64,000 nt of DNA from Blepharisma japonicum (taxonomy: Eukaryota > Ciliophora > Heterotrichea > Heterotrichida > Blepharismidae), in assembly GCA_949751835.1 (NCBI GenBank), contig CATKHK010000022.1:434001-498000 (forward strand), in the 5' to 3' direction. The notes beneath the pieces are model-generated. The model had not been told where the DNA came from. It did no database searches and saw nothing but the letters and a program-made list of their open reading frames with translations. How positions within the stretch are numbered: position 1 is the stretch's first letter; each line of letters starts with the position of its first letter. Positions 1 to 64,000 of the stretch are shown here, piece after piece. Both the position numbers and the translations under genes were made by a program.

Positions 1-72
1 TGAGATGATAAATGGAATATTAATAGTAAAAAACTCTTTATTAATAAACCAAAATAGTTCTAAACAATTAAA

Positions 73-1284
73 TTAAAAATTGATATCACTCTTGGCAAAA
101 AGATTCAAAAATTCTGGCTCAAGAGAACTTAAAAATGGCAAAGTCTGGCTGATTTTAGATTTGCTGACTGAACTCTTTGCTCTGATGGTCTTTTGTTTGC
201 TCATCTTATTAATCCTGATATTCCTTTTTTCGAAAAATCTACAGTTTTCATCTTCAATTTCAGTAACATTAGATTTCCCCCTTCTTGTTGGAGTTGCAGT
301 ATAAAGGTTTTTTTGCCTTTTGTTTACAATCAATGGTATATCTATAAACTTTTGCTGCCTTTTGGCAGACCAAGCTCGAGAATTAGAACTTGACTCTTTT
401 TCCTCGCGAGATTTAATCTTTCCTTTTGTTGATGCAGATCGTTGCTCTCTTGCAATTCCAGCCTCCAAGTTCTTTATTTCTACAGGATCAATCATAGAAT
501 GGGTTCTTTCTTTACGAGTTTCTTTTCTATCGTTTAAATTAACAGGCATTGTGCTTGAAAATGGATCTTCCTCAGGATGATCTGATGAAGTAGGTGAAGG
601 AAGCAAAGTATCGAACATATTATCAAGCTCTGGATATTCAAGCTGATGTTTTTTTGGGATGTAGTCTAATCCAATTGCTTTAGGTGGAGTCTTGTGCCTT
701 GAAGGTGGTCTTAATTTGCTTGGTAGTATCTTTATAGGCTGCCTCTCTCTGCTTTTAGGCTCCATAAGCCCATTCAGCTTCTATATAGCACTTACTGTAA
801 AAACTTTATCCTCTAAATCACAAATATTCGCATTTTGGCGACAGGGTGGACGTTTCCTGATTTCTAGTGCTTCGTTCTCTTCTAGAGAATCGTCATCCAG
901 GGATATAACTTTGGCCCCTGAAGGATTTTTGGAGAATTCCAAGGAAGGCTCTGTAGGGATGCTGGGCTGAGGAACTCCTTTTTTTAAAGGGATCCTCTTT
1001 TTTCTCGATGTGGTTGGTCTTCCATTCATCGTTGATGAATATTCAGGAAAACTCTGTCTAGCTGGCCTATTATGGCCAATTTGTTTTGTATTTTCTGATT
1101 TCCTTCCTTGAATTTCAGAGTGGCTTGCAATTGATTTTTTCTTCAAACCGTGAGTTTCATCTTGGGGTGCAGTTCCAGCTCTCAACAAGTTTTCCCTGAA
1201 TTGAATTTACCATGGAGTGCCATGAGGTATTTGCCATGATGTTGAGTTTATTGGCTCCTCAGATACTTTTAAAGAACTCCTCAT
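73..1284 (-). CDS. Hypothetical basic, low-complexity protein (393 aa)
   Basis: I do not recognise this protein. The model starts at the ATG at 1284, splices two 15-nt introns (1196-1210 and 781-795) and ends at TAA 73-75. Without the introns the frame is broken by TAA and TAG inside GT-AG segments; with them it is open throughout. The product is rich in Lys, Arg, Ser and Pro, with motifs such as RPPSRHKTPPKAIG and TPTRRGK and no predicted membrane segment or catalytic motif, so it is probably largely disordered. The acidic patch SLDDDSLEENEALE lies mid-protein. Phospho-regulated SP/TP sites are plausible but not shown. It is convergent with nothing inside the window and is followed by about 70 nt of AT-rich sequence to the window edge. 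Confidence 0.75.
781..795 (-). other. 15-nt intron in the hypothetical gene at 73-1284
   Basis: Minus-strand gtaagtgctatatag. It lies between codons, and the retained form would end at its TAG. Confidence 0.9.
1196..1210 (-). other. 15-nt intron in the hypothetical gene at 73-1284
   Basis: Minus-strand gtaaattcaattcag. It splits a TGG codon and its removal joins the frame from ATG 1284 to the downstream exon. Confidence 0.85.
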
Positions 1285-1913
1285 TTTCAGCTTAATTAAA
1301 AATAGGAGTAATTTAACTTAGATGAAATCCCAGTTTCAATCTCTTTTGTATATTTCAGTTCAGTTTTTAATTAAAATTAACTCTGGGCTATTTATGGATA
1401 AAATTTCAATGATTAATTTGATATTAGTCTGCAAATAAAGGTATATGGACTAAGCTTTAGGCAGCATATGCTAATTAAGATATCAGTTAATAATTTAAAA
1501 TATGTTTAAGCAACCAAATATTTTTTTAATATATTTAAAGAAAGAAAAATTTCTAAATTTATAGCCAAAAACAAAAATTATCAATATTTATTAAAGATAC
1601 TGAAATGAGATTGAAAAAGAATCTCTTTGAAAAATTGCTACTAAATTTATGGTAATATTCCAAATAGAATATAATAAATATGTTTTATTATCTTAGCTTC
1701 AGTTAAAAGTCCATTCAAAAGCGTGCATGCAAAATTACAGACAAAAGTATGTTTGAATTATCATTTTGGAGATCATAAATTTTTTTAAGTATTATATTAT
1801 ATTTTCCCCAATTTTAATTCATATTAAGATTTAAGAACACGAAACAAAATTTATTTGCCTTTTGGGTCTCTCTCATTTAAAGCCAAAACAATTAATTTAA
1901 TTTTAGTTCACTC
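1285..1913. other. Intergenic, divergent promoters
   Basis: About 630 nt of AT-rich DNA between the divergent hypothetical gene and the PI3-kinase. I see no coding frame, RNA gene or repeat; it presumably holds both promoters. Confidence 0.6.
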
Positions 1914-4900
1914 ATGTTGAGAAATCATATTAATATGAATGCTGACAATAATGAGTACGAAGAGATGTTCAATACACGAAGAAGGGCCAAACCAATGGCT
2001 AGTATCCACACAAATAAAGAGTATAAAACTCAAGTAAAAGCTCATAAAGCCAGGAGTAAATCATTTGTGTGAGCGAATCCAGTTGACTACAATGAGCAAG
2101 AAAAGAAAGAGGAGAAAACACTCTTTCTTTGCATAATGCTGATGAACCGTGACAGAATTGTTATTAGAATCGGGAAAAAAAGTACTGTAAGATTTGTAAT
2201 TGCCACTGCCTTAAGGAAAATCCAGGTCAGAATCATGTATCCTAATGCAAAACCTGACAATTTTGAATTGATACTTGCAGCAACAAAAACAGCTGAGCCT
2301 CTGCCTGGGTATTATCAGATTTATACATTATGCAAAATAGGATTCTGGACTAAACCAGATTGCTATTCGCAATATCCTTTGCTGATTTTACAGAAAAAGT
2401 CAGAAGCACCCTCAAAAATTCTAAAAATCCCTGAATTACTTACAGGGTATAATGATTCTCTGATTGGAAACAACTCTGATTGATGCAGCCACAGCGATGA
2501 AGTTAGTGCATTTAGGGCAAAATACACCGAAAATCCTGCATTCAAAGAAATCAGCTCAAAAAATGCTTTAGGCAAATATCCTCAATTTATAGACACTGCT
2601 TATGATGCCAAAATATATAGCAAAAAAATGATGATAAGCATATCTTACCCAGGTCATCCTTTATCTAACACAATAATAGAGCTTAATCATACTATGAAGC
2701 TGGAACATGTTTTGGAAGAAGTTCAAAAAAAATATTTTGTGTTGCAAAAGGTCTCGATAGATATAGATTCGCTTATTTTGAAATTTAGAGGAACAAATGA
2801 ATACATATATGACAGGAATGTCAGAATGTATGATATTGATGGAATCAGGGAGGCTTCTCAAAAAAACACAATTCCAGAGCTGGAGCTGAAAGTTAAGCCA
2901 GATGATCTGAGCGTAGATGAAATTTCAGTTGAATGTCCTCCAACACCTACTTTTTCGAGCTCAACCAACTGTGAGGATGAGCTTAGAAAAGAAGAAATTT
3001 CAGAAAAAGAAATCAAACAAGTTCTTGATAAGAGCCAGTTCCAAAGAAGAGCCCTGACTTTTCAAATCATGGGAAACAAAAATACTGAGACTAAAAGTGC
3101 AAAAAGACCACAAACACTTCCAGTTCTAAGAATAAGCAGAAAAGAGAAGAGATTTTCAGTATTGCAAACGCTTTCTTCTTCCCAAAATAGAGCATTAGAG
3201 CCGCTTAGCATTATTGATGTAAGGCATCTTCATACTAAATTTCGTGTAAAAATACTAGGAATTCAAAACTTGAAAATGTACAGCCTAGACGAAGAGAGCC
3301 AGTTGCCACTAGTCAGACTTCACCCAACTTGCATCAGAGTTGAAGCTTCTCTTTATACAGGCTGCTCTCCACTAGATTCAGAAATGATAATTACATCTAT
3401 AGGTTTATCCTGTAAAGACATCAATCACCATTTTAACGAAAACATCAGATGAGGGGAATGGTCTTATTTTTCACTTGCATACTCACAGCTGCCTCTTGCA
3501 GCATGCATAAAATTTGTGGTGAAGTGCTGAGTCACTTTCAAAGAAGGGAAAGGGCCAAAAGAATGCATTCTAGGCTGGGTAAATTTCAGAATTTTTGGAT
3601 ATGACAGAGGGCTTCAAACGGGGATTCATCGACTTGGCTTATTTCCTTATTATAGCGTTGCTGATCCTACTGGTTCAACTATTCAGAATAAAGATGCAGA
3701 TGCATCTCAATTGTTTATTGAACTCGACCATTTCATAGTACCTGTGGTATTTGGAGAAGACTCAGACTCTGTATTCTGTCTTGACGATTTTCTTGCTGAT
3801 CAACAATTGGGTATCCACCCATCAGACGAAAGTGAGCTATTCAGAATCTTGCAGGAGTCACCACTTTATAAAATGAGTGACGCTGAAAAAGAGCTTGTAT
3901 GAAAATATCGGGCATATTTATCAAGAAACAAAAATGCGCTTCCTAAACTGCTGCTTAGTGTAAAGTGATGTGATTCCCAAGCAGTCAGAGATGTTTACCA
4001 TATTTTAGATCTCTGTGAAAAGCCTGATTCTGTGATTGCAATGGAATTGCTGGATGGAAAATATGCGGATTCTAAGTTAAGAGAATTCGCAGTAAATGCT
4101 TTGGAAAGACTTACTAATAGTGAGCTGCATCAAATTTTGATCCAATTGGTTCAAGCTTTGAAGTTTGAAGCATTCCATGACTCAGCACTTTCTAGGTTTC
4201 TTCTATCAAGAGCTCTTAAATGCCCAGAAAGTATTGGCCATACCTTTTTCTGACTGCTAAGAAGCGAAATGAACGATCCTTATTACAAAGAAAGATTCGG
4301 CTTGCTACTTGAGCAATATTTAAGAAAATGTGGAGGTCACAGAAACTCACTGATATGAGAAGACCATCTAATCAAAAGTCTTGAGCAAATTGCATGGTAT
4401 GTTCAAGCGAGCCAGTGTAAGCGTGCAGAAGTTTTAATCTATCTTCAAGACCAATTAAATATGCTAAACCATGAACTTCCAGAATTTTACTCGATACCCT
4501 ACAACTCTAAAATAATTGTGAAAAAAATAAAATGGGAAGAATGCAAATTCATGAAATCCAAGAAAAAGCCACTTTATATTGTGTTTGAAAATGCAGATCC
4601 ATTGAATGACACTTATCATCTTTTATTTAAAGTTGGAGATGATATGAGACAGGACATGCTGACTCTACAAGTTCTTAGAGTTATGGAAAACTTATGACTA
4701 AAGGAGGGACTCGACTTAGGAATGAGTTTGTATACTACATTGGCTTTGGGAAATAATGTTGGGATAATGGAAGTTGTAAGAAATTCAGAAACACTAGCAG
4801 GGATCCAAAAATGGGGAGGAGGAAATATCGGCGCTTTGTATGATAAAATTCTATTTCAATGACTAAAAACTCATGACTATCCTAATTTTCAAGAAAATTT

Positions 4901-5381
4901 TATAAAAAGCTGCTCTGGATATTGTGTTGCAACTTATGTGCTGGGAATTGCGGATAGGCATAATGACAATATTATGGTGAGAAATACTGGGCATTTCTTT
5001 CATATTGATTTTGGGCATTTCCTTGGGCATTTTAAGAAAAAGCTTGGGATCAAAAGAGAAACAGCTCCATTTGCATTTACTCCAGATATGAGATATGCAA
5101 TGGGAGGGAAGAAAAGTCCTGGCTTTGAAAGTTTCAAAAAGAAATGTGTGCGTGCTTATAATATTCTTCGAAAAAACAGAAATTTGTTGATTAGTTTATT
5201 CTCCTTGATGCTTTGCTCAGGTATTCAAGAACTAAGTCGAAAAGATTTAGAATATCTCAATAAAACACTGATAGATATATCTGATGACAAAGCAGAAAAA
5301 CTATTCCGAAGCTTAATTAAGAAAAGCTTGAACGACCCAATGACAAGAATAAACTTCTCAATTCATATATTGGCTAATTAA
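1914..5381 (+). CDS. Class I-like phosphatidylinositol 3-kinase catalytic subunit (1155 aa)
   Basis: It should phosphorylate phosphoinositides at the 3-position at membranes. One uninterrupted frame with several TGA codons read as Trp. An N-terminal segment (about 60-160) sits where p110 has its adaptor-binding domain. A Ras-binding-like domain follows (about 239-320, with LILKFRGTNEYIYDRN like p110), then C2 (about 430-600), helical PIK (about 650-840) and kinase (about 850-1155). The kinase shows GDDMRQD (about 907-913), the catalytic loop with Asp1014 in DRHNDN, and the DFG Asp1032 in HIDFGHFLGH. The activation segment KKKLGIKRETAPF matches class I enzymes, which use PI(4,5)P2. No regulatory subunit gene is nearby. 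Class assignment rests on motif resemblance only. Confidence 0.92.
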
Positions 5382-5573
5382 TTTATTTTCTTGTACAATA
5401 TTGAAAATAAAATATGATGGGATATGCATAATTGCAAAAATTAGTTATCATTAAATTGGCTGAAGCATGTATTAATTATATTTCTGCCTAGGTGTTATTC
5501 TAAAGTGAGTTAGAAATAAAATATTATTAGTTTATTAATTTTTCTTAAATACAAATAGATTTATTTTATCTAT

Positions 5574-6482
5574 TTATCATAGTACTCCCAACTTTTTTTC
5601 ATTTAAATCAAACTTGTAATACATCGCATCATCTTGATAATTAATACTAATAAAAAATGAGTCTCCATGATATGTGTAAAAATAATAGTTAAAATGCAAG
5701 TTTAAAAATGTCAGGCAAACAACATTTCAGCTGTATTCATTTCCTTCTTCGCTTTGTCAAATCCTTCCAGCTGATTCAATTATGTATATTCTTAAGCCAG
5801 AAGAAAGCAACATCTTTGCTTCATATCGGTTTAGATTCATACCAGGGATTTCTGAGTAGCTATTAGTAAAAAAATCGTATTTAAAAAGCTTTTTATGTTC
5901 TTTCCCACAAATTAAAGCAGAATCTTTTAAAGCTATGCACGAACAAAATGTTGATTTTTCTGGAATTTGAGGAAGTTTAATTCATCGATTTTTTCTCAAA
6001 TCAAATTTTTCTGCATTAGCCAAACAATCATTCCCGTTATATCCTCCAAATGCAAATACACAATTGTTGTGGTACATAGCACCTATATTAGAGCTGTGTA
6101 TACTATTGTTTGGCAATTTTCTTTTAATTTTATAAGTTTTTAGATCAATTATGCAAATCATCCCAAAAGAGTCTATTTCTGTTTGTCTTGTTAGATAGGA
6201 AAAATAGTCAATTTCTTTATTTTGGATATATTTCCCAAAGCAGAATAGTTCAGAATTTGGAAGGAGTACTATAGATGAAACTAGGCTCATCGAGGTGCAA
6301 GTTTCAATTAAGATCTGCTTTTTTGATTTGGTTTCGATATTATAAATTTGGAACTTTAATACTCCGTGTTTAGGAAATATGTTATACAGATATTGTGAGC
6401 CAAAATAAGATTTCTGATTGTCCTCTTCTTCACCTTTTACGAGCATTTTATAACCTTTTAGAAATAGTTCAAATTTAGTCAT
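5574..6482 (-). CDS. Kelch-repeat protein, paralogue 1 (302 aa)
   Basis: Single-exon gene from ATG 6482 (in-frame TAG just upstream) to TAA 5574-5576, with three TGA read as Trp. The kelch signature is clear in AMYHNNCVFAFGGYNG followed by FDLRKNRW. A second recognisable module is IYIIESAGRIWQSEEG, which also occurs in the two kelch genes at 8586 and 9830, so the three are paralogues. There is no zinc-binding N-terminus here, unlike the gene at 8586-9827. Kelch blades usually mediate protein binding, often to actin or ubiquitin-ligase partners; the specific role is unknown. It is convergent with the PI3-kinase, with 192 nt between stops. Confidence 0.85.
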
Positions 6483-6694
6483 CTATTTAATTACTCTTGT
6501 ATTTGAATAATAAGCAGCTTAGAAAATTACTATTAGACAAAAATGCAGAGTAATATTTCAATAAAGAATCATTATTTTTCATTAAAATTTTTTAAAATAT
6601 TTAATTCCTAATTATTTATTTTCCTTTTAATTTCGAATTAAAATAAATTAGTTGATCCCCCATATTTCTATCTGCCAAAATAATTATAATAAAA

Positions 6695-8284
6695 ATGGTT
6701 AAGAAGCGAAAGAGCAAAAAATCCTTCAAGGAAGTTCAAGTTGCATCCAACTACATTGAAACAACAGATCTTATTGACCCCTGAATTGAAAGAACTCGTG
6801 ATCAAATTTTGCATGTCTCTAAATGACGCCAAATACGTATAAGCACTTCTGAAGAAGATAAAACTAGTTACCCAGAAGGATATCCCTATGAATATATCCT
6901 AGACTTCATTGCAGGTGAGTCTGATACTGTTGAAAATCCTCTCCCAGTAAGTGAAGCAGAAGAATTCGCTATCAAAGCTGATGAATTGTTAACAGAATTT
7001 TCTTCAAAAGCCCCAGAGTATGACCTCAACGACAGTCTCTTGAATTACAAACTTGATAAAGAAGTCACAATTGGCCAGATGCTGGATGCAATAAAAATTT
7101 CACCATATCAATACGAGTTTCAAACATATCTTGAGCAAAACCAATGAAATACTATAAATACTATAAAGATCAAGCCTAAAGAAGAAGATCTCATTATAGA
7201 AACCATTGATCATCTCAAAAGAGGCTTATCTCTTAAGGAGACCACTAATGAAATGAAAGGCAGAGTTTCCTATGAGAAAGTCAAAGACATTTATAAAAAT
7301 TACAAAATTTATGGAGAAAAATATGTCAGAAAAGTCAAAAGAAAACTTACCCCTGCATTAAAGCCTGAACATTTGCAATTTCTTAAAGAAATATCTGAAG
7401 ACCCCAGAAATACAGTTTTATCAGGGAGGGAAAGAAAACTATTATTGTGCAACCATTTTGGAATAAGAATTGGAACTGATCATGTAAGGCAAGCTTTAAA
7501 AGAAATGGGCTACTCTATTAAAAGAATTAGAACTTTTGTTCCAGAAGCCGACAGAGTTTCCCATAAAAATGCCAGATGCAGAGTTGCTCAACAATTAATC
7601 CTTCTTCAACAGAGCGGAAAAGAATTAGTCAGCATTGATGAATGCCAAGTAAATAGAGGAGAAACAGCGCATTATGGGTGGGCAAAAAAAGGTCAAAAAG
7701 CTCTAAATATTAACGGATTCAAAGGAAAGCCATTACAAATTATTACAGCAGTAAGATCGTGTGGGTTACTTGGATATATAATTCGGCCCAAAAAAATTGA
7801 TCAGTTTGGCTACAAGCATTTTCTAGGATTAATTTTTGGGAAGTTGAAAGAAATTGATCCTACCAATTATAAAGACAGATTTTTTTTATTTATGGACAAT
7901 GCATCAGCACATAAAACAAAGTTAGTCAAGGATTACATAGAAACTCAAGGAATAACAGTACTTTGCAATGCCCCAATGACTCCACAACTAAATCCTATAG
8001 AGTATATCTTTTCTATGTTTAAATGAAATTTGAGAAGGATGCCGATGAGTAATGATGAAGCTTTGATTGAATATATTTATGATGCATTTAAAAGGATCAG
8101 GCCAAGACATATTTATAATGCCTATATCCACTCTATAAGATCTTATAAAGCTTCGCTGAGATATGAGCAATTGCATGATGCAAGAGGATACAACAAAATA
8201 GACGCAAAAATTAAATTTTCTGGAAAACATATAAAAGCTTTGATCAATTTTGATAAGCTTAACACGAAAAAGCAAGAAGATTAA
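6695..8284 (+). CDS. DD34E transposase, IS630/Tc1-mariner superfamily (529 aa)
   Basis: Complete single-exon frame with TGA as Trp and ATG 6695. The C-terminal half is a DDE_3-type integrase fold. The catalytic triad is visible: Asp315 in SIDECQ, Asp401 in LFMDNASAH and Glu436 in NPIEY, with 34 residues between the second Asp and the Glu. The typical IS630-family KKGQK stretch lies after the first Asp. Residues about 165-285 look like a paired helix-turn-helix DNA-binding region. The first 160 residues are an acidic extension I do not recognise. I found no terminal inverted repeats or TA-flanked ends in the 200-300 nt on either side. It sits between kelch paralogues. The intact triad and the host code suggest a living or domesticated gene rather than debris. 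Confidence 0.9.
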
Positions 8285-8585
8285 AAGCTATGCTAATCTT
8301 TTTATTTTAATAAATTTATTTTTTAAAAAATATCTGTTTATAGCACTTATATGAATAATAATATAGTGAAATTTTAGTATAATTTAAATAAAATGCCTAG
8401 TCTTATATACTTGTATTTAATGCGCAATTTTATCATCCAATTTTTTTCAAGATATCAGTCGATTGCAACGATTAGCTAATTTAATGGGAGCAATCGCATT
8501 ATTGTTTTTAATGTTCCATCATTAAATTCTTGATAAGTTTTTTCGTCAATAAATGCTAACTAGAAGATTATAAATAATTTATTTA
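8285..8585. other. Intergenic, transposase 3' flank
   Basis: About 300 nt of AT-rich DNA between convergent stops. It contains a 7-bp inverted pair (cgattgc and gcaatcg, about 30 nt apart, near 8460 and 8492), too short and too internal to call a transposon end. Confidence 0.4.
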
Positions 8586-9827
8586 TTACTTAAGATTCAA
8601 GTCATAAAATTTTAGTGAAGTATTTTCTTTTTCAATTAAGTCAACTATTTTTAGCTTTTCTTCACTTAGCTTAAATTGATATAACAAGCATGATTGGTCC
8701 ATAAAATAGAATGATTCATTATAAAACTCAATATATGACATTGGCGGCTGAAATGCCCCAGCAGATCCAATAATGTTTCATTCTTTCAGGTTTCTTTCAC
8801 TTTTCATAATTTTTCCCTCACTTTCAATTATGTAGACTAATTTATCAATTCCAAGCATAATTCTCCTTTTCCCCTTAATCATAGCAGTTACCTCTTTATA
8901 ACTATTTTTTTGAATATTATAACTATACAGTTTATCATGATTGCATCCCAATAGTAATATTTCTCCGTCATAAAACAATAAGCACACTCCAGTAGAGGGT
9001 TTTGGCATTGAAGCTAATGCTTTTCAGCTTCGAGTTTGCAAGCTAAATTCTGACGCAAACTCTGATTCTTCTTTTTTATTTTTATAGCCTCCAAATACAT
9101 AAATGGAATCTTGATGCATGAGAGCTTTTGTATTACAGCATGGACGACCAGTAGGAAGTTGCATTATTATCTTATCGTTGGTAATGATAAAAGTTTTGCC
9201 AGAGGGTGGCCAATCCCCATAGCAAAATACTCCATAATCCGGAATTTTGCACATTGATATAAGGGAATCAGATATCTTTTGCATCTGACTTCGAGTTATT
9301 GTAAAATCCTTCAAATTTGTACTTATTAATCTTTTCAATTCTTTATTAAATGATAAAATTTCTGGAATTTGCCTTGATTCAAAGTCAGGACAAGTCTCTT
9401 CTACGATCTCTTCAAAATTAAATACATTTTTTAAGGCACTTTCTGGAAATAAAGATAACAGTTTTTCTTTTTCATAAGGGTTCAACTCAGAGATGTCTTT
9501 GATTTCTTTCAATTTTTTGGTAAGGTTGGTGATTTCTCAGCGTCTTTTCTGGCATTCGCCCAATTTTTGAGATAGATTTGTTTCCAATGAATTATAAAGT
9601 TCCCTGAATTCATTTAAAGCGTTTTGCCTTTCGATATCAAGATTAACTAAATTATCATCCAAGTTATGAATCAATTCTGCTTTTATTCCTGAAAAGGCAG
9701 GCTGAGGATTATGATCTTCTTTGAAATCTTCTAATATATGCTCCCCAATATGAATTGTACATGAAAAAATGCCAACTCGATGTGGGCAATATAAATCAGA
9801 CTTCTCCCTACACTTCCAGCAATTCAT
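8586..9827 (-). CDS. B-box-like zinc-binding and kelch protein, paralogue 2 (413 aa)
   Basis: One frame from ATG 9827 to TAA 8586-8588, reading three TGA as Trp. The N-terminus has Cys and His in a B-box-like spacing (CWKCREK, CPH, CTIHIGEH, residues about 3-29). A helical or coiled-coil stretch (about 50-115) comes next, then a kelch propeller with SIYVFGGYKNK and LLGCNHDKLYSYN. The order Cys/His-rich, coiled coil, propeller resembles TRIM-type proteins, which often act as ubiquitin ligases, but no RING is present, so ligase activity is not implied. It is closely related to the gene just upstream (9830-10942), whose stop codon is only 2 nt before this ATG. Confidence 0.85.
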
Positions 9828-9829
9828 AT

Positions 9830-10942
9830 TTAATTAAATTGTTTAATCATATCTAAATGGTTTTCGCCTAAATTGAATGCATATAAAACATAATCACAAT
9901 CTAAGAAGTAGACCGATCCCATATACATTTTATAGTAAGATATCATATCATTGAATGGCAAAATATGACCTATTTGCTGTCAACTAAGCCCACCAGGTTC
10001 ACTTTTGATTACTCTTCCTCCTGACTCAATTACATATATTGACAATGATTCCCCTCTGCATATAATTTTATTTTTATTGAGTGCAAGATCTATATATTCT
10101 TGATATTTATTTTTCTTTATGCTGTAAGAATATAGCTTCTGATGATTATAGCCTGAAAGCCATATTTCATTGTCAGCAGCCAATGAGCAAACTGCTGCTG
10201 AAGGACTCGGAAGTGGAGCCAAATCTTTTCATTCTGCGGTTAGAAGATTGAATTTAACTGCGAAATTAGATATCTCCCCTTTAGACTTTCAGCCACCAAA
10301 TACATAAATTGAATCTTCATACAATGTTGCACAAGTTGAACAGCAAGGTTTTCCATTATCGAGCTCAATGATATTGCTTTCAGCATCAATTATAAATGTG
10401 GTTCCTATAGGTTCTCAGTTTCCATAACAGAATATTTGATCTTCTGGAAGGTGGCACGTAACGATGTACTTATTAACTTTACTTTTTGAATTTAATTCGA
10501 TTTTTGTTCCTTTAAAGCTACTTAGATTGATTTTTAAAAGGCTTTTTGTATTATTTTGGAATGCTGCGATTTGATTTTGAGAAGATTCAGGGAGATTAAG
10601 CCCTAGTTCAATTCCTCTAGTTATGAAAGGAATTTGTAGTAAACTTTCTAGTGCACGATCTGTGGGCAAACTTAAGATTTTATCAACAAGATTGGTAGAA
10701 TTAACAATGATTTGAGATGCTTCTATAATACTTTTTATCAATTCTATGTATTTAAGTCTAATTCTAGAGATTTCACTATATTCTGTGTTAAATTTTGATG
10801 TCATTGATTTTAGCTTGGCATTAAAGTCTTGGATTAATTCATCTTTCATCGCTTCTATGCTCAGCACAGAAGAGTTTAAGTATGAAAGGACAGAATTTTT
10901 TGTTTTTGACGAGGGATAAATATAAGCAGGATTGGCATTCAT
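9830..10942 (-). CDS. Kelch-repeat protein, paralogue 3 (370 aa)
   Basis: Frame from ATG 10942 to TAA 9830-9832 with TGA as Trp. It shares the central and C-terminal propeller with the gene at 8586-9827: QIFCYGNWEPIG against GVFCYGDWPPSG, SIYVFGGW, and IYVIESGGRVIKSEPG. The N-terminus lacks the Cys/His cluster and begins MNANPAYIYPSSKTKN, so it may have lost, or never had, the B-box-like part; a helical segment (about 25-80) is retained. The stop is separated from the next gene's ATG by two bases on the same strand. Function beyond protein binding is not evident. Confidence 0.82.
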
Positions 10943-12003
10943 ATTTTTCTAAGGTAGATATGGCAAGGTAGTTTAATTTGTAGAATGATTATGATGTTTA
11001 TTCTCTCGCATGGCTAAATAAATTTTCATTTAGATTACTAATTCTTTTAATTTGTTTTTTTGTACAAATTGATTTCTTTATAAATTCAAATAAAAATTTT
11101 ATATATAGGGTTTGAGTAGCTTATCAATTATTTGACCTAATAAAATTTTAATTAAGCCCTATCTGTATTTTATTAATTTTATTATCAATTTTTATAAATA
11201 TTGTTTACATTATATTATTTTTCATAAATCTAAAGTAATATTTATGCAAATATAGAGAAAAAATTCAAGAATTATCCTCAAATAAGTCCTTATCTACTTA
11301 TAATTGCCTATTCAAACGTTTAATTAAAAGAATTTTTTTCCACATCTGACATTTCTAGTAATAAATAAGGAATTTTTAATCTTGCTAGTGCCAAAAAAGC
11401 CGAGACATAATTCCACATAAAGAAGCTATTTTCCTATTTACATTGAATTATTCCTCAAAAACTGATCTTAAATTGAAAACTTCTTTAAATTTATAATATT
11501 ATATGCGCTTTTTATAATCGCTCAAATAGAAATCAGACATTTTTTAAGAAGCCTAAAATTTTAATTCGAATATTAATAGCTTTTAAATTGTTTATTTCAT
11601 TTAGACTGAGAAAGTGATAGTTTCCAGAGTTTTCATTAAAATCGCTTGAGTTTTATATATTTTAAGGTGTTCTTCCTCATGAATGTGATAATAAATTAAC
11701 TTTTAGAAGCGAGTTTTAGTGCCTAGCAGGTTTAAGAGATCAAGAAATCATATAAAAGATAATTTTATTCATTAAATATTTTCTTTCAACTAATTTTTGA
11801 CAAATTTTCTATTCAACTCTAATAATGCGTTACGGAGATTGAAGACTCACAAACTGGAGTTGCATTATCTTCTGGGTTCATTAGTTTTCGATCTAGGCAA
11901 TTATCATCTATTTTTATTTATAAGTCTATGAGAGCTTGCATAATAAACTTCCAGATTTCGATGACTAAGCTGATTTTCTTATAATAAATCTCTGTTGAAA
12001 TAA
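10943..12003. other. Long intergenic region
   Basis: About 1.06 kb of AT-rich DNA between divergent genes. I see no convincing coding frame, tRNA, hairpin of note or repeat in it. The 5' flanks of the kelch gene and the CDPK lie at its ends. Confidence 0.6.
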
Positions 12004-13503
12004 ATGGGTAACATATGTAGCCAAACTCCTGTAGCTCCTGCAGCTCCACAGCCAACTATAACAGTACACCGAAGGATTTTATCAGCTGCTGACATCGTCC
12101 CTTCTCCTATGAATTTTGTTCAAGAAAATCTTCAATCTTTCTTTTCAATCTATCGATTACAATCAAATCCAATTGGATCTGGAATGTATGGAGAGATCCG
12201 TCTTTGCGAGCATCTCAGAACTGGGGACATTAGAGCTGTAAAAATCATTTCAAAGGCTGGGCTACCTCAATCTGTTATAAAAAATCGCAGTGTTTTAAAT
12301 GAAGTTAACATCATGAAAACACTAGATCATCCAAATATTTTGCGAATTTATGAATATTTCGAGGATAGAAGCAACTACTATTTGGTTATGGAATATTGCC
12401 AAGGAGGGGATTTATTTGATAAAGTGGTTAGTTTGACCAAATTTACTGAAAAGCAAGCAGCAAGGATTATGGAGCAGATTTTTTCTGGGTTGCAATATTT
12501 GCACAATAATGGAGTAACTCATAGAGACATGAAGCCAGAAAATATTGTGATTATCGATACGAATTCTGTTGAAGACTTAAATATAAAAATCATTGATTTT
12601 GATACAGCAACTTTTTTCACTGTGAATGGGCAGATACAAGGGTATTTTGGGACTCCGTGCTATATGGCTCCTGAAGTTTTCAAAGGAAAGTATAATGAGA
12701 AATGTGACTTATGAAGTTGTGGGGTAATTTTATATATTTTATTGTCAGGAAGTGCTCCATTTAACGGAAGCGATGACGATACAATAATGAAAGAAATTAA
12801 ATTGGGTAGATATGAAATGTCTGGCGAAAATTGAGATTCCATTTCTGATGATGCAAAAGATCTAATATCCAAGCTTCTCGTAAAAAATGAAGCTAAGAGA
12901 TTAAGTGCAGCTGAAGCATATAATCATCGCTGATGCCAAAAATTTCATGCAGAAAATATCAAATCTGTAGATATCACATATTCATTAGCCCGTATAAAAG
13001 CTTTCAGAGATTCTTCGAAGCTAAAGCAAGCAGTTCAGACCTTTATCTTGAGCCAAGTTATGTCTCCATCTGACCTCGATAAGTATAAAATCGCTTTTAA
13101 TGCTATGGATACTAATGGAGATGGAGTAATTTCAAGGCAAGAGCTCTATAACCAACTGAAAACTTCTATGACAGAAAATGAAGCACATATGGAAGCAGAC
13201 AGAATCATGAGGCTTGTGGATTCTAACAATAACGGAGTTATTGACTATACAGAATTCTTAAGAGCTACAGTTGAAAAAAGAAAAATGCTGACAAAAGAAA
13301 ATTTAAATAAGGCTTTCGTAATGTTTGATAAAGATGAATCTGGGGTAATTGAAATTAATGAACTAAAGGAGTGGCTAGTAGGAGATGCACATATAGACGA
13401 AAATATAATAAAAGAACTAATGAAGGAGTTCGATAAAAATTCTGATGGATGTATCGATCTATCAGAATTCGAAGAATTAGTTCATAGCGTTAGCAATAAT
13501 TAA
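12004..13503 (+). CDS. Calcium-dependent protein kinase, CDPK (499 aa)
   Basis: N-terminus MGNICSQ fits N-myristoylation at Gly2, with Cys5 a candidate palmitoylation site, so membrane attachment is likely. The kinase domain (about 51-320) has a glycine loop IGSGMYGEI, Lys80, HRDMKPEN (173-180) and YMAPE. The metal-binding DFG is DFD at 198-200, an unusual change. An autoinhibitory junction follows (about 320-360), then four EF hands beginning with DTNGDG (369), DSNNNG, DKDESG and DKNSDG, all with usable calcium ligands. TGA codons encode conserved Trp, including the one after KCDL. Single exon, stop TAA. The DFD may lower activity or change metal use; the rest of the active site is intact. 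Confidence 0.93.
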
Positions 13504-13991
13504 AATAAAAGTAATTCAGTTTACTTTAAATTGACTGAAAATAATATTATAGTAATGTGGATCAAAGGTGAAGGGGGAAATTTAATTAGCCAAGAGATTT
13601 AACCAATATCTCACTCTAATTAAAGTAATATGTGCTTCATTATAAAATACATGTTATTTCATTATGAATCTATAGCATTCTGCTGTCTTAAAAATTCAAA
13701 GAGTCTAAAAGATCAAAATTAATTCTTCAGCTAAGATTTTATTGGGCGAAATTGATCAAAAAAGGTTATGATGTGGCTTAATATAAATATAGTAATAAAA
13801 AAGGGCAAATGCGATATCTATATTTTAAGTATTTATAAATATTAAATAGAATCGCACTGCACAATCAAACTTCCTTGAGAATTGTAACAATAAACTTTAA
13901 TAAAATGCTATTGCTTTTATATCTTTCAGATGGCGATTGGATTTCATTTATCAATTGTAAAGAACATTTCCAGTTCATATAAAACTATTAA
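13504..13991. other. Intergenic between CDPK and PH-kinase
   Basis: About 490 nt, AT-rich. An ATG-led frame at 13930-14121 overlaps the next gene in another frame and has no protein-like character. Nothing else seen. Confidence 0.55.
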
Positions 13992-15425
13992 ATGGAATCA
14001 ATATTTGAAAATATTAATGCGCTTCCAGAAGGGAAATTCTGAACTAAGCTTGAACCTCCTGTTGCTGTTATGGCTCAGCAAGAGCTGTATAGAGGAATAT
14101 TATTTGAAACCAATGAATTAAAACAACTTCTAAAAAAAAGAAATTACCTGTTAACTAATACAAGTCTTTTTGTTGCTGAAGAAGATTACAGTCTGGCTAA
14201 AAAAGAATCATCTATAAGATGAATGATCATGGAGCCTTTTATCGAAACACTAGGCGATGACTCAAAGTTTGGATTTCGACTTAAGCAAGGGACACGCTGC
14301 AAGGATTTTTATACAGATTCCAATGAAAGTTTGGATATCTGAATTGACAAACTGTCAAGTATTTGCATAATGACAAGCATTGAAAATGATTATAAATTTG
14401 TCAAAAAAATAGGAAAAGGAAGCTTTGCTGATGTTTATTTAGCAAAGGATTTGATAACTTCAGAAAACGTTGCAATAAAAGCGATCCATAAGATTGTGTG
14501 TTTAAAAAGCCCAAACGGACTAACTTCTCTGGTAAATGAAATTGAAATCATGAGAAAGCTCGACCATCCAAACATCATAAAATTTTATAAAATTTATGAA
14601 AGCGAACACCATGTTAGTTTAGTTTTGGATTATTTAGAAGGTGGTGAACTTTTTACTCGAGTTTTGAGTAAAGGCTCTTATACAGAAAAAGAGTCAGCAA
14701 GACTAATAAGAAAGCTTCTTAAAGTGCTTAAATATATGGATTCAAAGCAAATAATTCACAGAGACGTAAAGCTTGAAAATATTATGCTGAAGTCTAAAGA
14801 TAAAAACACGAGTTTTAAACTGATAGATTTTGGACTTGCATGCTACTATGAAGAGAATCTCACCTTAAGATGTGGCTCTCCAGGATATATTGCACCTGAG
14901 ATTTTAAAAAAATACCCATATAACACAAAAGCAGATGTATTTAGTGCTGGGGTGATCCTTTACATTTTATTATCTGGGAGATCTCCCTTTCCAGGTAGAA
15001 ATAATGGAGAAGTCTTAGCTAGGAATAGAGATTGCAGATTGCATTTTGAAGACTCTTACTGAAGCAATATATCTGCCCAAGCTATAAAATTCGTGCTAAC
15101 ATTGACAGAATCTAACCCAGATTTAAGGCCATCTGCAAAAGAAGCTTTAAAGTCTCCATGATTTCTAATTTTAAAGAGACATGAAAGACGCAAAAACCAT
15201 AATAAATTAAAATTCATTCAGCCAGCTCTTCAAAACCGATTTCAGGAAATAAAGGAAGAAGAAGAAGAAGAAAATGAAGTAGAACATCAAAATCGGCATG
15301 GTGCCGTCTCCAGCGGCGACACCACGCCAGTACTTCGTAATAACCCTCGTATACCAATAAATTTTAGAAAATCTGCAATTAATTTCGAAGATAATGAGAC
15401 CTACAGAGATAAATTTGATTTTTAA
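13992..15425 (+). CDS. PH-domain serine/threonine kinase, CAMK-like (477 aa)
   Basis: ATG 13992 is preceded directly by an in-frame TAA, which fixes the start. Residues about 30-120 look like a pleckstrin-homology domain (LYRGILFETNELKQLLKKRNYLLTNTSLFVA broken by loops and ending DIWIDKLSSI). The kinase begins near 130 with IGKGSFADVYLAKD, the Lys in VAIKAI, HRDVKLEN, a normal DFG in LIDFGLACYY and SPGYIAPEIL. It resembles CAMK-group and CDPK kinase domains but has no EF hands. The tail is Glu-rich then basic. PH domains usually target phosphoinositides; whether it binds the product of the PI3-kinase at 1914 is only a thought. Single exon with several TGA Trp codons. Confidence 0.9.
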
Positions 15426-15555
15426 ATTAATAAGTGTCGCTGCAATAGTAAAGTGCTATAGATTAAGATAAACAGTGCAATTATTTTATATAATCTATGA
15501 AATCTTTTGAATTAAACTTATTAAATTCTTATAAAAATAAAATAAAGTTACAATA

Positions 15556-17676
15556 TTATTTTTTGGACAGCCTTTTCATAACCTCATCATAATTCTCAAC
15601 TTTCTTAATAGGAGTTTTGGATGATGGATAAATGCTTAGGCTTATTGATGATTTAGTAGGAGTGACACTGCGGATATTAATACTCGAACTCTTTGTAGAT
15701 TTTGATGTAGCTGGAGTCCCAGAAACAGCGTGTCTTGATCCTTTGGTTGGAGTAACTGTATTTCTATCAGTGTATGCTCCTTGAAGGGCTTTCGAATCAA
15801 TTGACACTGGTATCTGAAGCTTAGGAGTCGTTGGCTGCTTTTTTAGAAAATCAGGACTTTCCGTGACAGTGGCTGATCTCTTTGTCCTAGCTATGATAGG
15901 TGAAGCTTTTACTTGTCGAGTTGGAGTAATTTGTGCATGCGATCGTTGAACAGTAATCTCGGTTTTATTTCTTTCAAGCCGATTTGGAGTTGTTGATATA
16001 CGCTGCACTGTTTTCTCTGTTTTATTTCTTTCGAGGCGATTTGGAGTAACTGCTGATCTTTCAACTTTATCTATTTTATCAGAATTTTTCATCAAAATCT
16101 TGCGGCTTGGAATCAAAGTTGGACTGGTTCTGACAGTTTTCAATCTTACTGGAGGGGCAATTTCAGAATTTTTTCTTGATGTTGTTGGCGTGTTTTCTGA
16201 AGTTTCAGATACTTTTGCTTTGAGCTCCAAGCATTTCCCAATATTTCCTATGCTTATTGGTATTGTTGGAGGACCTGCAGGCTCATTATTGCTAATGGTA
16301 GTTTTATATGCTGAAATAATTTCTGAGAGAACTGTTCCAATTAATTTGTCATAGGTTTGTATTGTCTTAAGAATTGCTTGAAATCGTGGATCTCCAGCTA
16401 CCTGAGTAAGAGATTCCTGATTTAAACAATTTATTGCAACACTTGTGTGAAATTGACCTTCAAGCTCTAAGTAATTCGACATAAGATACAATGAAAGTTC
16501 TGATATATCCTGAATATAAGTGCCCTGGATGAAGCATTGCCCTTTTGTTGATAAAGTTGGGGTGCTTCCTAAAAGCCAGCCTGAGAATCGCAGGAATTTA
16601 TATAATCTTTCCCAGTCTAATTAGAAAATACTTCTTAAAGAGCTTGAGAGAGATAACATTATAGCTTGATTTCAAATTGAAGGGAGTTCTTGCTTGCTTG
16701 TTGCTAGGTATGTGCATTTTGACAAAGCTGGGATTTCTTTCGTAAAAATCTTATTTCTCACTTCTCTCCATATTTCAACTATAGAGTGAAGTCTGCTCTG
16801 CAGAAGTCGAAGGTCATCGGGAGAGCTCATCTTTTTACTAAGCAAATAAGATTTTCAACAACGGAGAGTAATAAGACCATTGCAGTGGCACATATCTTGG
16901 AGCATTTGATAAACTTGCTTTCTTGCCAAAACTGGGTCAATTTTCGATTCAGGTAGCAGCAAAGCTAAAACAAGAAATTGAACTGATTCAGCATCGATAT
17001 GACCATTTTCCTCCTCATCTAATGTCCTAAATAATGACTCTGAGAGCTGAATTCATTCAGAACTAATCGATGATCTTGAAAGCAGTGCTTTATTATACTC
17101 ATTAGAAACTAGAAAAACCATCATTTCAATCTGAATATATTTTACTTTCTCTATAAGCTTCACTTGAAACCCTTGGCCCTCTTCCAAAATTAAAAAAAAT
17201 GTGAAGACCTCGTTAATTTCTTGTGAACTTTGGGCACTTAGTAGATCTGGAATATTATATGTTTCCAATCATTGAGAGTAAAGGCAAGAGAATTCTTCGC
17301 TAGAAATATCTTCATCAATTTTTCATTTGAGGATTCTGCATATCGCTTACTCGAATAATCCTTTCATTTTCTTTTGTTTGCTGAATCCTAATTCCATGTT
17401 TCTGTCATACTTTAATGCAGAAAACGATCTGCCTGTCACAAATTCAATTGTGGCGTCTATATGATTTAAGAGAAGGTTTTCGCTAAGTGGCATTGTGGGA
17501 GCATCAATTACCAATTCTAAATGTAAGCTTCGAATTAAAAGGAGAGCTCTCATTGAAAGAGAATCTATTAGCCTTGCTACAGCAGATGAGTTTCCTGTTG
17601 AGAGGGAGACGTGGGAATTTCATGGGGATGATTGTGCATGCCCCTGATGCTTATTTAAAATTGATCTTAAATCCAT
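15556..17676 (-). CDS. Uncharacterised helical protein with one EF-hand-like loop (696 aa)
   Basis: Not recognised. The model joins three exons across introns 17336-17350 and 16617-16631, each of which removes an in-frame TAA. ATG 17676 is the first in frame after a stop. The N-terminal 450 residues are predicted mostly helical; DEEENGHIDAES (about 210) is a plausible EF-hand loop, alone. The C-terminal 200 residues are basic and Ser/Thr/Pro-rich, with a near-repeat NRLERNKTEKTVQR and NRLERNKTEITVQR, and many TP sites (VTPTK), looking disordered and phosphorylatable. A cytoskeletal or cortex role would fit but is a guess. Confidence 0.78.
16617..16631 (-). other. 15-nt intron in gene 15556-17676
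   Basis: Minus-strand gtattttctaattag. Splitting codon AAC, it removes an in-frame TAA and links LSSSLRN to WERLYKF. Confidence 0.85.
17336..17350 (-). other. 15-nt intron in gene 15556-17676
   Basis: Minus-strand gtaagcgatatgcag. It splits a GAA codon; retention would stop after KGLFE. Confidence 0.85.
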
Positions 17677-17886
17677 TTTATATTCTAAACATAATACCTC
17701 TTATGCCTTTTACGTTAAGAAAATTGAGAGAATCTTTTTGGGACTAATAATGCTGCTTCTAAAGCTCAAAAGAATTACTTATTGCAATTTCAAAGGCCTT
17801 CAAATGCAAAAAATAGATTCGATAATGAATTATATAACTTTTTTTGCATTGATTCAAATACTTAAAGATAAGAAAATTATGGTAAG

Positions 17887-19035
17887 CTAATTTAATGTCC
17901 AGTACTCGTTTACAGATTTCATAGACGCATCTACACATTGCTTAGCCAAATCACAGCACTCATCATATCCAGAAGACTTCACTTCTTCACCAAGCAAAGC
18001 AGAAACAACAGCTTTGCTGCCAGCCCTAAGATTTTTTAAGTTATATCCCCCTTCCAGCGCAGCAACTACTTTTCCTCCTGCTAATTCCATAACTTTATTT
18101 GTCATATATCCATAGATTTCTGGCGACAATGCCATTTTGCCCAATGGATCATTTCTCATTGCATCAAACCCACATGCTATTAGGACTAAGTCAGGATTAA
18201 ACTCTTTTGCAACTGGGAATATCAAATTATCAAACGCATATTTATATTCATTATCCCCAAACTGTGATTTCTTTGCTCCATTTTCTGTGTTTCATGCAAC
18301 ATTGATATTAAATCCTCTTCCTTCTTCAACCCCAATAAATGTCTCTGCAGAAGTTGCTTCGTTCTAAATAAAAATTACTGGCCAGAAGTCTCCATTGTCA
18401 TATCGATGCAGACTGACTGCAAGCACATTTGGATCTGACTTAAAAATATCTTGAGTCCCATTTCCATGATGCACATCCCAATCCAAGATGAATACTTTTC
18501 TAATTCCCAAACTCGAAATAGCGTTCTTAGCTGCCACAGCTACATTGTTGATAAAGCAAAATCCGCCCACATCATCAATTTTTGCATGGTGTCCTGGAGG
18601 TCTGATGTTGGCAAAAGCTGAGCCGAGGTTTCCACTGACTACTTCTTTGACTGCGTTAAGCATGCCTCCACAAGCCAAATGAGCGCACTCATATGTGTAA
18701 AAGTTATTGAAACAGTCAGGATCGAGAGAAAATTTGGCTTTTTTGTTTTCTTTCCCTGGCGGCAAGATGATACTTTGCATTTTTTCGCAGTGAACACTTG
18801 AGTGGACTTTGTTGATTTCTTCTTGTGGAGCTTCTGTGGCAGGAATGCTTATTAATTTTGGCAAAATTCCTGCGGCATCTAAATTTGAATGCACAGCTTC
18901 AATGCGATCAGGCTTCTCTACATGCTCATCATATGCTATTTAGAATTTACGATTGTCTCTATGCTGAAGCAGAGCTGGATTATAAACATAACCAACTTTA
19001 TTATAAATTGAGAGGTTGCTAAGCAGATCTTCCAT
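17887..19035 (-). CDS. Histone deacetylase, class II-like (372 aa)
   Basis: Zinc-dependent lysine deacetylase. Three exons joined over introns 18936-18950 and 18364-18378. Hallmarks are RPPGHHA, the metal-binding DWDVHHGNGTQ, SLHRYDNGDFWP, LIACGFDA with the second metal Asp, and LEGGYN near the end. VYNPALLQHR, DEHVEKPDRIEA near the N-terminus is the usual opening of class II/HDAC6-like domains. The length is one catalytic domain without a zinc-finger or second copy. Start ATG 19035 is followed directly by the family's N-terminal pattern. The stop is TAG. Substrate, histone or tubulin, cannot be told from sequence. Confidence 0.93.
18364..18378 (-). other. 15-nt intron in the HDAC gene
   Basis: Minus-strand gtaatttttatttag, after the WP of the RYDNGDFWP motif. 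Confidence 0.92.
18936..18950 (-). other. 15-nt intron in the HDAC gene
   Basis: Minus-strand gtaaattctaaatag. It splits a CCA codon and restores the NPYDEHVEKP junction. Confidence 0.92.
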
Positions 19036-19458
19036 TTTAATATAAAATATGTTGATTTAGTTGACTATTCTGTGATATTTTGTATAATAGCAATTTAAAT
19101 CATCAGCTTAGGTTGATACTGAGGATATTTCAAGCTTTAATAAGGTTTAATGCTTCTAAATGGAAAGCATTAGTATTTATTAAGATTTATTGCTAGCTGC
19201 ATCATATTGAAATGGCAATATGAACTCCTGACGTTATTTTCTAAGCTTTTTATATTTTCATTTTAATTGCTTAATTCAACATTTAAAGATAAAGTAAACT
19301 GGAATGCTTGCTATAGCCTTTCAGAGCTTCTTTAAATAAAGATCAAGCTAAATTCCTGAACAAAATGCAATTCCTATGTATTTATGCATATCATAAGGAG
19401 CAATCATTTGTCCTCTCAGACAAATTATTGATACTATACTTATTTAAGATAAGAATAA
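19036..19458. other. Intergenic
   Basis: About 420 nt of AT-rich DNA upstream of the HDAC and downstream of the ACBP gene. Nothing recognised. Confidence 0.5.
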
Positions 19459-19740
19459 TTAAAGCTTAGCTCTTTCTCTCCATTTAGGTGCAAGTTTAGT
19501 AAGTAGTGCAACATACTCTCTCATTGCTTCTTCCTTTGTTAGTTTTTCTCTCGCTTTCCATGCCATGAATTTTGCTCTTTCAACAACTTTTAGTCTAGAA
19601 GGTGCTGAGCCTTTAGGTGCACCTTCTGTTGCTTGTTTGAATAAGGCGTAGAAATCTAGCTTTTGCTCGTTATTAGTGTCTAGAGGTGGGTTGCTTGTAT
19701 CTTTGATGTAATTAAGAGCTTTTCTGAATTCCTGTTCCAT
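19459..19740 (-). CDS. Acyl-CoA-binding protein (93 aa)
   Basis: Small cytosolic carrier of long-chain acyl-CoA. The whole protein is one ACB domain: EFRKALNYIKD, then LDFYALFKQATEG (the family's YxLYKQAT core, with the Tyr and Lys that contact the CoA) and RAKFMAWKAREKLTKEEAMREYV, matching the K(A)KWDAW motif. Length is normal for a free-standing ACBP. Single exon, ATG 19740. The segment APKGSAPSRLKVVE between the core motifs is less typical than the usual DCNxxxPG stretch. Confidence 0.9.
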   Translation of the reverse strand: MEQEFRKALNYIKDTSNPPLDTNNEQKLDFYALFKQATEGAPKGSAPSRLKVVERAKFMAWKAREKLTKEEAMREYVALLTKLAPKWRERAKL

Positions 19741-19796
19741 TGGCTATTTTTATATTAAAATGTCACAAATAAAATAATTAGAATTAATTTTCAATT

Positions 19797-20693
19797 TTAC
19801 TCCAAGTTCCAATCAATTTCGCTGACTCCATTTGATCTTAGATATTCATTTGCCCTTGAAAAATGTCTGCAAGTAAAGAAACCACCTTTAGAAGCTGAAA
19901 GTGGAGATGGATGGCATGCTTCCAAAATAAAGTGCTTGCTTCGATTGACACCTTGAGCCTTGGCTTGGGCAAAAGCACCCCAAAGCATAAAGACCACTCC
20001 TGAACTTTCTTTATTGATTGCTTTGATCACTTCATCAGTGAACTCTTCCCATCCTTTTTTGGCATGAGAATTAGGAGTTCCTTGTCTAACTGTTAAAACT
20101 GCGTTTAGCATAAAAACGCCCTGCTCAGCCCATCTGGTTAAGTCACCATGCTTTGGAGGTTTAAAGTTCAGTGAAGAGTCTGTTTGTAGGCACTTATAGA
20201 TATTTCTTAAACTGCCAGGAACCTTTATTCCGCGGTGAACTGAAAAACTGAGACCCATAGCATCATTTGGAGCTGGGTAAGGATCTTGACCAACGACTAC
20301 AACTTTTATGCTGTTGAATGGAGTGAGTCGAAATGCGGTAAAAATCTCATGAGGAGGCGGGCGGCAGGCAGTCGTGGCATATTCAGTTGTAAGCCATGTA
20401 TGAAGTTTTCGCAACTTGCCTGTGTCAAGCCAAGGTCTTAAGACAGTTAACCAAGATGGATGCATTTGAGACTCGAACTCCTCATAAGAAGGAAACCCTT
20501 CTTTAACTTCTTCTTGGTTTGGCTGAATTGTAGGAGGAACTTTTTTAGGAGATTTTTTTTCTTCTTCTACTGGAACTTCGTCTGACTGTTTTGACTCAGT
20601 GCTAGCTTTTGAGCGCTTTCTTACAACGAATTTATCCATTAATATTGCAAATTTTCGCTTTGAGATTATTGGGAAATACTTCAGCATCAGCAT
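19797..20693 (-). CDS. UNG: Uracil-DNA glycosylase, family 1 (298 aa)
   Basis: Removes uracil from DNA in base-excision repair. Motifs: VVVVGQDPYPAPNDAMGLSFS with the catalytic Asp, HGDLTRWAEQGVFMLN, VVFMLWGAFAQ and HPSPLSASKGGFF. The water-activating loop is GQDPYP rather than the usual GQDPYH. The start is uncertain. ATG 20693 gives MLMLKYFPIISKRKFAIL, basic with no acidic residue and usable as a mitochondrial presequence. ATG 20639 gives MDKFVVRKRSK, more like a nuclear form. Both might be used, as in animals, but this is inference. The Lys/Glu-rich stretch up to about residue 75 is a disordered linker. Single exon. Confidence 0.92.
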   Translation of the reverse strand: MLMLKYFPIISKRKFAILMDKFVVRKRSKASTESKQSDEVPVEEEKKSPKKVPPTIQPNQEEVKEGFPSYEEFESQMHPSWLTVLRPWLDTGKLRKLHTWLTTEYATTACRPPPHEIFTAFRLTPFNSIKVVVVGQDPYPAPNDAMGLSFSVHRGIKVPGSLRNIYKCLQTDSSLNFKPPKHGDLTRWAEQGVFMLNAVLTVRQGTPNSHAKKGWEEFTDEVIKAINKESSGVVFMLWGAFAQAKAQGVNRSKHFILEACHPSPLSASKGGFFTCRHFSRANEYLRSNGVSEIDWNLE

Positions 20694-21190
20694 TATTTTA
20701 ATGAATATAATAAAAACAATGGATTTGGAAGACACACTCGGCTACGGTTTATGTTGTGCCAGAAAATTATAATTTCCTGATCATTTCTGAATATTACACA
20801 AAAAGGGAATATGGCTTTAGATGAATTTAAAAATAATTTAATTTTTAAAATGTGTACATAATTTGTGAATAATCGATGCAAACACTATGCTCTTCTAATA
20901 CAATATGAGAAAAAATTAATTTCTTATTAAAAATGAAATATAAGGTTTGTTTTGATATTTGCTCTAATACTCAAAGTACCTCGCAATAATATATTATATC
21001 TGCGTGTTTTTTAAATAAACTTGCAAAAATATATATTTACTCTTTGAGAATAGTGCAAATTTAAAAATTCACTAAGCTAAATTAGAGTGCAAGATTATAA
21101 TACTAAATTCATGAATTGGATACAAGAAACAAAAAAATCCATTTCTCTGATTTTTGAAGAAGCTTAAATAATCATTCTATAATAATAAGT
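20694..21190. other. Intergenic, divergent promoters
   Basis: About 500 nt of AT-rich DNA between UNG and the deubiquitinase gene. No coding signal beyond a GTG-led extension of UNG that I do not accept. Confidence 0.5.
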
Positions 21191-23962
21191 ATGGAAAACT
21201 ATAATAGCTCAAAAGTCGAAGAGTTTATGTTAATGGGCTTTTCTTATCCTGACGTCGAGCAAGCAATCAGGATGTATGGAAGTAGCTCTGACGCTGCATT
21301 AAACTGACTTCTCTCAAGAGACAGCCAAAACCATAATAATTACGATCAAAACACTACAAATTTTTCTAGCCATGATAATAGCTCACAATCTCAGAGACCG
21401 GCTCAATACGATTCAAACTCATTCGAGCCTCTGAATCCAGAAGAGAGAAGAAGAGTTGAAGGGACCCCAGTGGGCTTGAAAAACATCGGCAACACTTGCT
21501 ACTTCAATTCTCTCATTCAAACTTATTTCATGATTCCAACATTTGTCAAAGAAATCATGAATTTTAGAATGCCTGAAGAAGCTAAAGAAGGAAGTGAAGC
21601 TAAAAGCAACAGCTATAAGCTCCTTTCTCAGCTTCAGAAATTATTTGCACTAATGATAGGAAGCAATCGCAAGTATATCGACCCAACTCCTGTCTTAAGC
21701 TCTATTACAGACGACTTTGGTAATAAAATCGAAATTGGTGGACAGAGAGATGTAGGAGAATTCAATATGATCTTGGTATCTAGGATTGCTGAGGCTATGA
21801 GAAGGAGGGATGAAGTTGAGGGAATTGAGACATTCAGAACAAGCTCTGGCATAATGGTAAGTGTGGATGGGTCACTGTCTGATATGTTTTATGGAAAGCA
21901 GACTGAAGCAATCCTTTTTAACGAAGAAGATGGGAAGAGGAACACTCAGAAGAATACTGTGATTTTTGGACAAATTAATCTAGATATCGAATACGGAGAT
22001 CTACTCACAGCATGGGAATGTTCAAAGAGCGCAAGAATAGAGAACTTCACAACTCCGACTGGCACTGAAACTACTGCAACTCAAAGAGTATGGGTTGATA
22101 AACTACCTTCAATTTTGCTATTTCAAATCCAAAGAGCAGCCTATGACAAAGAAAAGAAAGAGCTTATGAAAATCAATAAGCGATTTGAATTCCCAAAAGT
22201 CTTATTTGTAGATCGGTTTTTAAGCAAGAATAAAAAGGCAGCCAAGAAGCAGCATACCGTTTTTAAGAGACTGAGAAAACAGATAAAAAGTTTGGAAGAA
22301 ACTATTGACTCAATCTCGAAATATAAAAATTCTGGCTTGAGCGTGCCAAATATATTGCAGCTTGCAAGCACTTTTGTAAAAGAGGAGTTACAAGAAGATG
22401 GAACTCAAAAAGAAGGAATTTTGACCAAAAATAAAAGCGACAGCCAAATCCTAGAAATACTCCCAAGTTGGCTCGAGTACCTAGGAAAGCAATGCCAAGA
22501 GTCAATGGAGAATAAAAAATTCGAACTGGAAGGGCTAAAGAAAGAGTTGGATGAGAAATTCAACGTGCCAGAATTAATGAAAATTCCTTACTACCTCCAC
22601 TCAATACTTGTCCATGAAGGAAGTGCTGAAGGCGGACATTATTTTACCTTTATTTATGACTCAGAAAAGAACTTATGGAGAAAATACAACGACATCCATG
22701 TGACAAGCATATCAGAAGAAGAGGTGCTTGAAATCAGTTATGGAGGCAATGGTTGCGGCTCTGCTTATTCTTTAGTTTATATTGACTCAACATTGAAGCC
22801 TGAGCCCAAAGATTCTTTATATTGTTCATATACAGTCCTTTCTGATGCCCCTGCAGACGATGATTATTCTTCTTATCTCTCGGAAGAATTAATTGAAGAA
22901 GTGAGAGTTCATAATCTTTTAGAAAACGAGATTCTAGCGGAGTCCAGGGCAAAATTAGCGCTTAAAGACATACAAAACTTGTATGTTACTAGATATACTG
23001 CTTGTGAGAGCCAATACATGAGCTATGACTCTTTGAAAGACAAATCTTCTGGAAGTATACGGCATGAGCTAATTAATTTTTCTGTGTATTTGAGGATTAA
23101 AGGAGAAATTCCTCTGTGCAAGTGATATATACTGGATTCTTGTCTCCAAGAAATTTATCCAGATAAAGGATCTCTCAAGGATTATGATAAAAACGACCCA
23201 ATATATGTAAAATTGAGCCAGTTTTTCATTAAATCATACAAGGATGCTCCTACCTTTATCGATTTAAGTTCTCACTACTTGAAAAATCTTGAAAAGTATA
23301 AAAATCAATATAAAGATATTATAAAGCAGGCCTATATTGCTGGCTTTGCACTGAAAAAATTGATTGATGGCAATTATATTGATGCAATGAAGTCATTTGT
23401 GTATGAAGCACAGTTCCCTTCAAACGAAAGAACTTTTTACCAGGAAAAACTCAAAGATGCTCAAAAAGTAATGATTTTGCGATTAATATCTCAAATAATC
23501 AGTGATTTAGAATCATCAGAGCAAAACCGTGCAATTGAAATAATGGGCCATATTGTGACAATAACTTGCTTTTCATTGGATAAGTCTGATACCCACTACA
23601 AGCAAGTCAGAAATATTATTGACTCGATCAATGATAACAGAGATAAATTCAGATTAACTAGCGAAAATATTAAAAAAGTCAAAGAACATTTGCAGGCAAT
23701 CAATTCTGGTTCCGCAAGTCAAACGTTTGAATTGACAGATTTTTCACAAGAATTTATTAGTATTCTAACGATGCTAGAGGATTTTGATGCATATGCCTGG
23801 AGAGATGGATGGGCTAAAAAAGATATAGCTTCTCGATTTTTAGAGAACTTGAACTATTTCAAAAACGATTTATTTGAGAGATGATACAAACTACATGTTA
23901 AACTTACCCAAGGAACTCAAAAACCATTGAGTTTCAAAGAATATAGAGAAATAGCGAGATAA
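21191..23962 (+). CDS. Ubiquitin-specific protease, USP25/28-like, with UBA domain (923 aa)
   Basis: Cysteine deubiquitinase. ATG 21191 opens a UBA-type domain (VEEFMLMGFSYPDVEQAIRM then AALNWLL, the Trp by TGA). The USP domain starts near 93 with TPVGLKNIGNTCYFNSLIQ, the nucleophile being Cys103, and closes with HSILVHEGSAEGGHYFTF (His about 483) and SAYSLVYID. A long insert inside the catalytic domain (about 275-460) is predicted coiled, as in USP25/28. The 400-residue C-terminal part is helical and unrecognised. Single exon with TGA Trp codons and TAA stop. UBA plus the PVGLKN opening favours the USP25/28 branch; this is by resemblance only. Confidence 0.9.
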
Positions 23963-24300
23963 TAATTTTACTAGTATAAAATTAGAATTTACTTGTACTT
24001 TAGCTTTATTAAGCAAATTATTTTAATTAAATTTATTATATCAAACGAATTGAGAAATTAATGAGTGCACAAAAAACATACCCTTAAAATACTTAAAGTC
24101 TAAGCTCGAGCTAAAGGGGCAATGGCAAGGTAAATTTATCTTCTTAAATTATGTAAGTACTCTTTTAATAAAACCTTTGCTTCATAAAAATAATCATAAA
24201 TACAAAAATAATCTCGAAATTAGAGATTATACCAAGATATAATAAAGTACAATTAAGCATAAATGAGCTATGATAAAATCTGAGCGAAAATATCAAAATT
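23963..24300. other. Intergenic
   Basis: About 340 nt, AT-rich. It contains a perfect 8-bp inverted repeat with a 7-nt loop (24208-24215 with 24223-24230) of unknown meaning. Confidence 0.4.
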
Positions 24301-24471
24301 TTAGTAGTCAGATCTTCAAAATTTTATTTCTTTAGATGATTTGCAAAAATTATTTGCACGTTCAAACTTGACTGTAAGCAAAATCAATCCTTCTTTTATA
24401 GAGCAATAACGATCTAGTTCATTGCATAATGAAGATGGAAACTCAGTCCTTTGAAATATCCAAGTGCTCAT
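24301..24471 (-). CDS. Possible small protein (56 aa or longer)
   Basis: Low-confidence model. From ATG 24471 to TAA 24301-24303 the frame gives a 56-residue protein-like sequence containing RTEFPSSLCNELDRYCSIKE and LILLTVKFERANNFC, with one TGG and one TGA Trp. The frame stays open upstream of the ATG for about 80 nt (to a TAG near 24551), again with protein-like composition, so an exon with an upstream start may be missing. I could not find a 15-16 nt GT-AG intron that would extend it. The region is less AT-rich than neighbouring spacers. If real, it is divergent from RPL37 and shares a short 155-nt promoter region. Confidence 0.3.
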
Positions 24472-24626
24472 TCTTTGGGATTTTACTTTATCGTAAATTT
24501 TTGTATTAGATACTAAAAATTCAAATCAAGATCTAGTGAATCCAAGCTAGATGAGGCCTAGATATAAAATGCCATAGCATAAAAATTAGTTTTGTGTGAT
24601 TAATGGCAATAATTTCTTTTTAGAGA

Positions 24627-24923
24627 ATGGTAATCGCTATTTAGACAAAAGGAACTCCGAGCGCAGGAAAGAGAAACAGCCACACTCACACAGTTTGCAG
24701 ACGCTGTGGAAAACGATCACTTCACAAGCAAACCTTAGAATGTGCATCCTGTGGCTATCCAAGCGCTAAGATGAGACATTACAACTGGGCCCTCAAGACT
24801 CACAGGAGAAGAGGTGAAGGAACTGGAAGGATGAGATATCTCAAATCCATCCCAAGAAAAGCCAAGAACGGATTCAGAGAAGGGACGACTCCAGCTGCAA
24901 GAACTAAGCACATCAAGAAGTAA
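24627..24923 (+). CDS. RPL37: 60S ribosomal protein eL37 (93 aa)
   Basis: Cytosolic large-subunit protein. The mature sequence opens [20 protein letters not shown] and follows the family to the end, with a zinc-binding C-x2-C pair at CRRC and another at CASC, then [29 protein letters not shown] and GFREGTTP. The coding sequence is split by a 15-nt intron at 24630-24644 lying directly after the ATG, so exon 1 codes only Met. The family's second residues (TKG) confirm the splice. eIF6, another 60S factor, follows on the same strand 42 nt later. Confidence 0.95.
24630..24644 (+). other. 15-nt intron directly after the RPL37 start codon
   Basis: gtaatcgctatttag between ATG and ACA; removal gives the conserved MTKGT start. 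Confidence 0.95.
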
Positions 24924-24965
24924 TTTTAACTCTTCTATTGCCTACCTGCTTATAATTTTAACACA

Positions 24966-25709
24966 ATGGCAACCAGAACTATGTTCGAAAATTCCAACGA
25001 AATCGGGGTTTTTTGCAAGCTCACGAACGCCTACTGCATTGTCCCAATTGGAGGTAACGAGAACTTTTACAGTGTTTTTGAAAGCGAGCTTGGAGGCCAC
25101 ATCCCAGTCATTCATTCCTCAATTGCTGGCACTCGCATTGTAGGAAGGGTCACTTGTGGAAACTCAAACGGGCTATTGGTCCCTAGCATCACAACTGATT
25201 TGGAACTTCAGACAATAAGAAACTCGCTCCCGGATAAAGTCAAGGTGGAAAGAATTGATGAGCGTCTGTCAGCCTTGGGAAATTGTATTGCTTGTAATGA
25301 CTATGTCGCAATAATTCACCCAGATTTAGATAAGGAAACGGAAGATATTGTAGCTGACACCCTCGGAGTTGAGGTGTTCAGGACCATGGTGGCAGGAAAT
25401 GTGTTGGTAGGAAGCTATTGTGTTTTAACTAATCTTGGAGGACTGATTCATCCTATGATTGCAGTAGAAGAACTTGACGAGCTTAGTTCGCTGCTTCAAG
25501 TGCCACTTTGTGCAGGAACAGTTAATAGAGGAAGTGATGTCCTGGCTGCAGGGCTGTGTGCGAACGACTGGAGTGCATTTTGTGGGCATGATTCGACTTC
25601 AACAGAAATATCAGTCATTGAAAACATTTTTAGACTGAATGAAGTGAAACAGCATGTGCCAGCTCAAACCGGAGTCAGGACTGATTTGATGGACAATCTC
25701 CACAGATAA
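24966..25709 (+). CDS. EIF6: Translation initiation factor 6 (247 aa)
   Basis: Anti-association factor that binds the 60S subunit and works in its biogenesis. The protein is full-length for the family (about 245 aa) and matches throughout: [96 protein letters not shown] and NDWSAFCG, the pseudo-fivefold repeats of the propeller. Single exon, ATG 24966, TAA stop. The C-terminal tail ([22 protein letters not shown]) is short. GC content is clearly higher than in the flanks, as in RPL37, suggesting codon selection for high expression. Confidence 0.96.
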
Positions 25710-25777
25710 CTACAAATTTAATATAATTTCTGCAATTGGAAAAATAACACTTTTATATTAAAGCTAAGTTCTAAGAC

Positions 25778-26134
25778 TTAACCTAAAATGGCTTCAGAGG
25801 AGTAGTTAACATATAAAAACCCATCTGGGTCTTGGAATTCTTCATAGATGCTGATCATGTTTCTGTCTAAGGCAGGAAGGTGCTTTTTTGAAATTAAAAC
25901 GTAGAGTGCATCTGTTCTGTCAAGCTTCAATCTTTGTCTCAGGTGGAAGATGAACTCATGAAATGTATAGCTTTGAGGAACAAGGAATCTGTTTTGAATC
26001 GATCCATAAGAATTCTTTTTTGATAGAATTGGCTCAACTATCACTGGAAGCTTAGTTGGGTGAATTTCTAGTAAATGGTTTGCCTCTTGTCTTCGAGCTT
26101 CAAACTGAGGCAGCTCCTCTTTAAACGCCATCAT
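25778..26134 (-). CDS. ATG8: Autophagy protein Atg8/GABARAP (118 aa)
   Basis: Ubiquitin-like protein conjugated to phosphatidylethanolamine on autophagosomes. The fold signature is complete: FEARRQEANHLLEIHPTKLPVIVEP, RFLVPQSYTFHEFIFHLRQR, ALYVLISKKHLPALDRNMISIYEEFQDPDGFLYVNYSSE. The protein ends ...EAILG, with the glycine as the last residue, so no Atg4 cleavage would be needed to expose it, unlike most family members. ATG 26134 is followed by a second ATG; either could start. Single exon, TAA stop. Convergent with eIF6. Confidence 0.95.
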   Translation of the reverse strand: MMAFKEELPQFEARRQEANHLLEIHPTKLPVIVEPILSKKNSYGSIQNRFLVPQSYTFHEFIFHLRQRLKLDRTDALYVLISKKHLPALDRNMISIYEEFQDPDGFLYVNYSSEAILG

Positions 26135-26383
26135 CCTATATCAGAATTATATAACCAATTTAAATAAATCCCCTTATCTCTACAATCTTTTATCACAATC
26201 GTTTAAGCTTCTGTTATTTTTTCTTTATTACAATTAACAATTAAACATGCTAAAAGTGAAATTTTATTTCATATTTCTTAAATAGCAGTCAGTAAAATTA
26301 TAAAATTGCCTTTGGTGAAGCTACAAGTATTTAGTTGATATTTTAGTTAGTAATATCTTTGAAAAATGATGTGGAATTAATTA

Positions 26384-27910
26384 ATGGTTTTAAATTGCAC
26401 CACATTTTACAATCCACAATTGTTTAGATATAAATTTATTAAGCTAATGTTTACAACGTCAAGGAGATTTTTTGCTACTAAGATATTTAACTCGTCTGCT
26501 GAGGCGGTGGCTGATCTCAAAAGTGGGATGGCCTTAATGATTTCTGGCTTTGGACTATGTGGAGTTCCTGAGAATTTACTGAGGGCCATCCATCACCTGA
26601 AAATCAATAACCTAAAACTAATCACTAACACTTCAGGGACCAATGAATTTGGTCCTGGACTTCTTATCAAGGACAAAATGGCGTCTAGTATCCATTGCTC
26701 ATATTTAGGGGGAAATGAAACATTGGAAAATCAGTATTTAAATGGTGAAATTGAGCTTGATTTAATTCCTCAAGGATCTTTAGCTGAAAGGCTAAGGGCA
26801 GGAGCTTGCGGAATATCTGCATTTTATACCCACACTGGAGCTGGCAGTCTCGTTGAAGAAGGCGGATTCCCAATGAAATTCGGCCCAGGAGGAAAAACAG
26901 TCGAAAAAGTATCTGCTCCTAGAGAAGTTAGGATTTGGGGAGGCAAAAAATATTTGCTTGAGAGAGCTCTCAAAGGAGATATCGGACTTATTAAGGCTTG
27001 GAAAGCTGATACTGAAGGGAACTTAATCTACAGAAAAACAGCAAGAAATTTTAACCCTGACATCGCAGGGGCTTCCAAAATAACTATTGCAGAAGTTGAA
27101 GAAATAGTCCCAGCAGGAACCTTTGACCCAGACCAGGTTCACACTCCTGGTATTTTTGTTCAGAGGCTTGTTAAAGGAGAATATTTTGAAAAGCCAATTG
27201 AAAGGCTTGCCCTTAATACTGGTGATAAAATACAGCTTCCTGGCACTCCAGAACAGATTAGGAAGAGAGAAAGGATTGCTAAAAGAGTTTCAAAAGAAAT
27301 TAAGGACGGGATGTATGTGAATCTAGGTATTGGTATGCCGACAATGGTTCCAAACTACTTGCCAAAAGATATTAAAATCGTCCTGCATGGAGAAAACGGA
27401 CTTTTAGGGATCGGGCCATATCCTAAGCCAGGCGAACAAGACTCTGACGTAATTAATGCTGGCAAAGAAACTATTACAATGGCAACAGGCTCTTCTGTAT
27501 TTCAAAGTAGCATGAGTTTCGCTATAGTTCGTGGTGACCATCTTGATCTAACCATTCTTGGTGGACTTCAAGTTTCACAAGATGGCGATCTCGCCAATTG
27601 GATCGTCCCTGGCAAAATGGTGAAAGGCATGGGAGGTGCCATGGATCTCGTTGACAGCCACTCTAAATGCATCGTTTGTATGGAGCATACATCAAAAGGT
27701 GCTCCCAAAATTCTCAAAAAATGCTCTCTTCCACTCACAGGTAAAAAAGTTGTAAGGATGCTTGTGACTGAGTGTGGAGTGTTCGAGTTCAGAAGAGACA
27801 CTGGGATGACTCTTGTAGAAATCGCTTCAGATATCACTTTGGATAAACTTAAGGAGATTACTGGAGCTACCTTCTTTATTGCATCTGACTTAAAGAAAAT
27901 GCAAGATTAA
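26384..27910 (+). CDS. OXCT1: Succinyl-CoA:3-ketoacid CoA transferase (508 aa)
   Basis: Mitochondrial enzyme of ketone-body use, moving CoA from succinyl-CoA to acetoacetate. Fused A and B subunits are visible: A part with MISGFGLCGVPENLL, LITNTSGTNEFGPG and GAGSLVEEGGFP; B part with YVNLGIGMPTMVPNYL, the active-site Glu337 in LHGENGLLGIGPYP, and GGLQVSQDGDLANW. A linker sits near 275-295. Two starts are possible: ATG 26384, or ATG 26447, which begins MFTTSRRFFATKIF, a convincing mitochondrial presequence; I think the second is more likely the used one and give the longer span. Single exon. Full length for the family. Confidence 0.94.
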   Translation: MVLNCTTFYNPQLFRYKFIKLMFTTSRRFFATKIFNSSAEAVADLKSGMALMISGFGLCGVPENLLRAIHHLKINNLKLITNTSGTNEFGPGLLIKDKMASSIHCSYLGGNETLENQYLNGEIELDLIPQGSLAERLRAGACGISAFYTHTGAGSLVEEGGFPMKFGPGGKTVEKVSAPREVRIWGGKKYLLERALKGDIGLIKAWKADTEGNLIYRKTARNFNPDIAGASKITIAEVEEIVPAGTFDPDQVHTPGIFVQRLVKGEYFEKPIERLALNTGDKIQLPGTPEQIRKRERIAKRVSKEIKDGMYVNLGIGMPTMVPNYLPKDIKIVLHGENGLLGIGPYPKPGEQDSDVINAGKETITMATGSSVFQSSMSFAIVRGDHLDLTILGGLQVSQDGDLANWIVPGKMVKGMGGAMDLVDSHSKCIVCMEHTSKGAPKILKKCSLPLTGKKVVRMLVTECGVFEFRRDTGMTLVEIASDITLDKLKEITGATFFIASDLKKMQD

Positions 27911-27972
27911 GAAATAATTATTTCTAAATTGCTTCGGGAATTAAGTGTAAATTATAAAAGAGTCGATCTTAA

Positions 27973-30168
27973 TTACCAATCTATAGTGTTGTGAGTTCCG
28001 TCACAAAATGGCTTATTCTTAGTATGCTTGCACCCACACAAATAGTAAGTTTTCGTTTCTTCTGCCATAAAGCCAATAGGCAGAAATTGAGTTCCTTGGT
28101 GTGAACCATCACAAAATGGCTGTTTTTTAGATCTTCCACAGTCACAGTAATAATATGGCCTCGATTGCTCAAGATTTACTTCATAAGGACTTCGGCAAGG
28201 CCTTAGCCTTGGCTGATGAAAAAGAATCGCTCTATTCCAATTTTCAGCGAGACTTGTTAATCCTTTGATGAAATCTAAATAAAAATTACTGTTATCTGGC
28301 TTCCCTGAAGAGTTGAAAACGTACTCAAAATCAATTAATTTCACTTGGATTTTGTGAGGGCTCACAACATAAAGCACTGAGCTTGTGAAGAATAATTTTG
28401 AGTGCTGAGTTTTGAACCAATCTCTGAGACTTTGAGTTTCAGAAAGAAGAGAATTTAAGATGTCCTTGCAGTAAGAATCATTTTTTCTGGCTAATTTGGC
28501 AAGCTGTTCAAATGCATTATCTTGATTTATGTGGGAATATCCTTGGTCTTTATTTCAAGCCTCTGCAACCACTCCTCCATTCCTAACTAAAACCCCTGAA
28601 ATCTTCCAGCTAAGGGTGCCAGAGGTAGAAGTAACAACCTTATTTTGTTTCCTTCGCTGCTTTTCAACACTATGTGTCGGTGCCCATGTTATTTTTCCTA
28701 TTTTGCAATCCAAAATGCTTGGGTTTTGGCACTGGAATAACAAATTTTCAATAACAATATAGTTTTTGTTGGAAATAGTTTCCACTCCATAGAATTTAGG
28801 AAGGAACTTTCTAAGCTCAATCAATTTTTGATCATGGCAATTCTCATTATAAACTTCTTTGTAAAAGTCAATTTCATTTTTACTTGTTGCTTTTAGCAAT
28901 TTATCCCCTCTAAAAATAAATCTATCTTTATGCCCAGCAACTATATCGGTTGCCTCTTGAGCAGCTGGCTCTCTTAATCTTTCCCATATTTTAATAACAT
29001 TTTGTAGACCTTCTATTACATTGGTATCTTCTACACCATTCGCATCCATAGCATGAGCAAAATCAATATACCTTACCTGGTATTTTTGGTTTTTGCCGCA
29101 TACATAAAACACTGAACTTGCCACAAAATGCTTTACTTTTTGTCTTTGAAACCAATCCAATATTTTTTTGGTCCCTTCAATAAATGCTTCAATTGCATCC
29201 TTATTCACTTCTCCCTTATTGGTCACTATTTTTGCGAATTGTTCATGAATGTTATTTTCATTGATTCCGAAAAACCCTTCATTTTTGGCCCAAGATTCAA
29301 CTTTTTTACCTTCTTCATCTTTTACTACAACTCCAGAAATTCTAAACCCCAAAGATCCTGTCGTTGTCCCTTTATTTTTCGCTTCTTGGTTTTTTTTGGT
29401 CTCTTCTGTATGGTGAGGAGTTCATGTAATTCTTCCTAGCTTACAATCCATGATGCTTGGATTTTTATAGTCTGTTAATAAGTTTTCCATTGAGATATAT
29501 CTTTCTCCGTGCCTTTCCTCGGCTCCATAAAACTCGGGAGCATACTTTCTCATCTCAATCATTAAAGGATCATTTTGAGATGGGCTGTAAAGCCATTCAA
29601 AAAAGTCGAATTCTCCTTTTTTAGCCTTTTTTAGTAGCTTATTACCTTCAAAAATAAGTGTTCCTGCATGACCTCCTGCTTGACCTTCTGCTGGAAGCTT
29701 ATTTTCTTCTTTGTTTTCTGTGTGCTTTGAAACTGACTGTGCAGTTAGCTCAGGTTCTTTGATTTGCTTCTCGGCTTCTTTATGAAATTCTTTGGATTCA
29801 GGCTTTGGAATTTCTTGAGCTTTTTTTTGCGGTTCTGGGTTATTTTCTGGGAGTGGTATTTTTGGATTTTCGTGGACTTTTTGAGAGGATGGGGAAGGAT
29901 CAACTTTTTTGATCGGTTCCAACGGCTTTTCTTCTTTCGCAGGTTTTTGTTGAGATTCTTGAGGCTTTACTTGAGGATTGGTAGGATTTGATTTTGAGGA
30001 AGTTACAGATGGGGTTGGCTTGTTTTGAGGTCCTACTGCGGAAGGTTCGGTCTTTTTATTCGCAGGAGTGTTAGAGGAACCAGTGTTATGCGATAATTTG
30101 ACTTCTTCTTGATGAGATTTTGTCGGAGTTACATCTTTTAAAGCTTTTTTTGAGATCCCACAACCCAT
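27973..30168 (-). CDS. Two inositol polyphosphate kinase domains fused to a CISD3-like double CDGSH domain (731 aa)
   Basis: One open frame, no intron, two in-frame TGA as Trp. MGCGISKK fits N-myristoylation plus palmitoylation at Cys3. Residues about 10-165 are a Pro/Lys/Gln-rich linker. The first kinase domain (about 166-400) has PSIMDCKLG (237-245), SSVFYV and IDF (368-370). The second (about 410-645) has PSILDCKIG (483-491), SSVLYV and IDF (612-614). Both keep the PxxxDxKxG and IDF motifs of the IPK family, which phosphorylates inositol phosphates or InsP6. The end (about 660-731) carries two CDGSH motifs, CDC...PFCDGSH (675-690) and CGC...PFCDGTH (711-726), each with three Cys and one His for a 2Fe-2S cluster, laid out as in CISD3. 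No ATG lies between kinase 2 and the first CDGSH motif, so a separate gene is unlikely. I know of no such fusion. Confidence 0.88.
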
Positions 30169-30639
30169 TTAATACAAGTTCTTATTAGAAAATCATGGAC
30201 TTTTTTAATTTGGGTTGTGCTAAAAATAAAATAAGAAATAAACTTTGTTGTTTCCCCAGAAATATGAATCATGTAATTTTAATGATTTAATAAAACTACT
30301 AATAATAAGAAGCCTTCTTTTCAAAGGCATAAACAATTTCTAGTATTTCAAGGTGTAATATAATTAATAAAACCCGAAAAAATAGTTTATAATCAGATAT
30401 CTATCCCTTAGTTTAAAAATTTTGCTGAATTGCTGATGATTCAATTTTCAATATCATCAAAAATATATATTTTTTATTTTGTTCCAGAATGTCATAACTC
30501 ATGCTTTGGAGAAAATTTTTATTAATTTAAGAATCTTTATAGCCAAAAGTGAGAAAAAAGAGTTGGGTTTATTTCTTTTATTTTTAAAACTCTTAATTTA
30601 TATATCTAAAACTTAGAAATTATTTAAACTTATAAAATT
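30169..30639. other. Intergenic, divergent promoters
   Basis: About 470 nt of AT-rich DNA between the IPK fusion and the membrane-protein gene. Nothing else recognised. Confidence 0.5.
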
Positions 30640-31467
30640 ATGGAAGGCAACGATAAAGAATTTCGGCAATCATTTTCACTTCCTGTATTCATTTACAGAC
30701 AAAAAGAAGGAAGATCAATATACTCAATGAATATCCCCAAAATTATGTTTTGGTTTTCTGGCCTCATGACAATATTAGTTTATGCAAATTTGCTTCTAGC
30801 TTGCTTGACAAATTTTTCATGCTCCACTTTTTTGCCTACGCTGACTTATATTGGCTGCTTCAGAGGACATGACAGGATCTTCATTGTTTCTTGCACTTTT
30901 TTTGCACTTGTTCTTGTTCTAATGTACACAGGGGCTTATTATCATTTTGGATCGTCCTTACCAGATTGAAAAAGACTTGCTCTATTATATTTAGGAGTTA
31001 TTTCCTGCATTACATTACCTTTTATAAGCCTCACAGATGAAGTTAACAGTGTGCATATAATTCCTTTTGAGCCTGTCTATAGCTTTTTATCAGTTTGCTT
31101 TGTCCTTGTCAATCTTGCTTGGGGATCTCTTGTTTACTCTTTGATATTGAAATCACGCAGCACTTTCAATGTCCAAGAGAGGCGCTGGTTCTTTATTTTG
31201 ACTCTATTTTTAGGACTATTTGCATTTTTATCGCTAATTACACTTATTGAATGGAATTGGGCATACTCAACCAGCTCTAATGACTTTATAAATGAAAACG
31301 CTGAAGCCGTCTGTGAATGGATTTTGGTCACAATTGCGATATTTTTACCGCCAATCTTTTGCCAATTTTTCAGAGGATTTATGCTAAGTTTTGCGGTAAG
31401 TTCTGGAAGATCGAGATCTGAAGAGAAAGAAGCAAAAGATGTTGAGCTAGCTACCCTTAATCCTTAA
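30640..31467 (+). CDS. Six-TM membrane protein, Frag1/DRAM/Sfk1-like (275 aa)
   Basis: Multi-pass protein with about six hydrophobic helices starting at MFWFSGLMTILVYANLLLAC, then LPTLTYIGCFRGHDRIFIVSCTFFAL, VISCITLPF and so on, and a short charged cytoplasmic tail (SSGRSRSEEKEAKDVELA). The pattern PTLTYIGCF...R.F near the first loop and the six-helix layout resemble the Frag1/DRAM/Sfk1 family, linked to GPI-anchor remodelling or lysosomes, but I place it there only tentatively. One TGA read as Trp joins the two halves. Its stop is 7 nt from that of the DHHC gene on the other strand. Confidence 0.75.
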
Positions 31468-31474
31468 TTAATAT

Positions 31475-32524
31475 CTATGGACTTCCGAGTAATCCTACAT
31501 GATGCGGCTCAGCCTTGATCCTTGACGAAGAATCCAAAGTGCTTTCAAATTCTTTACGAGTGCCTTCTAAACTATTTCCCTGCCTAACCGGCGAAGCTAA
31601 CCTCTCTCGGCTTGCAGCCACTCCAGATCCAGTGAGCCTTGAGCTCCTTCTTGCTTCATTTTCGTTTGCAGGGATCTCTTCGTCGAAATTTTGAATTACT
31701 TCGTCATTCCATATAACTCCATCCCCGACTGGCTTCCCTGATCTTCCGGTCATCGGAAATGGCCAAAGCCAAGGATTTCTTCCAAAGACTTGAATCCAGT
31801 TTCTCTTGTATCCTTTATTATACACGATTAAATTTGGAAGATTTTGTTTATCCATGTTCTCTATAGTGGTTATATTGGTAAAAATCAGCTTGATATGGAA
31901 CTTGAGAAACATGAACATAACTCCATTAAGCAAGCAATTCAATAAGTAAGCTGAGAATAAAACCGCCTCTTTATATGCATAAATATCTCTTTTCTCAATG
32001 ATTTCTTTTACGCTTGCATAGACTGTTGGAAACAGAGTAATAGTAATTAGGGTCGTCGAAATCAAAACATAGACAAGAAGCAAAATGAAAAATTTCCGAT
32101 TGTAAAACCCTACGCAATTATTGATCCAAGCTGTCTAAATATTACGGCAGTGATGATCCATATTCAATACACATCTGTTGCACGCTGAACAGTGATGAGA
32201 TCTTTCCGGCTTGAAAACATGGCACATTAAGCAGTAGCGCCTTCTTTTTTGCTCTGAATCGCCCATGTAAAACCCTCATAGTGGTGGGACAACTCCTGGA
32301 TCAGTTAGCATTGCTCTGAAGAAGCATCAAAGCAGCATAAATAATAGATAGTGGAAAATGAGCAAAAATAAAAAGATTTTGGGTTCTGATTCAAAATTAC
32401 CTTTATATCGTTCGTGAAATGTATGGACTACGTTGTAGTAAATGAATGATATGACGAACAGAACGAACAAAGCGAAAAAGTTCCCTAGCAGCTTGGAGAG
32501 TGTGAGAGGTGCTGTTTTTGACAT
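31475..32524 (-). CDS. DHHC palmitoyltransferase (344 aa)
   Basis: Integral S-acyltransferase. Two TM helices near the N-terminus ([35 protein letters not shown]), then the cysteine-rich DHHC domain [34 protein letters not shown], two more TM helices and the TTxE motif (NITTIEN) followed by a basic/Arg-rich C-terminus. A 15-nt intron (32131-32145) falls inside the DHHC-PWINN signature; without splicing the catalytic motif is lost, so the splice is certain. Stop is TAG. It is the first of two DHHC genes in the window, and near a protein with a predicted palmitoylated N-terminus. Confidence 0.93.
32131..32145 (-). other. 15-nt intron inside the DHHC motif
   Basis: Minus-strand gtaatatttagacag, between DHHC and PWINN; splicing is required for the active site. 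Confidence 0.95.
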
Positions 32525-32795
32525 ATTAACATCTAACTATTTTGGAAAATTTTATTTAGTATTTTAATAGAAAGATAACAGATATCGTAGTAAATTGCTG
32601 AAATGTAATATCTTTAATTAATGTGAATGCTCAATAATCTCTTAATAAATAAAGCAAGATGAATTATTAAATAAAGCTGAAATCATTTAAATCATAGTGA
32701 AATTATGTATGCTCTGATTTTTTGTTTAATAATTTTGAAATTAACTTTCTAAATCAATAAATTTATTGATCCACTATCTTAGTGAATATAAAGAA

Positions 32796-33708
32796 ATGGT
32801 GAGGTTTTATTTAGTTTGGCAAGAAGGCTGAGGTGAAACTTGAGCTCGACACTCAAGGTCATAAAACCACAACTTTTAAAGATGCTGCAGGCAAAGAAAC
32901 TACCCTTCCTATCTATACTGGTAACGATGATCTCTCTGGTCGTCTCATAATCAATCCCAAAAAAGGCAAAAAAATGGTTCACCAAGGCATCAAAGTTGAA
33001 CTACTTGGCAGCATTGGTAATTTTTACCTAGATATTAACTATGAGCGTAGCCAAACCACTGATTTCATCTCTCTATCAAAAGACCTTGAGCCTCCAGGCA
33101 CAATTACAGATAGCTCAACTGTTCCATTTTGTTTCAACAAAGTTGACAAACAATACGAGACTTACCAAGGCAGGTTTTGTAAAGTCCGCTACACTCTCAG
33201 GGTAACAATAATTCGTAAGAATTTTTCATCAAATATAGTAAGAGAGCAAGAAATTGCTGTTATGAATACATCAACTGAGGTTGAAGATAGCGCACTAATT
33301 AAGATGGAAGTCGGCATTGAAGAGTGTTTGCATATAGAGTTTGAGTACAACAAAAATAAATACCATTTGGCTGACTGCATTGTTGGGAAAGTCAACTTTT
33401 TGCTAGTGAGAATTAGAATCAAGTATATGGAAATTGCAATTATTAGAAGAGAAACAATTGGAGCTGGAGCTACTGCAACGAATGAAAATGAAACTATTGC
33501 TAAGTATGAAGTCATGGATGGAGCGCCAGTGAGAGGAGAGCTTATTCCAATTAGAATGTTTTTGAGTGCTTTCAATATGACACCAACTTACATCAATGTG
33601 AATAATAAGTTCTCTGTCAGACATTTCTTGAATTTAGTACTTGTTGATGAAGAAGATAGAAGATACTTTAAACAGCAAGAAATCACTTTGTGGAGAAAAG
33701 ATTTATAA
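32796..33708 (+). CDS. VPS26: Retromer subunit VPS26 (298 aa)
   Basis: Arrestin-fold component of the endosomal retromer. The ATG (32796-32798) is followed at once by a 16-nt intron (32799-32814), then [12 protein letters not shown]. Conserved segments: [85 protein letters not shown] and [21 protein letters not shown], and [29 protein letters not shown] at the end. Slightly shorter than animal VPS26, with little C-terminal tail. No VPS35 or VPS29 in the window. Confidence 0.95.
32799..32814 (+). other. 16-nt intron directly after the VPS26 start codon
   Basis: gtgaggttttatttag; the exon before it codes only Met. Confidence 0.88.
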
Positions 33709-33864
33709 GAAATAAATAATTAAACTTATAGTAAAATTTTGAATTCAGATAATTTCACGGAGTCTAATAATGGTGGCGGAAGATTCAAATTAATTCCAAA
33801 AAAATTGGCTTATCACAATTTCATTTTTTAATTTTCTAAAAGCGCTTTCATAATTTTCAAATCC

Positions 33865-36800
33865 ATGCCACACCGCTCTATTTATCGTCCACAGGATCTT
33901 AAATTACAGATCATCAAAGAGTGAATAAAAGAAGCTTATTTCAAATTCGAGACCAATACAAACTATGCTTCTTTAAAAGAAAATCTATCTTCGCTTCAGC
34001 ATCTCATCTTAGAGCACTCTTCTTTTCAAGAAACACTTCTTGATGAAGCAATATCTCTTACAGAAAACTTAGGCGACACTCCTCGATTTTTATCTGCAAA
34101 CCTTTTGCAAACTCAAAAAGGAATGGAATTTGATCAAAATTCAAATAATCTATTTGAAAATTGCACACTTCTAATAGCTTCACTATCAGAAGATATTAAC
34201 AATTTAATAGATAGAGAACACAAAATCATTGAATACTACAGAGCTTTTGCAGAAAAAACTCAAATGGGGGAAACAGTGAGAAAATCAATTGAAGATCAAG
34301 CTGAAAACTTGTGGCAGTCCCCAGATAAAGCAATGGAAACGAGCAGAAGCAAAGAAAATGAATGGCTAAAACAAAGGGTTCTTGAATTAGAAAATGAATT
34401 AAAAGAAACGAATTTAATTATTGATGAAATGATTGAGGAAAAAGCTGTATTAAAACAGCAGCTTGAAAAACCAAAAATAAAAGAAGAATTCATTTGCAAA
34501 AAGTGTTCAGATTTAATTGATGAAGTCGATGACTTGAAACTGGAAATTGAAAGCAACAGAAAACAGATTAAGTCATTGAAGGTAGAGCTTTTAGACTCTG
34601 AAAGAGAATTAGAAAAAATATATAAAGAAGATTCTCATAAAGCATCAAAAGGTATTTTTAATGAGGAAATCCTTAAAGAAGTTAGGCAAAAAGATGCAAT
34701 AATACAAAACTTAACAGAAAAACTGAAAGAGAGCGAAATTTCAAAAAATTCTTTGCAAAAAGATGTTGATAACTTAAGAGACCTTATAGAGCAGCAAGAA
34801 GGGAGTTTTTCTGATTTGTTACGCCAAGCAAGAAATGAAGAAGAAAAAACTAAAATTTTAGAAGAAAATATATCAGCGAATTTAGAAGAATTAAGAATGA
34901 AAACCAGTCACTTGGAAAAAGCACAGAAAATGATTATTAAGCTAAAGGATGAATTGGATAGAATGATCGAAGAGCTGCAAAATGCAGAGTCAAAAGTAGA
35001 AAAATTGCAAAATTCTGTACAGGAACTTGAAGAAGAAAACGTTCAGTTAGCTAATCATGTAGAAGAACTAAAAGCAGCTGAGTCAAAAATGCAAGATATT
35101 ACAATACAAAATAATATAGAGAGCTTAAAAGAAGTCCATTGGAGTGAGCAGCAAAAATTGAAACGAAAAATCGTGCAATTAAAAGAAGAAAAAGCAGGAT
35201 TGGAATCTGCTCTTGAAGAGCTTGAAATCAAACTTAAAGAAATAGAGAAATTCAGTCTAAAACATGCTGAAATTTTTAATGAGAATTGCCAAATAATCCA
35301 AGAGCTAGAAAGCACAATTAAGGAAAAAGATCAGATTATTAAAAATTTAAAGGAAGACAATCAAGCAAGAGATTCTGAACTTTTGGCTCTAAAGCACCAT
35401 GCAAAAAATGTTTTAGCACATTTATTACCTAAGGAAGAAGCCGAAGAAGAAAAAATTGAAGAAGATATAAAGTCTCAGATGGTTTACAAAAGACCAAGCA
35501 AAATCAGACACACCAGAGCTGTATCTATGGAAAATATTGAAATAAATAACAGTGTTTTAGAAAGTAATTTTAAAGAAGAGAGCAAAAAAGAAGAAAAAGC
35601 CAAATTAAGTGAAATGAATCTAAGAGAAGAATTAGATAGGGCTTTTTATAGAGAAAAGAAATTAAAAGAGGTTCTGCTGAGTTTTGTGGAAAAAGAAGCA
35701 GAAAACATTAAAAGCTCAGTATTGGTTACAGCTGATAAAGGAGATAGCATAAGAGCTGAAATCGAAAATTGGGTGATGAGATGTGAAGAATTAAAGCAAA
35801 AGCTCTCAGAATCAGAAGAAACTGTAGCAATTTTAATGGATATTATCAAAGATTATCAAAGAACAATTACTGCAAAAGAAAAACTGCTTATTAGCCAAAT
35901 ATCAAATGAAAGAGAAATCCAAATAAACCTTCAGTCACATCTTGATTTTTTACAAGAAGAAATAAAGCTCCTTCACAGTATAATAATTGATGAAATAATC
36001 CCAGCCTCTGAGAAAACCTTTTCTTCTGCTTTATCTTCTGCACACATGAAGCTTTCTTCTTTAAAAAATTATTTACGAGCCCATTCTCTTGATCCTTCTT
36101 ATATTCGCCATTCAAGTTTGCAAGTGATTCAGCTCAAAAAAGACCTAGAAGATGCTAGAAATGATATTTTTGAGATCTATCATGTGTTTTTCTCAAATTT
36201 TAAAGGCTCGGCCATTTCAAGCTTAAACGGCACAAGAGAAATTTTGGGTGAAAAGTTAAATAAAACTGAAGAAATCACGAATATGCCAATTGAAACTTCC
36301 GAGTTAAAGAGAGAAATAATTACAAAAATTAGAGGGCTGAAGGAAGAAGAAGAAAAAAATGGAGAACTTAATCAAGATATAGGAAACTTGCATGAAAAAT
36401 TAAGAGTTTTGAAGGATAGCATGGGTGAAAGAGAAAAATTGTGAAACAAAGAGGTGCTCAGGCTCCAAGAGCAAATAAGGCAAATAAAAGAAATTGCATC
36501 TGAAGACAACAGTGAGAAAATCAAGCTTCAAAACCAATTAGAAGAAGAATTGAATTACTATAAAAATCAAGTTGCAGAGCTAAATTCTTATATATATAAA
36601 TTGAAAGATAAGAATGAAATTATCCAGCAGCTGAAGATGAAAGACATGAAAATTCAAGACCTAGAAAATGAGCTGCAGAACTGTTCAGTAACACTCACCA
36701 ATCAGAAAAAAGAAATTGAAATGCTGAACACCTATTCTAAGCCTGAAAAAGAGGGTTCTAATACCAATAGGTCCTTTAATGAATTTCTTCCTCCAAAACC

Positions 36801-37614
36801 CCAAAATTTTCACCAACGATCCCTCAGCAATCACTCAAGAAGAGATCTAGAAAATGTGGATAATTCTCAATCAAATAATTACAATAAACAAATTTATGAG
36901 CTTCAAGACAAAATCGCTCAGCTTGAGCAAAAATTATCAAATGAGAATTCAAATGTCTTGCTGCAAGAACTAGAAAAAATAAAGAAAAAGAAAGAGACTG
37001 ATAAAATAAGTTTCCAGAAAAGGGTCAAAGAATTCGAATTGATTTTGCGCTACTTGGAAGAAAGAATAAATAATATTACTACTCATGAAGAGAGTGGGAA
37101 ATCAATTAAAATGAATTCACTGATCGAGCAACTTTCAGCCAAAAATCCGACATTTTGTTCATGAATTAATATGGTATGCTCGAAATTAGAAAACTATGCG
37201 ATTTCATCAGAAAACCAAATGAAAAGAGAATTTAATTTTTATTTGGAAGCTTCGAAAATATTATCCAAAATTTCATCCATGGACTATGTCTCTTCTCAAT
37301 TTCATGCTATAACGCAGGATCTTGTAGAATCTGGAATTTTAAACTTAGACTCGATTTCCGCTAAATTTTTGTCAGGGCTGAGAGGATGCTTATTAGCTGT
37401 TAAGCCTATAAATAGTCAAGAAATCATTGAAAAAATCAATTCGCTGTATGACTTGATAAATGGTGAAGATAGACACATTAGCGAAGTATACGAAAAAATT
37501 GCAAATGAAAAAGAAAATCAAGAGGTGAATGAAATTTATAATTATTCAGCAAATGCGCTGAGAAGAATAATGCAAGAAGCTAGCGCGATTGTTAATATAT
37601 TATCGCAAATTTAA
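33865..37614 (+). CDS. Long coiled-coil protein (1249 aa)
   Basis: One frame in which three TGA are Trp (including 36442-36444 and 37162-37164). Residues about 85-930 and 870-1110 are almost continuous heptad-rich Glu/Lys/Leu sequence (such as QRVLELENELKET, LRDLIEQQEG), a two-stranded coiled coil with breaks near 450-490 (Pro, basic) and 955-1000 (Pro/Asn/Ser). A CxxC pair (FICKKCSDL, about 210) stands alone. It could be centriolar, basal-body or cortical, like many large ciliate coiled-coil proteins, but I cannot assign a family. Start ATG 33865 is the first in frame. Confidence 0.85.
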
Positions 37615-37985
37615 ATAGTAATAATAATATACCCTTCCCTTGTAATAAGAACTTCTCCTTACATTAAATTTCAAAGACACAATCGCTATCCAGAAAATCT
37701 TCTTTGTCTATCAACGAAAAGGCGATCTATTCATATCAGGCTAAAGCACTCTTTTTTTGTTATCTTGCCTTATCACCACAAATTTATTTTTATTCAATAT
37801 TCGATTAATAAAGCTAATTCTCCACAGTCAAGCCTTTCTTTAATTACTCTAGCTATTAAGGTGCTTAATTAACCAAATATAATAAATCAGTCTTAACTCT
37901 CTACACATAGCAGGTCAAGTTTCGTTCATCACAGATAATCCATATCCATATTTATTATCCCTTTCTAAAATGCTTATCTTATTAT
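37615..37985. other. Intergenic, convergent
   Basis: About 370 nt between convergent stops. The plus strand is pyrimidine-rich (runs of C and T), unlike the other spacers. No coding frame found on either strand. Confidence 0.45.
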
Positions 37986-39590
37986 CTATCCTAATAAAGG
38001 TTTTCTTAGCGCTTTCTCATGCTCACTTGCAACCCATGTGAACCTTATTTCATTGTCCATTGGCTCATTTACTTCATACCCAGTTCCATATGACCCTTGC
38101 TTATCCGAATTGCAGCACATTTCTTTCCAGTTCTTGAATACGCTTTTTCTGTCTACCATTGAATCTGAATCCGACCTATCAAGTGTCAGCGCAATTCTCG
38201 CTGATCTTGAATATCTCTCATTGGTTGTTGTATTCGTCCAGAAATTTCTGGTCTGCACTGTAAATAACAGTAATACAGGAGCGATAAAGCCGAAAGAAAT
38301 TAGAAATAAAAATACGCATATGATTTGCTGCGCAATTTCTGGAATTTCTATGATAAAGTAATAGTCGGAGTAAAAAAATGCTAAAGCATCAAAAATGGCG
38401 TTGGAAATAAGGACTAAAAGAGTCATGATAAGGAACAAATAAAAAAGGCCCAAGTTGCGGGCTCCAATGCAATTATTGATCCAAGGGCAGTGATGGTCGA
38501 ATTTCTCCACACAAGTATCACAGGTTTGGCAGTGTCTTGATCTTGGAGGCCTCTTAATTATGCATTCAGGACAAATTTGAATACTATCATATTCCTCACA
38601 GAGAGATAGCAGCGTGTTTTTTCTATTGTTCTTCAAATATCCAGGGTCTTTATTGCAAATAATCAGTAAAAACACTAATTCTATTGCAGATATCGCGATA
38701 TAGTAGCTGCTTCTGTAAATAAAGAGAATGTTCCCTGCAATTCCAAGTATCAAAAGTGCCACAAACAAAGCCAAAAGACCTCTTTTGTATCTAACTGGCC
38801 GCTGAGGAGGTTTAATTCCACAAAGTGACCAGAGCCCAGGTTCATTAAGCAAAGAAATAATTGTCCCATGATTAAGTTCCTTTGCAATCATCATCGGAGT
38901 TTGGCCTCTTTTGTCTTTGGTTTCGGTGCTTGCTCCTTTTAGTAGTAAATTCCTGACACATCGAGCATTTCCAGAAATAGTTGCCAAATGAAGTGGAGTT
39001 TGCCCTTCATCATCAACTGCGTTCACTTCTACAGGTCAGGACAGCAGAACTGACATTGCGACTTCACATCCCTGATTAGCAGCTATATGCAGAGGTGAAG
39101 CTCCTTTTTTGTCCTTCAAGTTATAAGTGATCCCCATGCTTTCAAACAAGGCCAGCATATTCATTTGGTCACCTTGCGCTGCGATATGCATGATATTTAG
39201 CCCTTGATTTGTCACTGTTTTCGGGTTTGCCCCTAACTTCAGAAGTAATTTTGCTAATTTCTACGTAATTTTTACCATATTTCCTCTAAATGCTGCCAAT
39301 TGAATACAAGTAAACCCTTCAGTTGAGGGCTGATTAATTCAGCTTTTGATAATGGTATCTGACTGGTCTGGGAAAAACTCCTGCACGTATCTTATCAAGA
39401 ATTTTACTAGAGAGGTCATGCTGTTAAGTGCGCAAATGTGAAGCGCAGTATACCCATCTTTTCCTATATGTATTGCAGGGTTTGTAGCATTTTCTTTCAT
39501 ATAAGCGTATAAGTCAGCTACCTGGATATTCCCATGGGTTAGGTCATTTATTCGACTGATGAAGGGGTTTTGATTTTCTGAGGAATCCAT
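37986..39590 (-). CDS. Ankyrin-repeat DHHC palmitoyltransferase (529 aa)
   Basis: HIP14/ZDHHC17-type layout. ATG 39590; a 15-nt intron (39261-39275) removes a TAG inside the ankyrin region. About six ankyrin repeats (about 35-245), for example [46 protein letters not shown] and [14 protein letters not shown], then two TM helices, the cysteine-rich domain with [15 protein letters not shown] and [14 protein letters not shown], two further TM helices and the TTxE motif (NTTTNERYS). The cytoplasmic tail is polar. Ankyrin repeats usually select substrates. Stop is TAG. Confidence 0.94.
39261..39275 (-). other. 15-nt intron in the ankyrin-DHHC gene
   Basis: Minus-strand gtaaaaattacgtag, between FRGNM and KLAKLLLK; it lies between codons. 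Confidence 0.93.
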
Positions 39591-39643
39591 GATATTTATT
39601 TTTAATTGATTAACTATATCATACTATTGAGCCATTTGGCTTG

Positions 39644-40669
39644 CTAACTAGTCTTTAAATAAAGACACGTTTGGACGCCATAATGATCGCTGAGCCGGGT
39701 AAATGGTTTATTAGAAATGTAAAACGGCTCTATATAAGTATCACTAACACTGTAGTCAAATGCCTATGTAACTATTACGCTTGATTCTAGGTTCATAGCG
39801 AAAATGTAGTCGAGTGATAAGTCTTTTGAAGCTTCATCTATATGGGATAGGACAGTTTCTTCAGGCTCTCCATTTGGAAGGACTTTGCCGAAGGTGGTAG
39901 GGGAAAATCCATATTTACTTCTGATCAGATCTTTAAAGTTGCAAGAAGAATTGCCTGAAAAGATAGATATCATGTGATCGTAGTCATCTTGGCACTCAAC
40001 TGTTGGGAAAACTGGGTCTTTCAGCTTTTCTCGGCCATCCACGTTCATATCACCTAGAACCAAAACTAAGTCTTTGCTATCCTGGGTCTTCATGTCTATA
40101 AAGCTTTTCATGACTTTTAACTGGCTTCTCCTTATGTTTCTATAATACTGAAACAGTTTTACGTCGTCTGTGTGGTATGATGCTTGTGTGTGGGTAGAAA
40201 AAACATGAGCAGTTTCTCCAGAAATAGAGATTTTACAGTATATAACACCTTTAAAGGTAAATAAATCTGGCCCCATCCCATTATAAAATCCTTGGAAGTC
40301 TTGCTCAATAATAGGAAATCTACTAAGAACTAATAATCCTCCATCAGTAATTTGGTTTGACCAAAATCCGGGAGCAGGGGACTGAGAAAAGTAAAATCCA
40401 GCCTTAACAGCACTCTTTATCAGTCGATTCCTTCTTCTGGTTAAAGTCCCGAAGACTTCTTGTAAACATATAAGGTCATAGCTTTCCAGGGTCTCATTTA
40501 TGAAGTAAGTCAGCCTATCTTCTTTGTAGTCACTTTTGTTGTTTTTAATCAAAGGAGGCCGAAGAAATAAATTTAAGGTTAAAACTCGAATTTTTTTAGG
40601 GGGGTAGGCCGTATCAGTTGTACTTTCACTCAAGGGTGACAGGAGCTGGATTCCATAGGTGCTTTCCAT
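39644..40669 (-). CDS. Endonuclease/exonuclease/phosphatase family, sphingomyelinase-like (336 aa)
   Basis: Metal-dependent phosphodiesterase fold. Motifs: RVLTLNLF (Asn), ICLQEVF (Glu), FSTHTQASYH, VLVLGDMNVDG (catalytic Asp/Asn), SLDYIFA and, after a 15-nt intron (39764-39778), LSDHYGV with the catalytic His. The intron must be removed for the SDH motif to be present. By arrangement it resembles neutral sphingomyelinase-type enzymes rather than DNA repair nucleases, but lipid specificity is inferred. No TM helix or signal peptide is seen, so it may be cytosolic. Stop is TAG. Confidence 0.88.
39764..39778 (-). other. 15-nt intron in the EEP-family gene
   Basis: Minus-strand gtaatagttacatag, just before the exon with the catalytic SDHYG. 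Confidence 0.93.
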
Positions 40670-41104
40670 CTTTATAAGTTATCAATTTCTTCAAGTGTGA
40701 TTTGGCTGATCATAGTAGGAATTTAGATAGATCTAGAGAAAAGGATCTGAAGTCAAAAATACTTTTAGAAATATTTGCTTAATATATAATTTGGCAATGT
40801 TTATGCGTATTTAAATTGGTTTCTGATGCCTTAATACATGAGAGTATTATACTGAATCTAATTTTCTATAAGGCTTAATTAAAATTATAATTAAACCAAT
40901 TCATAACTAGTGAAGCTTTATACATAAGTTTACATTTTATCTATATTATTTCGACATCCTTGTAGCACATATATTTATCTCAAATAAATCTTTTTATCTT
41001 TTTCATGATAAAACTAATTCAAATTGCGTTTTGCTCTAAAAATCTAACAGCTTTTATTTATTTCATATATCTATCAAAGGCTATAATAAATAGGCATAGA
41101 AAAA
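40670..41104. other. Intergenic, divergent promoters
   Basis: About 435 nt, AT-rich. The ATG-led frame at 41005-41220 is in another frame of the WDR17 5' end and is not protein-like. Confidence 0.5.
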
Positions 41105-44100
41105 ATGTTGCGACAGATTCGTCTATGTCCATCTGGCTGCCAATACTGAAACAAAGCAATCATCGCTCGAGGAGGAAAGTTTTTAGCGTATTGCTCAACG
41201 CTTGCAATTTATTTAGTTGATCTTGATACTTTTAGCATATACAAAATCATATCAGCTCATGAACAAACAATTTCATGCATTTCTTGGAATAATTTAGACC
41301 CTTCTAAATTGGCATCTGTATCCACTGATAATTCTTTTTATCTTTGGAATGTCAACCAAGATTCACCGATCGTAAGTATGCTCCTGACGAATTTGGTTTT
41401 GATGATGGAATTCAATCCATTCAAAGAAGATGAAATCCTATTTTTACATGAAAATGGAGACGTCAAGATCATGAATACAGCAACTGGCACTTTGACTAGA
41501 AAAGCTAACTACGCTGGAGTAAGGCCTAGCATTTTGAGATTCCACCCAAGCATTAATGGACAATTTGCACTTGGCTGCATTGAAGGAGTCGCTTTGAGTT
41601 GTGTAATGAAAAATGACAATGTAAAAAGACTTGAAATGCCAAAGCAGCCATCTGCTACAGAAGACTTGCAATGGGATCCATTGTCAGATAAGTACCTTTT
41701 AGTTGCTTTTAAGGATGGAAGTATGGTACTTTTTGATGCTGAAGAGCAGTCAATTCTGCAGACATTTGACAGACAAGGAGCAGGTATCAGAAGCATCGCT
41801 TGGAACAAAGCAGCACCTGGAGAATTTTTCACGGCAACTGATAAAATTGCTGCCTTAAAACTTTGGAATGTTTCTAAAAAGGCTCCAGTTGACACTATTA
41901 AAATTGGCAATTCTGGTGTGAGGCAAATCAATTATTTGCATGATCGAGCTTCTCTGATCTGCAGCTTCAAAAGTGGAAGTGTTGGGGTTTTTTCAATTGT
42001 GAGGAAGAAATTGGAATTCCAGACTGAGTCAGGTCATGCAGAAACTATTTTTGATGTCAGAATTAATCCACAAGATAAAAATTTATTAGCAACTGGGTCA
42101 TATGACGGTAGCATTAAAATCTGGGATATGAGAAATATGAAAAATATCGAAACTTTATATTCAGATGCTTTAGAGTTTGGCAAATTCAAAGGAGTTATGC
42201 AAACTAAAAGTGTTATTTATGGGATAGCATGGGGTCCAGGTACTTTAATAGCTGGCTGCACAGCTAAAGGTGACGTTCTTTTATTTGACTACGCTAAGCC
42301 AGTTCTTATTCATCGTTTTAAGCCCACAATCGAAGCTCCAATCTTCAGAATTGACTGGAATCCTTTAGACCAAAGTTTATTGGCAGTTGGAACTTCAGAC
42401 AACTTCTTAGTAGTTCTCAAGCTTGATGGACAACAACTATCAACACTCAAAACAGTTCGCCATCCACATACAGTTTATGGCGTTTCATGGCATCCTCACA
42501 ATGAAAATATGATTGCAACCGCGTGTCAAGATTCCCGTGTCCGTGTCTATACGTTTAGTCAGTCAGCTCCTGACCAATGTGTTGAGTTAAGAGGCCATCA
42601 GGCTAAGGTCTTCAATATTTGCTGGAATCCAACCTTTGACAATATATTAGCTAGTAGCTCAGACGATAGGACAATTGGTGTGTGGGACATTTCATCAGGA
42701 ACTTTATTGAAAAGGCTAGAAGGTCATACTCATAATACCAGGGCACTTGTGTGGAACACTGAAATTCCGTGGATGCTTATTACAGGCGCTTGGGATAGTT
42801 TATTGAAGGTCTGGGATATAAGGACTGGGGCTTGCATGTACACTGCTAATGAGCATCATGCTGATATTTATGGACTTTGCTCACATCCGTCCAGGCCTTT
42901 CCTCTTTGTTTCTGCTTCTCGTGACACTTCAATTCGATTTTGGTCTTTGGAAGATTTCATGTCTCAGCTCGAGCTTAAAGCAATAATTAACCAAGATTGG
43001 ACAGGATTAATGGGAGCTCCTTCTCTAGATCCTGCATCCCCAGTTATTCTTTCAGGTAAAGGAAGCCGTGATGTACTCCAGAAGCTTCGTGACTGCAATG
43101 AAATAGAAAGATATCAAGCAATTGTTGCATTTTTCCGATACAGATCAGGAGAAGAAGATTTCTTTGATATGCTGAATTACATTTTTAACAGCAAGGGCTG
43201 CAATCCAAATAATCAGATTTTACCAATCGAAGCTTTATGCACAGCTAAAAAGACTCGTGCTGATGATCTTGAGCAAGCTTCTGGGATGGCTTATCTTGGC
43301 AGTGCTTTAGCTAAAAAGGAAGACCGTCTAATTGAAGCTGCCAAAATTCACTTAAAGCTGGGAAATCTGCAAAAGTACTGCGAGCTGATGATAAAACTAG
43401 GAAAATGGGAAAGAGCACTTGCATTTGCCCCTGGGTTCTGCATGGATTATTGGCAAAATGTTGCCCAAAGATATGCACAAAATTTGTCAGTCAATGAAAA
43501 AGAAGATGCTTCAGCAGTTTACTTGGCATGTGGAAAAGTAGATAAAGCAATCACTTTCTTCCAGAAAAGAAAAGACCATAGCGATGCTTTATTGGTGGCG
43601 AGTAGCAAAAGTACTGGTATTTTTGGAAGCATTCCTGCGGAAGGGCCGCGACCAACTGGAGTAGGCGAAAAAGATGTGACGACGCTGCAGACAATTACTT
43701 CAAATTTAGCAGAAGATTTCTTTAATAGTTGTGAGCCAGTTTTATCAGCAGCCTCTCACATTTCTTTGCAAGATTCTGAAGGAGCTTTAACTAAACTGCT
43801 CAGGTCCCACGAATTGACTTATGCATATATTTTAGCCAAATTATATGCCCTCCCTCAGAGAGAAATTTTGTTTATGCTGGCCAAAAAGGTTGAAAAATAC
43901 CAGGACTGGGATTTATTAATGAAATTACTTGAAGGAGAAAATGAGCTAAAAGAGCTGTTTTCTGCGAGACTTCCTGAAAATCTTTTAGGAGAGTTCGGCT
44001 TTGAGCGGCCTGATTTTTACTGTGCAAAAGGAGACAGAGCGCTCTCTGAAGGAAAACTGAAGGAAGCCATTAAGTATCTAATTATTGGTAGAAACGCTCC

Positions 44101-44740
44101 AAAAGCTTGTTTAGTCACAGTTGGAATGTTCAAAGAATACATTTCAGCGAATCAAAATCTTTCTGAGCTTTTCGAGATCATGGAGTATTTTGCATTCATA
44201 AACCTTGATCCAGTCCCTATCAAAGTCAAAGCAGAAATTTTAGCTGTTGGATCAATTCTTGGTGCAATGCAAAGCATGTGGAAAGGATACACCTTAACCC
44301 ACATCTTAGCCATCACCTATGCAAATCTCTGCAGACATCAAGGCTTAGACATGCCTCTTTCATCAGCATTTAACATCTATATATCCGCTATCATCGAAAC
44401 CAAACAAAACCCAGCTGGCGCCAAAGACTACATTCAGTCACTCCTTCCCTCCTTAAACCCAAGTGATGTAGAGCCTATGGGAAATATTTTATCTCAGCTC
44501 GACAAAGCAGCTGATGGCCAGCCAAGTCTTGTGAAAAACCAAATCAAACTAATCGGTAGCAACCTCCCAGCTAACAACTTAAATGCTGTACTTCCAGTTT
44601 CCATTTTTACTAGAAAAATTATTCAAGGGCCTTCCTACATTTTTGGAAAGGCCGCTTTAGGCTTAGACGAAGCTCTGATGTGGGCCAAGGTGAATCCATT
44701 TTCTCCTATGAATGATGGATCAATAATTAATCCTTATTAA
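41105..44740 (+). CDS. WDR17: WD40/TPR-like protein WDR17 (1211 aa)
   Basis: Starts MLRQIRLCPSGCQYWNKAII from ATG 41105, the N-terminal pattern of WDR17 (QxxLxPxGCQxWN). About twelve WD40 blades follow (for example NLLATGSYDGSIKIWDMRN, ENMIATACQDSRVRVYTF, WMLITGAWDSLLKVWDIRTG, SRDTSIRFWSLED), to about residue 625. After that comes a helical solenoid with ERLIEAAKIHLKLGNLQKYCELMIKLGKWERAL broken as LGNLQKYCELMIKLGKW, as in WDR17 and intraflagellar-transport-type proteins. Length is comparable with animal homologues. Single exon with Trp encoded by TGG and by TGA. Cellular role is poorly known. Confidence 0.93.
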
Positions 44741-44823
44741 AATTTCACTTGGCCGAAGGATTCAAATGGAATGTTTATTATTTAAATTTTAAGTTACAAG
44801 CTGTAAATTGCTTTGCAGCTAAC

Positions 44824-45264
44824 CTACAATTCCATCTCATTGCAGTTGTCTGGGACCTCGCATGCTTCGAGATCTGACTCAAAAATGCCTTTGATAGCTT
44901 CTTCTCCGAGGACAAATTTGTTGTTAAACTTATCAATTTGATAAGAAAATCTTGGACATAAATCTGTAACACAGTTTAGGTTGTTTAGGCAGTCTTTTAA
45001 GGTGTGCTCAAGAGACATGCTATTTCGACTGCTCCGTGACTCTTGGGAATACATAAGCTCGTCTAGGTCCTTAGATGCAGATGCGCTGTCATTCAAACAA
45101 TTGAAATTCCAACTATTAATTATGTCATTTGGGATGTGTGATAAATTTAGTGTGTCAATGCAGTCAGAAATCCTGCGCTCTTCTTTTATTTCTGGATCAA
45201 ATCCTAATGGTTTGACTTGATTGTGTGTTTCTTTTTGCTGCTCTTTCGCTTGAATTGCTCCCAT
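44824..45264 (-). CDS. Small acidic orphan protein, possibly myristoylated (146 aa)
   Basis: Not recognised. ATG 45264 to TAG 44824-44826, single exon. The N-terminus MGAIQAKEQQKE allows N-myristoylation at Gly2, though this is a weak motif. The protein is acidic, Asn/Ser-rich and has repeated LN and CxxxLN patterns (CIDTLNLSHI, CLNNLNCVTDLC) but no membrane segment or known domain. It lies between the WDR17 stop and the Miro stop, near to both. Confidence 0.65.
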   Translation of the reverse strand: MGAIQAKEQQKETHNQVKPLGFDPEIKEERRISDCIDTLNLSHIPNDIINSWNFNCLNDSASASKDLDELMYSQESRSSRNSMSLEHTLKDCLNNLNCVTDLCPRFSYQIDKFNNKFVLGEEAIKGIFESDLEACEVPDNCNEMEL

Positions 45265-45358
45265 TTTATTGGTATTACAATTGCGAAATAAAACAGCATC
45301 AGCAATATTTTAGTCAAAATAATTTTATTTTACCGAAATCTCCCACACAAAGATCTAT

Positions 45359-47176
45359 TTAAAACTTCAAAATATTATTCTGGATTAGCCTTTTGCCAAT
45401 AAAAACAGCACTAGTAGCAAATCCCATTCCTAGTAAGAACCAAAACGCTACACTTGAAGATTCTCCAGAACTGCTACCTCCTCCATCTCTTCTTAAGCTT
45501 CCTTTATAGGGGTACTGTGCTGTATCTTTTATCTGCTTGAACAATAAATCTGGCACCTTTTTAGAAAAATTCACTTGAGCATATTCTCTTAACCCAAGCT
45601 CTAACGAAAAAGCGTAGACATTTTCGTGATCTTGGTTTTCTTTTTTATTCAAAATTAGCAGTCTTGGCATTTTTTGAGGTAAAAGGGTCAAAACTCTTTC
45701 TTTTAAGAAATTAATTGAGCCTAGACTTCCATCAAAAATGATGCATGCGACATCACATTCTTCAAGAGTGTTTAAATCAGGGTCTCTGCACAAGAGTAAG
45801 TAAGTATTATCTGAAAACACATCTCCAGGATCAACTGCTCCGCAAACAACGCTCGGGACATGATCTCTTATATTTTTGCCGAGGAAACTCCTCATTAAAG
45901 AATTTTGTGCTTCTATATCATCACCAAGCAAATTAACCTTGAACACTTTTCTATCAGACTCTTTATTGAAATTTCTTATAGGAGTGATTATATAGGCAGT
46001 TTGGAACTTATTTGGATATCCTATCATCAGTAAAGTTTTTACTGTTTCTGATGGTTTTGTATAAATCAAAAAAGTCCATAGTGAAAGTCAGCTAGAAATT
46101 GATAATTCTCTATCAGAAGTTGTAGAAACAAAATGAATATAATCATCCCAAGATTTAAAATTCCCACTTTCCCAAGGCGGGGTCATTATTGTTGAAAAAA
46201 TTTCAAAGATTCCTTCTCTTGTTAATAAAGAATCTACTGAGTATTGTTTGAAAATGTCTACTAAAAATTGAATTGAATCGTTTGAGAGCTCACATGATTT
46301 TCCTTCTTCAATTTTCAAGTCAATTTTATATTCCAGGTCTAAATTTTCATTAAATCCGAAATGTTTTACCAAAGTCCATGAATTTTTTGTTTTTAGCTTT
46401 TTTATCAGAAGCTCTTGTAGCTTTACGAAACCTTCAAATTTTACACCTTTTTCGTCAATTCCGTCTGAGCATATATTAGAAATCATTGAAAATAAATCAG
46501 CTGTGTCCTTGAGTGATAAATTTTGCCCATAAACTGCTTTATTTAATCCTTGGATTTCTAATACATTAAGTCTAAAGTCTCTGTCTCTATCAGATTTTCT
46601 AAAAATCAGCTTCAAAATCCTGATAAAGTTTTCACTTAAACAGTTTTGTATAGTATTAAACAAAGGAGAAGCAGGATACAAAATGACTTGCTGAGTGATT
46701 TGAAATAGTTTTGATATACTTACATAAGACTTCGCTGAAGTCTCCATCTGAATATAGCATTCAGGAAATCTTGCCCTGATTTCTTCTGATATCACTTCTT
46801 TGTTTTCTATTAGACTTGTCATATCATTTTTATTTCCAACAAGAATGCTGGGGTTCTTTGAGTTCTCATATATTAAAGGCAGCCAAAAACTAACAGCTCG
46901 TTGGAAAGTTTGTGGTCTGGAAACGTCATAAACCAGCACAATGCCATCTGCTTTCTTAATTTCTTGTATCAGTTGATGACTGTTTTCTTGTTCTCTACGA
47001 TAATAAAAATCTATAATAGTTAAGAAAGACTTAGAGTCTGAAAGTTCAGCTGGGATTATTATAGGTGGGTTTGCAGGAGGGACTTCAGTAGGGAAGCTTT
47101 GGGATACAAAAGTGCGGATAATTGAGGTTTTTCCAACTTGTTCATCTCCGAGCACTATGACTCTCAATTTTGACAT
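45359..47176 (-). CDS. Miro-type mitochondrial GTPase (605 aa)
   Basis: Outer-membrane GTPase that links mitochondria to motors. N-terminal Ras-like domain: LGDEQVGKTS (10-18), VLVYDVSRPQT and GNKNDM, with SAKS. The middle (about 180-345) has helical EF-hand-like pairs, of which RDRDFRLNVLE is degenerate. A second GTPase domain (about 370-565) has lost its P-loop: LLGDDIEAQNS has no GK. A TM helix (VAFWFLLGMGFATSAVFIGK, C-terminal tail anchor) follows. One TGA Trp at 46088-46090 joins the halves. Length matches the family. Start ATG 47176. Confidence 0.92.
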
Positions 47177-47210
47177 TAAAATTAGATTGATTCAGATTAC
47201 TTTTAAATAA

Positions 47211-47387
47211 TTAAAGTAAGCGTCCCCTGTTTTTATAGCAAAGTTTTATGAGGTCTAAATAGTCTTTGCAGTTTTCTATGCCTTTGACGTCAATGCAAAG
47301 CTTGAATCCTTGCACCTGGGTTTTGCAGATTTTGTCATCTAGAACTTTTATATCCAGATGCTTTTTGATAGCTTGTTCTGCTTCCAT
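47211..47387 (-). CDS. Twin CX9C protein, probably mitochondrial intermembrane space (58 aa)
   Basis: A short reading frame from ATG 47387 to TAA 47211-47213. It encodes two CX9C motifs: CKTQVQGFKLC and CKDYLDLIKLC, separated by eight residues, in a helix-loop-helix pattern. This is the coiled-coil-helix fold of proteins oxidised by Mia40, with members in cytochrome-oxidase assembly and respiratory complexes. Length (58) fits the small members. The exact family is not clear. It lies on the same strand as Miro, 34 nt upstream of its ATG. Confidence 0.75.
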   Translation of the reverse strand: MEAEQAIKKHLDIKVLDDKICKTQVQGFKLCIDVKGIENCKDYLDLIKLCYKNRGRLL

Positions 47388-47539
47388 TATTTATTAAAAG
47401 AATATTTGAAATATTCTCTGGAGAGGTATATTAATAATCATGAAGGAGTATAAAATTAAATATAGTGTAAAGTTAAAATAAAGAAGACTTGTTACTTTTA
47501 TATAAATATTGCTATCTGATAACAACTTTTTCTATATAA

Positions 47540-48145
47540 ATGGAAGGAAAAGGGTCAAAAGAAAAAATTGAAGACACAATTTACACCTTAAAAATATGTT
47601 CCAAACAGCTTGCTAAAGAATCCTTAAGAAGTGAGAAGCAGTGCACCATCGAAAAACAAAAAGCTGCAGCAATTCTTGAAAAAGGAATGATTGATAATGC
47701 TAGGATCTATGGGGAAAATTCGATAAGATTTCACAACGAAAGCCTGAATTATTTGCGTTTATCCTCAAAATTAGATGCAGTGCAATCCCGTCTTCTTTCT
47801 GCATCTAGAACCCAAGAATTAGTCAAACAGTTCGGCCAAATCGTCCCTCAGATCAATTCTGCTTTGCAAAGTATAAACCCTGAAGTCATTGCTAGGACCA
47901 TAGATCAAATCGAAAAAATCTTGGAAAACTTTGAAGTTGTATCTGGCACAATAAATCAATCGTTAGAAACAGTAACCGTGACAAATGCGCAGAGAAATCA
48001 AGTCGATATATTTTTAAGCCAAACCATTTCAGAGCATGGCATACAAATCCAAGCCGAACTTGGAGAAGTGCCTCTTACACAGCCTATCAGCCAGCCCCAG
48101 CAAATGAGTGAGGAACAAAACGTGGGGTATGTTAGATATCAATAA
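47540..48145 (+). CDS. CHMP1: ESCRT-III subunit CHMP1 (201 aa)
   Basis: Charged multivesicular-body protein that helps close ESCRT necks and recruits Vps4. N-terminal helices match CHMP1/Did2: EDTIYTLKICSKQLAKESLRSE, ARIYGENSIRFHNESLNYLRLSSKLDAV and so on, to VPQINSALQSINPEVIART. The C-terminus ends ...QQMSEEQNVGYVRYQ and lacks the LxxRLxxL MIM1 helix that binds Vps4 MIT domains in animal CHMP1. ATG 47540, single exon, TAA. BRAP starts 18 nt later on the same strand. Confidence 0.9.
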   Translation: MEGKGSKEKIEDTIYTLKICSKQLAKESLRSEKQCTIEKQKAAAILEKGMIDNARIYGENSIRFHNESLNYLRLSSKLDAVQSRLLSASRTQELVKQFGQIVPQINSALQSINPEVIARTIDQIEKILENFEVVSGTINQSLETVTVTNAQRNQVDIFLSQTISEHGIQIQAELGEVPLTQPISQPQQMSEEQNVGYVRYQ

Positions 48146-48163
48146 TTATTAAACAATAAAAAT

Positions 48164-49498
48164 ATGTTTAGTATAAGTGTCCAGGTGCCTCAAAATTCTG
48201 TAATAACAATAAGAGATCCTCTTTATGAACAAGCTGATGATATTGAATATGTAGTTACGCAGCCTAGAGACCAAGTAGAAGTTTATGAGACCTTAGGGAA
48301 AATCATGCTTTTTAAGGAATCAGGAGAGCTAAAAGAAGAAATCCACCAATCTCATATAGATTTTTTGCCTTTGCAGAGATCGCATATGGTTTATATATTA
48401 GCTGTGCCTATTCGGATTGAAAATATTCAGATGTTCTTGGGAAGTTTTGTGGATGACCTTTCTTATTTGAGGATTCTGAGGGCGAGCACATATTATTATT
48501 CAGTAGTTTTGGTTTTTCAAAGTCAGTCATCAGCAGACAAGTTTTATTTCCAGTATAACGGAAAAGAGTTTGAGGAATGCTCTTATGAATATTGTTATAT
48601 TGTATATCTTTCTGGAGTCAATTTTTGTTCTTTGCCTATGATATTTGATGATTGAAAAGAATTGCCAGCATGCCCAGTGTGCATTGAAAGATTAGATGTA
48701 AATATAAGTGGAATTACTGGGGTTTTAAGGACTGAAGTTGCAGAATCGATGGGGAGCAGATGAAATGGGGTATTAAATGAGTGCAAGGTATGCAGAAGTG
48801 TAGGAAATGCTGGAGATTTAGTCTTAAGGCTTGCCAAAAGTGCAAGCCATGAGGAAAGATGTGAAGACTGCGAAGAAAGAACAGAGTTATGGATTTGCTT
48901 AATTTGTGGGCATCTTGGATGTGGCCGGTATAAAGAAGCCCATGGTAAAGTCCACTTCCAAATAACAAAACATAGTTTTACCTTAGAGCTTGCCACCCAG
49001 CGTATTTGGGATTATGCAGGCGATAATTATGTTCACAGACTTGTTCACTCTGGGCCAAGTCTTGTTATCTTCGATGAAGAGCTCTCAGATGAGCCTAAAG
49101 AAGATCTCGACAGAATGATTTGAGAGTACAATTACCTCATTAATAGCCAACTTGAGCAGCAAAGACTGCTGTATGAGTCTAAGATTGAATCAAAGCTAGA
49201 AGAAAAGCACTCAGAAATCAGCGAACAAATTAAGCTTGCAAAGGCAGAAAATGAAAGACTGAAAAGATTGTCGTCTAAAATTAAAGGAATGGAAAAGAAA
49301 AAGCAAGCTTTAATAGAAAAATTAAAAAAAATTACAGAAGAAAATGAGCTACAGGAAGAAATTAATAGGACATTAAAAATAAGTCTGAAAGAAGAAAGCG
49401 ACGAGCCAATTTTTCTCGATAAGAAAAGCAAAGCTACATATTTGAAATTGCAAAGATTGAGGAAGGAGGTTGAAGAAATTATGCAAAAATTAGGGTAA
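48164..49498 (+). CDS. BRAP: BRAP2-like protein with degenerate RING and intact ZnF-UBP (444 aa)
   Basis: BRCA1-associated protein, a Ras-signalling ubiquitin ligase in animals. N-terminal RRM-like BRAP2 domain (about 60-160), then the RING region starting ELPACPVCIERLD, keeping the first CPVC and a late CKVC, but the middle Cys/His/His/Cys ligands of the family (CNHSFHxxC) are replaced by VLRTEVAESMGSRW. The ZnF-UBP that binds the ubiquitin C-terminus follows and is intact: LWICLICGHLGCGRY, KHSFTLEL, and IWDYAGDNYVHRLV. A coiled coil ends the protein. Two TGA Trp codons. Ligase activity is doubtful; ubiquitin binding is likely kept. Confidence 0.92.
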
Positions 49499-49696
49499 TT
49501 TTGAAAAGATAGCTTTGAATAATATTTAATAAAAAATTGTTCTTGTCAGCGCTTAGTCTCTGGATATTTCCTAAATATAATTGGATAATAATAAAGAGTT
49601 GAAAAAGCTTCCAACAATGTTTTTATCTATAAAGCTCTCAGCATAATATATATTCTTATCAGCAATTCTTTATATTCTTTCCATTTCCATTTATAA

Positions 49697-52600
49697 ATGA
49701 TCTTCGCTCTTTTGCTGGGCTTAGCAGCTAGTCAATCAACAACACCAACAACAATTCATGATGGCCAGACCGTCGACGGTAGTAAGCATTCTTTTCTGGG
49801 TGGTCTTGATCTATATTTATTTCATGTTTCCAATCTGACAGGCTCAGATCTTGCGTTAACCCTCACAACATATTCTGATTGAGACGACCCAGATCTAGTT
49901 GTCTCTAAAGGCAGTGCTCCGACTTTAGACAACTTCGATTGGATAAGCCTGACATGGGGGATGGGTTCTATTGTAATTCCTTCAGATTTGCTATCTGCGG
50001 ACACAGACTATTATATTTTAGTATCATGCTATACATATTGTCGGTATTCTCTAACAGTCTCTTATATGTCAGAAATCACTTTAATTGAAGGTGTTCCTTT
50101 ATCAGGAATTTTATCTAAAGGGCGACAGCAGGTCTATAAATTCTTGACTCCTGATACAGCCTCAGAACAATTGTCAATAGATGTGACTTTAAGAAATGGC
50201 GACGTCAAGCTATTCGTTTCAAAGAATGGTGAAGAGCCAGGGACAAGCAACACTTTGCCAGTTGACAAAGCATGGCACTCTGGAATGACGTTTAGTGATC
50301 CAGTCCCAGAATTGAGCACGTGGTATAGAGCATCTGTTGTTGCATTGGAAGATTCTCAATTTACTGTGATTGCAAATTTAAATCAGACTGAAGTCATTGA
50401 CTTACAAGCATCAATTACAAGCTATGGGATCGTGAATTTCAGCGAGTTCAATTACTATAAAATTTATGTGGACAATGAAAACGAGACCCTATCAATTTTC
50501 CTTACCCAATTTTCTGGAGATGCTGATATTTATGTGAAGGCAGGAAAAGTTCCTACGAGGGAGGATTATGACTTTTGTAGCATACAGGTAGGAAACGACA
50601 CTTTAACAATCTCAAGCTCCCAAAGACAAGGAATTAATAAGCCAGTTGGGTACTACTATATCGGCATCTTTGGGATTTCTCACTCAGCTTATGGATTAAC
50701 TGCATCAATTAATCAAGAAAGTGTGGTATGGCTTGTTCCTGGAATACCACTGACATCTTTTGTGGACTCACATGACATTTCAATGCATTATTTAAACCTG
50801 TCGCCAAATAATGTGTATAACATCTCAATCCACTTAACAGCACTCTCAGGAAATCCTGACTTATATGCAAAACTGTGCTCATCCACAGATGTTAAGAGCT
50901 GCACTTTTACTGAAGATGAGCTAAGTGGGCAATCAAGCTCTGTCTATTCTTCTAGAAACCAGTATGGGAGTGACTTTATTACTATTAGCCACCAAGCCAA
51001 CTCTTGTAGGGCAAACCTTACCTGCGCTTACCTCATTGGAGTTAAAGGAAGTTCCAGTTCCCGCAGTGACTATACAGTTTTAGCTACTTATAACTCTACC
51101 ATGGAGCAATTTTTGCAAGAAGGCAGGCCAGTCTCTATGAGTGTGACAGGAGGTGATTATAAATACTTCAAATATAACGTCTTCAATATCACTGTAATGC
51201 AGGTAGAATTCATCTTGACTCCTATAACTGGTGATCCAGACTTATTTTCAAGCAGAACTTCACAGCCAAGTACTTCTAACTACGAAATGTCATCAAGGAA
51301 AAATGGAGTTATGGTTGACTCCATCAAATATGCCAAGGGTGTAGACGGAGAAACGCTCAATGGAGAATATCATGTCGCTGTATATTCGACTCTGTCCTCT
51401 TCTTTTTCTATAGTCGCCAAAGAAACGGTTCCAGGAACAAATACAACAATTCTTATATACCCAGGGCACCCTCAAAAAGATACACTTTTTAACTCTAATG
51501 ATACTGATTACAGGATTTATTATTTCCCTATCCATTTTACTCAACAAACAAAAAAGCCTATAAGAGTCTCATTAACTCCTATCACAGGAAAATTCTCATT
51601 ATATGTTGCAAATCAGCTGGAAAACTTAGACTGGTCAAAAGAAATCTTTTGGTACAATTGGATGGGATATTCAAACGGTAGTGATCCGAATAATGTCATA
51701 AATATTTTACCTACTGATCCTCAATATAAGCTAGATAGCACGTACCTTATATTAGTGAATGGGGAAGAATTTGCTTATGATAATACTTCAACTTATTCTA
51801 TTGTCTTATCAGTTGGCGATGGCACTGTAATTCTCTCTGATGATGTGCCATATACTGACCAAGTGTCTGATAAGAGCTATAATTATTATATGTATCCAAT
51901 TCATGAAGATCATCAAGAAGTCACTATTTCTGTCACAGCCCTTACAGGAGATCCTGATATTTATGTTTCTGTTTTCCCCAATAATACACGCCCTACAAAG
52001 CCAAGCTTTGACTATGCTTCTAATGTATTCGGAAGTGACACTATCACACTTGATTATAATCGTGACATAAAGCAAGGCTGCCAAGCCACCCAATCAAGTT
52101 GCAACATTTATATCGGAATTCATGGCTACGTATCTAGCACCTATACAATTAGAGTTCACTCAAAGAATAATTTGCCTAAAGCTTTAGTATCAGGAGCTCC
52201 AGAAACTGACCAATTAAACAAAACTCAGTATAACTTTTATTATTATTCAGCATCTACTTTGGTCCCATTATCAATTAGCATTCAATCATCCCAAGGAGAC
52301 GCTGATTTGTATGTGAACTTAATGGACTCAAGTGTAGCAGGCAGCAATACTTCATCGTGGCTTATGCCTACATTGTATCATGCTCAGTATTTATCAATGT
52401 CAACTTCCCTTATCGATGAAATTAATTTGAATAACACGGCATTAGGAGCTGGGTGTCCAAGTGGAACTTGCATTGCACTTGTAGGAGTTTTATGCTTTAG
52501 TGATTTCTGCAGATATACAATTGAGGTTAATCAGAACTCTGTCTATACCCTTATGGAAGGAGAGTCAAAATATGGCTATGTTGAGAGTGGGAAATTTGTG

Positions 52601-54883
52601 TATTATTCCTATTATTGTGATAAAGATTGGACAGATTTGGTTTTCACTGTAACTCCACTTAGTAGCGGAGACCCTGATTTATTTGTGAGCAAAGGAAGAG
52701 ATCAAAGGCCAGTCCATTCAAGCTCAAATTGGAATTCTCAGTCGTGGGGTGGCGATTTAGTATCGATTATGTCAAATGATACTTATTTCAAGACGGGCAG
52801 CATTACAATGAAAGGGATTTATATCATTGGAGTGTATGGAGCTTCTGCTTCTTCTTTTACATTGACTGCTAATAGCCATTCTCAAGCAATTACAAAACTA
52901 ACTGTAGGACAACCAACTTATGGCTCTTTAAGGCCAAACTCTATTAACTATTATTATTTTGTGAACTCAGCTAGGCAGGATATAACGATACAGGTTACGC
53001 CAAACATGGGAGATCCAGTTTTGTATGCGAATCCTGATGCATCTGATGATGATTTGTATGGAAAAATGCCTACAAGCACAAATTACACATGGTCAAGCAT
53101 ATCAAGCACTGATAGATACACTATCAAAATATCCAAGAATGACCCGAGTTTGTGCATGCTTTGCAATATTGTTATTGGTGTGGCGGCAAATAACTATAAT
53201 TGCAGCTATAGCATTATTGTAAGTACAGCAACTTCCTCAATACTCTTACAAAATGGAGTTCAATATAACTCAAGATTAAGCACTGGTGAGTATCATTATT
53301 ATTATTTCCAAGTAGTTAATAAAAGCGATATTGATGTTTCCTATACTTTATTTAGTGGAAATGGGCGCATTTTCCTAAACACAAATGATACTATAGATAA
53401 AAATCACTATTTATGGACTTCTAATGACAACTCTAAAATAAAGCACATCCACATAAAAGAAAATGACAGCAATTTACGACTCGGACTCTACTACATAGCT
53501 GTTTATGGAGAAGAAGACGCATCATACTCAGTGATCGCTACCACTCGAAACAGCTATATCAGCTTGGTTGATGGCTGGCCACAAACCTACAGTCTTGAAT
53601 ACAATTCACAAGACAAGCTATATTTCACATATAAAATCCCCAACAGTTTTAATAGCCCAATATACTGCCATTTAAGGTCTTTCCAAAAGGAATTCAAGCC
53701 TCGGGTATATGCTGATATTTATTTAAGAACTTTTGACTCGACTAGAGATTATCCATCCCCAAGTGTTCACGACCATGCTTATAATATTTCTAATTACATC
53801 GAGTATAGCGATACGTTGCAAATGGTTTTCATGCCAAAGCCTCAGGCTACAAAAATTAATTTAGCCGTGTACGGAGTGGCACAGGCAAGCCACTCCTCAG
53901 ACGAACTTGGAGACTTTGAGTTAGTGTGTTCTTCATCAATGCAATATGCAGTATTACGTGAAGGTGCTTCAGTAATTGATTCCAGCTCAAGCTCTATAAA
54001 GACGCATAGATATGAAGTCAATATAGATACCAAAGGAAAGCTTGAAGTGATCATAATACCTTGTGAAGGTGCCGTCAAAATGGAGATTTCATCTAATTGG
54101 ACAATGCTAAGTCAGGATGGGCCTGATGTAGTAGTAACCAGGCCAGCTGATGGAAGGATTGTAGGAGACATTAACAACGCTCAAGGAAAATATTTTGTTA
54201 CAGTCTCTCAGCTAAACGAGAATACCACAACTGGAAATACGACTTATCAAATTATCGCAAAAGTAATTAAGCCTGGCCAAACTAAAGATAAATTAGTTAT
54301 CCCAGGCCACGATGGTTTAATTGAAATGAGCAGAATTGGAAGAGACATTTTGAGCCTATTCTGGGAGCCTCCAGTATACGAAAATAATGATGCATATGAG
54401 AAATCCTCAGAAATCGTTTATGAAATCTTTTTCACTCCAAACGAAGAAGAGCTGATGTCTACAGCTTGTGGAATGTATTATTCCTGGATCCACAATAGAA
54501 GTATATGGCTAGGCGAATCCAGCGCAGGCAATACTACCTTTGAAACCGAGTTCCCAGAGTCTGATGGAATTCTCAATATAATAGCTGTGCTCCCAGTTCA
54601 TGATCAAAACTGGCTTCATTACATTCCTTATGATCCTATAAGTGTATCAAGAGGATCCCCTCCCCCTCATCATTGGATTTGGAGGTTCGTTATCTGGGGG
54701 AGTGCAATCATTTTAGTTTTCGCAGTAGCTTTAGCTTTCATATTCTATAAGAAATACAGAAGATCCCAAAAAAGGCTCGAATATGAAATGACAGACGTCA
54801 GAAATGTCGCTGCAGCTGGGCTTAATATTCAACCTCAGCCAAATAACTATGATCCTCTCCATGAAGAAAAAATAGATAGCTAA
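49697..54883 (+). CDS. Large type I membrane protein with PPC-like beta-domain repeats (1728 aa)
   Basis: Signal peptide MIFALLLGLAASQST, a long extracellular part, a TM helix (about 1662-1688) and a tail of about 40 residues starting KKYRRSQKR. The ectodomain is a tandem of domains of roughly 110-125 residues, each with a core like GDPDLYVS: near residues 65 (DDPDLVVS), 275 (GDADIYVK), 385 (GNPDLYAK), 512 (GDPDLFSS), 751 (GDPDIYVS), 867 (GDADLYVN), 991 (GDPDLFVS) and 1105 (GDPVLYAN). Many Asn-X-Ser/Thr sites suggest N-glycosylation. The core recalls bacterial pre-peptidase C-terminal domains; no enzyme part is visible. Likely a surface protein. Confidence 0.88.
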
Positions 54884-54899
54884 TTTATTAATAAAAATT

Positions 54900-55970
54900 A
54901 TGAAAGAAAACCAATTCATTGATTTCATGGGCTTAAGACTTGATAAAAGAAAACTAACTTTTTCTCAGAAATTCATGCATTACTATGAAAAGCATCGAAA
55001 TTTGAGGGTTGGAATTGGAATTGCAGTGGGCGTTGTGATGACTGCAAATCTTGCGATTCTGTATCCAGGGTCAAATAATTTCGTTCAGAAAAAGTTGAAA
55101 GAGTTTTCTGCAAGCTCCTTTATACAGTTTTCATATTTGAGTAAGAGTTATGTAGAAGCAATATTTTTAGAGTCAAGTCCACAATGGAAGAATGCTTTAG
55201 GGACAGTGGATTATTATGCGGAAAAATTTCCAAGAGATAATATCCAAAATCCACATATTATGGCACAATGTATAGATTTGATTGCGCATTCATTTAAAAG
55301 AAGCCTGAATGGAGACATTACTCTATTTTTTTCTAGTCTGCAATCATTTGGGTTTATTTTGACAAAAATAGTAAATCAAAATACAAAATTATTTAAAAAC
55401 CGTGATTTGAAGGCTGCATTGATAAACTCATTTAACGAATTATGCAAATTTAATAAAGGAGAAGACAGGCTGAAAGAAGAATTTAAAGAAGAGTATTCAG
55501 TGCTCTCAAATATTTTTACAGGATTTTTATTGATATGTGAAATTGGGGATCTTGATGAAAAAGATAAGGCTTATAAAAATTTACAACAAATTTTGGAGAA
55601 ATTCGATGAATTGAAAGAGTATGTGAGAAATGAGGAGTGTGTAAGAAGGTTTTTCAGTGACACAAATAATGAAACAGCTATTATTAGGCATAATGCTTTG
55701 GCTAGCATAAAGTTACTTGCTGAAGATAAGGAGACAGCTATCTATTTTTTACAGAAAAAGCTATTGAGCAATCTGATAACAAAAGTTATGGTAAAATATC
55801 CAGATATTACTGAAGACATCAATGCTATAATTCACACAATCAGCCAGCATGAGAGCTTTCTATGAATCAATGAAGAATTAGCGACTGAAAAAGAACGAAT
55901 CACAAAAATTCCATCATCAATCTTAAAGCCCATCAAAAATGAATTGAGTATTCTTTTAAAACACAAATAA
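54900..55970 (+). CDS. Orphan single-TM protein (356 aa)
   Basis: Not recognised. ATG 54900 follows the stop of the repeat protein by only 16 nt. A likely TM helix is VGIGIAVGVVMTANLAILYPG (about 37-57) after a basic N-terminus, compatible with a mitochondrial or ER anchor. The rest is helical with an armadillo-like feel (AALINSFNELCKF, NALASIKLLAED), but I cannot prove it. A TGA at 55863-55865 is Trp; the stop is TAA 55968-55970. Confidence 0.75.
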
Positions 55971-56095
55971 TATTCTATTTAAAATAATCATTTCATTCAT
56001 TTCTCGTCTCTAAATTAAAATTAAAATAAATCTCACTAAATTAACCATTTTGCTGACTTATTATAAAGCTTTTTCTTACTCCTCAGAAGAGAAAG

Positions 56096-56662
56096 ATGTC
56101 ATCTAAAGAATCCCAATTTCGAGACAGAATTTTTGACTCACGATATAAGGTTGATAAAACAAGGCAAACTTCTGTGGAGAGGCTGAATGACTTAAAATAC
56201 AAATTGGATTCTTCGTTTAAGTCACCAAAAAATAATGGAGAGTTGTCATGAAAAGCATTCCGCACTGAAATTCGTACACAATCAACAAGAAGCTTTATTG
56301 TGCCATCACTTTCTCATTATCAAGATATTTCAAGTTTTCGTTCAACTACGCCTAAACAAAGATCAGTTTTAGTGTCGCCAGGTAGAGCGAGGCATTATTC
56401 AGGATATTCCAAACAATTTTCGCACTCAAGACCCTCAAGTCCATTGATGCACTCTCCAAGCTCAATTCAAGATAATTTTAATTTTACAATGGATAAGAAA
56501 AGGATACAAGAAATTATTTGCTTGGAAGACTTACATAGAGCACTAGAAGTTTTAGAAGAAATGAGCGATACTGATTGCAATCAATTAACAATTGGGTATA
56601 AGCAAGCTTTGCTTAAGTTTTGCAGTCGAGCTATGAGCAAGGTGAGACCAAAAGACTTTTAA
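56096..56662 (+). CDS. Orphan Ser/Arg-rich protein (188 aa)
   Basis: Not recognised. ATG 56096, one TGA Trp, TAA stop. The first 130 residues are basic and Ser-rich (SRPSSPLMHSPSS, TPKQRSVLVSPGRARHYSG) and look disordered with SP phosphosites. A helical C-terminal part (DLHRALEVLEEMSDTDCNQLTIGYKQALLKF) could be a small domain. Single exon. No neighbour suggests a role. Confidence 0.65.
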
Positions 56663-56920
56663 AAGAAAATTTATTTAATTACATTAATTAATCTCTTAGA
56701 GCATATGTAAGGAATACTCTTGAAGGAGTATTGTATCTGCTAAAAGCATTTTCATACAAACCAGCTTTATTTGATATATGAGAGACAATAAAATTTACTA
56801 TTAAAATGGCTTAGAAAGTGGAATTTCAAGTCATGATCTTCAGACGAAGAAATCAATCACAATTGTATCCATAGCATTGATTTTGGGAGTAAAACATCAA
56901 GATGATTATAAAATATTGTA

Positions 56921-57961
56921 ATGAGCTCAGAAACGATGGAATACAGAAAACTTGGAAGTTCAGGCCTTAAAGTGTCTGCATTAAGCTATGGGTATTTAAC
57001 GACAACTTTTGAAAACAACCCTGAACTTCATAAAAACATTCTTGACCGATGTGTAAGGTCAGGTATAAATTTTATTGACACTTCAGAGTTCTATGGAAAC
57101 GGAAACTCTGAAGCAATACTTGGGGCAAATCTAAAGGAAATTGACCATGACAGAGACGACCTTATTATTTCAACCAAGCTTCATCCAACTGCACTAGGCT
57201 CAATCCAAGGACTAACAAGAAAAAGAATTGTCCTAGGCCTCAATAACTCTTTAAAACGTCTACAGCTAGACTATGTTGACGTTCTCTCGCTTCATAGATT
57301 TGATTATGAAGTTCCATTGAAAGAACAAATTGCAGCTATTAATCAACTTATAGAGACAGAAAAGGTATTTTATTGGGGAACCTCAATGTTTTCTCCTCAG
57401 CAATTAGCACAATGCTATGCAATTTGTGAAAAATATGGATATTTATATCCTATCGTGGAGCAGTGTGAATATAATATGCTCCAAAGGCAGACTGTGGAGG
57501 TTGACTATACAACTTTATTTGATGAGTTTCATTTGGGAACTGCTGTTTGGGGGCCACTTGCTGGAGGTCTGCTAAGTGGGAAATATAATGATGGGAACAT
57601 TCCTGAAGATTCAAGATTTGGGAAATATCAACATCCTATTTTGACATCTCAGTGAAAAAAGCTTGTTGGATGGAGAAAGAATAATGGCTCAGAACTGTTT
57701 TTGGAACTTAAGAAAATTTCTGAAGATCTTGGCTGCACTCAATCTCAGTTGGCTTTAGCTTGGGTGCTACGAAATCCTGATGTGAGCACTGCATTGTTCG
57801 GTGCAAAAACTATTACTCAGATTGAAGATAATTTGGGTTGTTTGAGTGTTATTAAAAGTTTAAATAAATCAACTTTGGATAGAATTGAAGAAGTTTTAGG
57901 AAATAAGCCAGAAACTGCTATTAACTATAGAACTTTTGCACCAAGTCCTCCAAGAATTTAA
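56921..57961 (+). CDS. Aldo-keto reductase, Kv-beta-like (346 aa)
   Basis: TIM-barrel NADPH-dependent reductase similar to potassium-channel beta subunits (AKR6). Starts MSSETMEYRKLGSSGLKVSAL. The catalytic tetrad Asp-Tyr (FIDTSEFYG), Lys (STKLH) and His (LSLHRFD) is complete, unlike animal Kv-beta, which has Asn at the His position, so catalysis is likely. NADPH site residues in VWGPLAGGLLSGKY and LFGAKTITQIEDN. Full length for the family, ending in NKPETAINYR. One TGA Trp at 57653-57655 joins the two parts. Whether a channel partner exists is not known. Confidence 0.92.
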
Positions 57962-58134
57962 TAAAAATATTTATGATTAATTAAAGATATTTATTAATGT
58001 CAAATTTGATTTTTTAAGCCTAGATAAAGAAGTATATATCATATTGAAGAAAATCATTTGATTTTAAAAATTGTAATACAAAATTAAAGCAATGAAAAAT
58101 TGAATTGTTTGTTAGAAATATTATTACTAGTGCT

Positions 58135-59667
58135 TTATTTCTGCTCCCTTAGCTTTTGAGTTACAAACTCAACGTTATTAACGTTATGAGTTTGATAAGC
58201 CAAAAATTCCTCATAGTGGCTTTCCAGCTTAGCTTTACTCTGCACTTTGCAAACCAACGGCAACTCATAAATTACTTCGAAGTCCAGGTAAGGATGAAAA
58301 AATGCGACAGCTTCATAAATATCTTCAATATTCTTTATATCGCAAGCTGAAGAAATAAACCCAGAATATAATTCTTGGACAACGCTTGCATTTTCAAAGT
58401 TCTGCGCTTCTCTATGGTCTTCTAAGCCAATAGGGCCAATTCCTTCTTCTCCAAAGCACATTGATATATTATTGCATTCATTTAGTGCCATGCATGGTGC
58501 AGACTCTTGGTAATCAGGGCCTGTATAATACAGCAACGTGTAATTTGTCTCATAAAAATACTTGCTGATCATTAAATATAGCAATCCTGCAGCTCCATTC
58601 CTAGGAGTAATTTTTGTGATTCCTGGACTTAATATTCCAATATCTAAAATCTGCAAGCATTCTCTAAATCTTTTATAAGCCTGCTGGTTTGAATTTTTAA
58701 AGACAATCATTCTCTTTTCGAACTTTTTTTGCTCTCTTTTTTTTTCTTCAGGTGGCAAATGATCGAAGTCTTTTAATTTGTTGTAATTTACACAGCCAAA
58801 ATGATACTCAACAAATCTGTCCCATTGATTCATCAATCAATTTATCCAATTATAAATTGTTGATGGGAAAACTTTTCACTCGAGTCTGTTCAGCATAATT
58901 TTTTCCATCATCTTGATCGAAGCCAAGGAATATCCATTATCTGCTGATTTTGCTCAATCAGAGATTTTTGGAGGATAGACTTCTTCAATCTTTGCAGCAA
59001 TATACATAGCAGTTAACCCGATTAATTGAAACTCTTCTTTTTTGATCCCTTTATGAGCTGAAAGAAACCTATCGACATATGTAATTGCCAAGTGAAATGT
59101 TTCTCTTTTTAATGTAAATTCTGAACTTACTTCCATCATTCAGTCATATAAAATAACACGCATCGCGGCTGTTATATTGGCTTGAACAGACTGTAAAGCG
59201 AATGGATTTGGCATATACTCATATTCTTTTTCTAGCATAGATGTCACGTACTCTTTGTTTTCTGGCTTCCAGAGTGAATGCTCAGAAATTTCTTCAATTT
59301 CCAAAGGCTCATATTCTGGAGGCGGAGGCTGAACACCATGGACTTCTTGGATAAATGAAGAAGAACCTTTCGGAGTTAATAGTTGGTCGCAGTCAAAAAT
59401 GTGTTCACCGCTGGAGTTGGATTTGTATGGATAAGAAATTACTTCTAAAATTTCGTTGCATTCAAAATCGATTGGGGAATTTGGCTGATTCTTGGTTGAA
59501 AAATTAACGCTTGGATGTCTTTCTCTTAAATGTTTAGGGTTTGCAGGGTTTTTTAACTTCTGTTGATTAATGGATACATTTTTGTTTTCTTTGGGAATTG
59601 AGTTTGTGTCTAATGTCTGTTTTCTAGAATGGCGAGGATTTTTAATGTCTGTTGGTATCTTTTGCAT
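58135..59667 (-). CDS. Cyclin, A/B/E-like cyclin box (510 aa)
   Basis: CDK regulator. The cyclin box is clear: MRVILYDWMMEVSSEFTLKRETFHLAITYVDRFLS, then FQLIGLTAMYIAAKIEE with KISDW, MMEKIMLNRLEWKV. Five TGA codons are Trp here. The N-terminal 150 residues are basic/Asn-rich and disordered; ATG 59667 is the first after an in-frame TAA (59689-59691). A second in-frame ATG-led stretch (59754-59692) reads METRSRIRTLQPLKRNNGAMN before that TAA. The C-terminal half after the box is helical and unlike a canonical second cyclin fold; I cannot classify it further. No clear RxxL destruction box. Confidence 0.9.
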
Positions 59668-59691
59668 TTCAATTTCAAATTTATTGAATTA

Positions 59692-59754
59692 ATTCATAGC
59701 GCCATTGTTTCTTTTTAGAGGTTGTAATGTGCGAATCCTGCTTCTTGTTTCCAT
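59692..59754 (-). other. Upstream in-frame ORF before the cyclin
   Basis: ATG 59754 starts 21 protein-like, Arg-rich codons in the same frame as the cyclin, then TAA at 59689-59691, 21 nt before the annotated cyclin ATG. It could be a uORF, a read-through leader, or a coding exon whose frame I misread. Confidence 0.4.
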
Positions 59755-60466
59755 ATTTAAATTATGAATCTATTTATGCGTAAAGCTCATTTATTTGACA
59801 ATAAACTTCATTCTTAACAAATTCAAATTTTTTTTTAATTTTTAATGGAAATTATATTTAGAATGATTGAAATTTGGAAAATAAAAGAAAATGATTTTTA
59901 CAGATAAGGAATGATCCTTCCATTTAAAGTGTTACCTCATTTCTAAATAGATTTTTACAATCAAATATTTTATATTAATTTAGCTTTCCATTAGTTTTTA
60001 GCATTTATTGTAAATATAAGATGCATTTCTTAAAAATTTTAAGCCTAATTGATTCTTGGTAATAAAAATAGTATAAATGCTTTGTTACCAAACTACGATT
60101 GCTTAGAGAAGCCAGCATAACAATATTATATTTTTATTGTCCTGGCAATTGCATTATAAAATATTTTTAAAATATGCTTGCTAGTGAGTATTAATATGCT
60201 TTAAGAAGGTTATAACTTTCTAGATGCAACAGAATATTAATTAATTTTGCGTTAGAGCTTGAAGCATTCTTTTGTTAATATTATGTCCTTATTTATTTCA
60301 TATTTAAAGAATTTATTATCATCGATCCTTGAATAAGCATTAATTTATTTTTTTCTTTTTTATAAATAAAGCCTTGGCACCAAGATTAATTTTGAATGGT
60401 GCGTTATAAATGATAACTGTAATATGAATTTTCGTTTCAATTATCATCAGAAAAGCTAGACTTTAA
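59755..60466. other. Intergenic
   Basis: About 710 nt of strongly AT-rich DNA. No gene recognised; the relic at 60467 lies at its end. Confidence 0.5.
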
Positions 60467-61060
60467 ACAGGAAATGGAGCAATTTGCCCTAATAACTGTA
60501 TTTATTGCGAAGTTGATAATATTTGCATTATTTGCAATGATGGGTGATATGAGGACGCAGGAAGTTGCATTCAATGTGATTCAAGTTGCAGTAAATGTTC
60601 ATCTTTTACTTATCGCTTAAGCTGCTCAAACATCAGGCTATGCTCCCTCATCACCAAGAACTTGCAAATGTTCTTCTAATGAATATAAAACTTCTTCAAA
60701 TCCTTTATTTTGTGGGGCTTGTGATAGTACCTGCAGTTCGTGTGTAGGTTCTGCACTTAATCAATGCTTTGCTTGCACTGACACTTCATTAACTATGAAT
60801 TCATCACCTGGAATCTGTAAGCGTGGAGAAGCACAATATGTAAAAAATACAAATCCTCTAACTTGTTCAAGTTGCCATACTCATGCCATTCATGTGCCGC
60901 ACGAGAGCCAAATCAATATCTAACTTGTTATGATTCTCCAATAACTATTGCATCGCCCCCTGGAAGCTGCATTTGTTGTAGTTCGCAATATATCAGTACT
61001 AAAAGAAACTTGCATTGTCCTTCAAAATTCATTGGAGAGTGATTTGTCCCCATTAGATAG
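60467..61060 (+). pseudogene. Frameshifted Cys-rich surface-protein gene relic
   Basis: Three Cys-rich blocks of the furin/GF-receptor-like type seen in ciliate surface proteins: CPNNCIYCEVDNICIICNDG and CDSSCSKCSS (frame 2, from 60467), then CKCSSNEYK, CGACDSTCSSCV and CFACTDTS (frame 0, about 60621-60880), then CHSCAAREPNQYLTCYD and CICCSSQY (frame 2 again, about 60881, to TAG 61058-61060). Two shifts, near 60630 and 60880, break the frame; I found no 15-16 nt GT-AG intron to explain them. There is no start codon context or signal peptide. Either a decaying gene fragment or sequence errors in a real gene. Confidence 0.65.
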
Positions 61061-61350
61061 CGACAATCATTCATAATAATAATTTTTCTTTATATAAAAA
61101 AAAAATAGTTAATATAAATCAGTTATATTATATGCGCACATAATATTACGATCAAATAAATATAAAAGATAGGCTATAAATAATTAGATAAAAACCAATG
61201 ATAGTCTTTTAGTTTATTAAGCATCAGCTGATACTTATTGAAAAATACCAAAAGAAATAATATTTTATATATAAAAAACTTGGTAACTTTTCTTTGTCAA
61301 TATCTATCATTAAATGGTTTAAGCCCAATATATTAATTTAAACATATTAT

Positions 61351-62427
61351 TTATTTTAAGTTTGGATGGCTTTCTAACAACTTTGAACAAATTCTTCTCC
61401 CATATTTGCTATGCTTTAATTTTCCCATAAGCGTTTTTATAGAATATAGCATCTGGCTTAGCAAAGCAGGTTCATCAAGAGAAAGCGCACGTTGAATTAC
61501 TAAATAGTAATTACCATAATTCGCATATTGGTCAAATATCATTTTTTCAAAATTTTCAGGCTTGCAAATTTCTTTGATAATTATTTGCTGAGTTTCTGGG
61601 GTGTTGGCTTGTAGACATTTTTCTATTACATTTGATGAATATTTTTGAGAAGCATAATTTTTAATATCATTTAGAAAAATCATAGCGAGCTTGGAGTTTA
61701 TATTAGGCTTTCCTAAACTTATTACATATTGAACTACATAGTTGCCAAACGGATCATTAATAAGAAAAGCAGCATGCTTTATGATATTTCCTACTAAATT
61801 GTCTAGTTGATAAGGCAAAGCTGCATCAATGCACCTTTGCACTACGCAGCAGCCATGCTTATTTATAGAAATTTCTATTAAATTTTCATTGATTTCATCA
61901 AAAATAATTTGGTTTTTTATAGGAGAAAAAGTGCTCAAGCATTTTTGTATTACATAGTTTCCATTAAGATCTTTAGAAAGCTCGATAACATGTGTTTTTA
62001 GGCTATTTGAAATAATTTCTATATACAGAGAATTGTGTGAAACCGCAGTAATTAGCTTTTGAATTCATCTTGTTCCATTCTTGGTTTGGGAAATTTTATA
62101 TAAATTTGATGATACTTTATTTAATATATTTTCAATTTGAGATTTTTCTTGCGAATTATTGGAATTTTCTAAAAAATCATCATTGGAAAGGCAAATATCG
62201 TCACTAAATAATGAGTGCTTATAAATTATTGAAGGGTTGGACTTTGTGTATAGAAGTTTAAAGTCTTTTTCGGCGCAATCATTGAAATCAGATGAATTTG
62301 AAAAAGCTGAGGAGTATATTGAAGATATTGAATATGAGAAGAGATTTGAGGAGCTAAGAGCTTTTGCAGAGTGAAATTGTTCAAAATTATTTTCATCATA
62401 GATTTTGGTATCATCAGGAGCTAACAT
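61351..62427 (-). CDS. Pumilio/PUF RNA-binding protein (358 aa)
   Basis: Post-transcriptional regulator that binds mRNA 3' UTRs. ATG 62427; one TGA Trp. After a Ser/Asn-rich N-terminus (1-115), PUF repeats are seen: GNYVIQKCL, HGCCVVQRCID, GNYVVQYVIS, SSNVIEKCL, and YANYGNYYLVIQRAL, and a last YGRRICSKLL. These have the Asn-x2-Gln and Ser-x3-Glu base-contact patterns. I count six to seven repeats, with the N-terminal ones less certain. The repeat at YANYGNYYLVIQ is one block longer than the norm. Confidence 0.9.
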
Positions 62428-62814
62428 CGCTTATGGTAATAGAATAATTTATTAAATTTCATTTTGATGGTGGATATTTTATTTCTAATATGGAAATCAA
62501 ATATATGAAAATTAATGATCATTTAAATGGAAATTATATTGCCAACAGATTTTATTATGTCAATTAAATTAAATATTTATAATATCTCAAATTAATGAAT
62601 ATAAAAGCATTCATTAAATTTTTGCTCAGAAATAAATTAAGGAAAGTATTTTAATACATCAAGCTATAAATTTAGAAGAAATAATCTTTCAATGTTTATT
62701 GATATTTTTTAAAGCATTTATTTATTTGTCTGAATCAAAATTAATATCTAGCTAAAATGCAAATATATAAAAATTATATCCTTCTTCTTCTATCAAAATT
62801 CTCATCAGATATAA
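62428..62814. other. Intergenic, divergent promoters
   Basis: About 390 nt, very AT-rich, between the Pumilio and the orphan gene. Nothing recognised. Confidence 0.5.
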
Positions 62815-63622
62815 ATGGAAGGTTTATCAAGAAAACAGAAAGAGCCAGGCCCATATCTCCACATTTCATTTGAAGATGAAACAGTTGAAGAGCAAATGCA
62901 CATGCTTTTAGGATTTTACAAAATGCCAACACTAGCTTATTATGGGGCTGGTTATCCTTTTGGAGGTAAAATTTCCTTAGATATGCTATGTATTATTCGT
63001 GCAAATCAAAATCACATACAACTGCCTCAAGAAATTTTATCAATAATAGCAGAAGCTCCAGAAATTTTTTATTCAACTCCTCCTCCAAACAAAAAAGGAG
63101 TTTGGCAGCCAAAGCCAGTTCAGATTCCTCACCCTGCAGAAATTAAATTTTATTTTATTGTGAGTGACATATCTGAACTTATTATAAGGGTAAAATAAAT
63201 ATCAGAAAGGTCCATTGCTTAACCTTGTTAACCATGCATGAGCATTTACAGATTTTCAAGGCTCAAGAAAGACAAAGCATATTCCTAATTGTATAATTCC
63301 TATTGAAGGGTTTCAAGAAGTAGAAAACAATGGGGTAAAATTTGGAAGTCTTAGAGCAGAATACATGTCAATGCATTTCAAAAAAGGAGCTTTGTGCATT
63401 TCACCGAATAATCATAAAGTCCTGATATCACCAGATGTTGCGATTAATAAATGCTGAACTATTTCACTTTTTGATGAAGAACCAAGAGCTTATGTTACTC
63501 TACAGTGGCTTTTGACGAGAAATGACTTATCGATGGCATTTTCAACGCCAAATAATTTGGCTGAGCTGTTAGGGTTTTTAGGGGATCCTTTATTAGATAG
63601 CATATTTCAAAGGATCAGTTAA
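62815..63622 (+). CDS. Orphan protein (263 aa)
   Basis: Not recognised. ATG 62815. A 16-nt intron (63190-63205) with GT-AG ends bridges what would otherwise be a TAA inside gtaaaataaatatcag. The second exon then runs 139 codons to TAA 63620-63622 with two TGA Trp. The sequence is compact and globular-looking: HISFEDETVEEQM, MPTLAYYGAGYPFGGK, PHPAEIKFYFIVSDI and YVTLQWLLTRNDLSM; no motif stands out. No signal peptide or TM helix. Confidence 0.72.
63190..63205 (+). other. 16-nt intron in the orphan gene 62815-63622
   Basis: gtaaaataaatatcag after LIIR; restores an open frame of 139 codons. Confidence 0.8.
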
Positions 63623-63700
63623 TCAAAGATTTTAAATTAGTAAAATTAATATTAATTTTAGTAATTATTGATAAATTCTTCTTGGATAGCAGACCTTAAT

Positions 63701-64000
63701 TTATGTAAAATTCATTAATTTTATGTTATCTTTTTTCTTCCAGTCAAAACAATAAATATCATCACCATATAAGATAAAAGCATAGCTTTCATTTATACCA
63801 TAATCAAAGCATTTTGAACGCTGAAATTGGCAAAAATCACTTCTCTCTATTATTGGATTTCAATGGTATGGATCGTTGAGATAACTTTCAAAAATATAAT
63901 CCATTGGCAATACAATATAAGCTCTCTGCTTTGCAACAAAAATGAATTTAATGGCTGTGATAGCACTAAATGATATCTCAGAATATGTGTTCGGGTAAGG
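63701..64000 (-). CDS. 3' end of an unidentified gene, cut by the window edge
   Basis: The minus strand from the last base reads PYPNTYSEISFSAITAIKFI, then DYIFESYLNDPYHW, and ends YGDDIYCFDWKKKDNIKLMNFT with TAA 63701-63703. Frame fits the window end with no remainder (99 codons plus stop), with TGA as Trp. The repeated pattern of Tyr/Phe and Asp-Ile-Tyr is reminiscent of propeller proteins such as kelch but I cannot call a family. The 5' part is missing. Confidence 0.6.

Follow-up and report, generated by a model that had tools for sequence, protein, structure and literature searches.

A predicted Blepharisma protein combining two inositol polyphosphate kinase domains with a tandem CDGSH iron–sulfur module

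We analyzed a 64-kb stretch of Blepharisma japonicum DNA, here called the window, and focused on one gene of its minus strand. With TGA read as Trp, the frame at 27973-30168 stays open through all 731 codons and encodes, in order, the start MGCGISKK, a leader of ~150 residues, a first and a second inositol polyphosphate kinase (IPK) domain (kinase 1 and kinase 2), a short linker and two CDGSH motifs, the second of which ends five residues from the C-terminus. The features of the gene are as follows.

27973..30168 (−): complete gene of 731 codons before splicing, TGA read as Trp; 726 aa once an inferred intron is removed
30145..30168 (−): MGCGISKK, a start resembling N-myristoylation/palmitoylation signals (G2, C3, S6, K7-K8), recognized by eye
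29692..30144 (−): low-complexity leader rich in Lys, Pro and Glu, ~150 aa
28963..29688 (−): IPK domain 1, IPMK-like, with PSIMDCKLG, ASSVFYV and IDFAH
29434-29460 (−): PSIMDCKLG of kinase 1
within 29050-29070 (−): IDF of kinase 1
28210..28962 (−): IPK domain 2 and linker towards the CDGSH part, with PSILDCKIG, TSSVLYV and IDFEY; fast-evolving in the window copy
28696-28722 (−): PSILDCKIG of kinase 2
within 28318-28338 (−): IDF of kinase 2
28275..28289 (−): inferred 15-nt intron GTAATTTTTATTTAG, phase 1, in frame and stop-free, with homologous introns in L020, L024, L025 and L026
27976..28209 (−): end of the linker and tandem CDGSH module, type 6/CISD3-like
28099..28146 (−): CDGSH motif 1, CDCGRSKKQPFCDGSH, with all four ligand positions occupied (C, C, C, H)
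27991..28038 (−): CDGSH motif 2, CGCKHTKNKPFCDGTH, with all four ligand positions occupied

Pfam searches of the encoded protein returned two stretches of IPK (PF03770; E = 1.3e-61, 208.3 bits, cut-off 22.2) and two of zf-CDGSH (PF09360; E = 1.8e-18), the latter likewise above its curated cut-off. An earlier sequence-only reading had proposed a single minus-strand frame at this position with two IPK domains and two complete CDGSH motifs, and the TGA-as-Trp frame, the paired Pfam matches above their cut-offs and the motif positions all bear this out. It had further claimed that no ATG separates the modules. In the spliced protein, in-frame Met residues occur at 1, 203, 206, 227, 240, 374 and 696. 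M374 falls in the closing part of kinase 1, and M696 separates the first CDGSH motif from the second; with no Met in between, no separate two-motif CDGSH protein could start at an in-frame ATG.

An Rfam search of the 64-kb window gave nothing above the gathering score. Other frames of the window include a phosphatidylinositol 3-kinase with C2, accessory (PIK) and catalytic domains (1914-5381, +), ~25 kb from the fusion gene; a stop-free DDE_3 transposase frame of 529 aa (6695-8284, +); and, by eye, a calcium-dependent protein kinase-like gene with another acylation-type start, MGNICSQ (12004-13503, +). A frame for a Coenzyme A transferase (26384-27910, +), with PF01144 matching in two places, is convergent with the fusion gene; 62 bases separate its end from the stop codon of that gene. 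Two frames for DHHC palmitoyltransferases, one with ankyrin repeats, lie near the MGC-type gene at 31370-32266 (−) and 37986-39191 (−), the former read with code 6 rather than with TGA as Trp.

The integrity of the fused frame depends on the genetic code. Under ciliate code 6 (TAA/TAG as Gln, TGA as stop), it would be broken at its TGA codons, leaving a first piece of 248 aa, and this reading was rejected. W249 and W538 are encoded by TGA, and both aligned positions are TGG in a paralogue on contig C18 described below, which supports the TGA-as-Trp code. The related Blepharisma stoltei is likewise reported to use UGA for Trp and to carry introns mostly of 15 and 16 bp (PMC9942806).

A short intron probably interrupts kinase 2. 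Because GTAATTTTTATTTAG is stop-free and 15 nt long, it leaves the reading frame unbroken and is invisible in it. Introns of 15 nt occupy the same place in four paralogues: GTAATTTCTAAATAG in the C18 paralogue and GTAATTTCTAAGTAG in a gene on contig C5, each with an in-frame TAA that requires removal, and GTAAGAGCTATTTAG and GTAAGCGATATTTAG in single-domain IPK genes on C128 and C85, respectively. Splicing out GTAATTTTTATTTAG yields DNNFIKGL in kinase 2, matching DTNVIEGL of kinase 1. Across the window, the spacing of GTAA...TAG peaks at exactly 15 nt (15 cases, compared to one to eight at any other length between 11 and 23), while 30 runs of a Markov model averaged 6.5 such 15-nt matches and reached 12 at most. 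With chance matches this common, a lone match is weak, and the case for the intron rests on the position shared among paralogues. The mature protein would thus probably comprise 726 aa, and the sequence-only reading, which had described a gene without introns, was probably wrong on this point.

We next consider whether the fusion is genuine. The C18 paralogue (C18:484741-486591) aligns to residues 120-731 of the window protein at 57% identity and has the same layout, with an MGCGGSKK start, two IPK stretches and two CDGSH stretches. That a paralogue so diverged contains the same parts indicates that the architecture did not arise by chance. Substitution rates estimated by a counting method for the two genes were dN 0.18 and dS 1.74 for kinase 1, dN 0.48 and dS 2.66 for kinase 2 and dN 0.27 and dS 3.32 for the CDGSH part; dN is far below dS in all three, with dS near or past saturation (past it in leader and linker), making the dN/dS ratios rough. 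Kinase 2 is 45% identical between the genes, and the linker leading from it to the CDGSH part is 27% identical over 15 codons, a value that does not support its conservation.

An artefact, in which two neighboring genes only seem joined because of misassembly, an overlooked stop or the wrong code, could draw on the dependence of the frame on TGA as Trp and of the gene model on an inferred intron. A frameshift or mistaken join is strongly opposed by the same layout on another contig at 57% identity. The TGA codons aligned with TGG and the code and intron lengths of B. stoltei (PMC9942806) also speak against an artefact, which we regard as very improbable. As far as sequence can show, the IPK–CDGSH fusion is real, and the genome contains at least two predicted genes with the IPK–IPK–CDGSH layout.

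Both kinases retain the D-x-K-x-G and IDF signatures, in the form D-C-K-x-G plus IDF. The middle residue is thus Cys in each, compared to the printed form D[I/V]K[I/L]G in a paper on the viral kinase TvIPK that assigns transition-state stabilization to the Lys and Mg coordination to the Asp (PMC10897400). PDB searches ranked IPMK first for kinase 1 (86.2 bits, with 66.1 for IP6K and 46.7 for IP3K) and for kinase 2 (71.6, 52.6 and 28.1 bits, respectively), and IPMK was also the best PDB relative of kinase 2 in the C18 paralogue. The top entry for both window kinases was 5w2g, which we take to be human IPMK. Judged by these PDB matches, both kinases appear IPMK-like.

A tree of ten IPK domains of this genome and part of 5w2g grouped the kinase 1 domains of the window and C18 genes (98/97) and joined this pair next to a single-domain gene on C82 (94/99), while the two kinase 2 domains had no supported grouping. 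The kinase 2 domain of the window gene has a branch length of 1.55, compared to 0.24 for its C18 counterpart and 0.19-0.21 for the kinase 1 domains. In the alignment, IDFAH of kinase 1 is changed to IDFEY in kinase 2, and the TTTGSLGFRISG stretch of kinase 1 is changed to TSTSGTLSWKISG. Window kinase 2 may therefore be a specialized or non-catalytic lobe. The long branch and the two altered motifs would fit a pseudokinase or regulatory lobe, leaving kinase 1 alone catalytic. Against such a loss stand three features still present in kinase 2, namely D-x-K-x-G, IDF and an N-lobe Lys identified in the alignment (LLK), to which we assigned its role by eye; the Tyr found at the same place (IDFSY) in the single-domain IPK genes on C85 and C128; and a dN still well below dS. 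We rate this possibility somewhat short of an even chance, and since it fits both readings of the CDGSH module discussed below, its probability does not add to those of the other alternatives.

The CDGSH part contains two stretches that fit C-x-C-x2-[ST]-x3-P-x-C-[DN]-G-[SAT]-H, at residues 675-690 and 711-726 in unspliced numbering, with 20 residues between them. PDB searches matched it to 3tbn (E = 1.4e-22), which we take to be MmCISD, and to 6avj, a CDGSH protein 3 (E = 1.3e-16). CDGSH-type proteins are also chains of entries 6z1p and 7w5z, presumably ciliate mitoribosome and respiratory-complex structures. Both motifs have the 3Cys:1His ligand pattern in the window and C18 proteins and in two free-standing proteins from contigs C52 and C1. 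Tandem CDGSH motifs ~20 residues apart define the type 6 CISD class, which includes human and Magnetospirillum proteins (PMC3174974), and place the module in this class by the published scheme. The CISD3-like double CDGSH assignment of the sequence-only reading accordingly holds in its spacing, full ligand sets and 3tbn and 6avj matches. A strict CISD3 orthologue, that is, a small free-standing matrix protein, was rejected on the basis of the 731-codon multidomain frame with its MGCG start.

The two free-standing tandem CDGSH genes from C52 and C1 encode proteins whose starts suggest acylation rather than a mitochondrial location.

L027:1501-1842 (−): free-standing tandem CDGSH gene of C52, starting MGCFSSKKK
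L029:1393-1722 (+): free-standing tandem CDGSH gene of C1, starting MGCCAS

By tree path, the C52 and C1 rows are the nearest to each fused CDGSH module, ahead of the other fused module. The CDGSH trees kept 74 columns and left most forks unresolved. The tree used for the approximately unbiased (AU) test took every third of the prokaryotic and viral rows of usable length (29 of 85) and omitted the divergent genome rows C50, C31 and C22:210k, which were present in the other CDGSH tree; C26, which resembles C50, was in neither. In this weakly resolved setting, the fused modules probably derive from acylation-type CDGSH proteins of the cytosol. Their grouping as a clade was neither shown nor rejected (AU test, p = 0.479), so two separate CDGSH fusions onto the same kind of kinase pair may have occurred; a single origin of both fusions is supported for kinase 1 only (98/97).

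For N-terminal acylation, the usual rule calls for Gly2 and Cys3 together with a small sixth residue. By eye, both MGCGISKK of the window protein and MGCGGSKK of the C18 paralogue follow it, in agreement with the acylation-like N-terminus noted in the sequence-only reading, the modification itself being a prediction. An MGCG.SKK start is common to these two genes and to a third on contig C6 (L036:1501-2985; G000:C6:425937-), which encodes by Pfam a zinc-dependent alcohol dehydrogenase behind the same MGCG leader. Residues 1-96 of the window protein match the start of this dehydrogenase gene with 51% identity (E = 2.6e-12), a shuffle z of 15.1 for the leaders and 72% identical DNA over 86 nt. 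The leader of the C18 paralogue matches less well (shuffle z 3.9). Unrelated proteins thus seem to have a single acylation-type leader in common.

To place the fusion among its relatives, we searched the genome (45.2 Mb, 224 contigs). It contains at least seven IPK gene loci (at least ten domain matches), two of which also carry CDGSH, and at least ten loci with a PF09360 match (at least 18 matches), of which two carry IPK; two more divergent CDGSH-like loci, on C50 and C26, came from protein search only. One further gene (L022:748-2232, −) has two tandem IPK domains with neither CDGSH nor an MGC leader. Another, C22:208k (L028:1192-1734), has an RIIa-like stretch at residues 49-79 ahead of its CDGSH pair; this match scores 18.1 bits (E = 0.0021), short of the 22.4-bit cut-off, and a fusion of an RIIa dimerization/docking domain with CDGSH is possible. 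Among prokaryotes and viruses, we surveyed 91 CDGSH loci, comprising the best 80 of 584 relatives in prokaryotic contigs and 11 in viral contigs. A profile built from the IPK domains of this genome and part of 5w2g matched none of the 91. Long fusions would have been detectable there, since 23 of the 91 loci have CDGSH frames of >160 aa from stop to stop, 21 of them with 358-652 aa. This negative result applies to prokaryotes and viruses. Pattern-based scans of viral contigs revealed no confirmed relative of the whole window protein or of its kinase.

Taken jointly, these data are best read as a genuine fused gene for an IPMK-type kinase that is tethered to a membrane and would depend on its [2Fe-2S] module for stability or activity, a reading that we regard as evenly balanced. 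Reasoning from family knowledge, myristate and palmitate would anchor the protein at the cytosolic face of a membrane, where kinase 1 would phosphorylate soluble inositol phosphates and possibly, like mammalian IPMK, a phosphoinositide lipid. The C-terminal module would carry two [2Fe-2S] clusters, and these could, as the least certain step, act as an iron-, redox- or NO-dependent switch of stability or conformation. The fused kinase would be kept while clusters are present, and their loss would leave it unfolded, altered or degraded. Window kinase 2, itself probably specialized or partly degraded, may act beside the CDGSH part as a lobe for regulation or scaffolding.

The biochemistry of CISD3 makes such redox or iron gating plausible by analogy. 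CISD3 treated with iron chelators loses its clusters and becomes unstructured, and its cellular level drops; it gives a −31 mV signal and is destabilized by NO (PMC10937110). In cells, it is indifferent to H2O2 stress, while oxidized CISD3 is H2O2-sensitive in vitro (PMC10937110). Given the response to iron and NO and the cellular indifference to H2O2, iron- or NO-dependent stability or conformation would be the most likely form of control over the fused kinase, ahead of a plain peroxide switch. A narrower version, in which an iron- or NO-sensing inositol phosphate kinase belongs to a wider cytosolic, membrane-attached CISD3-like set in this ciliate and its fused clusters decide whether the membrane-bound IPMK-type enzyme is kept or active, is proposed tentatively and is rather unlikely in this full form. 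The fast divergence of kinase 2 (45% identity) and linker (27%) between the two genes runs counter to a conserved allosteric interface.

In a real fusion, the CDGSH part might also be no switch at all, serving instead in localization or partner docking or as an incidental cluster carrier, with kinase output independent of the clusters. The CDGSH units of this genome have varied N-terminal parts (the MGC leaders of C52 and C1 and the below-cut-off RIIa-like stretch of C22:208k), and CDGSH-type proteins are chains of the 6z1p and 7w5z entries, in keeping with such a role. Retention of all eight ligand positions in both fusions is harder to explain, as mere docking would not obviously need them. 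An argument against any control by the clusters comes from Asp1, whose [2Fe-2S] cluster is present in vivo and redox-inactive and has no effect on pyrophosphatase activity (PMC8038993). On balance, we consider a cluster-independent kinase a doubtful but serious alternative.

Information could also flow in reverse, with inositol phosphates made or bound by the kinases controlling cluster transfer or electron transfer by the CDGSH module. NEET proteins transfer clusters in vitro (PMC10937110), and the enzyme part would then be a ligand sensor. The catalytic motifs kept in kinase 1 argue against this role, as does the lack of a precedent in the literature searched, and we regard it as improbable.

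The narrower version, an iron- or NO-sensing kinase at the membrane, would if true provide a direct link within one protein between iron–sulfur status and inositol phosphate signaling. Signaling targets of NEET-type [2Fe-2S] proteins are largely open. That such a natural fusion occurs in both of these diverged genes suggests that CDGSH iron–sulfur proteins and inositol phosphate synthesis are functionally linked, and it offers a compact protein in which to examine this. If this link is real, iron–sulfur or redox input to inositol phosphate signaling could exist elsewhere through separate proteins.

While both domain families are well known, we found no report of their combination in one chain in the literature reachable to us, which largely excluded subscription papers, bioRxiv and eukaryotic sequence databases. 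CDGSH and inositol polyphosphate kinase were named together only in a lung-cancer gene model, and the accessible parts of a survey of eukaryotic inositol phosphate kinases (PMC8024741) and of a 2026 review (PMC13384419) mention no such fusion. Literature on the light behavior of Blepharisma contained nothing supporting a link to the fusion gene. The suggestion of the sequence-only reading that no protein with this architecture has been described therefore stands within the reachable literature, with other ciliates outside the search, and we regard the protein as a provisionally new combination of known domains.

Several known systems share parts of this architecture. With IPMK/IPK2 (PF03770), the window protein has in common both kinase domains, the top match 5w2g and the D-x-K-x-G and IDF motifs, although its kinases read D-C-K-x-G where 5w2g has D-V-K-I-G. 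Mammalian IPMK has dual inositol and lipid kinase activity (PMC12467090); unlike IPMK, the window protein has tandem kinases, an acylation-like leader and a C-terminal CDGSH module. Terrestrivirus TvIPK shares the IPK family and the D-x-K-x-G and DF motifs with the window kinases but is a minimal IPK, in contrast to the multidomain window protein (PMC10897400). Human CISD3/MiNT and 3tbn share two CDGSH motifs, the 20-residue gap and all ligand positions with the module, yet human CISD3 is soluble, has 127 aa and resides in the mitochondrial matrix (PMC10937110), whereas the CDGSH module of the window belongs to a large protein. Precedents for CDGSH fusions exist in type 5 CISDs, which combine type 6 with a glutamate synthase FMN-binding domain, and in type 7 CISDs, in which CDGSH occurs with DUF1271 (PMC3174974). 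These partner domains differ from the IPK of the window, and the accessible text of this classification lists no IPK partner among CDGSH fusions (PMC3174974). The one iron–sulfur precedent in this pathway is Schizosaccharomyces pombe Asp1 (PPIP5K/Vip1), an inositol (pyro)phosphate enzyme with a [2Fe-2S] cluster, as predicted for the window protein with its two clusters; the Asp1 cluster, however, sits on cysteines of the pyrophosphatase domain, and its kinase family differs from the IPK family found here (PMC8038993).
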